A stretch of 53,968 nt of DNA, from positions 1-53,968 of the forward strand of contig CACFVG010000005.1 of the NCBI GenBank assembly GCA_902569725.1. Reading direction: 5' to 3'. Position numbers and translations under genes: made by a program. The notes under the pieces are model-generated. The model saw only the letters and a list, made by a program, of their open reading frames with translations. It did no database searches and was not told the DNA's origin. Origin of the DNA: an uncultured Pelagibacteraceae bacterium (GTDB lineage: Bacteria; Pseudomonadota; Alphaproteobacteria; Pelagibacterales; Pelagibacteraceae). How positions within the stretch are numbered: the stretch's first letter is position 1; each line of letters starts with the position of its first letter. Of this stretch, positions 1 through 53,968 are shown piece after piece.

Positions 1-677
1 ATGATGTTTCTTTTAATATTAGAGAGGGAGAAATTTGTGGGTTACTGGGACCAAATGGAGTTGGAAAATCAACTATTTTTAATATCATTGTAGGCTTAGT
101 AAAGCCCAACTATGGAGATATCTATATCAATCAAAAAATTGTTACTGATGTACCAATCTATAAAAGAGCAATTAGTTTTGGTCTAAGCATTGTACCTCAG
201 ACAGGAGGTGTTTTTTCAAATCTCACATGTATAGAAAACCTAAAAGCAATTAGTGAAATAGTAATTAAAAAAAAAGATGAAAGAAATTTTAAAATTGAAA
301 AAATGATATCAAAGTTTGAATTGGATGCAGTAAAAAATACAAAAGCAAAACACCTTTCCGGAGGACAGAGAAAAAAAGTTAGTATAGCTATGTCACTAAT
401 GTCAGATCCAAAAATAATTTTAATGGATGAGCCTTTCCAGGGGCTAGATATAATGTCTACTAGAGATCTACAAGAAACAATTGTAAATCTACAAACTGAA
501 GATAATAGTAGATGCTGCATTATTTCAGATCATGCAGCCAGAGATTTATTGGCAATAAGTGATAGAGCAATTATTTTAGCAAATAAAAAAATTATTGCAG
601 AAGGTACGCCATCTGAACTAATAAATAACAAAAATGCAAGAAACTTTTATTTCGGAGATGCATTTAAAATTAGTTAA
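1..677 (+). CDS. lptB: LPS export ABC transporter ATP-binding protein LptB (5' partial)
   Basis: The gene is open at the left edge; the reading frame runs from base 3 and shows 224 residues, so roughly 15-20 N-terminal residues are missing compared with the usual ~240. Visible parts are Walker A GPNGVGKST (visible residues 16-24), the ABC signature LSGGQ (118-122), Walker B with the catalytic Glu in LMDEP (140-144) and a switch His in SDHA. The C-terminal FYFGDAF resembles the YLGEDF tail of LptB, which separates it from LivF-type ATPases. LptB powers LptFG to pull lipopolysaccharide from the inner membrane across the periplasm. It ends 8 bases before aroA. Family assignment is by motif recognition; a generic LivF-like ATPase is the less likely alternative. 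Confidence 0.85.
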   Translation, partial: DVSFNIREGEICGLLGPNGVGKSTIFNIIVGLVKPNYGDIYINQKIVTDVPIYKRAISFGLSIVPQTGGVFSNLTCIENLKAISEIVIKKKDERNFKIEKMISKFELDAVKNTKAKHLSGGQRKKVSIAMSLMSDPKIILMDEPFQGLDIMSTRDLQETIVNLQTEDNSRCCIISDHAARDLLAISDRAIILANKKIIAEGTPSELINNKNARNFYFGDAFKIS

Positions 678-685
678 TCTTTTTA

Positions 686-2011
686 ATGAAAAAAACTGCA
701 TACATAAATGAAAAAATAGAAAGTTTTAATAGTAAAATTTATGTACCTGGTGATAAAAGTTTATCTATTAGATGGATATTGATGGCATCACAAGCTGTAG
801 GTACATCAGTGGCCTACAATCTACTTAAATCTGAAGATGTTTTTAGCGCTTTAAACGCTATAAAAAAACTAGGAATAAATTATAAATTAAATAAAAAAAA
901 TTGTAAAATATTTGGAAAAGGCCTTAATGGATACAGTTTTAAAAATAATACAATAATTAATGCTGGTAATTCTGGAACTTTAGCAAGATTAATTTTTGGC
1001 TTATTAGTAAAATCAAAAAATCAAATTATTTTAAAAGGCGACAAAAGTTTGTCAAAAAGAGATTTTTCAAGAGTAATTAGACCTATGAAAATGTTTGGTC
1101 AAAATATTAAATCGAAAAATCAAAAATTGCCCATTAAAATAAAAGGAACCAATTATCCAAGACCTATCAATTACAAAGAAACAAAAGGCAGTGCTCAGGT
1201 AAAAAGCTGTATTTTGCTTGCTGCAATGAAAACACCTGGAAAAACAAAAATAACATCTATTCCTTCAAGAGATCATACAGAAAAATTATTTAAATATTTA
1301 AAATTACCAATAAGAACTTCTAGAGAGAAAAAATTTGATTTAATAAGTTTCAAAGGAATAAAAAATTATAAAGGCTTTGATTATGAAATTCCTGGTGACA
1401 TAAGTTCAAGTTCATTTTTTATAGTACTTACTCTATTAGCAAAAAATTCTAAAATTTTAATCAAAAATGTAAATATAAATAAATCAAGAACTGGAATTAT
1501 CGATATATTAAAAACAATGAATGCAAAAATAATTTTAAAAAATAGAAAAAATTACAAGGGCGAACTGATTGCAGATATATTTGTAAAAAGTTCAAGTAAA
1601 CTAAAATCAATTAATTGCCCAGTAAAAATGAATAGTCGCACAATTGATGAATTTTTATTAGTTTTTTTAGTCTGCGCTAAAGCAAATGGAGTATCAAAAT
1701 TCAATAAAATTGGTGAACTTAGAAATAAAGAAACAGATAGATTAAGGTTTGCAAATAACTTTTTAAACAAGATAGGAATTAAAACAAAAATAACAAATAA
1801 TAATTTCAAAATATATGGAAAACCTAATTTAAAACTTAACAAAACTTATAAAATTCAAAAATTTGATAAAGATCATAGGGCTTGCATGTTGTCATTTATT
1901 GCTGCTCTAGGGTTAGGGGGAAAATGGATAATCCATGATATAGATTCGATAAATACATCTTTTCCAAATTTTGTATCATTATTGAAAAACCTAGGGGCAA
2001 AAATTAATTGA
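686..2011 (+). CDS. aroA: 3-phosphoshikimate 1-carboxyvinyltransferase (EPSP synthase), class II-like
   Basis: The enzyme transfers enolpyruvyl from PEP to shikimate 3-phosphate in the chorismate pathway. The 441 aa match the family length. Visible motifs are PGDKSLS near residue 22 (shikimate-phosphate and PEP contact), NSGTLARL, GDKSLSKR, SAQVKS, SRDHTEKL, the catalytic DE of TIDEFL, LRNKETDRL and DHRACM near the C-terminus. SAQVKS and SRDHTE are typical of class II enzymes (the alphaproteobacterial, glyphosate-tolerant type) rather than class I. The usual His of GDKSxSHR is Ile here. The stop overlaps the TTG start of cmk by four bases (TTGA), implying translational coupling. aroK and aroB lie at 36-38 kb. 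Confidence 0.95.
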   Translation: MKKTAYINEKIESFNSKIYVPGDKSLSIRWILMASQAVGTSVAYNLLKSEDVFSALNAIKKLGINYKLNKKNCKIFGKGLNGYSFKNNTIINAGNSGTLARLIFGLLVKSKNQIILKGDKSLSKRDFSRVIRPMKMFGQNIKSKNQKLPIKIKGTNYPRPINYKETKGSAQVKSCILLAAMKTPGKTKITSIPSRDHTEKLFKYLKLPIRTSREKKFDLISFKGIKNYKGFDYEIPGDISSSSFFIVLTLLAKNSKILIKNVNINKSRTGIIDILKTMNAKIILKNRKNYKGELIADIFVKSSSKLKSINCPVKMNSRTIDEFLLVFLVCAKANGVSKFNKIGELRNKETDRLRFANNFLNKIGIKTKITNNNFKIYGKPNLKLNKTYKIQKFDKDHRACMLSFIAALGLGGKWIIHDIDSINTSFPNFVSLLKNLGAKIN

Positions 2012-2667
2012 TTAAAAAAAATATAAAATTTTCAATTGCTATCGATGGAAGTAGTGCTTCAGGCAAAACAACGGGTAGCAAAATAATTTCAAAAAAATTT
2101 AAATTTAAACTTCTTTCATCTGGAAAATTATACAGATATTTGGCTTTGAAAATTATTAATAAAAACAAAAAATATGATCAAAAATTTATTAGAAAACAAT
2201 CAAAAGAAATTACTTTACCAAAATTAAAAAATAAAAAATTAAATACACCACAAATAACAAAATTATCATCAATAATTGCAACAAAAAAATATATAAGAAA
2301 TGAACTCAAAAAATTTCAAATAAATTTTATAAAAAAAAATAACAAAGTTATAATTGAAGGAAGAGATATTGCTTCAAAAATTATGCCAAATGCAGATTTA
2401 AAAATTTTTTTTAGATGCTCTTTAAAAGAAAAAGCAAGAAGAAGACTAAAAGAATATAAAAAAATAAATAAAAATATAAAACTTAGTGAAGTCGAAAAAT
2501 CTTTAAAATTAAGGGATTTTAAGGACAAAAATAGAAAAGAAAGCCCCTTGCTTTTTGTTAAAGGTGCTGTATTAGTTGACACCACTAAATTAACTATAAA
2601 TCAAATGAAGCGAAAACTAATTAATTTGGTGAAAGAAGAATTATTAAAGAAATATGGAAATATATAA
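2008..2667 (+). CDS. cmk: Cytidylate kinase
   Basis: This cytosolic kinase phosphorylates CMP and dCMP with ATP. The 219 aa contain a P-loop near residue 13 (DGSSASGKTT), the LSSGKLYRYLA segment corresponding to the CMP-binding SGxxYR motif, and GRDIASKIMPNADLKIF followed by a basic LID region (KARRRLKEY). The start is taken as TTG at 2008 because it overlaps the aroA stop and gives a correct N-terminus; no ATG lies between it and the P-loop. The gene overlaps rpsA by 14 bases. The aroA-cmk-rpsA-ihfB order is classic for proteobacteria. Its lysine-rich composition matches its neighbours. Confidence 0.93.
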   Translation: MIKKNIKFSIAIDGSSASGKTTGSKIISKKFKFKLLSSGKLYRYLALKIINKNKKYDQKFIRKQSKEITLPKLKNKKLNTPQITKLSSIIATKKYIRNELKKFQINFIKKNNKVIIEGRDIASKIMPNADLKIFFRCSLKEKARRRLKEYKKINKNIKLSEVEKSLKLRDFKDKNRKESPLLFVKGAVLVDTTKLTINQMKRKLINLVKEELLKKYGNI

Positions 2668-4387
2668 GGATCTAAATACACAAGCAAATAAAGATTTCGA
2701 AAATTTATTAAATTCACAATTATCAAAAGTAAAAATAGAAGAAGGAAAAATCATAGAAGGTCTGGTAACTAAGATAACAAATAAATTTATTTTTTTATTT
2801 GTTGAAGGTTTAAAATCAGAACCTGTTTTAGATATAAATGAATTAAAAAGTCTAAATTTAATTGATAAAATTAAAGAAGGATCAAAAATATCAGTTCTTT
2901 TAGAAAAAATTGAAGATAAAAATGGAGATGTTATTGTTTCAGCAACAAAAGCTCAAAAAATAAAAGGTTGGTATGAATTGGAAAAAGCTTACGAAAAGAA
3001 CGAACCTATAATTGGAAAAATCACCTCAAAATGTAAAGGGGGAGTAATAGTTGAGCATATCGATACGGGATCTTTAATGTTTTGTCCTGGCTCACAAATA
3101 TCAGATAAACCTTTAAAAGATATTTCTCACCTTATGAATGAACCTCAAAAATTTGCCTTGATTAAATTAGACAAAATTAGAGGTAATGCATGTGTGTCAC
3201 GGAGACAGATAGTTTCCTCAGGCAAAAAAGAAGATAAAGCAAAAATAATTGAAAAATATAAAGTTGGAGATAAAATTAAAGATGCAGTTGTTAAAGGTTA
3301 TAGTTCGTTTGGTTGTTTCTTCGGAGTAAATAACGGTGAACTAGATGTCCTTGTACATTTGCAAGAAATTTCTTACTCAAGAATTAATCATCCCGATGAA
3401 GTGTTTAACATCGGGGAAAAACATGATTTGCTGGTAATTTCTGTTGACAAATCAAAACTACAAGTTGGCTGTTCAATTAAACAACTATCTCCAGATCCAT
3501 TTGAACATATTTCAAATTATGAATTAAATAAATTATACAAAGTAAAAGTTGTAAAAATAACTGATTATGGCTGTTTCTGTGAATTAGAACCAGGGCTAAG
3601 TACGCTTCTGCATTCAAGCGAACTAAGTTGGACCAAAAAAAATGCTAGTGCAAAAAGAATGTTTAAAGTAGGAGATGTGATTCCATGTGTAATAACAGAA
3701 ATCGATAAAGAAAAAAGAAGAGTTGCAATTTCTCATAGATTAACAAAAGAAAATCCTTACGACGCGTTAGAAAAAAAATATCCTCTTGGATCTCAGATAG
3801 AAGGTAAAATATCTAGTATTAATGAGTATGCAATTTACTTAAACATTGAAGCTTTTGATATCGATGTGTTTTTACATTCAAATGATCTTTCTTATACAGG
3901 TAATCCAGAAGAAGAATTAAAAAAATATAAAAAAGGAAATACTTTAAAAGTCCAAGTATTGGAAATAAAAAAAGATGAACAAAAAGTAAGGGTTGGATTA
4001 AAACAGACTACAACAGACCCTTTAAGTTATTTTAAGAATAAAAAAGTTAATGATGTAATAACTGTAAAGGTTATATCTTCGGAAAATAAAGGATTAATAG
4101 TGAAACCAGAAGATTCAGATTTAAATATATTAATAAAGAAATCGCAAATAGCAATAAATTCAGCTGATGCAAGACCAACAAGATTTGTAGGGGGTGAAAG
4201 AATTGATGCCGCCATATCTGAAATTGACTTGGAAAAGAGAAAAGTAAATCTTAGTATAAAATTGTTGGAAGAATTGCAAAATAAAGAGGCTGTTTCTAAA
4301 TTTTCATCACCTCTTTCAGGAAAAAATTTACCATTTTCATCTCTTTCTGATAAGTTAAAAAAAGATAAAAATGAAAGCGAAGAATAA
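2654..4387 (+). CDS. rpsA: 30S ribosomal protein S1
   Basis: S1 binds mRNA on the small ribosomal subunit and helps initiation. The 577 aa contain six S1/OB-fold repeats, roughly at residues 20-86, 104-170, 190-260, 275-347, 362-435 and 450-520. Recurrent motifs such as GCFCELEPGLSTLLHSSELSW and KEKRRVAISHR in repeat 4 are diagnostic of translational S1 modules. The first two repeats are more divergent, as expected for the ribosome-docking part. The ATG start lies inside the 3' end of cmk (14-base overlap). The C-terminus is acidic and lysine-rich. It is followed 9 bases later by ihfB, the usual proteobacterial arrangement. Confidence 0.96.
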   Translation: MEIYKDLNTQANKDFENLLNSQLSKVKIEEGKIIEGLVTKITNKFIFLFVEGLKSEPVLDINELKSLNLIDKIKEGSKISVLLEKIEDKNGDVIVSATKAQKIKGWYELEKAYEKNEPIIGKITSKCKGGVIVEHIDTGSLMFCPGSQISDKPLKDISHLMNEPQKFALIKLDKIRGNACVSRRQIVSSGKKEDKAKIIEKYKVGDKIKDAVVKGYSSFGCFFGVNNGELDVLVHLQEISYSRINHPDEVFNIGEKHDLLVISVDKSKLQVGCSIKQLSPDPFEHISNYELNKLYKVKVVKITDYGCFCELEPGLSTLLHSSELSWTKKNASAKRMFKVGDVIPCVITEIDKEKRRVAISHRLTKENPYDALEKKYPLGSQIEGKISSINEYAIYLNIEAFDIDVFLHSNDLSYTGNPEEELKKYKKGNTLKVQVLEIKKDEQKVRVGLKQTTTDPLSYFKNKKVNDVITVKVISSENKGLIVKPEDSDLNILIKKSQIAINSADARPTRFVGGERIDAAISEIDLEKRKVNLSIKLLEELQNKEAVSKFSSPLSGKNLPFSSLSDKLKKDKNESEE

Positions 4388-4396
4388 TTAACAAAT

Positions 4397-4684
4397 TTGG
4401 CACTAGTAAAATCAAAAATATTAGATAATTTATCGGACAATTACCCAAATTTTTTAAAGAAAGACTTGTTAAAACTAATAGAAATAACACTTTCTAAAAT
4501 AGAAAATGCTCTCACAAAAAATGAAAGAGTTGAGTTAAGAGATATTTTTACTTTGGAAACTAGAATTCAAAAAGCAAGAATATCAAGAAACCCTAAGACA
4601 CAAGAAAAAATTAAAGTTTCTAAGAAAAAAACAATCCATTTTAAAATGTCAAAAAAATGGTTTAATAGTCTAAATAATGAGTAA
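4397..4684 (+). CDS. ihfB: Integration host factor subunit beta-like (HU/IHF family)
   Basis: This small DNA-bending protein (95 aa) dimerises with IhfA or itself to organise DNA and transcription complexes. It follows rpsA as IhfB does across proteobacteria. The family frame is visible: an N-terminal LSDNYPNFLKKDLLKLIE helix region, ERVELRD at the start of the beta sheet, and the DNA-intercalating Pro in the RISRNPKTQE arm. Two normally strong motifs are altered: the GFGxF turn reads DIFTL, and the arm Gly (RTGRNP) is Ser. The start is TTG at 4397; there is no in-frame ATG nearby. The 3' end overlaps pyrF by 8 bases. Confidence 0.85.
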   Translation: MALVKSKILDNLSDNYPNFLKKDLLKLIEITLSKIENALTKNERVELRDIFTLETRIQKARISRNPKTQEKIKVSKKKTIHFKMSKKWFNSLNNE

Positions 4685-5348
4685 GAATATATTTATAGCT
4701 TTAGATACAAACAAAACCTCAATAGCAAAAAAGATAATTGAACATTCAAATACAAAAAAATTAAAAATTGGTTACAAATTTGGTTTAGAATTTATTAATT
4801 CTAAAAATGGAAGAACTTTTATATCAAAAAATAAAAATAAAATTATTTTTGCTGATCTAAAATTGCATGATATACCAAATACATGTGTATCAGCGATAAA
4901 AGCGATAAAAGATCTTAAAGTTAATTATTTAACCATACATATAAGTTCTGGTTTAGAAGCATTAAAAGCAGCGAAAAAAGTTTGTGGTAAAATAAAACTA
5001 GTTGGAGTTACAATCCTTACATCAATAGATAACATTTCATCGAAACAGATAGGTTATGATAAAAAAATAAAAAAACTAGTGGTTCATCAGGCCAAGCTTG
5101 CAAACAAAGCAAAGCTTGATGCAATTGTTTGTAGTGCTCAAGAAGCAAAGTATGTAAAAAAAGTATTTAAAAAAGAAATTATTACTCCTGGAATCAGATA
5201 TAATTCAAATAAAAATGATCAAAAAAGAATAATGACTCCTAAAGAAGCATATAAGAATGGGTGTGATTGGCTTGTAATAGGAAGACCAATTACAAAAGGC
5301 AATATAAAAAAAAATATTCAAACATTAATTGATCATCTTAGCAAATAA
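4677..5348 (+). CDS. pyrF: Orotidine 5'-phosphate decarboxylase
   Basis: The enzyme decarboxylates OMP to UMP, the last step of de novo UMP synthesis. The 223-aa protein shows the ALDTNK first strand, the catalytic FADLKLHDIPNT segment (alternating Asp-Lys-Asp of the active site, near residues 58-69), IVCSAQEA, the phosphate-binding TPGIR loop and the final VIGRPIT strand of the TIM barrel. Length and motifs are standard. It overlaps ihfB by 8 bases and trpF by one base (TAATG). In many alphaproteobacteria pyrF is likewise placed just before trpF. Confidence 0.96.
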   Translation: MSKNIFIALDTNKTSIAKKIIEHSNTKKLKIGYKFGLEFINSKNGRTFISKNKNKIIFADLKLHDIPNTCVSAIKAIKDLKVNYLTIHISSGLEALKAAKKVCGKIKLVGVTILTSIDNISSKQIGYDKKIKKLVVHQAKLANKAKLDAIVCSAQEAKYVKKVFKKEIITPGIRYNSNKNDQKRIMTPKEAYKNGCDWLVIGRPITKGNIKKNIQTLIDHLSK

Positions 5349-5971
5349 TGGATGCAAAAATTTGTGGGATTAAAGATTTTAAAACTTTAAATTATATTAT
5401 AAATCACAACACACCTCCTAAATTTGTTGGTTTCATAACTAATTATCCAAAATCCAAAAGATATGTTGAGAACGAAAAACTCAAAAGATTAATTAATATA
5501 GAAAAAAAAAAAGTAAATTTTGTTTCAGTTCTTGTAAAACCGAATGATGAAATTTTAGAAAAGATTAAAAATTTAAATTTTGATTATTACCAATTATATG
5601 AAGTAAGTCCTGAAAAAACCAAAATAATAAAAGAAAAATATAAAGTAAAAATTATAACTGCACTTACAATCGAAAATAAAGATGATGTTGAAGAATATAA
5701 AAAATTTGAATCTATTTCAGAAATAATTTTGTTTGATAGTAAAGGATACGAAAAATCTGTTGGGTTTGACCATCAGTTACTAAATAACGTACCAACTAAA
5801 GTAAATAAAATGCTTGCAGGCAATATTCAATATAATGATAGACTTGATAAATATTCTAAAATAGCAGATATTATTGACATTTCAGGAAGCCTAGAGACTT
5901 CAGGAGAAAAAGATATTTCAAAAATAAAAATTTTTTTAGAAAACATTAGTAAGATTAAAAATGAAAATTAA
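5348..5971 (+). CDS. trpF: Phosphoribosylanthranilate isomerase-like protein, divergent
   Basis: By family and position this is TrpF, which isomerises phosphoribosylanthranilate in tryptophan synthesis. The 207-aa TIM barrel keeps the general-base Cys6 in KICG, Arg38 in the PKSKRYV loop (canonical SPRYV) and the general-acid Asp130 in ILFDSKG. However, the phosphate-binding GGTG loop is replaced (YEKSVGFDH at 134-142), QLHG is QLYE (82-85) and LAGGL is LAGNI (156-160). Catalytic residues therefore survive but substrate-contact loops do not. It overlaps pyrF by one base and trpB by 11, so it belongs to the same operon. It is clearly TrpF-derived; its present substrate is uncertain. Confidence 0.8.
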   Translation: MDAKICGIKDFKTLNYIINHNTPPKFVGFITNYPKSKRYVENEKLKRLINIEKKKVNFVSVLVKPNDEILEKIKNLNFDYYQLYEVSPEKTKIIKEKYKVKIITALTIENKDDVEEYKKFESISEIILFDSKGYEKSVGFDHQLLNNVPTKVNKMLAGNIQYNDRLDKYSKIADIIDISGSLETSGEKDISKIKIFLENISKIKNEN

Positions 5972-7190
5972 AAAAAATATTCCATTGATTGATCAACACG
6001 ATAAATTTGGTTTCTGGGGAGGAAAATTTGGCGGCAACTTCATTCCTGAAACATTAAAAAAACCAGTAGAAGACCTTGAAATATTATTTAAAAAATTAAG
6101 AAAAAATAAAAAGTTTATTAAAGAAAGAGACTATTATTTTAAAAATTGGGTAGGATCACCAACTTCTTTCAAAAAGCTAGAAAATTTAACAAAACATCTA
6201 GGTGGTGCTCAAATGTGGGCAAAAGTTGTTTCAGAAGCTAACGGAGGTGCTCATAAAATTTATAACGCGACTGTTCATTGTCTTATAGCAAAAAGAGCTG
6301 GAAAAAAATATATCGTAGGTGATACGGGAGCAGGATATGCTGGAAAAATGCTTAGTATGGCAGCAAAAAAATTTGGCTTAAAATGTAAAATATTTATGGG
6401 TGCAAAAGATATTAAAAGACAAAAGCCCAATTGCGATGCAATGAAAAAAAATGGTGCTGAAATAGTTCCAGTTTATACTGGTAGCCAAACTCTTGTTGAT
6501 GCAGTAAGCGAATGTATGAGGTACTGGGTATCGAATTGTGATACCACACATATGTGTGTAGGTTCAACTGTAGGACCTAATATTTTTGTAAAAATTTGTG
6601 GATGGAGTACATCACAAATTTCAAGAGAGCTTTTAGTACAAATAAAAAAAGAATTTGGAAGAATTCCAAAAAAAATAAAATTATTAAACTGTGTTGGGGG
6701 AGGATCTTCAAGTTTTGGTTTTTGGAACGAATTTATGCATTATAATAAAAAACAAATTGAGTTTATCGGTATTGAAGCTGGGGGACCACAAAAAAGTAAA
6801 AGGCATGCCGCTCCTTTAACTTATGGATCAAAAATAGGAATTCTCCACGGAGCAGCTCAATATGTAAACCAGGATTTTGAGGGTCAGATAGAAGAAACAG
6901 AATCTATTAGTGCCGGATTAGACTATCCAGGAGTTTCACCTATTCATTGTTTTTTAAAAGATACTAAAAGAGCAAGATATACTGCGGCCACCGATGAGGA
7001 AGCTTTAAGCGCATATAACCTAGTAACAAAATACGAAAATTTAAATCCAAGTTTGGAACCAAGTCATGCATTTGCAGAAGCAATAAAATTAGCTCCAAAG
7101 TTAAGTAAAAATACAATTATAATTGTAAATTCTTGTGGTGATGCACATAAAGATCGAGATATTTTGAAACAAAGGTTAGGAAAATTTTAA
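5961..7190 (+). CDS. trpB: Tryptophan synthase beta chain-like PLP enzyme, divergent
   Basis: TrpB condenses indole and serine on pyridoxal phosphate. The 409-aa protein has TrpB1 length and architecture: the PLP lysine is Lys99 in GGAHKIYN, the PLP phosphate loop is GGGSS (246-250), and GQIEETESISAGLDYP (309-323) is almost canonical. Many active-site positions differ (Salmonella numbering): Glu109 is Asp121, Gln114-His115 are Tyr126-Ala127, the GPHPxP motif is GPNIFV (205-210), Lys167 is Val179, and SGRGDKD is CGDAHKD (392-398), so Ser377 is Cys, Arg379 is Asp and Asp381 is His. It sits between trpF and trpA. The fold is sure; normal tryptophan synthase activity is not. Confidence 0.8.
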   Translation: MKIKKNIPLIDQHDKFGFWGGKFGGNFIPETLKKPVEDLEILFKKLRKNKKFIKERDYYFKNWVGSPTSFKKLENLTKHLGGAQMWAKVVSEANGGAHKIYNATVHCLIAKRAGKKYIVGDTGAGYAGKMLSMAAKKFGLKCKIFMGAKDIKRQKPNCDAMKKNGAEIVPVYTGSQTLVDAVSECMRYWVSNCDTTHMCVGSTVGPNIFVKICGWSTSQISRELLVQIKKEFGRIPKKIKLLNCVGGGSSSFGFWNEFMHYNKKQIEFIGIEAGGPQKSKRHAAPLTYGSKIGILHGAAQYVNQDFEGQIEETESISAGLDYPGVSPIHCFLKDTKRARYTAATDEEALSAYNLVTKYENLNPSLEPSHAFAEAIKLAPKLSKNTIIIVNSCGDAHKDRDILKQRLGKF

Positions 7191-7993
7191 TGACTATATC
7201 TCCAATTAGCTTAGCTTTTAAAAATTGTAAAAAAGAAAAAAGACCAGCTTTAATAACTTTTACTGTTGCAGGTGATAATACAAAAAAAAATTCATTAAAA
7301 ATATTAAATTCAATTGCTAAATATGCTGATATTCTAGAACTATCTTTTTTGCACAACTGTCCTATTGCTGACGGAGGTCAAATTCAAAATAGCACATATA
7401 GATCACTAAGTAATGGAACTACATTAAAGGATACTTTTCATATTGCTAAAAAATTTAAAAATAAAAATCCTAAAAAACCTCTAATATTAATGGGTTATTA
7501 TAATTTAATTTATCAAAATGGTGAAAATAATTTTTTAAAAAACTGTAAATTATCTAGAGTTGATGGATTGATTGTTGTTGATTTGCCATGGCCAGAAAAT
7601 AAAAAATTTGCAAAAAAATGCAAAAAAAAATCAATAAACTTTGTTCAACTTCTATCACCGACAACATCTAAAGACAGGTTGAAAAAAATTATAAAAGACT
7701 CGCATGATATGCTTTATTATATAAGTATGTTATCTACTACTGGTGGAAAATTGAAAATTGCACCAAAAAAAATTTTAGAAAATTACAGTAAAATAAAAAA
7801 AATAGATAAAAATAAAAACTGTGTAATTGGATTTGGAATTACAAATAAATCAATTAAATCTTTCAAAAATTCTGATGGAGTAGTTGTTGGAAGTGAAATT
7901 TGCAAAGAAATTACTAGAAGTTTAAATAATAGACAAAATCCTGTCACAAATGTAAGTAAAATAGTATCAAGACTTAAAAATAAAATTTTATGA
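7190..7993 (+). CDS. trpA: Tryptophan synthase alpha chain-like protein, divergent
   Basis: TrpA cleaves indole-3-glycerol phosphate and passes indole to TrpB. The 267-aa TIM barrel keeps both catalytic acids, Glu50 (Glu49 of E. coli) and Asp61 in IADGG (Asp60), plus the LMGYYNLIYQNG strand, YYISMLSTTGG (loop 6), GFGI and GSEI. Loop 2, which contacts TrpB and is normally GVPFSDP, reads SFLHNCP: Asp56 becomes Cys57 and Pro53 becomes Leu54. Asp56 normally forms a salt bridge with TrpB Lys167, which is also lost in the adjacent trpB. The ATG overlaps the trpB stop (TAATG), and the stop overlaps accD. It is a TrpA homologue of uncertain present function. Confidence 0.8.
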   Translation: MTISPISLAFKNCKKEKRPALITFTVAGDNTKKNSLKILNSIAKYADILELSFLHNCPIADGGQIQNSTYRSLSNGTTLKDTFHIAKKFKNKNPKKPLILMGYYNLIYQNGENNFLKNCKLSRVDGLIVVDLPWPENKKFAKKCKKKSINFVQLLSPTTSKDRLKKIIKDSHDMLYYISMLSTTGGKLKIAPKKILENYSKIKKIDKNKNCVIGFGITNKSIKSFKNSDGVVVGSEICKEITRSLNNRQNPVTNVSKIVSRLKNKIL

Positions 7994-8925
7994 ATTGGCT
8001 AACAAAAATAAAAACTTTTGGTGATAAAATAAAAAGAAATTTACAAAAAAAATTTCCAACAAAAGAAGAAATTGCAAATTCAGACTGGACAAGTTGCTGC
8101 AAAGGTCCTGTTTTAAAAAAAGATTTAGAAGAAAATTTATGGGTCTGTAATTCGTGTGGAAAGAATCATAGAATCAATTGTAAACAAAGGTTTGATATAT
8201 TTTTTGGAAAAAATAAATATGAAATTCTTGAAACACCTGTTCCATCTGAAGATCCTTTAAATTGGAAAGATACAAAAACTTACAAAGAAAGATTAATACA
8301 AGCTAGAAAAAAAACTGGTCAAAATTCTGCAGTTGTGATTGCAAAAGGTCAGATTAATGGAATTCAAGTTACAGCTGGAGCAATAAATTTCGATTTTATT
8401 GGAGGATCTGTTGGTGCTGCAGAAGGAGAGGCTATCATCTATGGTGTACAATATGCAATAGATAACAAAACTCCTTACATTTTTTTTCCTTGTGGTGGAG
8501 GTCAAAGAATGTTTGAAAGTCCAATAGCTTTAGCAAATATGACTAGAACTACACTTGCAATAAATGAATTAAAGAAAAGTAATCTTCCATATATCGTGGT
8601 TTTTACGGATCCAACAGCTGGTGGAATAACTGCATCTTTTGCTATGTTGGGAGATATTCACTATGCTGAAAGTGGTTGTTTAATTGCATTTGCTGGAAAG
8701 AGAGTAATTCAAGCTACAGTAAAGGAAGAGTTAAGTCCGGATTTTCAGACAGCTGAGTTTGTTGAAAAACATGGCTTTGTTGACAAAGTGGTAAAAAGAA
8801 AAGATATAACAAATGAAGTTGGAAAATTACTTGAAATATTGCTAAAGAAAAATTCTGAGGTAAATTCAGGACTATCAAATGAAACTTCAACAAATATTGA
8901 GCAACCTACAAAAGCTGCATCCTAA
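7990..8925 (+). CDS. accD: Acetyl-CoA carboxylase carboxyltransferase subunit beta
   Basis: AccD pairs with AccA to carboxylate acetyl-CoA to malonyl-CoA for fatty-acid synthesis. The 311 aa contain an N-terminal zinc ribbon and a crotonase-fold carboxyltransferase domain with GGGQRMFESPIAL, TDPTAGGITASFAMLGD and FAGKRVIQ. The zinc ribbon is abnormal: the second pair is a normal CNSC (53-56), but the first CxxC is shortened to adjacent cysteines C36-C37. The ATGA overlap with trpA keeps it in the trp operon, and folC starts inside its last 47 bases. The trpFBA-accD-folC order is conserved in alphaproteobacteria. Confidence 0.94.
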   Translation: MNWLTKIKTFGDKIKRNLQKKFPTKEEIANSDWTSCCKGPVLKKDLEENLWVCNSCGKNHRINCKQRFDIFFGKNKYEILETPVPSEDPLNWKDTKTYKERLIQARKKTGQNSAVVIAKGQINGIQVTAGAINFDFIGGSVGAAEGEAIIYGVQYAIDNKTPYIFFPCGGGQRMFESPIALANMTRTTLAINELKKSNLPYIVVFTDPTAGGITASFAMLGDIHYAESGCLIAFAGKRVIQATVKEELSPDFQTAEFVEKHGFVDKVVKRKDITNEVGKLLEILLKKNSEVNSGLSNETSTNIEQPTKAAS

Positions 8926-10150
8926 AGAAATAGATTTAAGTTTAAATCGAATTAAAAAACTCTGTAAAAAGCTTGGAAATCCTCAAGATGATTTACAATA
9001 TATATCTGTAGTTGGAACAAATGGAAAATACTCTACAATTCAAGCAATTAGAGCAATACTAAAAGATGCTAATATAAATTGTAATATTTATACAAGTCCT
9101 CATATACAAAAAATCAATGAAAGATTTATATATAATGATGAGGAAATTTCTGATGAAAATCTTGTAAAATTATTAACTGAAGTAGAAGATATCAATGCTG
9201 GTGAACCTATTACTTATTTTGAAATATTAACAGCTGCTTATTTTTATAATGCCAAAAATTTTAAAAATAATATTAACCTAATAGAAAGTGGTTTATTTCA
9301 TAGAGCAGATGCATGCTCTATTATTAAATCAAATTTAGCAAGTGTTATTACTGCTATCGGTTTAGATCACCTAGACTGGCTACCAAAAAACAAACAAACA
9401 ATAGATCAAATAATATATGAAAAAACTTCGTCTTTATTAACTTCAAAAATTATTGTCTCAAAACAAAGCTCAAATGAAACCCTAAAAAAAATAGTGAATT
9501 CAATTGAGAAAAATACTTCAAAAAAAATAGCTTTTGGCAATGATTTTAACTACACTTTAAATGAAAATGGATTTTTTTATTATGAAGATAAATATGGAGG
9601 TATTAAGCTTCCACTACCAAATTTGGAGGGTGAGTTCCAATTATCCAATATATCGACAGCTATAGCAACTATCAGAAATATAGAAGAAATAAATATTTCT
9701 AATCAAAATATTTTAAATGGAATAAAAAAAATTAAAAGTATTGCAAGATTTTCAGAGATAAAAAATGGAAAATTAAAAGATTTAGTAAAAAATAATAAAA
9801 TTTATATTGATGGATCACATAATCCTCTTGGAGCTAGTGTTTTGAGCAAACATCTTAATTCACTAGAATGTAACAAACATATAATTTTAGGAATGATGAG
9901 TAATAAAAATCATGTTGAGTATATTAATTATTTTAAAGATAAAATATCTTCTTTAACAACTGTAGATATTCCAAATCAATCAAATGCTATTAATGGTGAA
10001 GATTTAATGAAAAAATTAAAAAATTTAAAAAATGTTAAATATAAAAAATCAATTAAGGAAGCTATTAATTCAATAGATTTAAAAGATAACGATATAATTA
10101 TTATTACTGGATCCTTATATTTGGCTGGAGAAACTTTAAATCTTAATTAA
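8879..10150 (+). CDS. folC: Dihydrofolate/folylpolyglutamate synthase (FolC), atypical P-loop
   Basis: FolC ligates glutamate to dihydropteroate and folates. The 423-aa protein starts inside accD; this start is supported because family-typical LHPKEIDLSLNRIKKL appears at residues 13-28. The Mur-ligase-type P-loop GTNGKGST is GTNGKYST (46-53). The GLGGRLDA motif is GLFHRADA (138-145). Other expected segments are present: YTSPHI, ITAIGLDHLDWL, YEKTSSL and DGSHNPLGAS. The two altered motifs lie in the ATP/pterin region, so kinetics or substrate may differ. It converges on trxA with a 4-base overlap. The family is certain; full bifunctionality is inferred. Confidence 0.88.
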   Translation: MKLQQILSNLQKLHPKEIDLSLNRIKKLCKKLGNPQDDLQYISVVGTNGKYSTIQAIRAILKDANINCNIYTSPHIQKINERFIYNDEEISDENLVKLLTEVEDINAGEPITYFEILTAAYFYNAKNFKNNINLIESGLFHRADACSIIKSNLASVITAIGLDHLDWLPKNKQTIDQIIYEKTSSLLTSKIIVSKQSSNETLKKIVNSIEKNTSKKIAFGNDFNYTLNENGFFYYEDKYGGIKLPLPNLEGEFQLSNISTAIATIRNIEEINISNQNILNGIKKIKSIARFSEIKNGKLKDLVKNNKIYIDGSHNPLGASVLSKHLNSLECNKHIILGMMSNKNHVEYINYFKDKISSLTTVDIPNQSNAINGEDLMKKLKNLKNVKYKKSIKEAINSIDLKDNDIIIITGSLYLAGETLNLN

Positions 10151-10629
10151 ATATTTTCTTTTATCCAGGAAACAATATTTGATTTTGTGGTAGCTCCAAC
10201 TTTAGTGGCTTTTAACTCACCACCTGAAAAAAGAAGCATAGTAGGAATTCCACGAATCCCAAATTGGGTAGGAACATTGGGTTCGAGATCGATGTTGTGT
10301 TTTGCAATTACAACATCATTGGCCATTTCGTTAGAAATTTCATCTAATGTTGGTGCAATTTGTTTGCAAGGTTTGCACCATTCAGCCCAAAAATCAACAA
10401 TTACTGGTTTAGTAGCTTTAATTACTTCTGTTTCAAAATTTTCATCTGTCAAATTAATTACTTTAGATTTTTCTATATTACTTTCTTGTTTAGCTTCTTC
10501 TATTTTGGTTTCTTGGATATGTAGATTTTGATTTTCTTCTTTTTTAATATCCTCTTCTTTTGAAAGAACCTGCAACTCAGAAGTATTTTGGATATTATTT
10601 TTTAAATTATTATTTTCATTTTCAGACAT
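10147..10629 (-). CDS. trxA: Thioredoxin with acidic N-terminal extension and CKPC active site
   Basis: Thioredoxins reduce protein disulfides. The C-terminal ~105 residues are a complete Trx domain: VIVDFWAEWCKPCKQIAP (active site C85-K-P-C88), the buried Asp after VIV, and the cis-proline segment GIPTML. The usual active site is CGPC; Lys replaces Gly. A ~55-residue N-terminal extension is rich in Glu, Asn and Lys with no signal peptide or membrane segment and is probably disordered. There is no good alternative start closer to the domain. The 3' end overlaps folC in a tail-to-tail arrangement. The trxA-after-folC order is typical of alphaproteobacteria. Confidence 0.92.
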   Translation of the reverse strand: MSENENNNLKNNIQNTSELQVLSKEEDIKKEENQNLHIQETKIEEAKQESNIEKSKVINLTDENFETEVIKATKPVIVDFWAEWCKPCKQIAPTLDEISNEMANDVVIAKHNIDLEPNVPTQFGIRGIPTMLLFSGGELKATKVGATTKSNIVSWIKENI

Positions 10630-10698
10630 TTAAACCTATATATTAGTTAATATTTTATATTCAATATATAAAAATAACTATTTTTAAAATTATCCACA

Positions 10699-12129
10699 CT
10701 AAGAATTTTCATATTTTTTTTGTATTGACATTACGTGTGAATTAAGTTCGTCCAAAAATTTTAATTTTTCTTGATCATTTTCATTAGAATATTTGTCTCT
10801 AAGTGTATCAATTTCACTGTAACAAGCGGATACAGTCCACCATTTTTCAAATTTTTCACTTAAAATTCTTTTAGAAATAGATCTTTTTATAGATTTTAAA
10901 ATATCAGGTGGTAGTACTTCCGGTGCTTCTTGATAAATTATTTTTTTACCAAAACCTATAAGTCTCTCATCATCAAATTTATCTAGTAATTTTAATTTAT
11001 CTTGCCAAGATGCAGCATGCCAAGCTGGAAAAAGTGCAGTATCTTTATTTGAAGTAAATTTATGATAAATGCTCTCTTCCGCATAAATATCAAGTTGAGA
11101 TTTTGATTGTTCTTTTTCTTCCGCTATTTCTCTAAGTGCTATAAGAATATTTTGGGAAAACTTTTCATTATCTCTTACTAATTTAGCTCTTTTTTTTATT
11201 AAACTTAGGTCCATTGTATTATATGGTTCAGCTTTCATTCCATATTCTGCATCTAAAATTATTGGTGCCTTATTTGATCTAATAGTTCTTAAAAATTTTG
11301 GGGTTTTTTTCATCTCTAATTTTAAATCGTTAATCGACATATTTAATATTGGCTCAATATCTATACGTAAATCTACAGCCTGCCCCCATTTATAGATTTG
11401 GTGAATACAGTGCTTTGGGTGTAAAGGAGCACACAAATACAATCTAGATTTTCCATAAAAATATTCATTTAATGTTATAATTTCTTCTTTTTTAAAAATT
11501 GTTTCAGTATCTGCTCTGCTTGCTGTTCTTAAAAACATATCCCAAGTACTTGGTTGTCTTTTTTTAATTATACTTAAAATTTTGGCAGTTAAAGTTGCAT
11601 CTGTTAGTGCGCTATGAGCATCACTTGAATCTAAGCCCTGCATACGTGAAAGTGATTCAAGTTTAAATACTGGATTATTCTTTTCGTTTATTTCTGTTTC
11701 TAGAACAGAAGGATCAACAGCATAGGCGGCTCTTGCAATATTTATACCATCATGTCTTTTATTTGGAGAAGCATTTGTAATATAAGGATACCTTATACCT
11801 TTAAAAAATTCTTTTCTAATTAGTTCGTCGTCAAAATTAAGATTCGACCAGCCTAGAAATATTGAACCTTTCCATTTATTAAAAATTTTTTCAACTTCGC
11901 CAAGCATTTGATAGTGACTTAAATTTCCTTGTGTTAGTTGTTTAATACTAGTACGATTCACTATAAGTGCCATAGCTTGTGGAATCTCACCTTCTGGCAA
12001 CCTACATCTGAAATTAAATCTATCTATTTCCTTAAAGTTTTTATCAACTAAAACACCACCAATTTCAATTATACTTGCCCAGTCTGTTGCCGCTGAACTA
12101 CTTTCTATGTCCCAAATAGCTAAATTCAT
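10699..12129 (-). CDS. sbcB: Exodeoxyribonuclease I
   Basis: This processive 3'-5' single-strand exonuclease acts in mismatch repair and recombination. The 476-aa protein has an N-terminal DEDD exonuclease domain: DIESS at residues 7-11 supplies the first acidic pair, NLNFDDELIRKEFF matches the ExoI NxxFDDE motif, and SSDAHSALTDAT provides the HxAxxD motif. The QPSTWDMFLRTAS segment matches the ExoI linker, and the ~250-residue C-terminal part resembles the ExoI SH3-like and helical domains (APLHPKH, GFGKKIIYQEAPEVLP). Length matches E. coli SbcB (475). A 69-base AT-rich gap separates it from trxA. Confidence 0.9.
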   Translation of the reverse strand: MNLAIWDIESSSAATDWASIIEIGGVLVDKNFKEIDRFNFRCRLPEGEIPQAMALIVNRTSIKQLTQGNLSHYQMLGEVEKIFNKWKGSIFLGWSNLNFDDELIRKEFFKGIRYPYITNASPNKRHDGINIARAAYAVDPSVLETEINEKNNPVFKLESLSRMQGLDSSDAHSALTDATLTAKILSIIKKRQPSTWDMFLRTASRADTETIFKKEEIITLNEYFYGKSRLYLCAPLHPKHCIHQIYKWGQAVDLRIDIEPILNMSINDLKLEMKKTPKFLRTIRSNKAPIILDAEYGMKAEPYNTMDLSLIKKRAKLVRDNEKFSQNILIALREIAEEKEQSKSQLDIYAEESIYHKFTSNKDTALFPAWHAASWQDKLKLLDKFDDERLIGFGKKIIYQEAPEVLPPDILKSIKRSISKRILSEKFEKWWTVSACYSEIDTLRDKYSNENDQEKLKFLDELNSHVMSIQKKYENS

Positions 12130-12257
12130 ATATTAATTATCTTTTTAAAAGCTATGTTTTGATGGATGTCTAGATTATTTTTTGATGACTAAACTTTTTG
12201 CATCTAAACAAGTAGCAATTTTTAGTACTATCTCTTTTAAGAGTTTATTAATAAATG

Positions 12258-12947
12258 TCAATCTAAATTATTAATTTCATAAAATTTTTTTACTCTTCCT
12301 AAAAATAAATTTTGATACATTGCTAATTCTGGTCCCTCAATCTTAAATTCTTGAAACAAAATATCTTTTGTACAAAGTAAAATAATTCCTGCTTTCATTT
12401 TAGTTCCATACACTTTGTCATGAGCTAAAGTGTAAGCACCTAATTGTAAAAAGTAGTCCTGGATATAGTCACTTTTTTTGGGCTTGTTGGCCTGCTTAAA
12501 ATCTATGATGACGCTCTCTCCTGTGTATACACCTATAAGATCTGCTGTACCGGCATATTTGTGTTCTGGATTTTGAAGCGTAGCTTCTATTCCATATATT
12601 TCCTCTAATTTTCCTTTAATTCCTTTATCTATTATTTCTTTAGCCATATTTTTGTACTGTTCATTTTCCTCAAAAAAACTCTCATTTACTCTATTTTTCA
12701 AAAAATTTTCTATATGTAGGTGCATTGATGAACCCCTGCTAGATGCTTCATTTTTTATTTTATTAGCTTCGGTATGGCCCACTCTTTGTTTCCAATTTTC
12801 TAAAGCTGCTTTATCTTCTTCTGATTTAGTTGCTTGTAAAATAGAAGTGACGCTTGGTAATTTATTATTATTAAACAAGTAATGCCTAAATCCATTTTTA
12901 AGAGACCTGGATGACTTTGGGTAAGTAAATTTATTATTCCATTTCAT
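12258..12947 (-). CDS. PD-(D/E)XK nuclease, MGME1/phage exonuclease-like
   Basis: This 229-aa protein carries the nuclease core of the RecB/Cas4/MGME1 group: LPSVTSILQATK near residue 30, a catalytic-His helix in RGSSMHLHIENFL (about 72-84), AGTADLIGVY with the metal Asp, VIIDFKQANKPKK with the D-(x)-K motif, and YFLQLGAYTLA (motif QxxxY). There is no helicase domain, so it is a stand-alone nuclease. Similar single-domain enzymes act on single-stranded DNA ends in mitochondria (MGME1) and are common in phages. It sits between sbcB and hisG, both on the same strand. Its role in repair or DNA end trimming is inferred; no specific name can be assigned. Confidence 0.75.
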   Translation of the reverse strand: MKWNNKFTYPKSSRSLKNGFRHYLFNNNKLPSVTSILQATKSEEDKAALENWKQRVGHTEANKIKNEASSRGSSMHLHIENFLKNRVNESFFEENEQYKNMAKEIIDKGIKGKLEEIYGIEATLQNPEHKYAGTADLIGVYTGESVIIDFKQANKPKKSDYIQDYFLQLGAYTLAHDKVYGTKMKAGIILLCTKDILFQEFKIEGPELAMYQNLFLGRVKKFYEINNLD

Positions 12948-12961
12948 ATGTTCTATCTTTA

Positions 12962-13642
12962 CTAAGATATTAATTTAATTATTTTATTAACACCTTTTTT
13001 TTTAGTTGATAACCTGGATCTCATTAAACAAGCCTGAGACTTTAAAATTTTACCATCATTTAATATACGAAGTTTATTAGCTGTTAAAGTTTGACCGCTA
13101 GAAGTTATATCAGAAATTAGTTCAGCCGTTAAATTTGTGGGCATCGCTTCCGTTGCCCCTCTAGATTTTATTATAGAAAAGTTAGTTACTCCTCTTGAAT
13201 ATAAATATTGACGGGTAAGATTTGGATATTTTGAGCCGATCCTAATCAATCTTTTATTTTTTTTTCTAAACTCATCTGCAACTTCATCTAAATCTAATGT
13301 GGTAAAAACATCAATAAATTCATCTCTCACAGCCAAGACTAAAGTAGCAAAACCAAAATTTAGTTTTTTTTCAACTTTAATATTTCTTTGGACATTTATT
13401 TCTGACTCTCTTAATAAATCAAATCCACTTATTCCTATATCGAGTCTTCCAATAGCAATCTGCTCTATAATTTCTCTTGCATGTAAAAATAAAACTCTAA
13501 CATTGGGTCTATCTTTAATTCTTCCAAGTAATTCACGTTTATTATAATAAATTTTTAATTTTTTCTTTTTAAAAATTTTTTCACTTAAAAAATTCAAGCG
13601 TCCTTTTGAAGGAATCCCTATGTTTATTATTTCGTTACTCAT
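12962..13642 (-). CDS. hisG: ATP phosphoribosyltransferase, short form
   Basis: HisG joins ATP and PRPP in the first step of histidine synthesis. The 226-aa length is the short HisG form, which lacks the C-terminal regulatory domain and needs HisZ. Visible motifs are the N-terminal IGIPSKGRL, RLDIGISGFDLL (substrate binding), IGSKYPNLTRQYL and SRGATEAMPTNLTAELISDITSSGQTL, the PRPP-binding region. The partner hisZ lies immediately upstream with a 4-base overlap, as expected for the hetero-octameric enzyme. Feedback inhibition by histidine would act through HisZ. Confidence 0.94.
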   Translation of the reverse strand: MSNEIINIGIPSKGRLNFLSEKIFKKKKLKIYYNKRELLGRIKDRPNVRVLFLHAREIIEQIAIGRLDIGISGFDLLRESEINVQRNIKVEKKLNFGFATLVLAVRDEFIDVFTTLDLDEVADEFRKKNKRLIRIGSKYPNLTRQYLYSRGVTNFSIIKSRGATEAMPTNLTAELISDITSSGQTLTANKLRILNDGKILKSQACLMRSRLSTKKKGVNKIIKLIS

Positions 13643-14688
13643 AAATTTATTGCAGCTCCTACTGCGGGTATTTTTTTTAATCCAAGAACTTTTGATGTTA
13701 AATCATTGTATCTTCCACCAGCTACCAAAGTTTTAACTGATTTTTTAATCTTCACTTCAATTGAAAAAATGAATGAACTATAATATTCGACATCCTTGCC
13801 TCTTCCATTGCTTGTTGAAAACTCAAAATTTATACTTTTCTGGTTAAGATTTGAAATTGGAAAAAAATCTTTTCCAACAGAAATATTTAAATTATATTTT
13901 TTATAAAATTTATTCAATTTTTTTGGAGCTTCTTTAAGTGAACATTTAATTTTTAAAAACTCTCTAATAATTTTTGAACTATATTTTCCTGTTTCAGCAA
14001 TTCTAGGATCGTTTATTTTTCTTTCGTATCTCTCAATTATTTCTCGATAACTTCTACCAGCAATAATTTTATTGGGATTTTCTTTTTTCATCTTTAGATA
14101 AGTTTTTTTATCGCCTGCAACGACAATAGGGTCTATATCAGAATTACTCTGTAAACGGTTTAGGAGTTCTGAAAAGTATTTTTCATTCCAGTAAAACTTT
14201 AGCAATCTAGCCTTCCAGCGCTGTGGCATAGAAAGCTTCTTAATTAATAGTTCAAATAATTTAAAATTCCCTATTTTTACAGTTGCTTTTTTAAAACCAA
14301 ATTTTTTAATAATTTTAATTGATGTATCTAAAATTTCTTTATCATCTTTATTTTCATTTTTAGATGAAAATATTTCCATTCCTATTTGTTTAACTATGAC
14401 GTTTTTTTTATTATATGATTTTCTAAATGCATTTCCTGTATAGAAAACTTTTTCTTTAGAATTTGTATTATTTTGAGCATATCTTAAAATTGAGGATATG
14501 GAGAGATCTGGTGTTAATGAAAAATCCCTCCCATCAGAATTATAAAAAGAAAATAAATATTTTCTAAAATTTTCTCCTGATCTTTGTAAAATATATTTTG
14601 TTTCCAACACTGGATCTAATTCAATATTCTTAAACCCTTTAGACTTTATTAATCTAAGGATTTTCTTAGATAAGTTTTTTGATTTCAT
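13639..14688 (-). CDS. hisZ: ATP phosphoribosyltransferase regulatory subunit
   Basis: HisZ is a histidyl-tRNA-synthetase paralogue without aminoacylation activity that activates short HisG and senses histidine. The 349-aa protein has a class II synthetase-like core (DFSLTPDLSISSILRYAQN, YTGNAFR for motif 2, and VAGGRYNDLTSKVLG near the end for motif 3) but no C-terminal anticodon-binding domain. It overlaps hisG by 4 bases and hisS by 23, so hisS-hisZ-hisG is one transcription unit. This compact arrangement couples histidine charging and synthesis genes. Confidence 0.9.
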   Translation of the reverse strand: MKSKNLSKKILRLIKSKGFKNIELDPVLETKYILQRSGENFRKYLFSFYNSDGRDFSLTPDLSISSILRYAQNNTNSKEKVFYTGNAFRKSYNKKNVIVKQIGMEIFSSKNENKDDKEILDTSIKIIKKFGFKKATVKIGNFKLFELLIKKLSMPQRWKARLLKFYWNEKYFSELLNRLQSNSDIDPIVVAGDKKTYLKMKKENPNKIIAGRSYREIIERYERKINDPRIAETGKYSSKIIREFLKIKCSLKEAPKKLNKFYKKYNLNISVGKDFFPISNLNQKSINFEFSTSNGRGKDVEYYSSFIFSIEVKIKKSVKTLVAGGRYNDLTSKVLGLKKIPAVGAAINL

Positions 14689-16057
14689 TTACTAAGTTTT
14701 CTTTTTGAATTGTAATTTGATTATTTCCTTTTTCGCCTTGGAGATTTTTCAAAGTAATTTTATTTTCCTTAAATTCGTTTTCTCCACATATTAATGCAAT
14801 TTTAAGGCTCTTGCGGTTTGCATAATCTAATTGTTTAGAAAGTTTTTTATTACTTTCTAAAAAAATTTCAGAATTAATTCCATTATTTCTTAGAATATTT
14901 AGTAACTCATAATATTTATCTAAATATTTTTCATCCATTATGCACACTAGTACTGGTTTTTGTTCATCAACTTCATTTTTGTTTTTTTGAGACAGGCACC
15001 AAACTAAACGAGAAATTCCAATAGAGATTCCTGAACCGAGGAATGGATCACCTTTAAATTTGGTTACCAAATATTCACCGCCACTACAAATTGATCCTGG
15101 CTCTACAATTTTACCTTTTGGATTTTTAACCTCAAAATTTAAGTTAGTTTCTACAATAAACCCCGTATATATATCTAGACCTCGGCATATTTTTGGATCG
15201 AACTTAACTAGATCTGCATAATCTCCATAATTTAAGATATCAAACAAATCTTCGAGCTCATTTATACCTTGTTTCGTTAAGGGATTATCAATCTTTTTTG
15301 ATAGATCTTTTAAGTCTTTGATCTTTAAAAAATCTATAATCTCTTTTGCTTGATTATCACTTAAGTTTGCACCTTTAGTTACAGCTCCACTAGCATCGCG
15401 TCTTTCCTTTTTTAATAACTCTTCAACACCTTTTAAACCAAACCCTTTTTTATCTAATTTATCAATTGCTCTTAAAACTTTCTTTTTTTGCTTTTCATCA
15501 AATATTTTAAGTTGATCCATTAAACCTTGTATAATTTTTCTATTGCTTACATTGATTGTAAAGTCTGATTTTTTTAAACCACAACTTATAAGGGTGCTTC
15601 CAATAACATTAATTAATTCCGAGTTAGCCTGCTTAATATCAAATTTACCAACAATATCGCAGTCACATTGTTCGAACGATTTCCACCTACCATTAGAACT
15701 CTTCTCTCGTCTAAAAACTGTTCCCATTTGATATCTTTTATATGGGTTTGGTAAATTCATATAATTTTGACTATAAAAACGTGCGAGTGGAACTGAAAGA
15801 TCATAAATTAACGAAATATCTGTACCATCATCATCAAAAGTATAAATGTCAGACATTGGGTTCTCTTCATCCTCGGCCAATGAATTTCCAATCATAGAGC
15901 TATATTCCATAGGGCTAGTTTCAAGAGGACTAAATCCAAACTTAATAAAGTTTTGTTCAATTATTTTTAATAATTTTTTCTTTAAAATAAGATCTGATCC
16001 CCAACTATCTTGAAAACCTCTGGGTAAACTTGGTACTAATTTATTTTCTTTGTTCAT
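14666..16057 (-). CDS. hisS: Histidyl-tRNA synthetase, alphaproteobacterial derived type
   Basis: HisRS charges tRNA-His. From ATG at 16057 the protein has 463 aa. An in-frame extension to 16102 would lie wholly inside the tRNA-His gene, so the start MNKENKL, directly before the conserved LPRGFQD, is chosen. Visible parts are IYDLSVPLARFY (motif 2 region), GRWKSFEQCDCDIVG, CRGLDIYTGF, GGEYL and a C-terminal anticodon-binding domain. The FEQCDCD version resembles the derived alphaproteobacterial HisRS that recognises tRNA-His lacking G-1. No Shine-Dalgarno is visible; the start codon follows the tRNA 3' CCA by three bases. The 3' end overlaps hisZ. Confidence 0.93.
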   Translation of the reverse strand: MNKENKLVPSLPRGFQDSWGSDLILKKKLLKIIEQNFIKFGFSPLETSPMEYSSMIGNSLAEDEENPMSDIYTFDDDGTDISLIYDLSVPLARFYSQNYMNLPNPYKRYQMGTVFRREKSSNGRWKSFEQCDCDIVGKFDIKQANSELINVIGSTLISCGLKKSDFTINVSNRKIIQGLMDQLKIFDEKQKKKVLRAIDKLDKKGFGLKGVEELLKKERRDASGAVTKGANLSDNQAKEIIDFLKIKDLKDLSKKIDNPLTKQGINELEDLFDILNYGDYADLVKFDPKICRGLDIYTGFIVETNLNFEVKNPKGKIVEPGSICSGGEYLVTKFKGDPFLGSGISIGISRLVWCLSQKNKNEVDEQKPVLVCIMDEKYLDKYYELLNILRNNGINSEIFLESNKKLSKQLDYANRKSLKIALICGENEFKENKITLKNLQGEKGNNQITIQKENLVNEIKKLI

Positions 16058-16060
16058 GTT

Positions 16061-16134
16061 TGGTACAGTTTGAAGGTTCTGCCCCTTCGCCTGAATCTCC
16101 ACAGGATTCCGTGCTACTATTACACCAAAACTGC
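16061..16134 (-). tRNA. tRNA-His (GUG), atypical, abutting hisS
   Basis: A full cloverleaf can be folded on the minus strand. The acceptor stem is GCAGTTT/AAACTGT (G1-U72 wobble), the D-stem GTGT/GCAC, the anticodon stem GAATC/GATTC with loop CTGTGGA (anticodon GTG, U33 present), and the T-stem GAAGG/CCTTC, followed by A73 and an encoded CCA. Position -1 is A, so the usual G-1 of tRNA-His is absent, as in many alphaproteobacteria. The T-loop is GGCAGAA instead of TTCRANN, and D-loop position 18 is A. A TATAAA-like -10 box lies at 16148-16153. It is either the functional tRNA-His or a tRNA mimic controlling hisS; the intact CCA favours a real tRNA. Confidence 0.78.
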
Positions 16135-16192
16135 TTCCTTCTATTCTTTTATACTAATTGTTGTTAAATTTAAATTTTAAAATGATTAAATT

Positions 16193-16209
16193 GCTAGCTT
16201 TCAGCCAGC
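16193..16209 (-). other. Small hairpin in the cspA to tRNA-His intergenic region
   Basis: The stretch 16135-16363 (229 bases) holds no convincing gene. On the minus strand GCTGGC and GCTAGC form a 6-bp stem (one G-U) around a TGAAA loop. No T-run follows, so it is not a standard intrinsic terminator. Its position upstream of the tRNA-His gene would allow it to be part of the leader of that transcript or of the cspA 3' region. Confidence 0.35.
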
Positions 16210-16302
16210 ATGAAAATGGTGTCTGTGTGATAAACTAAGTATTTTAATTTTTTTAATCATTGAGAAATAAATAGCATTTTTTTTTATAAATGCAAGAAGG
16301 AT

Positions 16303-16353
16303 TTGTATAGGAATAACTTAGTTAAAACTAAGAATACTCCTATACAATTTTTT
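16303..16353 (+). terminator. Strong hairpin followed by T6 on the plus strand, downstream of cspA
   Basis: Bases 16303-16312 (TTGTATAGGA) pair perfectly with 16338-16347 (TCCTATACAA), and an inner 5-bp stem CTTAG/CTAAG closes a TTAAAA loop. On the plus strand the hairpin is followed by six T, the signature of an intrinsic terminator. On the minus strand it begins 16 bases after the cspA stop but has no U-tract after it. It may serve cspA as an RNA-stabilising 3' hairpin, end an unrecognised plus-strand RNA, or both. Confidence 0.55.
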
Positions 16354-16363
16354 AGAAATAGAA

Positions 16364-16573
16364 TTAAGATGTTTTTTGAAGTTTTACTGCCGACGGACCC
16401 TTGTCTCCGTCCTCAACTTCAAACGTTAGTTCATCTCCCTCATTTAGGAATCTTAAACCAGCTTCCCTAACTGCAGAAGCATGCACGAACACGTCCTTCT
16501 CTTTATCCTCACGTTCAATAAAGCCATAACCTTTTTTGCCATTGAACCATTTTACGCGACCTTTTAAACTCAT
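16364..16573 (-). CDS. cspA: Cold-shock domain protein
   Basis: This 69-aa single cold-shock domain binds single-stranded nucleic acids and melts RNA secondary structure. RNP1 is KGYGFIE and RNP2 is VFVHASAV; the GRVKWFNGKKG start is typical. The ATG at 16573 is chosen over an upstream in-frame ATG at 16624 because it gives the exact family N-terminus (MSLKGRVKWF) and is preceded by AGAAAGA as ribosome-binding site; the extra 17 residues would not fit the family. It is probably monocistronic, with a palindromic 5' leader and a strong 3' hairpin. The symbol is the generic family name. Confidence 0.93.
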   Translation of the reverse strand: MSLKGRVKWFNGKKGYGFIEREDKEKDVFVHASAVREAGLRFLNEGDELTFEVEDGDKGPSAVKLQKTS

Positions 16574-16601
16574 ATTATCTTTCTTTTGTTGTTGTTTACT
16601 T

Positions 16602-16618
16602 AAGCTAAAATTTAGCTT
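16602..16618 (-). other. Perfect palindrome in the cspA 5' leader
   Basis: AAGCTAA-AAT-TTAGCTT forms a 7-bp hairpin with a 3-base loop, 29 bases before the chosen cspA start. Cold-shock mRNA leaders are commonly structured and temperature-responsive, so this could be a cis-acting thermosensor or an operator. Only the symmetry is seen; the role is inferred. Confidence 0.4.
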
Positions 16619-16703
16619 GAACATTAGTTATTAGATTTTAAAATTTATTGCAAGCAATAAGATTATAAATAAATGGATCAAATAGTGATGATTTATAAGG
16701 TGG

Positions 16704-16778
16704 TGGTGGCCTTGGTTTGAATCGCACAAACGACACATACCTTTTCAGGGTACTGCTCTACTACTGAGCTACAAGGCC
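16704..16778 (-). tRNA. tRNA-Phe (GAA)
   Basis: The cloverleaf on the minus strand has acceptor stem GGCCTTG/CAAGGCC, D-stem GCTC/GAGC, anticodon stem GTACC/GGTAT with loop CTGAAAA (anticodon GAA), variable loop GTGTC, T-stem GTTTG/CAAAC, A73 and encoded CCA. The T-loop is TGCGATT, so position 55 is G instead of U, and the D-loop AGTAGTA has A18 instead of G18. All stems are intact, so the gene appears functional. It begins two bases after the infA stop codon and is probably processed from the same transcript. Confidence 0.95.
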
Positions 16779-16780
16779 AT

Positions 16781-16999
16781 TTAAAAACGCCACGTGATGC
16801 GACAGCGTTTTAAATCATAAGGACTTACGCTACAAAGGACTTCATCACCTTCAAGTACTCTAATTCTTCCTTTTTTTAATTTTCCTGCAGTGTAACCAAT
16901 TACTGTGTGGCCATTTTCTAAAAGCAAAACTTCAAACATAGCATTGGGGAGGCATTTTATAATTTTTCCTTTATACTCAAGTACTTCTTCTTTAGCCAA
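16781..16999 (-). CDS. infA: Translation initiation factor IF-1
   Basis: IF-1 occupies the ribosomal A site during initiation. The 72-aa single OB-fold protein shows [11 protein letters not shown] near the start, [39 protein letters not shown] in the middle (IF-1 signature) and the terminal [14 protein letters not shown]. Length is standard. It follows hisD with one base between them and ends two bases before tRNA-Phe, closing the minus-strand dcd-murA-hisD operon. Confidence 0.97.
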
Positions 17000-17000
17000 A

Positions 17001-18269
17001 CTATTTTCTCCTTATTCTAGATTTAATACTTTGAGCATGACCAAATAAACCTTCATACTCGGCAAGAGTTATAGCTTTCTTACCAATAACTTCAATGCCT
17101 TTTTTTGATAATTTTACATAGCTTATTTTTTTATAAAACTCGCCAACATGCAATCCAGAGGAAAATTTTGCACTTCCACTTGTAGGTAAGACATGATTTG
17201 TTCCGGCATTATAATCTGTAACAGCCATTGCGGAATATTTTCCAACACAAACACTTCCTACATTATAAATTTTCTTAATTAATTTTTTATAATTTACTAA
17301 ATTTAATTCTAAATGCTCTGGTGCTATTTCATTAATTGAATCAATAATTTGCTTACTATTATATACTCTTATAATTAATCCATTTTTCAAAAGACTTTTT
17401 TTAGCAATATCTTTCCTTGGAATTTTATTTAATTCGTCATTTAAATCTTTTTTTAAAGATTTAATAAAATTATTATTATTTACTATCAGTATACACTGTG
17501 AATTAGTATCATGCTCTGCTTGACCTACTAAAGATGTTGATACTTCATTTACATTTGTGTTTTTATCTGCAACAACAGTAATTTCACTCGGTCCAGCAAC
17601 CATTGCTTGAATTCCAACATCTCCAAAGACTTCTTTTTTAGCTCTAGTAACATAGTCATTTCCTGGTCCGACAATTTTATTTACTTTTTGGATATATGCT
17701 AAGCTTGCTATAGCTTGGCTTCCACCAGCGCATACAATTTCTGAAATACCACATTTTTTTGCAGCATACATTACTGCAGGATTTAATTTTCCATTTAATC
17801 TTGGATTTGCAAGAACAACTCTTTTTACCCCAACAATTTTTTTTGCAGGAATTGCATTCATTAGTAGTGATGATGGCAAATTTGCGGGAACATATATTCC
17901 GACAGATTGAATAGGAATATATCTATATTCAATTTTGTTATTTAATTTGTCTGTATACTTAATATTGTTAATTTTTTGCAATGAATGGAATTTTAAAATT
18001 CTTGAATAAGCAAAATCAATTGCTTTTTTTATTTTAGGATTTAAAGATTTTATTGATTTATTTATTTCTTCCTTAGAAGGTTTAATTTTATTATTTTGGC
18101 TAAATTTTCTTTCATACTTTAACAATGCTTTTTTTTTATTTTTTTTAACATCTTTAAGAATTTTAACTACAATATCTGTATTAATCTTACTTCTGAATCT
18201 TCTTTTCTCAAGTATTAGTCTTAGCCTGGATAAATAATTTGAATTTTTGCAGTCTAATATTTTAATCAT
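17001..18269 (-). CDS. hisD: Histidinol dehydrogenase
   Basis: HisD oxidises histidinol to histidine in two NAD-dependent steps. The 422-aa protein keeps the zinc ligands: Gln and His in [11 protein letters not shown], Asp in [12 protein letters not shown] and the C-terminal His in [25 protein letters not shown] and [11 protein letters not shown] are also canonical. The N-terminal 90 residues are lysine-rich. It overlaps the DUF2948 gene by 8 bases. Its place between murA-DUF2948 and infA, away from other his genes, is usual in alphaproteobacteria. Confidence 0.96.
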
Positions 18270-18660
18270 TTATTTTATTTAGATCTTCAAGAGTTACTTC
18301 TATAACTTCTGTGGATAAGGTTATAAATGCATTATTTTTAAATAAAAGAGTAATCTCAAAATTTTCTTTTAGTTTAAAAAGGTCGATTGCCAACAATTCT
18401 AAAATACTATCCTTTTCATTTTGTTCAATATTTTTTGATTTTACACTATCAACAAATTCAAATTTGCAAATGCTTCTAATTTTTTGACTTTTGTCTTTTT
18501 CTTTATTAAATCTTTCAATAGAAAGAAGAAATAATTTATTTTTTTTTAAAAACTTAATCTCATCAATTTTGACATTACCTTCTGAACAGCAGGCTGATAT
18601 TACTTGCAAGCCATTTGGATCTTTTGCTATAATTTTTGCAAGATATTTTTTTTCTTTCAT
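18262..18660 (-). CDS. DUF2948 family protein
   Basis: This is a 132-aa soluble protein of unknown function. It resembles the alphaproteobacterial DUF2948 family in length, in its N-terminal LQVISACCSEGNVKIDEIKFLKKNKLFLL pattern (sheet and turn), in ELLAIDLF near residue 90 and in its ITLSTEVIEVTLEDL C-terminus. The same family is normally found between murA and hisD, which is exactly its position here: it abuts murA with no gap and overlaps hisD by 8 bases. No catalytic motif is visible. Domain assignment is by pattern memory and context. Confidence 0.75.
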   Translation of the reverse strand: MKEKKYLAKIIAKDPNGLQVISACCSEGNVKIDEIKFLKKNKLFLLSIERFNKEKDKSQKIRSICKFEFVDSVKSKNIEQNEKDSILELLAIDLFKLKENFEITLLFKNNAFITLSTEVIEVTLEDLNKIND

Positions 18661-19920
18661 TTAGGAAACTCTTTTGATTTTGGCTCCTAATTTTCTTAAT
18701 TTTTTTTCTATTTCTTCATAACCTCTATCTAAATGATATATTCTATTTATTGTTGTTTTTCCCTTTGCAATTAATGCAGCAAGTATTAATGAAACTGATG
18801 CCCTTAAATCTGTTGCCATTAATTCAGCTGATTTAAATTTAGTATTTCCTTCAATAAATGCTTTGTTTCCTTTTGTTTTTATTTTAGCTCCCATTCGATT
18901 TAATTCGGCAACATGCATAAATCTATTTTCAAAAATCTCTTCACTTATTGTAGAAATTTTTTTACTCATACAAAGTAAAACCATTAACTGTGCTTGCAAA
19001 TCAGTAGGAAAACCTGGGTAAGGTGAAGTTTTTAAATTAATACTTTTTATATCTTTAACTCCTACAACATTGATTTGGTTTTTTTCAATTTTTATTTTTA
19101 ATCCCAATTTTTTTAATATTTCTATTTCAGTCCTTATTATATTAGGATTTATTCCTAATATTTTTAAATTACCTTCCGTTACGGCTGCAGCAATTAAATA
19201 AGTGCCAGCCTCGATTCTATCAGGCATAATTGTATATTTTACTTCCTTGAAATTTTTTACACCTTCAATTTTTATAGTTCTTTTTCCAATCCATTTTATT
19301 TTTCCACCCATACAATTAATAAAATTAACTAAATCTTTTACTTCTGGCTCAATTGCACAATTTGATAAAATGGTTGATCCTTCGGCCATAGATGCAGCTA
19401 TAATTAAATTTTCTGTTGCTCCAACAGATATTTTCGGAAATTTGATTTTTGCACCTTTTAGTTTTTTTTTTGAATTTGCATAAACATAACCATCTATAAT
19501 TTTATAATTTACACCTAGTTTTCCTAAAGCTTTTAAATGTATATCTATGGGTCTAACTCCAATAGTACACCCTCCAGGCGTGGAAACTTTTGCATTTCCA
19601 TATTTTGCTAACATTGGTCCCAAAACAAGAATACCAGCTCTCATAGTTTTAACTAAATTATAAGACGCAAAGGTTTTAATTTTACTTTTATTTTTTATTT
19701 CTATTGAATTTTTATTTTTTAAATATCTTACAGAAGATCCAATTGATCCTAATAATTTTATCATTGTTTTAATATCTTTTACATTTGGAAGATTTTTTAA
19801 AATAATTTTTTTATTTGATAGAATGCTTGCTGCTAAAATTGGTAGAGATGCATTTTTAGAGCCTGAAATAAGTACTTTTCCCTTGAGCTTTCTTGCTCCA
19901 TAAACTTCTAATTTATCCAT
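18661..19920 (-). CDS. murA: UDP-N-acetylglucosamine 1-carboxyvinyltransferase
   Basis: MurA transfers enolpyruvate from PEP to UDP-GlcNAc, the committed step of peptidoglycan synthesis. The 419-aa protein shows GSKNASLPILAAS (catalytic Lys region), the active-site Cys in PGGCTIGVRPIDIH (about residues 117-130), ATENLIIAAS, MPDRIEAGTYL, SPYPGFPTDLQAQ and DLRASVSLILAAL. The catalytic Cys implies fosfomycin sensitivity. It is internal to the minus-strand operon between dcd (2-base gap) and the DUF2948 gene. Confidence 0.97.
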   Translation of the reverse strand: MDKLEVYGARKLKGKVLISGSKNASLPILAASILSNKKIILKNLPNVKDIKTMIKLLGSIGSSVRYLKNKNSIEIKNKSKIKTFASYNLVKTMRAGILVLGPMLAKYGNAKVSTPGGCTIGVRPIDIHLKALGKLGVNYKIIDGYVYANSKKKLKGAKIKFPKISVGATENLIIAASMAEGSTILSNCAIEPEVKDLVNFINCMGGKIKWIGKRTIKIEGVKNFKEVKYTIMPDRIEAGTYLIAAAVTEGNLKILGINPNIIRTEIEILKKLGLKIKIEKNQINVVGVKDIKSINLKTSPYPGFPTDLQAQLMVLLCMSKKISTISEEIFENRFMHVAELNRMGAKIKTKGNKAFIEGNTKFKSAELMATDLRASVSLILAALIAKGKTTINRIYHLDRGYEEIEKKLRKLGAKIKRVS

Positions 19921-19922
19921 TG

Positions 19923-20477
19923 TTAGACTTTGGGTAAAGTTACTCCTTTTTGACCCATATACTTTCCTTTTCTATCTGCATAAGTAACTTCTGGCTCCTC
20001 ATTACCTTTTAAAAATATAAATTGAGCAACTCCTTCATTTGCATATATTTTTGCTGGTAAAGGAGTGGTGTTTGAAAATTCAAGTGTAACATGACCTTCC
20101 CAGCCTGGTTCCAGCGGAGTCACATTTACAATTATTCCACACCTAGCATAAGTCGACTTCCCAAGACAAATTACTAAAATATCTTTTGGAATTTTAAAAT
20201 ATTCAACTGTGCTCGCTAAGGCAAAAGAATTTGGAGGTATAATACATTCTGGACCTGTTTTTGAAACAAAGCTAGTAGATTTAAAATTTTTTGGATCTAC
20301 TATCTCTGAATTTACATTGGTAAATATTTTAAACTCTGAATTTACACGAGCATCATATCCGTAACTTGAAGTACCAAAAGATATTTTGTTTCCCCTAACC
20401 TGTATTTCTTCAAATGGAGATATCATTCCATATTCCTTGGCCATTTTTTTAATCCATTTATCAGATTGAACGGACAT
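19923..20477 (-). CDS. dcd: dCTP deaminase
   Basis: Dcd deaminates dCTP to dUTP, feeding dTMP synthesis. The 184-aa trimeric dUTPase-fold protein shows [14 protein letters not shown] near residue 33, [45 protein letters not shown] (active site, with the catalytic Glu in [12 protein letters not shown]) and [13 protein letters not shown]. Length fits the bacterial dCTP deaminase group. Its ATG shares one base with the stop of the preceding 33-aa ORF (TAATG), and it is followed by murA. Confidence 0.95.
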
Positions 20478-20578
20478 TAATTTTTTTTGTTTTTTTGTTT
20501 TTTTTGAAAAATTTTTCTTTTTTTTAAATTCTTTTTTAATGCAATTTCTAATTTGCTAATCTTATCTTTTTTATTCAT
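20477..20578 (-). CDS. Small lysine-rich protein (33 aa) upstream of dcd
   Basis: A 33-codon frame runs from ATG at 20578 to a TAA that overlaps the dcd ATG; its start directly follows the stop of the 66-aa gene. The sequence begins [18 protein letters not shown] and ends in a run of Lys and Asn. The pattern leu-xx-ala-leu-(R/K)xNLxxRK is reminiscent of small hypothetical proteins seen next to dcd in other alphaproteobacteria. The perfect fit between both neighbours' start and stop codons supports translation. No function is known; the highly basic tail could bind nucleic acid. Confidence 0.6.
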
Positions 20579-20779
20579 TTACTTTTTATCAGGATTAGTA
20601 AGATGGTCTAGTGTAATGATCTGATCTAGTGGAATAGTTTTATCTTGTTTTTTTTCCTTTGAAAAACCTGTTTTGGATTGTTTTTTTGCTCTTTTTTCAG
20701 CAAGTTTTTTCTCTCTCTTAGCTTGCTTTTCCATTGCTTTTGCGCCCCGTGTACTTTTGTAATCATAATGAATTCCCAT
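20579..20779 (-). CDS. Small basic protein of unknown function (66 aa)
   Basis: The 66-aa protein begins MGIHYDYKSTRGAKAMEK, continues with a helical, highly charged stretch of Lys/Glu/Arg/Ala (residues 15-45, coiled-coil-like) and ends in a hydrophobic-polar segment IPLDQIITLDHLTN. The start has a strong ribosome-binding site (AAGGAA, 7 bases upstream). It is the first gene of the minus-strand operon running to tRNA-Phe. No enzymatic motif, signal peptide or membrane segment is visible. I do not recognise a named family, but the tidy operon position suggests a conserved gene. Confidence 0.7.
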   Translation of the reverse strand: MGIHYDYKSTRGAKAMEKQAKREKKLAEKRAKKQSKTGFSKEKKQDKTIPLDQIITLDHLTNPDKK

Positions 20780-20876
20780 AACATTTCCTTATCTAAGATA
20801 TAGCCTGTTTTTTAATAAAAAAAAATGGCAATAATTTGAAAATTTTTATTTTATACACTAAAGTTTAGATTAAATG

Positions 20877-20950
20877 GCCCTTATAGTTAAATGGTATAAC
20901 GTGACTATGGTAAGGTTAAATTTCAAGTTCGATTCTTGGTGAGGGCACCA
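20877..20950 (+). tRNA. tRNA-Thr (GGU)
   Basis: The plus-strand cloverleaf has acceptor stem GCCCTTA/TGAGGGC, D-stem GTTA/TAAC with loop AATGGTA (canonical G18-G19), anticodon stem TGACT/GGTTA with loop ATGGTAA (anticodon GGT), T-stem TCAAG/CTTGG with canonical loop TTCGATT, then A73 and encoded CCA. The T-rich tract just downstream (near 20965) may terminate transcription. It lies tail-to-tail with the glycosyltransferase gene, whose stop codon is only one base away. Confidence 0.95.
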
Positions 20951-20951
20951 A

Positions 20952-21671
20952 CTAAAATTTAAATTTTTTTTTAAAAAATAAAATAAATAGGTTTTTTAAA
21001 GTCCTAAATATTTCTATTTTTGGTATTTTAGAGAAGCCTTTTTCTCTATCTTTAAAAATTATTGGAATTTCCTTAATTTCATATCCAAGTTTATCTATTT
21101 CAAATAGTGTTCCCATAAAAAAACTATAACCTTTATTATTAACTTGGTTTAAATGAAAATTTTTAAGTTTTAAAAGATTAAAGCCTCTGTATGATGTCGT
21201 AAATTCATTTGAATTGATTTGCAAAATATTTCTAATTAATTTATTTCCAAATTTACTCATAACTAGCCTTTTACCAGACATTAAACAACTTCCTCCTTCT
21301 ACATATCTTGATCCAATAACAAAAGGAAACTCTTTTAAATGGTTGACAAAATTACTAATTTCTTTTGGATCATGAGATAAATCAGCATCCATTGTAATTA
21401 AATAATCATAATTGTTTGAAAGTGCAAATTCATAAGCTTCTTTATGGGCTGTATCCAATCCAGATTTAAAATTTCTTATTTTTAGAAAAATATTACTATA
21501 CTTTTTTTGTAAATCTTTAATTTTAACATACGTTTGATCAGGAGATTGATCATCTATTATAAAAATATCTACATCCGAATTATTATCATTTATGGAATGA
21601 ACAAGATGTTCTATATTATCTTTTTCATTATATGTTGCAGTAAATATTAATATTTTTTTTTTAGCTAACAT
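20952..21671 (-). CDS. Glycosyltransferase family 2, dolichol-phosphate mannose synthase-like
   Basis: The 239-aa protein has a GT-A domain: ILIFTATYNEKDNIEHLV at the start, FIIDDQSPDQT, the metal-binding DAD in LITMDADLSHDP, IGSRYVEGGS and a YRGFNLLKL acceptor region, closely following DPM1/polyprenol-phosphate glycosyltransferases. No C-terminal membrane segments follow, so it would be a soluble or peripheral enzyme loading sugar onto a lipid carrier. The start at 21671 is chosen because an upstream extension to 21905 would run through the divergent epimerase gene and gives non-family sequence. Only 19 bases separate it from that divergent gene. Confidence 0.85.
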   Translation of the reverse strand: MLAKKKILIFTATYNEKDNIEHLVHSINDNNSDVDIFIIDDQSPDQTYVKIKDLQKKYSNIFLKIRNFKSGLDTAHKEAYEFALSNNYDYLITMDADLSHDPKEISNFVNHLKEFPFVIGSRYVEGGSCLMSGKRLVMSKFGNKLIRNILQINSNEFTTSYRGFNLLKLKNFHLNQVNNKGYSFFMGTLFEIDKLGYEIKEIPIIFKDREKGFSKIPKIEIFRTLKNLFILFFKKKFKF

Positions 21672-21690
21672 TATATAACTAAATATATCA

Positions 21691-22644
21691 ATGAAAAAAC
21701 CTAATGCAATAATAGTCGGAGGGACAGGGCAATTTGGCATAACCCTCTCAAAAGAATTAATAAAAAAAAAATTTAAAGTTATTATTACAACTAGATCTTT
21801 AACAAAAGCAAAAAAAAAAATAAAAAATAAAAAAATTATTATAAAAAAATTAAATATTCTTAGTAAATCACAAATAAAAAAACTGTTGTTAAAATATAAT
21901 CCCAAATTAGTATTTTATATGGCGGGGCAAAGTTCTCCTGGAAAATCTTTTCATACTAAGAAGGAAACTTATTTAAGCAATTTTATTGGATGCAGAAATT
22001 TCTTAGAAACTTTGAGAAATTATAATAAATCTAGTAAATTTATAAATTTTTCAACATGCGAAATATATGGAAATTATAAAAAAAAAATAAATATAAATAG
22101 TATAAAAAAACCTATAAGCCCCTATGGCTTTGCTAAATTAAAAGCTCACAATGAAACAAAAAAATATAGGGAAAAATTTAAACTAAAATTTTATAATGCA
22201 ATAATTTTTAATTCAGAATCCATTTATAGACCAAGGATTTATCTAATACCAAAAATATGCCTGGCAGCAATTAAGGCGAAAAAAAATGGTCTGAAATCAA
22301 AATTTGGTAATTTGAAAATTTTAAGAGAATGGAATTGGTGTGAAGAACAATGCAAATATTTATTAAAATTTATAAAAAAAAATCCACAAGACTTTATTTT
22401 ATCAAACGGTAAATCTTTTTCTGCAAGTCAAATGTTAAAATTTGCTTTTGAATATTTTAAACTTGATTATAAAAAGTATATTTTATTAGATAAAAAATTT
22501 ATAAGAAAAGCTGACTCAAGTATTAAAAAATCTAATTTTTTATCATGCCAAAGAAGAAATAAAATTAAAAGGATAGATAAAATTTATGGAAAAAAAATAA
22601 TATATAAGATAATCCAACATTATTTAAATGAAAAAAAATATTAA
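21691..22644 (+). CDS. NAD(P)-dependent sugar epimerase/dehydratase, GDP-mannose 4,6-dehydratase-like
   Basis: This extended short-chain dehydrogenase (317 aa) has the Rossmann motif GGTGQFG (about residues 10-16), the GMD-like AGQSSPGKSFHTKKETYLSNFIG, the catalytic STCEIYG and YGFAK (Tyr-xxx-Lys), and the GMD-type NSESIYRPR substrate segment. REWNWCEEQC parallels GMD RDWGHAKDY. It probably makes a 4-keto-6-deoxy or epimerised nucleotide sugar for surface glycan. It lies head-to-head with the GT2 gene and overlaps the following membrane-protein gene by 17 bases. The exact substrate cannot be told. Confidence 0.8.
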   Translation: MKKPNAIIVGGTGQFGITLSKELIKKKFKVIITTRSLTKAKKKIKNKKIIIKKLNILSKSQIKKLLLKYNPKLVFYMAGQSSPGKSFHTKKETYLSNFIGCRNFLETLRNYNKSSKFINFSTCEIYGNYKKKININSIKKPISPYGFAKLKAHNETKKYREKFKLKFYNAIIFNSESIYRPRIYLIPKICLAAIKAKKNGLKSKFGNLKILREWNWCEEQCKYLLKFIKKNPQDFILSNGKSFSASQMLKFAFEYFKLDYKKYILLDKKFIRKADSSIKKSNFLSCQRRNKIKRIDKIYGKKIIYKIIQHYLNEKKY

Positions 22645-23827
22645 CATTTATATTTTTATTTATCTTATTATACTTTTTTTGTTTTCAGTATTTTTTTTAT
22701 ATCAAAAACATAATGTAGCAAATGATTCAACAATTTCAGAATGGCTAATTAATTACGAAGGTGGCTTTACAAAAAGAGGTCTTATAGGACAAATATCTAT
22801 ATATATATCAAACTTTTTTTTGATTAAACTCAGAGATACAATATTTCTTTTTCAAACACTGTTGGTTGGAACTTATTTTTTTTTAGTCTACAATTTTATT
22901 AAGAATAATTTTTATAATAAAATTTTCATTTTTGCTATTTTTACACCTATATTTATTCTTTATCCTATAGCTGAAATAGAAGTTTTAGCTAGAAAAGAAA
23001 TTTTTATTTTTATTTATCTATTAACATATTGTTTAATTCCAACGAAGAGAAAAAACTTTAAATTATTTTATAAATTATTTTTATTTCCTGTGGCTATACT
23101 TATCTGGGAGCCTGTAATTTTTTTTATATTGTTTTTCTTTTTTTTAGATTTAATTGAAAATAAAATAAAAAATATCAACAAATTATTTTTTATTAACATA
23201 GCCGTATACATTCCATCAATAATATTAGCTGCTTACATCGCATTAAATCCAATTTCTGATGAAGCTCACAAATTAATGGCAGCTTCTTTGACGGAAAATT
23301 TTAACGAAAAATGTTATATGTCATGCGATCTTCTTAGATCAAAATCATCCATATATCAGCAATTCCAAGGTAATTTTGATAAGTACTCAGCTGAAATTTT
23401 TATTAGATATATATTAATCATTATTATTGGTTTTGGACCACTTTTTATTTTACTATTTAATTCAAAATTAAAAAATCAGACTTATTTTTTTAGTAAATTC
23501 AATAATCTTTTAGTTCCATATTTAATATTGCTTTCTCCTGTAATTTTATTATTTGCAATGGGATATGATTGGGGAAGATGGGTAAATATCAGTTATGTTT
23601 TTTCAATAATTTCTTTTATTTATATTTACAAAAATAATTTAATAAATCTATCTGAAAAATTTTTAAATAATAAAATATTTAAAAAAGTAAATAAAAAAAT
23701 TTTTATATTTATTTTCATAATTTTTTGTTTTGGGTGGAATCCAAAAACTGTAATAACAGGTGATGTTGCATCTTTTCCAGGATATAGAATTCCTTATAAA
23801 GCTTTAAAAATAATTTTGAAAGATTAA
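22628..23827 (+). CDS. Polytopic membrane protein of a glycan cluster, unknown function
   Basis: The 399-aa protein has about nine to eleven hydrophobic segments, starting with a signal-anchor-like helix at residues 5-27 and ending with one near 355-372. After the first helix a conserved-looking loop reads NYEGGFTKRGLIGQI; similar GGFxRRGLxGE loops occur in uncharacterised membrane proteins of polysaccharide clusters. No polymerase or flippase motif is certain. Context (GT2 and GMD-like neighbours, 17-base overlap) suggests lipid-linked sugar handling, for example a GT-C-like transferase or an O-antigen polymerase-like protein. Function is inferred only. Confidence 0.65.
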   Translation: MKKNINIYIFIYLIILFLFSVFFLYQKHNVANDSTISEWLINYEGGFTKRGLIGQISIYISNFFLIKLRDTIFLFQTLLVGTYFFLVYNFIKNNFYNKIFIFAIFTPIFILYPIAEIEVLARKEIFIFIYLLTYCLIPTKRKNFKLFYKLFLFPVAILIWEPVIFFILFFFFLDLIENKIKNINKLFFINIAVYIPSIILAAYIALNPISDEAHKLMAASLTENFNEKCYMSCDLLRSKSSIYQQFQGNFDKYSAEIFIRYILIIIIGFGPLFILLFNSKLKNQTYFFSKFNNLLVPYLILLSPVILLFAMGYDWGRWVNISYVFSIISFIYIYKNNLINLSEKFLNNKIFKKVNKKIFIFIFIIFCFGWNPKTVITGDVASFPGYRIPYKALKIILKD

Positions 23828-23830
23828 TTT

Positions 23831-24547
23831 TTATTTGTATATTTTTTTTCTTAAGTAAATTGAAACTAATATTAAAAAAGTAAGAGCTATCAAAGGATAG
23901 TAAACATCCTTGGAGGATATAATATCGAAAAAGGTAGGCATTTTATCATTCTGAATAATTATTTTTTCAATAGAACTTCCTAGGCTCGTGCCAATGAAGA
24001 GTTGGGGCAGCATTCCCAAAAACGTTGCAAAAAAATAATTTTTTATTTTAACTTTAAATAAACAAGGTAAAATATTTGCAATAAAAAAAGGTATACCTCC
24101 AATAAATCTATAGATAAACATAAAATTAAATTCGTTTTTTTTAAATTTTTCACTAAGTTTTGAAAATTTTTTATAAAATTTGTTTATTATTAATTCCTTA
24201 AACATATAATTTGCTATTATGTATAACATTGTTGCACCAACGGTTAATGAGAAAGTAACTATCAATGTACCAAACCACTTGCCAAATAAGAAGCCACCCA
24301 TAAGAAATATTGGGCTACCAAATCCTAAAAGCAAAACCCAAATAATTGTAAATAAAATAAATGATAAACTTAACAATAATAAATTTGAACCTTTAAAGGC
24401 ATTAAGTGCATCTGTGTTTTTTTTTATAATTTCAAAGCTAGATAAATCACTTATAGAAAATTTGCTGAAAAATAGTAAAAGGAATGAAATTATTATAAAA
24501 ATATACAACAAACCTAAAAATAATTTAATTTTTTTTGCTTTTTGCAT
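23831..24547 (-). CDS. TVP38/TMEM64 (DedA-like SNARE-associated) family membrane protein
   Basis: The 238-aa inner-membrane protein has an N-terminal membrane helix (about 8-28), a second near 57-77 and the family core: GSPIFLMGGFLFGKWFGTLI, re-entrant hydrophobic segments, YRFIGGIPFFIANILPCLF and GMLPQLFIGTSLGSSIE, ending with a last helix at about 215-232. The R-(x)-P-F/I signature in YRFIGGIPF is typical of VTT-domain proteins, some of which act as lipid scramblases or undecaprenyl-phosphate flippases. It is monocistronic, ends 3 bases from the glycan-cluster gene on the opposite strand, and its role here is unknown. Confidence 0.85.
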   Translation of the reverse strand: MQKAKKIKLFLGLLYIFIIISFLLLFFSKFSISDLSSFEIIKKNTDALNAFKGSNLLLLSLSFILFTIIWVLLLGFGSPIFLMGGFLFGKWFGTLIVTFSLTVGATMLYIIANYMFKELIINKFYKKFSKLSEKFKKNEFNFMFIYRFIGGIPFFIANILPCLFKVKIKNYFFATFLGMLPQLFIGTSLGSSIEKIIIQNDKMPTFFDIISSKDVYYPLIALTFLILVSIYLRKKIYK

Positions 24548-24634
24548 ATATTTATTTGAAATATAATTAACTGTACTTTATTACACTTATTTCTTATAAC
24601 TACCGAAATTTTAATTACATTTTATTAACTTATT

Positions 24635-24769
24635 ATGAAAAGAACATATCAACCTAGCAGATTAGTAAGAAAAAGAAGACATGGCTTTAGATCAAAGATG
24701 AGAACTAAGGGTGGAAAAAAACTAATTGCCAGAAGAAGAGCAAAAGGAAGAAAAAAACTTACTGTTTAA
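24635..24769 (+). CDS. rpmH: 50S ribosomal protein L34
   Basis: This 44-aa protein begins [18 protein letters not shown] and ends GRKKLTV, an almost perfect L34 including the KRTYQPS start, RKRRHGFR and the [11 protein letters not shown]-terminus. It binds 23S rRNA in the large subunit. Its TAA shares one base with the ATG of rnpA. It is the first gene of a plus-strand operon with rnpA, yidD and yidC, a widely conserved set. An AT-rich upstream gap of about 87 bases presumably carries the promoter; no dnaA is adjacent. Confidence 0.97.
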
Positions 24770-25110
24770 TGAGTGTTAAAATATTGAGTCTCACAAAAAA
24801 TGAAGATTTCAAGACACTCCTAAAAGGAAGAAAATTATCTAATAAATATCTAACTATTTTCTTCAAAAATCTTTCTAATAAAAGTAGTAAAAGTTTAAAT
24901 ATAAGTTTTGTTGCACAAAAAAAATTGGGTAATGCAGTTAAAAGAAATAAAATAAAAAGAAGACTAAAAAATATAGTGAATCAATTTTTAAAAATATCAA
25001 TAATAAACTTAGATTATTCCTATTTAATTATCGCAAAAAAAGAAATTATAAATGCACAGTTTTCTGATATTAGAGATGCTTTATTTAAAGATTATAAAAA
25101 AATAAAATGA
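24769..25110 (+). CDS. rnpA: Ribonuclease P protein component
   Basis: RnpA assists the catalytic RNA that trims tRNA 5' leaders. The 113-aa protein has FKTLLKGRKLSNKYLTIFF near the start and the RNR motif AVKRNKIKRRLKNI (about residues 62-75), followed by YLIIAKKEI, all typical. It overlaps rpmH by one base and yidD by four (ATGA). The order rpmH-rnpA-yidD-yidC confirms the call. The protein is very basic, as expected for an RNA-binding subunit. Confidence 0.95.
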   Translation: MSVKILSLTKNEDFKTLLKGRKLSNKYLTIFFKNLSNKSSKSLNISFVAQKKLGNAVKRNKIKRRLKNIVNQFLKISIINLDYSYLIIAKKEIINAQFSDIRDALFKDYKKIK

Positions 25111-25352
25111 TGAAAATATTTTCAAAAGCCTTGATCAAGTTAATATATCTTTATCAATTAATTTTATCACCCATATTAGGAAATAATTGCAGATATCTTC
25201 CTACTTGCTCTCAATACTTCATAGATAGTCTTAAAGAATATGGATTTTTAAAAGGTTGTGTATTAGGAACTAAAAGAATTTTTTCTTGTCATCCAATTAA
25301 AATATTGGGTGGTGGAGAAGGATTCGACCCAGTAAAAAAAAAGAGAAATTAA
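25107..25352 (+). CDS. yidD: Membrane protein insertion efficiency factor YidD
   Basis: This 81-aa protein contains the complete YidD motif set: LIYLYQLILSPILG amphipathic helix, CRYLPTCSQYFIDSLKEYG with conserved cysteines, and a GTKRIFSCHPIKILGGGEGFDPV C-terminus. It helps YidC-dependent insertion of inner-membrane proteins. It overlaps rnpA by four bases and directly abuts yidC. The length and the cysteine pattern match the family. Confidence 0.96.
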   Translation: MMKIFSKALIKLIYLYQLILSPILGNNCRYLPTCSQYFIDSLKEYGFLKGCVLGTKRIFSCHPIKILGGGEGFDPVKKKRN

Positions 25353-27032
25353 ATGGACACAAAAAATGTAATTGCAGCTATTTCTCTCAGTGCAGCTGTA
25401 ATTATTCTTTATAGTTTGTTTTGGGCACCACCTCCTCCAGATCCAAAGTTGGTTCAAGCTGAAAAAAATCAAGTTTTAGAAACAACGGAAGCTCCAAGTT
25501 TGGAAGTTGAGGAAAAAGTTTTAGAAATTTCTAGATCTGAAGCTAAATCTAAAAATCAAAGAATAGAATTTGAAAATATTAGTATTAAAGGATCAATTTC
25601 TTTAATGGGAAGTACAATTGATGACCTAACATTCAAAAAGTACACTGAAACCCTAAATGGAAATGATCAGATAGTTTTATTGAATCCTCGAAATTTAAAT
25701 AATGGATATTATGTTGAAACCGGTTGGGCAACTAACAGTGAAAATATAGATGTGCCAAATAGCAAAACCATATGGAAAGTAGTGGGAAATAATAAATTAA
25801 CACCAAACAATCCTATAAATCTTAAATGGGAAAATGATCAAGGAATAATATTTAATAAAAAAATAAGTATAGATGATGAATATTTATTTACAGTTGATCA
25901 GACCATTAAAAATACAACTGAAAAAAAATATAATTTTTATCCCTATGGTCAAATTATAAGAAATACTGCACCTGAAGTAACAAACTTTTATATTCTCCAC
26001 GAAGGTCTTATTGGAGTGTTTGATGACCAATTAGTAGAGCAAGATTATGATGATATAGAAGAAAAAAAATATTCAGTTAATGCAGGTAAAGGATGGTTAG
26101 GTATTACAGATAAATATTGGATTGCTAGCTTAATTCCAGAAAAAAATAAAGAATTTAAAGCAGATTTTGAGTTTAAGAATAAATTTAAGGCTAATTTTAT
26201 TGAAAGAAACCCTACTACTGTTGGCGCAAATGAAACTAAATCAAATAATATTAAAATTATTGTAGCAGCTAAAGAGGTCAGTGTTATTGATGGATATGCA
26301 GAAAAATTAAAAATAGAAAAATTTGATTTAGCTATAGATTGGGGTTGGTTTTACTTCATCGTTAAGAACCTATTTTTTGCAATTGATTACTTTTATAAGC
26401 TCACTGGTAATTTTGGAATAGCAATAATTATGATTACCGCTTGTATACGACTGGCATTTTTTCCACTTTCAAACTATTCATTTAGATCAATGGCAAAAAT
26501 GAAAGTCCTTCAACCGGAAATGACAAGATTAAAGGAACTTCACAAAGAAGATAAAGTAAAATTACAACAAGAAATGATGTCATTATATAAAAAAGAAAAA
26601 ATTAATCCTCTATCTGGTTGTTTGCCCATCTTGATCCAGATCCCGTTCTTCTTTGCCATTTATAAGATGTTATTCGTAACTATAGAAATGAGACATCAAC
26701 CTTTCTTTGGATGGATACAAGATTTATCGGAAAGAGACCCTACCTCAATTTTTAATTTGTTTGGTTTAATCCCTTGGGATCCTCCATCATTTTTATTAAT
26801 TGGCCTGTGGCCCTGCCTTATGGGGTTATCCATGTATTTACAGCAAAAGCTTAACCCTACTCCCCCTGATCCAATACAGGCAAAAATATTTATGTTCTTT
26901 CCACTTTTCTTAACTGTAATACTGGCGCCTTTCCCATCAGGTCTCGTAATTTATTGGACAGTCAACAACGTTTTAACAATGGCACAACAGTATGTTATTA
27001 TGAAAAGAACAGCTGTTAAAACAGTACAATAA
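25353..27032 (+). CDS. yidC: Membrane protein insertase YidC
   Basis: YidC inserts and folds inner-membrane proteins with or without Sec. The 559-aa protein has a first membrane helix at residues 6-24, a large periplasmic P1 domain (about 60-330) and a five-helix core beginning near 345 with the family motifs LTGNFGIAIIMIT, the MKVLQPEM-LKE coiled region, INPLSGCLPILIQIPFFFAIYKML and FPSGLVIYWTVNN. This is the Gram-negative type. The next gene, argB, begins immediately after its stop codon, so the housekeeping operon continues into amino-acid synthesis. Confidence 0.96.
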   Translation: MDTKNVIAAISLSAAVIILYSLFWAPPPPDPKLVQAEKNQVLETTEAPSLEVEEKVLEISRSEAKSKNQRIEFENISIKGSISLMGSTIDDLTFKKYTETLNGNDQIVLLNPRNLNNGYYVETGWATNSENIDVPNSKTIWKVVGNNKLTPNNPINLKWENDQGIIFNKKISIDDEYLFTVDQTIKNTTEKKYNFYPYGQIIRNTAPEVTNFYILHEGLIGVFDDQLVEQDYDDIEEKKYSVNAGKGWLGITDKYWIASLIPEKNKEFKADFEFKNKFKANFIERNPTTVGANETKSNNIKIIVAAKEVSVIDGYAEKLKIEKFDLAIDWGWFYFIVKNLFFAIDYFYKLTGNFGIAIIMITACIRLAFFPLSNYSFRSMAKMKVLQPEMTRLKELHKEDKVKLQQEMMSLYKKEKINPLSGCLPILIQIPFFFAIYKMLFVTIEMRHQPFFGWIQDLSERDPTSIFNLFGLIPWDPPSFLLIGLWPCLMGLSMYLQQKLNPTPPDPIQAKIFMFFPLFLTVILAPFPSGLVIYWTVNNVLTMAQQYVIMKRTAVKTVQ

Positions 27033-27881
27033 ATGGATTTAGAAAAAATTTTACCCACTAATGGTCCATCTGTCGAAGAAGTTAAAAAATATATTGAAAA
27101 GTACTTAGAAGAAATAATTGTGATTAAATGTGGCGGATCAGTACTACTTGATGATAATTTATTTAGACAATTCATTGAAGATATTTCAGTAATATATAAG
27201 TTGGGATTATCAGTAATAGTTGTACATGGTGGTGGAAAAAATATAAAAAAAAAACTTGATGAATTAAATATAGAATCAAAGTTTATTGATGGTTTGAGAG
27301 TTACGGACGAAATAACTATTAAAGTTGTTGAAAAAGCACTTTTAGAATTAAATTCTGAAATTATAAATAATTTAAAAAATCTTCAAATAAATGCAGAATC
27401 TGTAGCACCTAATAATAAAAATATAATTAAAATTAAACCAGAAAAAAAAGAACTTGGCTTTGTTGGTTTACCAAAAGAAATAGATTTGAAAAGTATTTTA
27501 AAAATTATAAAAGAAAAAAAAATACCAATAGTAGTGCCTATGGGCACCAGCGATGATAAAAAAACCTATAATATAAATGCTGATATTGCTGCTGGTTCAG
27601 TTGCAAAAGAATTAAACTCAAGAAGATTATTGCTGATGACTGATGTAGAGGGTGTTCTTGATAAAGATAAAAAACTAATCCCAGAAATTAATTCTTCTAT
27701 TGCAGAAAAAATGCTTAAAGATGGTGATATTTCAGGCGGAATGATTCCAAAAATTAATACCTGTCTTGATGCAGTAAACAATGGAGTGACAGGAGTTGTA
27801 ATTGTTGATGGAAGAAAACCTCATTCGATATTATTTGAGTTATTTTCTGATAAAGGTGCTGGAACTTTAATCAGAAAATGA
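27033..27881 (+). CDS. argB: Acetylglutamate kinase
   Basis: ArgB phosphorylates N-acetylglutamate in arginine synthesis. The 282-aa amino-acid-kinase fold protein shows IKCGGSVL (catalytic Lys, residue ~31), VVHGGGKNI, GLRVTDEITIKVVE, the NINADIAAGSVA nucleotide/substrate segment, MTDVEGVLD and SGGMIPKINTCLDAV. It directly abuts yidC and overlaps the HAD gene by four bases. The family N-terminal helix, which mediates hexamer formation and arginine inhibition, appears to be present (residues 1-25), so feedback control is plausible. Confidence 0.95.
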   Translation: MDLEKILPTNGPSVEEVKKYIEKYLEEIIVIKCGGSVLLDDNLFRQFIEDISVIYKLGLSVIVVHGGGKNIKKKLDELNIESKFIDGLRVTDEITIKVVEKALLELNSEIINNLKNLQINAESVAPNNKNIIKIKPEKKELGFVGLPKEIDLKSILKIIKEKKIPIVVPMGTSDDKKTYNINADIAAGSVAKELNSRRLLLMTDVEGVLDKDKKLIPEINSSIAEKMLKDGDISGGMIPKINTCLDAVNNGVTGVVIVDGRKPHSILFELFSDKGAGTLIRK

Positions 27882-28567
27882 AGAATTTAAAAAAAGCAAA
27901 ATATTTAATTTTGGATATGGATGGATGTGTATATCATCCAAAATATTTAAAAACTTTATTTGGGCAAGTATCAAACAGAATGACAGAATTTATCTCAATT
28001 AAACTTGATATAGATAAAATTAAGGCCAAAGAAATTCAAGCAGATTATTTTTATAAATACGATACTTCTTTAAATGGATTAATGAAAAATTATCCAGATT
28101 TGATAGATGCTAAAGAGTTCCTTAAGTATGTACACAATATCAATTATGATTGCCTTGAAAAAGATATGGAATTAAGAGAAGAGCTATTAAAATTAGATGT
28201 AAAAATGTATTGCGCAACTAATGGTAGCAAAGAACATGCAATTAATTGTATGAAAAAAATAGGTATTGATGATTTATTTGAAGGAAAAATCTTGGATATT
28301 GTTGATTTTCAATTTAAACCAAAGCCTAACCCTGAATCACTTAAATTAATGTGTGACAAGTTTAAAATCCCTACTAATGAAGAAACTGTTTATATAGAAG
28401 ATATTGCCAAAAATCTTAGTTCTGAGACAGCAAAAAATATGATCAAAGTTTGGTTTAGTAATGATGAGCCAATAAATAACATTGATAAATATAAAGATGT
28501 GATTGATTATAAAATTGATAATCTTGCTTTATTTTTAAAAAAAATAAGGTTATTAAAAGAACAATAA
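27878..28567 (+). CDS. HAD-family pyrimidine 5'-nucleotidase-like phosphatase
   Basis: The 229-aa HAD hydrolase has motif [10 protein letters not shown] (nucleophile Asp at residue ~14), motif II at CATNGS, the lysine motif [12 protein letters not shown] and motif IV IEDIAKN. The small helical cap and the VYHP motif I fit the SDT1/pyrimidine 5'-nucleotidase subfamily. It sits between argB and dapD with a 4-base overlap upstream and a 4-base gap downstream, an arrangement common in alphaproteobacteria. The natural substrate may be UMP/CMP or a pathway phosphate; this is inferred. Confidence 0.85.
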
Positions 28568-28571
28568 AACT

Positions 28572-29393
28572 ATGAGTGATATAAAAAAAATTATAAACGA
28601 AGCTTGGGAGAACAAAAAAGATATTTCTCCAGATTCAGATAAAAGCATTATTGATGCAGTAAATGAGACAATTGAGCATTTGGATCAAGGAAAGATAAGG
28701 GTTGCAAACAGACAATCAGATGGAAAATGGGTAACCAACGAAACTGCAAAAAAAGCAATTCTATTATCTTTTAGAACTAATAAAATGACCACCACGTCGG
28801 GTCCATATTCAGTATGGTATGACAAAGTAGGGTTTAAAACTGCAGGGTGGACTGAAGAAGATCATAAGAAAGCAGGATTTAGATATGTTCCAAATGGTAT
28901 GACTCGAAAAGGTTGTTTCGTTGCACCTGGATGCGTTTTAATGCCATCATTTTTAAACATAGGATGTTATGTTGACAGCGGCACGATGGTCGATACATGG
29001 TCAACTGTTGGTTCGGGTGCGCAAGTTGGAAAAAATTGTCACTTAAGTGGTGGAGTTGGAATTGGCGGCGTCCTGGAACCCGTTCAAGCTGGTCCAACTA
29101 TTATTGAGGATGGATGTTTTATAGGCGCTAGAAGTGAGATCGTTGAGAGTGTCATTGTAAGAAAAAATAGTGTTATATCAATGGGGGTTTTTATAGGTGC
29201 CTCTACGAAAATAATTTATAGAGATACCGGCAAGGTCATTTATGGAGAAGTACCTGAGGGTAGTGTTGTTGTACCAGGTGCATTACCTTCTAAAAAACCT
29301 GGCGGAGTCTCATTATACGCGGCAATAATCATAAAGACCGTCGATGAAAAAACTAGATCAAAAACTAGCCTTAATGATCTATTAAGAGACTAA
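28572..29393 (+). CDS. dapD: 2,3,4,5-tetrahydropyridine-2,6-dicarboxylate N-succinyltransferase
   Basis: DapD succinylates tetrahydrodipicolinate using succinyl-CoA in lysine and diaminopimelate synthesis. The 273-aa protein has an N-terminal helical domain ([19 protein letters not shown]), then a left-handed beta-helix of hexapeptide repeats from about residue 105 ([65 protein letters not shown]) and the C-terminal [11 protein letters not shown]. Length matches E. coli (274). It is followed two bases later by dapE, the next step but one of the pathway. Confidence 0.97.
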
Positions 29394-29395
29394 CA

Positions 29396-30535
29396 ATGAA
29401 AATTTATAATGAAGTAAAGTTAGCTCAAGAGCTAATTAGATTTCCAACAGTTAAAACTGAAGATAAGGGTATAATGAAATTCTTATCAAGAAAACTTACT
29501 GCTATTGGTTTTAAAAGTACAATTATTAAATCAAAAGGAACTGGACCAAAACCAGCATTAAATTTATATGCTAGATTTGGAAAATCAAAACCTCATATAA
29601 ATTTTTTAGGACATACTGATGTTGTTGCCAATTTGAATAACTGGAAAATTCCACCATTTAAAGCTGTTGTAAGAAAAGGATATTTAAATGGTAGAGGATC
29701 TCAAGATATGAAAGGTGGGATAGCTTGCTTTATAAGTGCAATTAGCAAATTTATTAAAAATAAAAAATTTAAAGGATCTATTTCAATTATTATTACAGCG
29801 GACGAAGAAACAACAGGTTATGGTTGTCCAGCAGTTATGAAATACCTCAGAAAAAAAGGTGATAAAATAAATTTTTCTATAGTGGGAGAGCCTTCTTCAA
29901 ATAAATCAGTTGGAGATGAAATAAGAATTGGAAGACGTGGATCTATGAATGGAATTGTAAGTGTATATGGGAAAAGTGGCCACTCAGCATTTGCTGGGTC
30001 TTATATCAATCCGTGTACAGCCTTAGCTAAAATAATAGCAAAATTAAAAAGTTCATCTTTAGATAATGGTACAAAATTCATGCCTCCATCTAATTTAGAA
30101 TTTACAAAAATGAACGTGGATAATTTATCTGAAAATGTAGTACCTCAATCGGCTAATGCAAAATTTAATGTTAGATTTAACTCTAAACATAAATCAGCTT
30201 CTTTAAAGAAAAAACTAAGTAAAATAATAAATGTGGTTGCAAAAAAAGAAAAATGTAAAACTAAAATAGAATATAAAGTTAGTGGTGAAGCTTTTTATAC
30301 TAAACCTAATAAAGAAATTTATATGGTTAAAAAAATTGTTAAAAAAGTTACAGGAAATTTGGCAAAATTAAATTGTAGAGGTGGAACAAGTGATAGTAGA
30401 TTTTTAGGTTCAATCCCCAGATTAGAGCTAGGATTAAGAAATACTACCATTCATATGGTTGATGAGAGATCACCAATTTCAGATTTGAAAAAATTAACTA
30501 AAATATATTATAATATTTTAGAAAATTATTTTTAA
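29396..30535 (+). CDS. dapE: Succinyl-diaminopimelate desuccinylase
   Basis: DapE hydrolyses N-succinyl-LL-diaminopimelate. The 379-aa M20 metallopeptidase has zinc ligands in FLGHTDVV and in GRGSQDMKGGIAC, the catalytic ADEETTGYG, GEPSSN, the dimerisation-domain GRRGSMNGIVSVYGKSGHSA and the final CRGGTSDSRF with the C-terminal His at TTIHMVDE. Length is standard. It stands directly behind dapD and its stop abuts the following HDAC-family gene without a gap, so the three are likely cotranscribed. Confidence 0.96.
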   Translation: MKIYNEVKLAQELIRFPTVKTEDKGIMKFLSRKLTAIGFKSTIIKSKGTGPKPALNLYARFGKSKPHINFLGHTDVVANLNNWKIPPFKAVVRKGYLNGRGSQDMKGGIACFISAISKFIKNKKFKGSISIIITADEETTGYGCPAVMKYLRKKGDKINFSIVGEPSSNKSVGDEIRIGRRGSMNGIVSVYGKSGHSAFAGSYINPCTALAKIIAKLKSSSLDNGTKFMPPSNLEFTKMNVDNLSENVVPQSANAKFNVRFNSKHKSASLKKKLSKIINVVAKKEKCKTKIEYKVSGEAFYTKPNKEIYMVKKIVKKVTGNLAKLNCRGGTSDSRFLGSIPRLELGLRNTTIHMVDERSPISDLKKLTKIYYNILENYF

Positions 30536-31465
30536 ATGAAAACTGGTTTAATCACTTCTGATACCTATAAAGATCATGACACCGGTCCTGGACATCCTGA
30601 ACAAATAGCAAGAGTATCTGTAGTTATTGAAAACTTTAAAAAATTAAATAATAAAAATATTTTGTGGAAAAAACCAACAATTATTACAGATGAAATTTTA
30701 AAAGATACTCATAGTAAAGACTATATTGAATTAGTAAAAAATTCTTTTCCAGCAAAAGGTTTTTCGTCATTAGATGGTGATACTATTATTTCACCAGGAA
30801 GTAAAAAAGCAACATTCGATGCAGCAGGCTCAATTATTACAGCAATAGATAGTGTTGAAAATAAAGAATTCAAAAATGCTTTTTGTTGTGTTCGTCCTCC
30901 TGGTCATCATTCATCACAAAATAAAGCGGCTGGCTTCTGTATTCTCAACAACGTCTCAATTGGTTGTCACTATTTACTAAATAAATATAAATATAAAAAA
31001 ATTGCTATAGTTGATTTTGATGTTCATCATGGAAACGGAACACAAGACATATTTTATGATAATGAAAATGTTTTATTTATCTCAACTCATCAGTATCCTT
31101 TTTACCCTGGTACAGGTTCTGAAAAAGAAAAAGGTAAATTTAATAATATTTGTAATATACCATTGCCAGCTGGTACAAATTCAGAGGAATATTTAAATGC
31201 TTTCGAATTTGCTTTAAAAAGATTAAAAGAATTTAAGCCAGAATTTGTTTTAATAAGTGCTGGTTTTGATAGTGACGCAAGAGATCCCTTGGCTTCTTTC
31301 AAACTTGGAACTGAAGATTTTTATCATATTACAAAAAGAATATTGGAAACCACAAAAAAATTTTCTAATGGCAAAGTTATTTCAATCTTAGAAGGTGGGT
31401 ATTCATTACGGGCACTCCAAGATGATACTAAGAGACATGTTGATGCATTAATAGAATTTAATTGA
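30536..31465 (+). CDS. Histone deacetylase-superfamily amidohydrolase
   Basis: The 309-aa protein has the full arginase-fold deacetylase core: GPGHPEQIARV near the start, RPPGHHSSQNKAAGFC (the catalytic His pair), the zinc-binding IVDFDVHHGNGTQDIFYDN, STHQYPFYPGTG, the second zinc Asp in LISAGFDSDARDPLA and LEGGYSLRAL. Bacterial members remove acetyl from polyamines, small acyl amides or protein lysines; the group cannot be fixed here. It abuts dapE and is followed by a SET-domain gene. There is no signal peptide, so action is cytosolic. Confidence 0.9.
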   Translation: MKTGLITSDTYKDHDTGPGHPEQIARVSVVIENFKKLNNKNILWKKPTIITDEILKDTHSKDYIELVKNSFPAKGFSSLDGDTIISPGSKKATFDAAGSIITAIDSVENKEFKNAFCCVRPPGHHSSQNKAAGFCILNNVSIGCHYLLNKYKYKKIAIVDFDVHHGNGTQDIFYDNENVLFISTHQYPFYPGTGSEKEKGKFNNICNIPLPAGTNSEEYLNAFEFALKRLKEFKPEFVLISAGFDSDARDPLASFKLGTEDFYHITKRILETTKKFSNGKVISILEGGYSLRALQDDTKRHVDALIEFN

Positions 31466-31496
31466 AAATAAAGAATTTTTGACTAAAGACATCCAC

Positions 31497-31973
31497 ATGA
31501 AGCTTTATAAAATTAAAAAATCAAATATTGATAGAAATGGACGAGGTCTTTACGCTACTAAGAATATTAAGGCAGGAACTAAAATTATAGAATATGTAGG
31601 AAACATTATTACAAAAAAACAAACAGAAGATTCTGATAAATTTGATAATTCAAAACCTATTTATTTGTTTAATTTAAATAAAAGATATGACTTGGATGGA
31701 CTAGTTCCTTGGAATCCAGCGCGCTTAATCAATCATTCTTGCACAAACAATGCAGATTACGAAGGAACAGGTTTAAAAATTTGGGTTGTTTCAAATAGAG
31801 AAATTAAAAAAGGTGAGGAAATAACTTGTGACTATGGTTTTGGTTATGACTCTGATTACAGACAGTTTCCTTGTGAGTGTAAATCTATTAACTGCTGTGG
31901 CTACATAGTTAGAACTGAAAGTCGCTGGAGGATTAATAAAAGATTTAAAATATCAAATAGAGCTAATAAATAA
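31497..31973 (+). CDS. SET-domain protein (putative lysine methyltransferase)
   Basis: The 158-aa protein (from ATG 31497) is almost entirely a SET domain: KSNIDRNGRGLYATKNIKAGTKI at the start, the pseudoknot motif RLINHSCTNNADY (SAM and catalytic site), GEEITCDYGFGY, and a post-SET-like cysteine cluster in FPCECKSINCCGYI. A TTG at 31479 would add six residues, but ATG lies directly before the domain. SET proteins methylate protein lysines using SAM. It overlaps truA by 11 bases tail to tail. Cotranscription with the adjacent deacetylase is likely. The target protein is unknown. Confidence 0.87.
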   Translation: MKLYKIKKSNIDRNGRGLYATKNIKAGTKIIEYVGNIITKKQTEDSDKFDNSKPIYLFNLNKRYDLDGLVPWNPARLINHSCTNNADYEGTGLKIWVVSNREIKKGEEITCDYGFGYDSDYRQFPCECKSINCCGYIVRTESRWRINKRFKISNRANK

Positions 31974-32703
31974 CTTTAGCCAAATATAGTCCATGAACTG
32001 GTGCAGGGGGTGCACAATTTTTCCTTTTTTTTGATTTAAAAGCATTTTCAAATTTTTTAATATTCCATTTCTTTTCTGCTAAATATTTTAAACAACCAAC
32101 CATTGATCTAACTTGGTTTCTTAAAAAAGATTTTGATCTAAATTCAATTTTAATTTTTCTATTTATATTTTTTATAGTTATTTTATTAATTTTTTTTATA
32201 GGACTTTTAGCGTAGCAATTTGTTGCTCTCATTGTACTAAAGTCATGAGTACCTAACAATTTTTTAGCCCCTTCTTTTAATAATTTAATATCCAATTTCT
32301 TTCTTATATGCCATGCCCTTTCATTTTCTATAACAGGAGTAGCTAAGCGATTAATAATAAAATATTTATATACTCTTTCTTTTGCAGAATATCTTGCATG
32401 AAAATTTTTATTTCTTTTAATAATATTAATTATAGAAATTTTTTTTTTATTCAAAAAAAAATTTAGAGATTTAACCATTTTGTCTATATTTTGAATTTTA
32501 TTTTCAATATCAAAATGAGCCGATTGTTCGCTTGCATGAACTCCACGATCAGTACGCCCTGCAGAATATAAAACAATTTTTTGCTTAAATAATTTTGATA
32601 AAGTTAATTGAATTATTTTTTGAACAGATTTTCCTTTTTTTTGTATTTGCCAACCTACGAAAGGAGTTCCAACATATTCAATCAAAATTTGATATCTGTA
32701 CAT
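31963..32703 (-). CDS. truA: tRNA pseudouridine(38-40) synthase
   Basis: TruA converts U38-U40 in the anticodon arm to pseudouridine. The 246-aa protein shows the catalytic Asp in SAGRTDRGVHA (about residues 47-57), an N-terminal YVGTPFVGWQIQ, FHARYSAKERVYKYFI, the FLRNQVRSMVGCL core and the CAPPAPVHGLYL C-terminus. It shares a base with the fmt stop region and forms the end of the def-fmt-truA operon, an arrangement widely seen in alphaproteobacteria. Confidence 0.96.
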   Translation of the reverse strand: MYRYQILIEYVGTPFVGWQIQKKGKSVQKIIQLTLSKLFKQKIVLYSAGRTDRGVHASEQSAHFDIENKIQNIDKMVKSLNFFLNKKKISIINIIKRNKNFHARYSAKERVYKYFIINRLATPVIENERAWHIRKKLDIKLLKEGAKKLLGTHDFSTMRATNCYAKSPIKKINKITIKNINRKIKIEFRSKSFLRNQVRSMVGCLKYLAEKKWNIKKFENAFKSKKRKNCAPPAPVHGLYLAKVIY

Positions 32704-33626
32704 TAAGCAATATTTGTACCTTTTTTAATTTGAGTACCAGGTAAAAATTCATTTATTTGCTGAACTCTTTTGCCTTCTCTCTGAATACTTATTACTTTTA
32801 TTGATCGTTCTCCGCAGCACACCTCAAGATTTTCACTTGCTATATCTCCAGGTTTTCCTGTTGTGCTAGACCTCTCTGCTTTTAATATTTTATATCTTTC
32901 TCCATTAAATGAAAAAAAAGCTCCTGGATATGGATAGAGTCCATTGATTTTTCCAATTATTTTTTCTGCATTTTCACTCCAATCAATTTTTCCTTCTATT
33001 TTTTTGATTTTTTTTGCATAGGTTGCTTTGGAGTGATCTTGTTCTTTAAATTCTATATTGCCATCATAAATATTATTTAAAATATCTAAAATCTTTTCTG
33101 AAGCCATTAATGATAATTTTTCAGATAATTCCTCCGAATTCATTTGTTCAGAAATTTTTAATGAGTATTGATTGCAAACTGGGCCCTCATCTAAATTTTC
33201 ATTTATTTTCATTATGCTAATTCCTGTTTCTTTATCTCGATTCATTATAGATCTTTGGATAGGTGCTGCGCCTCTCCATTTTGGAAGTAAAGAAGCATGT
33301 ACATTTAAAAATCCATATTTTGGAATATTTAAAAAATTTTTAGGAATAATCTGACCGTACGAAACAACTAATATTATATCTGGTTCGAGTTCAGTCAAAT
33401 ATAACTCTTCTTCCTTATTATCTTTTAAAGATTGAGGAGTTCTTGTATTTAAACTTATATTTTCAGAAAATAAATTGATTGGTGATTTATTGAATTTTTG
33501 ACCTCTATTAGATTTTTTAGGTGGCTGAGTATAAACGGCTGAGATTGGATATCCATTTTGATAAAGTGACTTTAAAATAGGAACAGCAAAATTAGATGTT
33601 CCCATAAAAACAATCTTTTTATACAT
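32703..33626 (-). CDS. fmt: Methionyl-tRNA formyltransferase
   Basis: Fmt formylates initiator Met-tRNA using 10-formyl-THF. The 307-aa protein has FMGTSNFAVPIL, YTQPPKKSNRGQK, the catalytic HASLLPKWRGAAPIQRSI (Asn-His-Asp core with NVHAS) and DEGPVCNQ, followed by a C-terminal OB domain (PYPGAFFSFNGERYKILKA). It sits between def (3-base gap) and truA (one-base contact). Length and motifs are standard. Confidence 0.96.
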   Translation of the reverse strand: MYKKIVFMGTSNFAVPILKSLYQNGYPISAVYTQPPKKSNRGQKFNKSPINLFSENISLNTRTPQSLKDNKEEELYLTELEPDIILVVSYGQIIPKNFLNIPKYGFLNVHASLLPKWRGAAPIQRSIMNRDKETGISIMKINENLDEGPVCNQYSLKISEQMNSEELSEKLSLMASEKILDILNNIYDGNIEFKEQDHSKATYAKKIKKIEGKIDWSENAEKIIGKINGLYPYPGAFFSFNGERYKILKAERSSTTGKPGDIASENLEVCCGERSIKVISIQREGKRVQQINEFLPGTQIKKGTNIA

Positions 33627-33629
33627 AAA

Positions 33630-34154
33630 TTAAAGAACTACTTTGTCTTCATTATTATTTACTTTTGATAGTTTTTTTATAATCATTGATCTCTTTAGAT
33701 TTGAAACATATGTTAAAATTGTAATTCCTTCTAAATGATCCATCTCATGCTGAATACAAGTTGCTAATAAACCATCACAATTAAGATTTCTTTTTTTTCC
33801 ATTATAATCCAAATATTCAACTTCACACGAACTTGGTCGGTTTACTTCAACAAATTGATTTGGAACACTTAAACATCCTTCTTCGTACTTTGACAAATTT
33901 TGGTTTTTATTTTTAATTACCGGGTTAACAAAGTACATTGGATTGTTATTCTCATTATCTTTAGAAAGATCCATTACAATAATTCTTTTTGGAATGCCTA
34001 TTTGAATTGCAGCTAAACCAATACCTTTTGCATCATACATTGTATCCAACATATCATCCATTAAAAGCTGTTCCTCTTTACCTACTTTTTTAACAGGCAA
34101 AGAAATTTTTCTTAATATTTTATTGGGTTCTGTTAAAATAGTTTTTACTGCCAT
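33630..34154 (-). CDS. def: Peptide deformylase
   Basis: Def removes formyl from nascent N-termini. The 174-aa metalloprotease shows all three motifs: GIGLAAIQIG (residues ~45-54), EEGCLSVP with the metal-binding Cys, and QHEMDHLEG with the two His ligands and catalytic Glu. It is the first translation-related gene of the def-fmt-truA operon and follows the 585-aa exported-protein gene by 21 bases on the same strand. Confidence 0.97.
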   Translation of the reverse strand: MAVKTILTEPNKILRKISLPVKKVGKEEQLLMDDMLDTMYDAKGIGLAAIQIGIPKRIIVMDLSKDNENNNPMYFVNPVIKNKNQNLSKYEEGCLSVPNQFVEVNRPSSCEVEYLDYNGKKRNLNCDGLLATCIQHEMDHLEGITILTYVSNLKRSMIIKKLSKVNNNEDKVVL

Positions 34155-34175
34155 AATTTGATTTTAGTATAATTT

Positions 34176-35933
34176 TTATATTTTTAAAGGAAGAACTTTT
34201 AATAGCATCTTATTTCTAATAGAGTCTAAATTTAGCTGGTTCAATACAGTAGACATAAAATATAGTGTATCTGAGTCTAGACTTTCTAAACTATCTTCTC
34301 CAATAATTTCAACCAATCTGAGCAGAACCATTCCAACTTCATTGTTATTTATTAATAGCTGAATGTCAGTTGGTATATTTGATTGATCAAATTCAAACAT
34401 ATTTCCATATTTTTTTTTAATCACCACACCATCTGAAATTAGAGCTTCTAATAAAATTAAATCTTTAATTGACACATTGTAGTCCTTATTTTTTTTTATT
34501 GATTTTAGCAACTTATTTAGGTCACCTTCAACTTTTTCGATTTCATTTTGATCTTCAAAATATTTTAGTAACTTAGATTGGTAAATTATTTTATTATTAA
34601 TTTTTATATTTTTTTCTTCCAAGGTTGGAATAGTCAAATTATCAAAGTAAAATGTTGAATAGTTTGAAGGTACTTCTTCCTTATTAATAGTATTTAAAAT
34701 TTTTTTTAATTCAATATTGAAGGCATTTTCAATATTATCTTTGATAAATGAATCTTTTAATTTATATGATAAATCTAAAAGCTGAATTGGATCTCTAGTT
34801 AGTAACAATCTTTGATAAAGCAAAGCTCTACCCTCATAGTTTTTTAATAGCTTATAAGAATCTTTTACATTCAATAGTTGATTAATATTAAATTGAAATC
34901 TTTTATAAAGTTCAAATAATTCTTTTTCTTCATAATTTTTTTCATGAGTTGCCTTTTCAATTAAAGAAATTTTTTCATCATCTTCTAAATTGATTACGTT
35001 TATATTTTCCAATAAATTTGATGATGATAAATATCTCCATATAAATTTTGGAGTATTTTCACTTGGTTGATAAGTAAAATCAGGGATTGTCCTATGAGAT
35101 AAATGAAGGTCTAATATATTTTTATCGGAAATACTTCCATCTGCTTTTTCAATATATTCCATCAAAAAATTAAATTTATTTTCATAAAAATCATCTTTAA
35201 GGCCAGTTTCTTTATTTAAATCAAAAAGAAGCTGCGCCTCTTCTCTTTTATTTTGATCAATTAAACAATAAATTTGAAATTTGTTAATATAATCATCACC
35301 AAAATATTTTATATCATTAAAAATCTTACAAGCATTTTCTAAATCTGCATTTTCAGCATAATCATTTATATAAAACTTAATTAATTTTGAATTATAAATA
35401 TTTTTTTCATTTTTTGTTAAATATAATTTAATTAAGTTTTTATCATTTTTTTTTATTAAATATTTTATTTTAAAATCAACAAATTCATTCTCAGTAATAT
35501 TATCTTTTGGAAAGTATGAATTTGTTAATAAAGCAATATCTAAAATTTCATTGGAATCTCTTGAAAGATTCATCTTATCTAATTTTTTTAAAATTAATTT
35601 TATTTCATTTCCATCAGAGCTAGACCACATATCAATATTTAGTCCATTGTCTTCTGGGTCATATAAGCCAACAATACTTATTTTGTTTTCTCCTAAGGGA
35701 TTGCTATCGATTGTATTTATTTCGTTATTTGAATCAATCTTATTTACATCAATTTTAATTTCATTCGATTCTTTATCTTCTAAGACAATGATTGATGAAT
35801 CTTCTTCACCTTGCTTTTCTAAATTCCAAATATCGACTGGTTCATCTTCTGCTTTTAAATTTGAAGAAAATAATAAAACAAAAATAAAAAAAATTGATAA
35901 ATATTTTTTATTTAACAATTTTGAAATTTTCAT
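34176..35933 (-). CDS. Exported or membrane-anchored protein of unknown function (585 aa)
   Basis: The protein starts with a signal-peptide-like segment (residues 1-28, LSIFFIFVLLFSSNLKAEDE, an AxA-like cleavage site). The rest is acidic and mainly helical, with several stretches of alternating Leu/Tyr/Lys/Asp that look like TPR- or solenoid-type helical repeats (for example around 195-240 and 345-400). No catalytic motif is seen. It overlaps by 26 bases with a small membrane-protein gene upstream and lies 21 bases ahead of def. It would be periplasmic. I do not recognise the family; a scaffold or envelope-assembly role is only a guess. Confidence 0.75.
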   Translation of the reverse strand: MKISKLLNKKYLSIFFIFVLLFSSNLKAEDEPVDIWNLEKQGEEDSSIIVLEDKESNEIKIDVNKIDSNNEINTIDSNPLGENKISIVGLYDPEDNGLNIDMWSSSDGNEIKLILKKLDKMNLSRDSNEILDIALLTNSYFPKDNITENEFVDFKIKYLIKKNDKNLIKLYLTKNEKNIYNSKLIKFYINDYAENADLENACKIFNDIKYFGDDYINKFQIYCLIDQNKREEAQLLFDLNKETGLKDDFYENKFNFLMEYIEKADGSISDKNILDLHLSHRTIPDFTYQPSENTPKFIWRYLSSSNLLENINVINLEDDEKISLIEKATHEKNYEEKELFELYKRFQFNINQLLNVKDSYKLLKNYEGRALLYQRLLLTRDPIQLLDLSYKLKDSFIKDNIENAFNIELKKILNTINKEEVPSNYSTFYFDNLTIPTLEEKNIKINNKIIYQSKLLKYFEDQNEIEKVEGDLNKLLKSIKKNKDYNVSIKDLILLEALISDGVVIKKKYGNMFEFDQSNIPTDIQLLINNNEVGMVLLRLVEIIGEDSLESLDSDTLYFMSTVLNQLNLDSIRNKMLLKVLPLKI

Positions 35934-36093
35934 TTGGAATTACTTTTTCAATTTTTTTAATAGGTGATGGAAAATCAATTCGATCAATTAAAATTATAGT
36001 CACAACCAATACTACCAATACCAATATTATTTTAATTAATATTCCAAAAATTCCTTTTGAATTTCCTATTCTTGTTTTTTTTTCAAATTGCAT
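35908..36093 (-). CDS. Small single-span membrane protein (61 aa)
   Basis: The 61-aa protein has a polar N-terminus (MQFEKKTRIGNSKG), one strong membrane helix at residues 17-41 (IFGILIKIILVLVVLVVTIILI) and a charged C-terminal tail ending NENFKIVK. Its stop lies inside the start region of the following 585-aa exported protein (26-base overlap), an overlap typical of translationally coupled pairs in this genome. Topology suggests the tail is periplasmic, where it could meet the exported partner. No family is recognised. A chance frame is possible but the transmembrane pattern argues against it. Confidence 0.6.
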   Translation of the reverse strand: MQFEKKTRIGNSKGIFGILIKIILVLVVLVVTIILIDRIDFPSPIKKIEKVIPNENFKIVK

Positions 36094-36148
36094 ATACTGT
36101 TAGGTATTTTCAAAATAAGACATATTTGTGGTTTTTCAATAAAGAATT

Positions 36149-36661
36149 ATGGATTTAAATAAAAATATAGTTTTACTAGGTATGATGGGATCAGGAAAAT
36201 CTACAATTGGCTACCTTTTGTCTAAAAATATAAATTTAAATTTTTTTGATGTTGATAATTTCATTGAAAAAGAAACAAAACTCAAAATCCATGAAATTTT
36301 TCAAAAAAAAGGGGAGGTTTACTTTAGAAATTTAGAGGAAAAAATAACTTTAAAACTTCTTAAAGGTAAAGGAAAAATTATATCTCTAGGAGGTGGTGGA
36401 TTTATTAATAATAATATTAGAAAAGAAGTGCTCAAAAATCATATTTCGTTTTGGTTAAATTGGAAAAATTCAACAATAATAAACAGAATTTTAAAAAGTA
36501 AAAAAAGACCGATTGCTATTAGTTCTAGTGAAAATGATTTAAAAAAACTGATAAATGAAAGATCAAATATTTATTCAGAAGCAAAATTTAAGATAAATTG
36601 TGAAACATTAACAAAAAATATGATAGTTAAAAATATAATAGAATTGTATGAGAAAAATTAA
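36149..36661 (+). CDS. aroK: Shikimate kinase
   Basis: AroK phosphorylates shikimate in the chorismate pathway. The 170-aa NMP-kinase-like protein has the P-loop GMMGSGKSTIG (residues 11-21), the shikimate-binding DVDNFIE, YFRNLEEK, the GGGGFI phosphate-contact motif and a C-terminal nucleotide-contact region. It overlaps aroB by 14 bases; the aroK-aroB pair is conserved in proteobacteria. The upstream 55-base divergent gap separates it from the small membrane-protein gene. Confidence 0.96.
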   Translation: MDLNKNIVLLGMMGSGKSTIGYLLSKNINLNFFDVDNFIEKETKLKIHEIFQKKGEVYFRNLEEKITLKLLKGKGKIISLGGGGFINNNIRKEVLKNHISFWLNWKNSTIINRILKSKKRPIAISSSENDLKKLINERSNIYSEAKFKINCETLTKNMIVKNIIELYEKN

Positions 36662-37757
36662 ATTAAAAATTAAAACTAAATCTAAAATTTATTCTATAAT
36701 AATTGGTAAAAATATTATTACTCAAATTTCGAACATATTAAAATCAAATAATATCAATTTTGAAAAAAGCCTAATAGTTGTGGATAAAAATATTCCAAAA
36801 GAAAAATTAAATATTTTAAAAAAAAAAATTACTTCCAAAAAAAAAATTATTCATTTTTTCAACGCAAGTGAAAAAAATAAAAACTTTAAAAATGTAAATT
36901 TAATTTTAAATAAACTTTTTAAGTTTAATTTTAATAGAAATGACTGCATTATATCTTTTGGAGGCGGTATTGTCGGAGATGTGTCAGGTTTTGCGGCCAG
37001 TATTTTTAAAAGAGGATTAAAATTTGTTAACATACCTACAACACTTTTGGCTCAAGTAGATTCATCCATTGGTGGTAAAACAGGTGTTAACAATAAATAT
37101 GGAAAAAATTTAATCGGATCTTTTATGCAACCTGATTTAGTTATATCTGATGTAAATATGTTAAGTTCTCTTAAAAAAAGAGAAATAATTTGTGGTTATG
37201 GTGAAATTTTAAAACACTCATTAATTAGTAATGAAAAAATTTTCAACTATTTAAAAAAAAATTATCTCAAAATATTTAAATTAAAATCTCCATTTATTGA
37301 AAAAACTATTGCAGATAGTTGTAAGATTAAAAAAAATATCGTTCAATTAGATGAAAAAGAAAAAAATTTAAGAAAAGTTTTAAATTTAGGGCATACTTTT
37401 GCTCACGCATATGAAGCTGCACTTTCTTATTCAAAAAAACTTAATCATGGAGAAGCGGTTATTTTGGGAATTGTTAGTGCTGCAAAATTTAGTGTTAAAA
37501 ATAATATTTTAAATAAAAAAGATTATAAGCAGATAATAAATCACATAAAAAATTTAAAAATACCGATAAATTTAAATTTTTATTTTAAAAAGAAAGATAT
37601 TAATTTAATTATTAAATATATGAAGTCAGATAAAAAAAACAATTCTTCAAAGATAAATTTAATTTTAATTAAAAAAATAGGAAAAGTAATTTTAGGTCTA
37701 ACATTTGATCAGTCAAAAATAAAAAAATTTTTAAATAATGAGTTACTTTATCAGTAG
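36648..37757 (+). CDS. aroB: 3-dehydroquinate synthase
   Basis: AroB cyclises DAHP to 3-dehydroquinate with NAD and a divalent metal. The 369-aa protein shows FGGGIVGDVSGFAASIFKRGLKF, NIPTTLLAQVDSSIGGKTGVNN, GYGEILKHSLI with the metal Glu, and NLGHTFAHAYE and NHGEAVILGI with metal His residues. Length is standard. It follows aroK with a 14-base overlap and converges on bolA (15-base overlap). Its N-terminal quarter is strongly lysine/isoleucine rich but matches the family topology. Confidence 0.96.
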   Translation: MRKIKLKIKTKSKIYSIIIGKNIITQISNILKSNNINFEKSLIVVDKNIPKEKLNILKKKITSKKKIIHFFNASEKNKNFKNVNLILNKLFKFNFNRNDCIISFGGGIVGDVSGFAASIFKRGLKFVNIPTTLLAQVDSSIGGKTGVNNKYGKNLIGSFMQPDLVISDVNMLSSLKKREIICGYGEILKHSLISNEKIFNYLKKNYLKIFKLKSPFIEKTIADSCKIKKNIVQLDEKEKNLRKVLNLGHTFAHAYEAALSYSKKLNHGEAVILGIVSAAKFSVKNNILNKKDYKQIINHIKNLKIPINLNFYFKKKDINLIIKYMKSDKKNNSSKINLILIKKIGKVILGLTFDQSKIKKFLNNELLYQ

Positions 37758-38003
37758 TTGAATTGAGTGAATATTATGCTTTAATTCTTTATCTAAAATT
37801 TTATATACTTCTTTTGTTGATTGAATTTTATTTTTTTTTTTCAAATAATCTGATGTAATTATTAATTTTATATGAAATTTATTTTTGTCGTGTGAGATAT
37901 GATTTTTATGTAAAAAAGTTTTATCTTCAACTTCTATTTTGTCGCAAATAATATTTTTATTAATTTTATTTTTTACTATTTCTATTAGTTGATTTATATT
38001 CAT
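37743..38003 (-). CDS. BolA family protein
   Basis: The 86-aa protein has a BolA fold pattern: a KIEVEDKTFLHKNHIS segment (beta strand with the conserved His), FHIKLIITSDYLKKKNKIQSTKEVYKILDKEL and HNIHSIQLLIK, matching VYxxLxxEL-xGIHALSL of the family. BolA proteins work with monothiol glutaredoxins in iron-sulfur trafficking or as DNA-binding stress regulators. It stands head-to-head with the J-domain gene (20-base divergent gap) and tail-to-tail with aroB. The BolA-DnaJ-CobS-CobT neighbourhood is conserved in alphaproteobacteria. Confidence 0.9.
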   Translation of the reverse strand: MNINQLIEIVKNKINKNIICDKIEVEDKTFLHKNHISHDKNKFHIKLIITSDYLKKKNKIQSTKEVYKILDKELKHNIHSIQLLIK

Positions 38004-38023
38004 AATTTATAATAATATATATA

Positions 38024-38545
38024 ATGAAAAACATTTGTGATTGGAATAATTGTTTAGAAGAAGGCTCTTATAAAGCGCCAGTAGAAAAAGATAATAGCAA
38101 AAAATATAGAATGCTTTGCTTAGACCATATTAGAGAATTCAATAAAAACTGGAATTATTTTGAAGGAATGGATGATGATCAAATTTATGAATTCTTAAAG
38201 TCGGATATGACCTGGCATAAGCCAACCCAAAGCTTTAATTCTTCAGATAATTTTTTTAAGATTCTATGGAACAATGCTTTAAGAGATGAAATAAATAAAT
38301 ATAAAATTAATGGTCAATTTGATCATATGAATCAATTTAAATTTAATAATAATGATGTAAAGGCATTTAGTATCCTTGGAATTTCTGTTGGAATTAAATG
38401 GGAAAAGGTACAAGAAAAATTTAAAAAACTTGTCAAAAAATTTCACCCTGATATGAATGCGGGAAATAAAAAATACGAGGATAAACTAAAAATTATTACT
38501 TTGGCTTATACCCAGTTAAAAAATACATATAAAGCAAAAAATTGA
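38024..38545 (+). CDS. J-domain (DnaJ-like) protein
   Basis: The 173-aa protein has an N-terminal part with Cys and His pairs (CDWNNC and CLDH near residues 4-9 and 31-35), which may bind zinc, and [12 protein letters not shown], then a C-terminal J domain from about residue 120: [35 protein letters not shown] with the HPD Hsp70-activation motif. This reversed layout (J domain at the end) matches the alphaproteobacterial DnaJ-like protein found before cobS. Its stop overlaps the TTG start of cobS by four bases. It probably delivers DnaK to CobS/CobT substrates. Confidence 0.88.
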
Positions 38546-39516
38546 CAACTAATTTAAATATAGAACCAGATATAAAAATTTCAGTTAAACAAACTTTCGG
38601 CATTGATAGTGATATGGAGGTAGATGCTTTTTCAAAAAAAAATGAATATGTTCCTGATATAGATAAAAATTATAAATTCGATAGAGATACTACGCTTGCA
38701 ATTTTATCTGGCTTCTCCTTTAATAAAAGATGTTTGGTATCAGGTTATCATGGAACAGGAAAGTCCACACATATTGAACAAGTTGCAGCAAGATTAAATT
38801 GGCCTTGTATAAGAGTTAATCTAGATAGTCACATAAGTAGAATTGATCTTATTGGAAAAGATGCAATTGTTATTAATGATGGAAAGCAAATAACAGAATT
38901 TAAAGAAGGAATATTACCTTGGTCTATACAAAATCCAATAGCATTAGTGTTTGACGAATATGATGCTGGAAGGCCAGATGTTATGTTTGTTATTCAAAGA
39001 GTTTTGGAAGCAGAAGGAAATTTCACTTTACTAGATAAAAATAAAATAATTAAACAAAATAAATACTTTAGACTTTTTGCAACCTCAAATACAGTCGGCC
39101 TTGGTGACACAACGGGATTATACCATGGTACTCAACAAATAAATCAAGGACAAATGGATAGATGGAATATTGTTACTACTTTAAATTACTTGGCAATGGA
39201 AAAAGAAATGGAAATAATTTTAGGAAAAAATAAAAATTTAAATAATGCCAAGGGAAAAGAAAAGGTTGCAAATATGATAAAAGTTGCAACTTTAACTAGA
39301 AAAGGATTTATGGGAGGCGACATATCAACTGTTATGAGTCCAAGGACAGTGCTTCACTGGGCTGAAAATTCTGAAATATTTAAAGATATAGGATATGCAT
39401 TTAGAGTTACTTTTTTAAATAAATGTGATGAAGTAGAAAAAGATACTATTGCTGAATATTATCAAAGATGTTTCGGTGAAGATTTACCAGAGTCATTGAT
39501 AAATAGTCAGAAATAA
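38542..39516 (+). CDS. cobS: CobS-type AAA+ ATPase
   Basis: CobS is the AAA+ ATPase that with CobT drives cobalt insertion by CobN in aerobic B12 synthesis. The 324-aa protein has Walker [10 protein letters not shown] (68-76), the [17 protein letters not shown] loop, Walker B with VFDEYD (about 136-141), [18 protein letters not shown] (sensor 1 area) and SPRTVLHW. The start is TTG at 38542, overlapping the J-domain stop (TTGA). It shares one base with cobT. No cobN is in the window, and the lineage is not expected to make B12, so it is probably a MoxR-like remodelling ATPase for another target. Confidence 0.92.
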
Positions 39517-41312
39517 TGAATAAAGAAGATAATTTAAAAGAAAAATTTAAACAAGCGCTAATCTCCACCTTAAAAGCTATTTCTGATGATTTTAAATTAG
39601 AAAGAGAAGAAAATAAAAATTTAAGTTCAAAAAACTATAATTTTTTTGAGCTTGATAATCTTAATACCAAGGAAGATTATACAAAATTAAGAGCCGAAAC
39701 TGATTCAGAGGCTTTAAAAAGAAAATTTTCAAATAAGGAAATATATCAAAAAAATTTACCAAGAAATTCTTCATGTAGGGTACTTTATGACATATCTGAA
39801 AGAATTAGGTATGAAATTCTTGGTACCAAAATATTGAAAGGAATTTCCAAAAATTTAAAAGATAATTATTCAAATAAAATTACTCTTAAAAGAAAAGATC
39901 AGCTAAAATCAAAAGATGATGTACCAATTGCAGAAGCTTTTGAGCTTTATATGCTTAAAAATTTCCTTAAAATTAAATTAAATCCATTATCAGATAAAAT
40001 CTTGAGTTATTGGGAAGAAGATTTTAAATCATCTTTTGAAAAACATTTATCTTATTTAAGTGAAAATATTCAAAATCAAGAAAAATATAGCTCAAAATTA
40101 TCTGAAATTTTACAAAAAATGGAAATTTTCGAATCAGAAGATAAAGATGAAAATCAAGAAAATCAAGAAAATGAGAATTTAAATGATAATAATAATCAGG
40201 ATAATCAAGATCAGTCCCAAAATGAGCAGGAGAAAAATAAGCAAGAAGAACAAAATACCGCTGATGGAAAATATGATTTAACTGAATCTATAATGGATGA
40301 ACAATTAGTAGATACAGATTCTAATAAAGAAAGCGCTGAAAAAATTATTCAAAAAATGAATTCAAGTATTGGGGATAAAGAATATAATATATATACAAGT
40401 GAATTTGACGAAGTTGCAAAAGCTGAAACACTTGAAACAAATGAAGAAATTTTAAAACTAAGAAAAACTTTAGATCAACAGCTTACTAGTTTTCAAGACC
40501 TTATTACTAAATTAGCTAATAAACTTCAAAGACAATTGCTTGCAAAACAAAATCGAGCTTGGGAATTCGATTTAGAAGAAGGTTTATTAGATAGTTCAAA
40601 ATTAACTAGAATTATAATTGATCCTCAAAATTCATTATCTTTCAAAAAAGAAAAAGATTTAGAATTCAAAGATACAGTAGTTACTCTACTAATTGATAAT
40701 TCAGGATCGATGAGAGGTAGGCCAATTACTATTGCTGCAATTTGTGCAGATATACTATCAAGAACACTTGAAAGATGTTCGGTAAAAGTAGAAATTTTGG
40801 GATTTACTACGAAAAATTGGAAAGGTGGCAAAAGCAGAGAAGAATGGAATAAAAATAATAAACCAAAAAATCCTGGAAGACTTAATGATTTAAGACATAT
40901 AATTTATAAAAGTGCTGATACGCACTACAGACAATCAAAAAAAAATTTAGGTCTAATGCTTAAAGAAGGTTTGTTAAAAGAAAATATTGATGGAGAAGCT
41001 ATATCATGGGCATTTAATAGATTAAAAAAAAGAAAAGAAGAAAGAAAAATTATGATGGTAATTTCAGATGGAGCTCCAGTAGATGACTCAACTTTATCTG
41101 TAAACTCAGGAGATTTTTTAGAAAGACATCTTAAAAAAATTGTAAAATTTATTGAACATAAAAATGATATAGAAATTTTAGCTATTGGAATAGGTCACGA
41201 TGTTTCAAGATATTATAAAAAAGCTATTAAAATTACAGATGTGCAAGAATTAGGAGATGTAATGATTGGTCAATTAAGTGATTTATTCGACAATAAAAAA
41301 AAGCTCCATTAA
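39516..41312 (+). CDS. cobT: CobT-type VWA-domain protein
   Basis: CobT partners CobS. The 598-aa protein has an N-terminal helical region, an extremely acidic Glu/Asn/Gln linker at about residues 205-250, and a C-terminal von Willebrand A domain starting near 385 with a MIDAS motif DNSGS at Asp394, plus [12 protein letters not shown] and IGIGHDV. Length and layout match CobT of rhizobia (about 630 aa). It begins at the cobS stop (one-base contact) and overlaps the regB-like gene tail to tail. With the J protein and CobS it forms a three-gene chaperone-like operon. Confidence 0.92.
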
Positions 41313-42595
41313 ATTGATTTAAGATCACTATTTTTCCAAGTAATACTAACTTTGGCTCCACCAGTTTCTAAAGAATTGTTAAAACTTATTGTTGCTAAAT
41401 TTTTTTCCAAGAGAGTTTTACCTATAAAAGTTCCAAGTCCCAAGCCATATTTTGAAATATTTTGTTGATCAACTGTTCTAATATAAGGTTCACCTAATTT
41501 ATCTTTGTCTATTAAATCTTTTGGAAATCCCGGTCCATCATCTTCAATAATTATTTTAGTTTTTATATCATCACTAATAATTGAAATTTCTATTTTTTGC
41601 TTACTAAATTTATTTGCATTTCCTATAAAATTTCTAAGACCATATATAATCTCTACAGATTTATTAGTATTTATTGGGTTTTTATATTTTTTTAAGTCAA
41701 TTATAAATACTTTTTTACTTATTTCCTGATAAGACCTCACAATTTCATTTATATAATCACTTATTGGAAGATTAATATTTAAAAATTCATCTTTAATATT
41801 TGGATTTAATGAAAGTTTTTTAAGTATTTCTCTACATCTTTTGCTTTGGGTTGCTAATAAATCCAAATCTTTTTTAATTTTTTCATTATCTCCAAAATCT
41901 TTTTGCATTTCTGTTACTGTTAATAAAATTGTAGATAGAGGTGTGCCGAGTGAATGTGCGTTAGCTGCGGCTTGGGCACCTAAAGAAAGAAGCTCGCTTT
42001 CCCTTGCCATTAATTCTTGAATTTTATCATATGCTTTTTTTCTTATTCTACTTTCTTCCCCAAATTTAAAACCAAAATATACTAAAAAGAAAAGACCTAT
42101 AATTATTGATATAGGTATAGCATATAAATAAAAGTTGGGAACGTGAAAGTGAAAATCATTAGGATGGGGTAATTCATAGTAATAAAAAGTTATGAATATT
42201 AAAATTGTTGTTATTATTAAAACTAAAATAATTGAGCTTAAAAAATGTAAATACTGAGAAGAAAATACCGCAGGAACTATAATTAAAAATACAAATGGAT
42301 TTGTAATTCCTCCAGTAAAAAAAAATAAAACTCCTAGCTGTAATATATCAAATGACAAAAAAATTGATGAAAAATAATTATTTAACTGATTATTTTTTAC
42401 TTTAAAATATAAAAAAAGATTTGTTAAAATACCAAAAAAAACTATTAAAATACAAATAAAATAGTAAAAATTATATTTTAAAAAAAATTGTACTACTAAA
42501 ATAGCAATTAACTGACCAATATAAGCAATCCATCTTAAATTAACATAAGTAGATTTATTTAATGAATATAAACTTGAAGTTTTAAAAAACTCCAT
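41309..42595 (-). CDS. regB: Redox-sensing histidine kinase of the RegB/PrrB type
   Basis: RegB senses quinone redox state and phosphorylates RegA to control energy metabolism. The 428-aa protein has about six N-terminal membrane helices (to residue ~175), the quinone-binding GGITNPF (95-101), the H-box [15 protein letters not shown] with His214, the redox-box Cys254 in SKRCREIL, then an HATPase domain ([24 protein letters not shown]). The residue after His214 is Ser, while RegB normally has Glu (HELGTPL). RegA is not in the window. It overlaps cobT by four bases at the 3' end and lies 2 bases after gyrB. Confidence 0.88.
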
Positions 42596-42597
42596 TA

Positions 42598-44652
<2,055 letters not shown>

Positions 44653-44673
44653 TTATATTTTTCGGAAAAAATT

Positions 44674-44679
44674 ATTATA
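44674..44679 (-). promoter_or_regulatory. Candidate -10 box of the gyrB promoter
   Basis: A perfect TATAAT hexamer on the minus strand lies 25 bases before the gyrB ATG, predicting a leader of about 15-20 bases. The -35 region at 17-base spacing (TTTAAT) is a poor match, which is common in such AT-rich DNA. The rest of the 44650-44820 gap is AT-rich with T-runs after the tRNA-Ser gene and shows nothing else. Confidence 0.4.
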
Positions 44680-44820
44680 GCATTTTTTCAATGATAATTA
44701 AAATTGTAATAGTTTGAGAGGTTAAATTTATCTTGATATTGAATAGTTATAAGATCATTTTATTTTTTTTTTACTACTTTTGTGATTTTAGTTAAACAAT
44801 AGGTTTTTTTTGAAAAAATT

Positions 44821-44910
44821 TGGCGGAGAGAGTGGGATTCGAACCCACGGTACCTGTGAAGGTACACACACTTTCCAAGCGTGCGCCTTAAACCACTCGG
44901 CCATCTCTCC
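44821..44910 (-). tRNA. tRNA-Ser (GGA)
   Basis: The long-variable-arm tRNA on the minus strand has acceptor stem GGAGAGA/TCTCTCC, D-arm GCCGAGTGGTTTAAGGC, anticodon stem CACGC/GTGTG with loop TTGGAAA (anticodon GGA), a variable arm GTGTACCTTCACAGGTACC with a strong stem, T-loop TTCGAAT and encoded CCA after G73. D- and T-loops are canonical here (G18-G19, U54-U55). It separates gyrB from the glycan island and starts 5 bases beyond the island's first gene's stop. Confidence 0.96.
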
Positions 44911-44915
44911 TGAAT

Positions 44916-45662
44916 TTAAGTTTTAATATAATAAAATTTTTTAGTTAAATCATCCTGAACAATTTCTTTTGAATTATTTTTAAAAAATTCATCAATTGCC
45001 TTTGCAGCTCCTGGCCATTTAACTTTATCCTCTATATATTCATCAAATACAATAATGCCATTTTTTACAACTTTTGGATAATATTTGTTTAGTGATATTT
45101 TATAACTTTCATACAAATCACAATCTAAATGCAAAAGTGATATCTTATCACAATGAAAATCATTAAATGTTTTTTCAAAAAATCCTTTTTTAAAAATTAC
45201 ATTTTCTTCAATTTCTATTTCAGAAAAACCTATTCTTTTTAAATTTTGCTTTACAAATTCAATGGAAATAAAATTGCTATCTCCTTTTTGTAAATTTCTA
45301 GGGGAAAAATCATACTGACTTGCTTCGGGAAACCCTTCGAATGAATCAAATCCAATATATTTTTTTTTATCAATAAATTTATTTTTATTTTTTATAAGAT
45401 TATATAATATTAATGACAGCGTGAAGCCATTTCCAACTCCACATTCAATGATGTCACCTTCTAATTTATTATTAACAATATGAGTAAAAAAATTATTCCA
45501 ATAATCTAATTTCTTATATTTCTGAATTTTTATAGTAGCAAAGGAGTTAGATTTAAATTTTCTTATATCTGTCTTATGTATTTTGTTCCAAAAAATTTTT
45601 AATGAATTTTTTAGGTATTTATTATCAATTCTTTTAATAATTTCTTTTAATTTTAAAAACAT
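44916..45662 (-). CDS. TylF/MycF-like O-methyltransferase
   Basis: This 248-aa class I SAM-dependent methyltransferase resembles the TylF/MycF sugar O-methyltransferases: the SAM motif IIECGVGNGFTLSL (about 74-87), FDSFEGFPEASQYD (substrate-lid motif), LLHLDCDLYESYK with the metal-binding Asp residues and IVFDEYIEDKVKWPGAAKAIDEFF. Such enzymes methylate sugar hydroxyls in surface polysaccharides. It lies next to tRNA-Ser at one end of the glycan island, 60 bases from the next gene. The acceptor sugar is unknown. Confidence 0.82.
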   Translation of the reverse strand: MFLKLKEIIKRIDNKYLKNSLKIFWNKIHKTDIRKFKSNSFATIKIQKYKKLDYWNNFFTHIVNNKLEGDIIECGVGNGFTLSLILYNLIKNKNKFIDKKKYIGFDSFEGFPEASQYDFSPRNLQKGDSNFISIEFVKQNLKRIGFSEIEIEENVIFKKGFFEKTFNDFHCDKISLLHLDCDLYESYKISLNKYYPKVVKNGIIVFDEYIEDKVKWPGAAKAIDEFFKNNSKEIVQDDLTKKFYYIKT

Positions 45663-45722
45663 AATAATTATATTTTTAATAACTTTAATTTATTTATAAG
45701 CCAGATTAAACTTAATTTTTTT

Positions 45723-46592
45723 TCATATTTTTTTTATTAGCCTTTTAAAATTTTTTTTTTGTCTTATAAAAAACCTTTTTATAATACCATATTTTAAATC
45801 TCTTTTTGCCAGAATTGGGCTGTTAAGATTATGCTCCCAGGTTCTTTTGTTATTTTTAATTGCCCAATCACATTCATAAGCTGAAAATGAATTTAATTTA
45901 TATTTTTTACATAACAATGAAAACACGCTTTGATCATGTCTATTTTCTATAAATTCTTGGTGATTGTTGATTTTTGAAATTGAGTCATCAACTAAATGAG
46001 AATTATTATACATAATGTCAATCCACTCTGATAAAAATTCTTTTGATTTTTGAGTTTTTTTTATAAATATATTGCCGGCCCAAAATTGAGGTGTGTCAGT
46101 TATTTCTTTTGCATTTATAAAATTAAAATATTTTAACAAATCTGATTTTGTATACTTATATTCTTGTCTCTCTGGGTAATTAATTCCATCATTTTTTTGA
46201 TTTTCATCAGAATAATATTGAAAAGGCAAAATCCAATTTTTTTCTTCAATTAAAAAATTAAGATATTCATTAAATTTTTTATTTTTATTTTTTACAATAT
46301 AACAACCCACATCTACATAATGTATGATGTCATTATCATTTATATTATTCATCATTTTTTTAATTAAATATGGTTTCCAAAACCAAAAACCATATCCTCT
46401 TTTTTTATTTTTTTTTAATAAATTGTTAATATAAACTTTTAATTTATCATCAAAATCATTGGGGCTAAAAATTTTGATTAAATCATAATATAAACTTTCT
46501 TCAGCTTGTTTTTGAAGTCTGTTTACACTTCTTTTTAAATCTTGGGTGGCAAAAGCTAAAAGAATTATTTTTTTATTTTTGTACATTAGCAA
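45723..46592 (-). CDS. Putative capsular polysaccharide glycosyltransferase
   Basis: The 289-aa protein carries features of a glycosyltransferase group seen in capsule clusters: RGYGFWFWKPYLIKKMM (about 65-81), DIIHYVDVGC with a DxD-like metal motif, GNIFIKKTQKSKEFLSEW, and ENRHDQSVFSLLCKKY (HDQS motif). No membrane helix is visible apart from a basic C-terminus (FFIRQKKNFKRLIKKI) that may touch the membrane. It overlaps the downstream start of the epimerase gene by 20 bases. Sugar specificity is unknown. Confidence 0.7.
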   Translation of the reverse strand: MLMYKNKKIILLAFATQDLKRSVNRLQKQAEESLYYDLIKIFSPNDFDDKLKVYINNLLKKNKKRGYGFWFWKPYLIKKMMNNINDNDIIHYVDVGCYIVKNKNKKFNEYLNFLIEEKNWILPFQYYSDENQKNDGINYPERQEYKYTKSDLLKYFNFINAKEITDTPQFWAGNIFIKKTQKSKEFLSEWIDIMYNNSHLVDDSISKINNHQEFIENRHDQSVFSLLCKKYKLNSFSAYECDWAIKNNKRTWEHNLNSPILAKRDLKYGIIKRFFIRQKKNFKRLIKKI

Positions 46593-47571
46593 ATTTTCTT
46601 ATGAATTTATTTTTTATTAGATATTTTGACCATTTTATTTCATCATTAAGAATATTTATTACTTTTGAATATTTCGGCTTCCAATTTATTTTTCTTTTTG
46701 CTTTGGATATATTACAAATTAAATATGGGTGATCTCCCTTTCTTTTTTGCATAAATTTATAATTAATTTTTTTCTTTAAAATTTTTTTTAAATTTAAAAG
46801 TATTTCTCTATTTGTTATACCCTTCCCATTTCCGATATTGATAGTCAAATTTTGTTTTTTTTTGAAAAAATTTATAGATTTATGTATAGCTATACATATG
46901 TCTTTAACATGAATATAATCTCTTACACATGTTCCGTCTTTAGTGGGATAATCTTTTCCAAATATATTTATTTTATCCCCCTTTAATGCTTTAAAAACCG
47001 ATATAGGAATAAGATGAGTTTCTGGATTATGAAATTCTCCTACTAAGGGCTTAGCTAAACAAGAAGAAACATTAAAAAATCTGAGTATTACATGTTTAAT
47101 ATTTTTATTTTTATTTAAAAGTCTTTCAACTTTTAACTTTGTTTTGCCATAACTACTTATAGGTCCTAGTTTATCAATTTCTTTAATTTTATTTTTTTTA
47201 GGGGCATATACAGCTGCAGTGCTTGAAAAAATTATATTTTTGATATTAAGTTTTTTCATTAATTCTATAATATTTCTTGTAGCTTGTACGTTATCTAAAT
47301 AATATTTATTTTTTTTTATATTTTCATTTACTGTAGATTTACCTGCCAAGTGAACTATTACATCGGGCTTAATTAAAGATAAAATTTTCTCTAACTTTCT
47401 TTTATTAAGAAGATTACAAATAAAGAAGTTTTTTTTATTTTTTTTTATAAAATTTTTTTGTTTTTTTTTATCTAAAGTATAAACTTTAAATTTTTTTTCT
47501 AAATAAGCACTTAAACAGCTACCAATATATCCTGCAGAGCCAGTAATTAGAATTTTTTTTTTATTATTCAT
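46573..47571 (-). CDS. NAD-dependent UDP-glucose 4-epimerase-like protein
   Basis: The 332-aa extended SDR has the GSAGYIGS cofactor motif (residues 10-17), VIVHLAGKSTV, the catalytic STAAVYAPK and YGKTK (Tyr-xxx-Lys), the GalE-typical RFFNVSSCL and GTCVRDYIHVKDICIA, and GNGKGITNREIL. These fit UDP-glucose/GlcNAc 4-epimerases (GalE). It would supply UDP-galactose-type sugars to the adjacent transferases. It overlaps the upstream GT2 gene by 8 bases. It may be galE itself, but substrate range cannot be read from sequence. Confidence 0.82.
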   Translation of the reverse strand: MNNKKKILITGSAGYIGSCLSAYLEKKFKVYTLDKKKQKNFIKKNKKNFFICNLLNKRKLEKILSLIKPDVIVHLAGKSTVNENIKKNKYYLDNVQATRNIIELMKKLNIKNIIFSSTAAVYAPKKNKIKEIDKLGPISSYGKTKLKVERLLNKNKNIKHVILRFFNVSSCLAKPLVGEFHNPETHLIPISVFKALKGDKINIFGKDYPTKDGTCVRDYIHVKDICIAIHKSINFFKKKQNLTINIGNGKGITNREILLNLKKILKKKINYKFMQKRKGDHPYLICNISKAKRKINWKPKYSKVINILNDEIKWSKYLIKNKFIRKFANVQK

Positions 47572-48406
47572 TATTTCTTAAAATTTTTTTAAAAATAAAA
47601 AAGTAAAATTTAAATATTCCTATTAAAAAACAGAAATATACAATTCCTCTTTTTATATTTAAAGTCAACAAATTGAAAATTAAATATAAAAAAAATGAGA
47701 AAGGTTCTCTTAACATTTTAACGAATTTAAGTTTTTTATATTTATAATGAAAAAAATATTCTCCAAACTTAAAATTACTATTTCTTAAATATATACTATA
47801 TAAATTTTTTTTCGTTGAAGTACCACTCTGATGAATTGCTTTTAATTTAAGGTTAATTTTAATATTGTATTTACTTTTGTTTATCCTATTTGATAAATCA
47901 ACATCTTCCCAATAAAAAAAGAAATTTTCATCAAACATCCCTAATTTCTTAAACTTTTTTGTATCTGCTATAAATATTGCTCCAATAAAATGATTTGCTA
48001 AAATTATATTCTTTTTGTTTGTTTTTTTTTTTAAATAATTTTCTACACCTTCAATTTTTGGAATTGCAACAACACAATTTTTATTTTTAGCAATTGTTTT
48101 TTTTAATTCTTGTATTGATTTATTTTTAAATAGGATATCTGGTTGCGTACACAAAAAATATTTTGTTTTAACTTTTTTTATTAAATAATTAATGCCCTTT
48201 GAAAAACCTTCGTTTCTATCCCTAACTTTATAAAACTCTATATTATGAAATTTATTTTGAATTTTTTTTTTTAATTTAATATCATTGCTTTGATCTAATA
48301 TTAAAATTTTAAATTTAGCATAATTTTTTAAATTTTTTATTAGATTTTCTGGCGTATTATATAGTAATAATATTACAGTAATCTCTTTATTATTCATATA
48401 CTTCAA
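47564..48406 (-). CDS. Glycosyltransferase family 2 (rhamnosyltransferase-like)
   Basis: The 280-aa GT-A protein has TVILLLYNTPENLIKNL at the start, ILDQSND, the RDRNEGFSKGIN motif (NxGFxxGxN of family 2), FLCTQPDILF in the DxD position, and FFFYWEDVDLSNRI with a final HQSGTS, typical of rhamnosyl-type GT2. A hydrophobic C-terminal stretch (residues 235-272) suggests membrane contact. The start could be ATG 48406 or the ATG three codons later. It faces the divergent methyltransferase gene across only 19 bases. Confidence 0.85.
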   Translation of the reverse strand: MKYMNNKEITVILLLYNTPENLIKNLKNYAKFKILILDQSNDIKLKKKIQNKFHNIEFYKVRDRNEGFSKGINYLIKKVKTKYFLCTQPDILFKNKSIQELKKTIAKNKNCVVAIPKIEGVENYLKKKTNKKNIILANHFIGAIFIADTKKFKKLGMFDENFFFYWEDVDLSNRINKSKYNIKINLKLKAIHQSGTSTKKNLYSIYLRNSNFKFGEYFFHYKYKKLKFVKMLREPFSFFLYLIFNLLTLNIKRGIVYFCFLIGIFKFYFFIFKKILRNNE

Positions 48407-48425
48407 GTATATATACTTTTAAATC

Positions 48426-49139
48426 ATGGGCTTAAGAAAAAAAATTAAAAAATTTATATATAATAGAAATATCGATAGCAAATATGGGAAATTTGCAACT
48501 GAAAAGGTTATCAAAAAAAACTGGGATAAAATTTTTTTAAATAAAATTGCATTTGTAAACCTTGCTGTTTTAAATGTATTAAAAAAAAAAAAACATTGTT
48601 TTTATCTTGAAATTGGTTGTGATAACGACGTAACATTTAATTCTATTTCATTACCAAAAAAATATAAGTATGGTGTTGATCCCAGAGAAGGCGGAAACAT
48701 CAAAAAAACCAGTGATTTATTTTTTAAAAATAATAAAAAAAAATTTGATGTAATTTTGCTTGATGGCCTTCACGAATACAAACAAACTCAAAGGGATTTA
48801 TTAAATTCTCTTAAATTTTTAAATAACGATGGTTATATATTTATAGATGATTTAATCCCTTTAAACTGGAAAATGGAACTAGTCCCAAGAATACAAGGAA
48901 GATGGAATGGAGATGTTTGGAAAGTCGGATATGAATTAAGTAATTCAAAAAACTTAAAGTTTAAAATTATAGATATATTTTCTGGTGTTGGTTATCTTAG
49001 AAAAATGAAAAAAAAACTAAAGTACAACAAAATGAATAATATTTTAAAAAATCAAAGATTTAAAGATTTTTTAAAAATCTATAAAAAACTTCCAATAATT
49101 TCTGGTGAAAAAGCTTTAAAATTAATTGGTTATGAGTAA
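48426..49139 (+). CDS. SAM-dependent class I methyltransferase
   Basis: The 237-aa protein has a Rossmann methyltransferase core: CFYLEIGCDNDVTFNSI (motif I, about residues 59-75), KYGVDPREGG, FDVILLDGLHEYKQTQRDL (motif with Asp-Gly-x-His) and GGYIFIDD-like NNDGYIFIDDLIPLNW. The LDGxHxY-xxxxD pattern is typical of the Methyltransf_24 group in O-antigen and capsule clusters. It overlaps the DUF4422-like gene by eight bases from the chosen start. Its acceptor, probably a sugar, is unknown. Confidence 0.8.
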   Translation: MGLRKKIKKFIYNRNIDSKYGKFATEKVIKKNWDKIFLNKIAFVNLAVLNVLKKKKHCFYLEIGCDNDVTFNSISLPKKYKYGVDPREGGNIKKTSDLFFKNNKKKFDVILLDGLHEYKQTQRDLLNSLKFLNNDGYIFIDDLIPLNWKMELVPRIQGRWNGDVWKVGYELSNSKNLKFKIIDIFSGVGYLRKMKKKLKYNKMNNILKNQRFKDFLKIYKKLPIISGEKALKLIGYE

Positions 49140-49932
49140 TTTAGAAGTTTTTTGTATTACTAACAAAAAAATTAAAAATTTAGAAAAACTAAATTTAAAA
49201 CTAGTTGGTGTTGGAAAAGATGACTTTCCTGAAAATTACATTAATACTAAAATAGGAAAAAATATCCAAAATAAAGAAAAATTTTATTCGGAATTAGTAT
49301 TTCATTACTGGTTTTGGAAAAATCAATTATATAAATATGAAGATAATATTTGGATTGGTTTTTGTCAAAAAAGAAGATTTTGGATAAAAAGAAATATAGA
49401 TATAAAAAATTTTGAACAACTTAAAGAAAATATTTTATATGAAATTCCAAAAGATTGGGGAAATTATGAAGTAATTTTATGTAATCCAATTAAGGTTAAC
49501 AATGCTAAAAAAATGAAAATGTTAAAAAGAGGATGGAGAAATTTATTAGTCGAACCTTCAATTTTTTTCGATATTTCCAAACAAAATATTAAATTACAGT
49601 TTGATATGTTTCATGGTTATGGAATTTTAGATAAAGCCATAGAGCTACTGGATAATGAGGAGGTAGAAGACTTTAAAAAATATGTTAATTCAAAAACAGA
49701 ATTTTCGCCAAATATTATGTTTATTACAAAAAAAAAAATTATGTTAAGATATTTTGAAAGTGTTTTTAAATGGTTAATTAAGTGCGAAAAAATATTCGGT
49801 TTTGAAAAATTAAAGGGTTATGAAACCGGAAGACTTTATGCATATTTAGCAGAAAGATATTTGTCATATTGGTTTGAGAAGCACTATAAAGTCAAATATT
49901 CCCCTTGGATTTTTTTTGATAAATATGAATAA
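49132..49932 (+). CDS. DUF4422-like glycosyltransferase
   Basis: The protein (266 aa from ATG 49132; a TTG six bases upstream would add two residues) resembles DUF4422 capsule glycosyltransferases: GKNIQNKEKFYSELVFHYWFWKN near residue 45-65, WIGFCQKRRFWI, FDMFHGYGILDKAIELL, SPNIMFITKKKIMLRYFESVFKWL and a final GRLYAYLAERYLSYWF. These blocks match the domain's C-x-Y-R-R-x-W and ERLLxxW patterns. Cytosolic, no signal peptide. It converges on the GT17 gene with one base between the stops. Confidence 0.78.
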   Translation: MSNLEVFCITNKKIKNLEKLNLKLVGVGKDDFPENYINTKIGKNIQNKEKFYSELVFHYWFWKNQLYKYEDNIWIGFCQKRRFWIKRNIDIKNFEQLKENILYEIPKDWGNYEVILCNPIKVNNAKKMKMLKRGWRNLLVEPSIFFDISKQNIKLQFDMFHGYGILDKAIELLDNEEVEDFKKYVNSKTEFSPNIMFITKKKIMLRYFESVFKWLIKCEKIFGFEKLKGYETGRLYAYLAERYLSYWFEKHYKVKYSPWIFFDKYE

Positions 49933-49933
49933 G

Positions 49934-50743
49934 TTATAAAATCCAATCTTTATATTTATTCAAGTTTTTTAAAAAATAATCAGGGAAAGTAGCATCTATA
50001 TTGACTTTTAAATATTTGTGTTCTCTACCAATTAAGTCAGATCCTTTTTTTATATTTTCTTTAATAGAATTGACATTCAAATATTTTTCTTCAATTTTTT
50101 CTTTAAAAACATAGGGATCATTAGTTTCACAAAGATTTTTATATTTGTAAAGAAGGTCGTCTGGATTTTTAATATTACAAAAATGCCATCCACCATCATC
50201 CAAAATATTGTTTAATCTAAATTTGTCTAATCTCCAAAAAGGTCTTTTTTTAAATTTTAAATCTCTAAGCCATTGAGGAGATTTTAGATATTTTTTAACA
50301 CATATTCTGCTTCCTAGCCAATAAGGAGAGGACTCACTTAATAAATTAAATTTATAATAAAAATGCTTTTGCTTAAAAACAGCATATCTACTAGCAGATT
50401 TGAAGGCTTTTATTTTTAGTGGATCCGGAATTTCATCCAAATCAGAAATAATTATCAGATCATCCTCTGAGGCATTTTTAATACCTCTTGATATAGAATT
50501 TCTTTGGAAATTTTCTCTTAAATAAGGATTATCTCCATCTGGTAAATTTTCTACTGGAACATAAATTATTTTTTTTTTAAATTTTTCAAATTTTGTAATA
50601 TCAAATCTTAATTTTTTATAATTATTTTGCCATGTTTTATTTCCTTCCACAATTACAAAATAATCTACAAAATCATCTAGTACGTTTAGTCTCAAGTCTA
50701 AAAGAATATCTTCATCCCAATATGAAAAACAATCATATATCAT
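49934..50743 (-). CDS. Glycosyltransferase family 17 protein
   Basis: The 269-aa protein begins YDCFSYWDEDILLDLRLNVL and continues YFVIVEGNKTWQNNYK, GDNPYLRENFQRNSISRGIKNASEDDLIIISDLDEIPD (the SDxDEIP metal motif), FYYKFNLL and DDGGWHFCNI, all matching GT17 (beta-1,4-mannosyl-glycoprotein GlcNAc-transferase family) members in bacteria. It likely adds a sugar to a surface glycan. It is the last gene of the island; lepA follows upstream on the same strand with one base between them. Confidence 0.87.
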   Translation of the reverse strand: MIYDCFSYWDEDILLDLRLNVLDDFVDYFVIVEGNKTWQNNYKKLRFDITKFEKFKKKIIYVPVENLPDGDNPYLRENFQRNSISRGIKNASEDDLIIISDLDEIPDPLKIKAFKSASRYAVFKQKHFYYKFNLLSESSPYWLGSRICVKKYLKSPQWLRDLKFKKRPFWRLDKFRLNNILDDGGWHFCNIKNPDDLLYKYKNLCETNDPYVFKEKIEEKYLNVNSIKENIKKGSDLIGREHKYLKVNIDATFPDYFLKNLNKYKDWIL

Positions 50744-50744
50744 A

Positions 50745-52553
50745 TTATTTTTCCTTATTAATTTTTAAGACTCCTATAAAAGCTTCCTGTGGTATTTCAA
50801 CTCTACCAAACTGCTTAGATCTTGATTTTCCTTTTTTTTGTTTATCCAATAATTTTCTTTTTCTATCTCTTGCACCTCCACCGTGAATTTTTGTTAGAAC
50901 ATCTTTCTTAAATCCTTTAATAGTTTCTCTTGCAATTATTTTACCCCCAATTGCTGCCTGAACCGGTATCATAAAATTATGTCTTGGAATTAAATCTTTA
51001 AGTTTTTCACAAACTTCTCTTCCTATCAATTGAGCAAAATTTTTATGTACCATCATTGAAAGTGCATCAACAGGTTCTGAATTAACTAAAATCCCAAGTT
51101 TTACTAAATCACCTTCTCTATGTTCTATTATTTCATAATCAAAACTTGCATAGCCACTGGTCATTGATTTTATTCTATCGTTAAAATCAAAAACAACTTC
51201 GTTTAATGGTAATTCATAGTTCAAAACGGCCCTATTTCCTGAATAAGATAAGTTAGTCTGTATTCCTCTTTTTTCTTGGCACATTTTTATTATAGATCCT
51301 AAATATTCATCTGGAGTTATGATTGTAGCTTTAATCCATGGCTCTTCAATAAAATCTATTAGGGTTGGATCTGGTAAATTAGTAGGATTTTGCAGTTCAG
51401 CTATATTTCCATTATTTAAGTGAACTTTATAAACAACTCCTGGGGTTGTAGTAAGCAGATTTATATCAAATTCTCTTTCTAATCTCTCGGTAATAATTTC
51501 TAAATGAAGTAAGCCCAGAAAACCACATCTAAATCCTAAACCAAGAGCAGATGATGATTCTGCTTCATAAGAAAAACTGGAGTCGTTTAGCTGTAATTTT
51601 GCTAAACCATCTTTTAATTTTTGATATTCAGAACTATCTACTGGAAATAAACCACAAAATACAACGGGTTTACTAGGTTTAAATCCAGGTAATGCTTGTT
51701 TTAAAGGTCTACCAGCATCACAAATTGTGTCTCCAACTTTTGTCTCTGATAAATTTTTTATGCCGGTAGTTATAAATCCAATTTCACCTGATTTAAGCTC
51801 ATTAATATCTTTTGGCTTTGGTGTAAATATTCCAACTTTTTCAACTATATATTCTTCGTTGTTTGACATCATTTTTATTTTCATATTTTTTGATAACTGT
51901 CCGTCTATCACTCTTACTAATATTACTACTCCTAAATAAGAATCGTACCAACTATCAACTAATAAACATTTTAAATCATTATCTTTCAAGCCTTTGGGGC
52001 ATGGTAAGTTTTTAACTATCTGTTCTAAAATTTCATCTATACCTTCTCCAGTTTTACCAGAGCATGAAACTGCGTTGCTTGTATCAATGCCTATTACATC
52101 TTCTATTTGTTTTTTGGTTTTTTCAATATCTGAGGCTGGTAAATCAATTTTATTTAATATAGGAATTATTTCGTGATTAATATCTAATGCTTGATAAACA
52201 TTTGCTAGAGTTTGGGCTTCTACTCCTTGGGTACTATCAACAATTAAGATTGAACCTTCGCAAGCATATAATGATCTGCTAACTTCATAACTAAAATCTA
52301 CATGCCCTGGAGTATCGATAATATTTAAAATATAATTTTTTCCATCTTTTGATTTATAATTTAGTTTAACTGTTTGTGCTTTAATTGTTATTCCTCTTTC
52401 TCTCTCTATGTCCATAGAGTCTAAAACTTGGGCTTTCATTTCTCTCTCTGTAAGTCCACCACATTTATGAATTATCCTATCTGCTATTGTAGATTTGCCG
52501 TGATCAATATGGGCAATGATTGCGAAATTTCTAATATTATCGATTGTAGACAT
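50745..52553 (-). CDS. lepA: Elongation factor 4 (LepA)
   Basis: LepA is a ribosome-associated GTPase that back-translocates or assists ribosome biogenesis. The 602-aa protein has G1 [10 protein letters not shown] (14-23), the [16 protein letters not shown] switch, [21 protein letters not shown] (G4), SCSGKTGEG (G5) and the LepA-specific C-terminal domain ([37 protein letters not shown]). The C-terminal block separates it from EF-G and TypA. It follows pheT by two bases. Confidence 0.97.
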
Positions 52554-52555
52554 GA

Positions 52556-53968
52556 TTACGATCTTATTTTCGCGCCAGATTTTGACTCTACAGTAGAAAT
52601 TATAAGTTTATTAATTTTTTCTAAATCTTCATCTATTAAAGTTTTTTCTGATGATTGAATTGTAACATTCAAAGCAATTGATTTTTTATCAGTAGGAATA
52701 TTTTCTCCTTGATAAACATCAAAAACTTTGACTGATCTAATTAAATTTTTATCTACTTCAGAAATTATATTTACTAAATCTTGAACTTTAAAATTTTTAT
52801 CAATTACAAAAGCAAAATCTCTTTCTGATTTTTGATAATCAGAATATTGATATTGTTTTTTTTGATCTTTTAATTTTTTTCTTGTTTCTTTTATATTATC
52901 TAAATAAATTTCAATACATACTAAAGCTTCAGTTTTAATATCAATCTTCTTTAAAATATTTGGATGTATTTCACCAAAATAGGCAACTGGATTATTTTCA
53001 TTTTTATTTAAATAAATACTACCTGATTTGCCGGGATGATAATAGCTTGGTGCTTTATCATTAATATAAATTTTATTTTGATCAAAACCTGCTTCAACTA
53101 AACTTTGAATTACATCTCTTTTTGCATCAAAAACATCAACTAATCTCTCTTTTTCAATCCAATTATGTCTTGATACTTTTCCAGATCTTAAACCTGCTAA
53201 AACTATTTTTTGTTGGCCAGGTTTATTTCCATTAAATATTGGTCCAATTTCAAAAAGTAAAATATCTTTAAAACCTCTATCTAAATTCTTTTTTAAATAA
53301 ATTATCAAGTTAGAAAAAATTGAACTTCTTAAAACATTTAAATCAGAACTTATTGGATTTACAATTTCTACTTCGTTCAAATCTTCCTTAAATAATTGGT
53401 TAATTTTTGAGTCTGTAAAAGACCAAGTTACAGTCTCAAAATAGCCTTTTGAAGCAACAGAACGTTGCAAAAAATGAAATAATTTTTGTTGTTTATTAAG
53501 TGTAGGTTTATCTCTAACTTTTTCTGGTAATTCTGTTTTAATTTGATCATAGCCCTTAATTCTTGCTATTTCTTCTACTATATCAATTGGCTGTAGGATA
53601 TCTGGCCTCCATGAAGGAACAGTTAAATTTAAATCATTATTTTTTTTTTTAATTACAAATCCTAGGCTGGTTAAGATTTTCATTATTTCTTTTTCAGCAA
53701 CTTTAAACCCTGTAATACTTTGAAAAAAAGTTATTGGGAATTTAATTTGTACTTTTTTATAAGTTTCAATTTTTTGGACATCTAGTTTGCTTATTTCACC
53801 ACCACATATTTTTTGTATTAATGCAGCTGCTTTAACCAAGCCTTCTTTTATTGAATCTGGGTCAATTCCTCTCTCAAATCTAAATTTTGCATCAGTATCT
53901 ATATTTAATAATTTAGAAGTTTTTCTTATAGAATTTGGATGAAAATATGCTGACTCTAATAAAATGTT
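52556..53968 (-). CDS. pheT: Phenylalanyl-tRNA synthetase beta subunit (5' partial)
   Basis: PheT is the large subunit of the PheRS heterotetramer. The frame continues to the right edge of the window, so 470 codons are visible and the N-terminal ~330 residues (tRNA-binding and B1 domains) are missing. Visible parts are the B3/B4 editing end ([24 protein letters not shown]), the B5 domain with [24 protein letters not shown], the B6/B7 catalytic-like core ([19 protein letters not shown]) and a C-terminal ferredoxin-like anticodon-binding domain ([37 protein letters not shown]). The gene should be preceded by pheS outside the window. Confidence 0.96.

Follow-up and report, generated by a model that had tools for sequence, protein, structure and literature searches.

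The tRNA-His gene of this Pelagibacteraceae (SAR11) bacterium stands 3 nt before hisS, at the head of a gene unit that continues with hisZ and hisG. Judging from the sequence, we consider it likely that this unit, made of a working and probably the only tRNA-His together with hisS-hisZ-hisG, is controlled by ribosome-mediated attenuation at a histidine leader peptide. The window, that is, the whole stretch of 53,968 nt that was analysed, comes from a 993-kb genome assembly of 39 contigs that is 81% complete. The features of the locus are as follows.

16704-16778, (-) strand: tRNA-Phe with an A18/G55 elbow and T-loop TGCGATT, about 600 nt upstream of tRNA-His
16201..16260, (-) strand: open reading frame of a His-rich leader peptide, MIKKIKILSLSHRHHFHAG followed by a stop codon, between csp and tRNA-His
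16192..16210, (-) strand: 8-bp hairpin TGCTGGCT-GAA-AGCTAGCA, which includes the stop codon of the leader; putative attenuator stem, its U-tract being weak
16148..16153, (-) strand: -10-like TATAAA, 14-19 nt before the 5' end of tRNA-His; putative promoter
16061..16134, (-) strand: tRNA-His (GUG), 74 nt, with G1 at 16134 and the encoded CCA ending at 16061; read from the sequence
16058..16060, (-) strand: spacer AAC, 3 nt, from the CCA to the hisS ATG; read from the sequence
14666..16057, (-) strand: hisS, histidyl-tRNA synthetase (HisRS), 463 aa; TIGR00442 at 313.7 bits, above the cut-off
13639..14688, (-) strand: hisZ-like open reading frame, ATP phosphoribosyltransferase regulatory subunit; 23-nt overlap with the end of hisS
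12962..13642, (-) strand: hisG, ATP phosphoribosyltransferase; TIGR00070 at 157 bits, above the cut-off; 4-nt overlap with hisZ

The hisS product also matched the Pfam HisRS and anticodon-binding domains, and the best NCBIfam matches of the hisZ-like frame were hisZ models, with scores below their cut-offs. An earlier note on this DNA had placed the CCA three bases before the hisS ATG and hisZ and hisG in the same unit. Both observations hold: the tRNA runs from 16134 to 16061, AAC follows, the ATG begins at 16057, and the two further genes lie downstream of hisS with overlapping gene ends. Adjacency and gene overlaps thus bear out the arrangement of tRNA-His and hisS as a single unit, and the 3-nt gap suggests that they would be co-transcribed. 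The note had, however, overlooked the His-rich leader peptide and hairpin at 16192-16260, and it had treated as ordinary a tRNA-His that is aberrant, fast-changing and apparently the only one of the cell. An open frame from a GTG at 16102 inside tRNA-His was taken as chance. It should be noted that this in-frame GTG, which is part of the tRNA anticodon, could mislead gene callers into an over-long hisS annotation.

Histidine leader and the tRNA-His-hisS junction

At least three His codons among the last 14 codons before the stop were present in 81% of 135 loci, compared with 4% of shuffles (two of the 135 rows, L033 and L043, were mis-assigned and had too little upstream sequence). A motif coding for HRHHxHA occurs once per genome, at the leader only, in the four genomes having it. 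Nearly all tRNA-His genes are preceded by a hairpin at a distance of 47-62 nt; the stem sequences differ and pairing is kept. The terminator search of the region returned no calls, and the leader hairpin, having no strong U-tract, is not a consensus intrinsic terminator. Closer to the tRNA, 87 of the 90 distinct upstream sequences have [T/G]ATAAA or TATAAT beginning 16-21 nt ahead of tRNA-His. The leader also occurs in the sister family, where all nine loci examined carry a His leader approximately 90-100 nt before hisS, followed by a stem and with no tRNA between (for example, MFNFKHHHYHI and THHHIHI, each ending at a stop codon); for L256 the scan chose another open reading frame, and the His-rich stretch is visible at the same place in the sequence. 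Two further elements were observed nearby. Six sister-family loci (L218-L220 and L253-L255) have in common, immediately behind the leader hairpin, a conserved CCCC plus U-rich element. In the window, csp (16364-16573) is followed by a long inverted repeat at about 16300-16345, which may end the csp transcript just before the his leader.

In essentially all of the approximately 140 Pelagibacteraceae loci, tRNA-His lies just 5' of hisS, and the arrangement is therefore not due to chance. With regard to conservation of the 3-base spacing, adjacency is kept among relatives and the exact distance is not: of 133 parsed loci, 127 have a spacer of 3-7 nt from CCA to start codon, most commonly AAAA, and the other six have one of 19-29 nt. 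Hairpin inserts of 19-29 nt between tRNA-His and hisS were seen in L110, L111, L161, L165 and L181-L183, several of them with an SD-like GGAGG. In the sister family, tRNA-His was located about 1.4 kb upstream of hisS where seen, with a gene between (MFS-type, read in L219 only), and no tRNA-His stood directly before hisS in the other Alphaproteobacteria sampled. Thus, the tight adjacency looks derived in Pelagibacteraceae. The absence of a Shine-Dalgarno sequence at hisS, also pointed out earlier, was confirmed (duplex energy +0.8). Such sequences are not enriched at the start codons of the window (median -0.25 versus -0.7 kcal/mol at random places), so that their lack at hisS is ordinary. Since the A-rich spacing of 3-7 nt is conserved, cleavage behind the CCA would produce a hisS mRNA that is practically leaderless, with a 3-nt leader in the window; such an mRNA is plausible and would arise only if 3' processing takes place at the CCA.

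On the basis of these features, attenuation might proceed as follows. When His-tRNA is scarce, ribosomes would pause at the leader's His codons and mask the 5' half of the neighbouring stem; RNA polymerase would then read through, and the first enzyme of histidine synthesis would be made together with tRNA-His and HisRS. When His-tRNA is ample, the leader peptide would be completed, the hairpin would form and most transcription would stop. Mature tRNA-His would be freed by RNase P together with 3' cleavage in the A-rich junction, leaving a hisS mRNA almost without a leader, and a basal promoter beside tRNA-His may supply a constant fraction. The model has two weak points, namely the stem without a strong U-tract and the -10-like hexamer just before tRNA-His; the latter suggests that some transcripts may start downstream of the attenuator and escape attenuation. 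If the model is true, tRNA supply, the charging enzyme and amino-acid synthesis would be placed under one His-sensing switch.

Two other readings of the arrangement were considered. First, the adjacency might reflect plain genome compaction, in which tRNA-His has its own promoter, hisS is expressed by readthrough and the junction carries no regulatory meaning. The streamlined genome, in which starts without a Shine-Dalgarno sequence are common, and the -10-like element just before the tRNA would fit this explanation, but it would leave the conserved His leader ahead of tRNA-His with hardly anything to regulate, and the adjacency has been retained through large sequence change; we therefore regard it as unlikely. 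Second, the earlier note had suggested direct autoregulation through binding of HisRS to the unprocessed RNA. In this reading, HisRS sitting on the tRNA-His portion of the precursor would prevent its own mRNA from being translated, much like ThrRS at the tRNA-like thrS operator. A synthetase bound to a tRNA only 3 nt from the start codon would indeed cover the initiation site, and the adjacency is conserved in Pelagibacteraceae. However, no operator-specific feature could be seen in the sequence, some lineages have an insert of 19-29 nt between the tRNA and the ATG, and a separate conserved element that would sense His is present, whose leader and hairpin fit better. Autoregulation of this kind is thus unsupported, and we consider it very unlikely. 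In particular, the sister family has the His leader before hisS and no adjoining tRNA, and the occurrence of the leader both with and without the tRNA-hisS junction is evidence for attenuation over autoregulation by HisRS.

Identity of the hisS-linked tRNA

ARAGORN made no call for the window tRNA-His, and a Rfam search gave no tRNA match at this place even at E<=10. Both misses are likely due to an aberrant elbow, since the D-loop is AATAGTA (A18 G19) and the T-loop GGCAGAA (G54 G55 C56 ... G58) instead of loops with GG and TTC, respectively. We built a leave-one-out covariance model from 27 distinct hisS-linked tRNA-His sequences of relatives, the window's own being excluded, and its top match was exactly 16061-16134 (66.9 bits, E 1.4e-15), above the other tRNAs of the window. 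SAR11 bacteria are among the most abundant on Earth, and the tRNA on which they may rely to decode histidine is one that can escape standard annotation.

Comparison of 28 tRNA-His sequences revealed that the four-stem cloverleaf has been maintained through compensatory changes. Stem cells were paired in 98.4% of cases, 195 had changed on both sides (53 in shuffles), the covariation score was 0.915 (0.187 in shuffles) and double changes occurred in 17 of 20 pairs. Folded alone, the window tRNA-His has a minimum free energy of -19.8 kcal/mol versus -18.1 kcal/mol for the cloverleaf. Among 39 distinct tRNA-His sequences, G1.U72, C2-G71 and A73 were invariant, and the GUG anticodon lies in a 7-nt loop that reads CUGUGGA in the window and YUGUGGA in 37 of the 39. 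In Caulobacter, the tRNA-His identity set consists of A73, U72 and the anticodon (PMC9976931), and all 39 sequences carry the alphaproteobacterial U72 and A73, in agreement with that report.

The canonical elbow, G18 with U55 and a TTC T-loop, is replaced by A18/G55 in the window tRNA-His. In the tabulated loops of the 39 distinct sequences, positions 18 and 55 co-vary, G18 occurring with U55 and A18 with G55, and the same swap was found in tRNA-Val(GAC) and tRNA-Phe of the same genomes. It therefore looks like a working variant of the elbow rather than a disqualifying defect. Psi55 has been called universally conserved (PMC4810234), and the present series of tRNA-His genes makes it testable whether the 18-55 elbow pair can be A-G rather than G-U. 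Some hisS-linked genes depart further from the common form. The tRNA-His of L172 (1498-1571, (-) strand) has G73, no encoded CCA and the same T-loop GGCAGAA as in the window; the HisRS of this locus has an altered motif-2 loop (FRNETSKTGRGRYRSFFQ), which suggests co-evolution with its tRNA-His. In L109, L165, L166 and L170, the tRNA-His adjoining hisS has no CCA encoded directly after position 73.

ARAGORN typing of two complete genomes, G003 and G017, revealed no further tRNA-His besides the hisS-linked gene, whose T-loop is also odd in both; the other 31 ARAGORN tRNAs serve the remaining amino acids. Thus, the hisS-linked gene is in all probability a functional tRNA rather than a mimic. It was also the top covariance-model match in all seven genomes searched, with a model that itself includes sequences from these lineages. 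Based on these relatives, the hisS-linked tRNA is probably the only tRNA-His of the window cell, whose own genome is 81% complete. That the element is instead a tRNA-like regulatory mimic or a pseudogene, with the true tRNA-His located elsewhere, is extremely improbable and was rejected: such a reading would account for the ARAGORN and Rfam misses and the T-loop without TTC, but the two complete relatives have no second tRNA-His, every stem covaries and is preserved through compensatory changes, and the window and L047 share an identical tRNA-His although their HisRS differs by 8%.

Diversity and replacement of tRNA-His genes

Between the window genome and G003, tRNA-His was the most divergent isoacceptor (64% identity, versus 93-100% for most others). 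When clustered at 82% identity, the Pelagibacteraceae genes fell into 12 groups, with two forms left unplaced (approximately 14 types), and only the acceptor end (G1.U72, C2-G71 and A73) and the anticodon loop were preserved across types. From these conserved positions, the HisRS appears to be of the alphaproteobacterial, G-1-independent kind that would need mainly the acceptor end and the anticodon, and the rest of the tRNA body could therefore vary freely provided that it still folds. With very different tRNA-His bodies serving related HisRS, the minimum that a synthetase requires of a tRNA can be tested. The window and L108 have 56% identity in tRNA-His and 86% in HisRS.

The tRNA-His types are scattered over the HisRS tree, with at least 26 changes where the minimum is 13 (69 rows). 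Co-transfer of tRNA-His with hisS as a unit is therefore not the main pattern, and we rejected it as such. A closer view is given by L018 and L118: their 250 nt of upstream sequence match completely (100% identity) and their hisS genes at 96%, yet their tRNA-His genes are 83% identical. L018 has the same tRNA-His sequence as L128, L129 and L133, although its hisS shows just 86% identity to theirs; L118 shares its tRNA-His with L135 and L142 at a hisS identity of 76-77%. The simplest reading is that replacement is confined to the tRNA-His gene. We tentatively raise the possibility that, in Pelagibacter, alleles of this essential single-copy tRNA-His behave as a swappable cassette, in which recombination of the tRNA only and diversifying selection (for example, by phage integrases or nucleases that target tRNAs) would change the tRNA while hisS and the attenuator stay, and which HisRS would tolerate by reading mainly the acceptor end and anticodon. 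The control, tRNA-Phe, was also variable (mean pairwise identity among relatives of 79%, versus 71% for tRNA-His), and the phenomenon is therefore not restricted to His. In addition, tRNA-Thr(GGU) (window positions 20877-20950, (+) strand) is unusually divergent between congeners (66-85%), and its G017 copy has an odd T-loop.

A phage source of tRNA-His was also tried and rejected. Exact-match scans of viral contigs for tRNA-His found nothing, the window tRNA-His had no match among 50,697 phage records, and the commonest type (L048 and relatives) only weakly resembles a phage tRNA-Gln (77-78% over 54 nt, E 4e-3). This weak likeness of the L048-type body is a possible sign of an anticodon-switched origin. 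Pelagiphages have been reported to integrate at tRNA-Cys and tRNA-Leu, and no case of integration at tRNA-His is given in the same reports (PMC12753301, PMC6811365).

Comparison with known systems

The enterobacterial his operon is controlled by a histidine leader-peptide attenuator. In bacilli, His leader peptides precede hisZ and hisS* (PMC2965389). The SAR11 locus resembles both in having a short His-codon open reading frame and then a hairpin upstream of hisS- or hisZ-type genes, and it differs in that a tRNA-His gene lies between the attenuator and hisS and in that the U-tract of the hairpin is weak. No hisS leader of such kind in SAR11 could be found in the literature searched, including PMC2704228, which gives none for hisS. 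Likewise, we found neither the SAR11 leader nor the junction of tRNA-His with hisS, nor the diversity of tRNA-His, described in the open literature; subscription papers lay outside this search, and prior notice of the adjacency is possible.

A class of G-1-less tRNA-His with a eukaryote-derived HisRS has been described in SAR11, for which co-transfer was suggested (PMC3937112). The genes examined here share with this alphaproteobacterial pair (PMC3937112, PMC9976931) A73, U72, the anticodon and the lack of an encoded G-1:C73. They are distinguished by extreme diversity of the tRNA body within one family, the A18/G55 elbow and the linkage to hisS.

Other systems also tie a tRNA to the expression of its own synthetase gene, such as the tRNA-like operator of E. 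coli thrS and the T-box. The link between a tRNA and the expression of the cognate synthetase gene is common to these systems and the present locus, whereas the element here is a real tRNA gene; a T-box leader was rejected on the basis of no Rfam T-box match at E<=10. Finally, in pylT-pylS a tRNA gene stands beside its cognate synthetase gene. The SAR11 locus has the same kind of adjacency and differs in that the pair is essential and belongs to the standard code, the gap from CCA to ATG is 3 nt and a His leader peptide is present.
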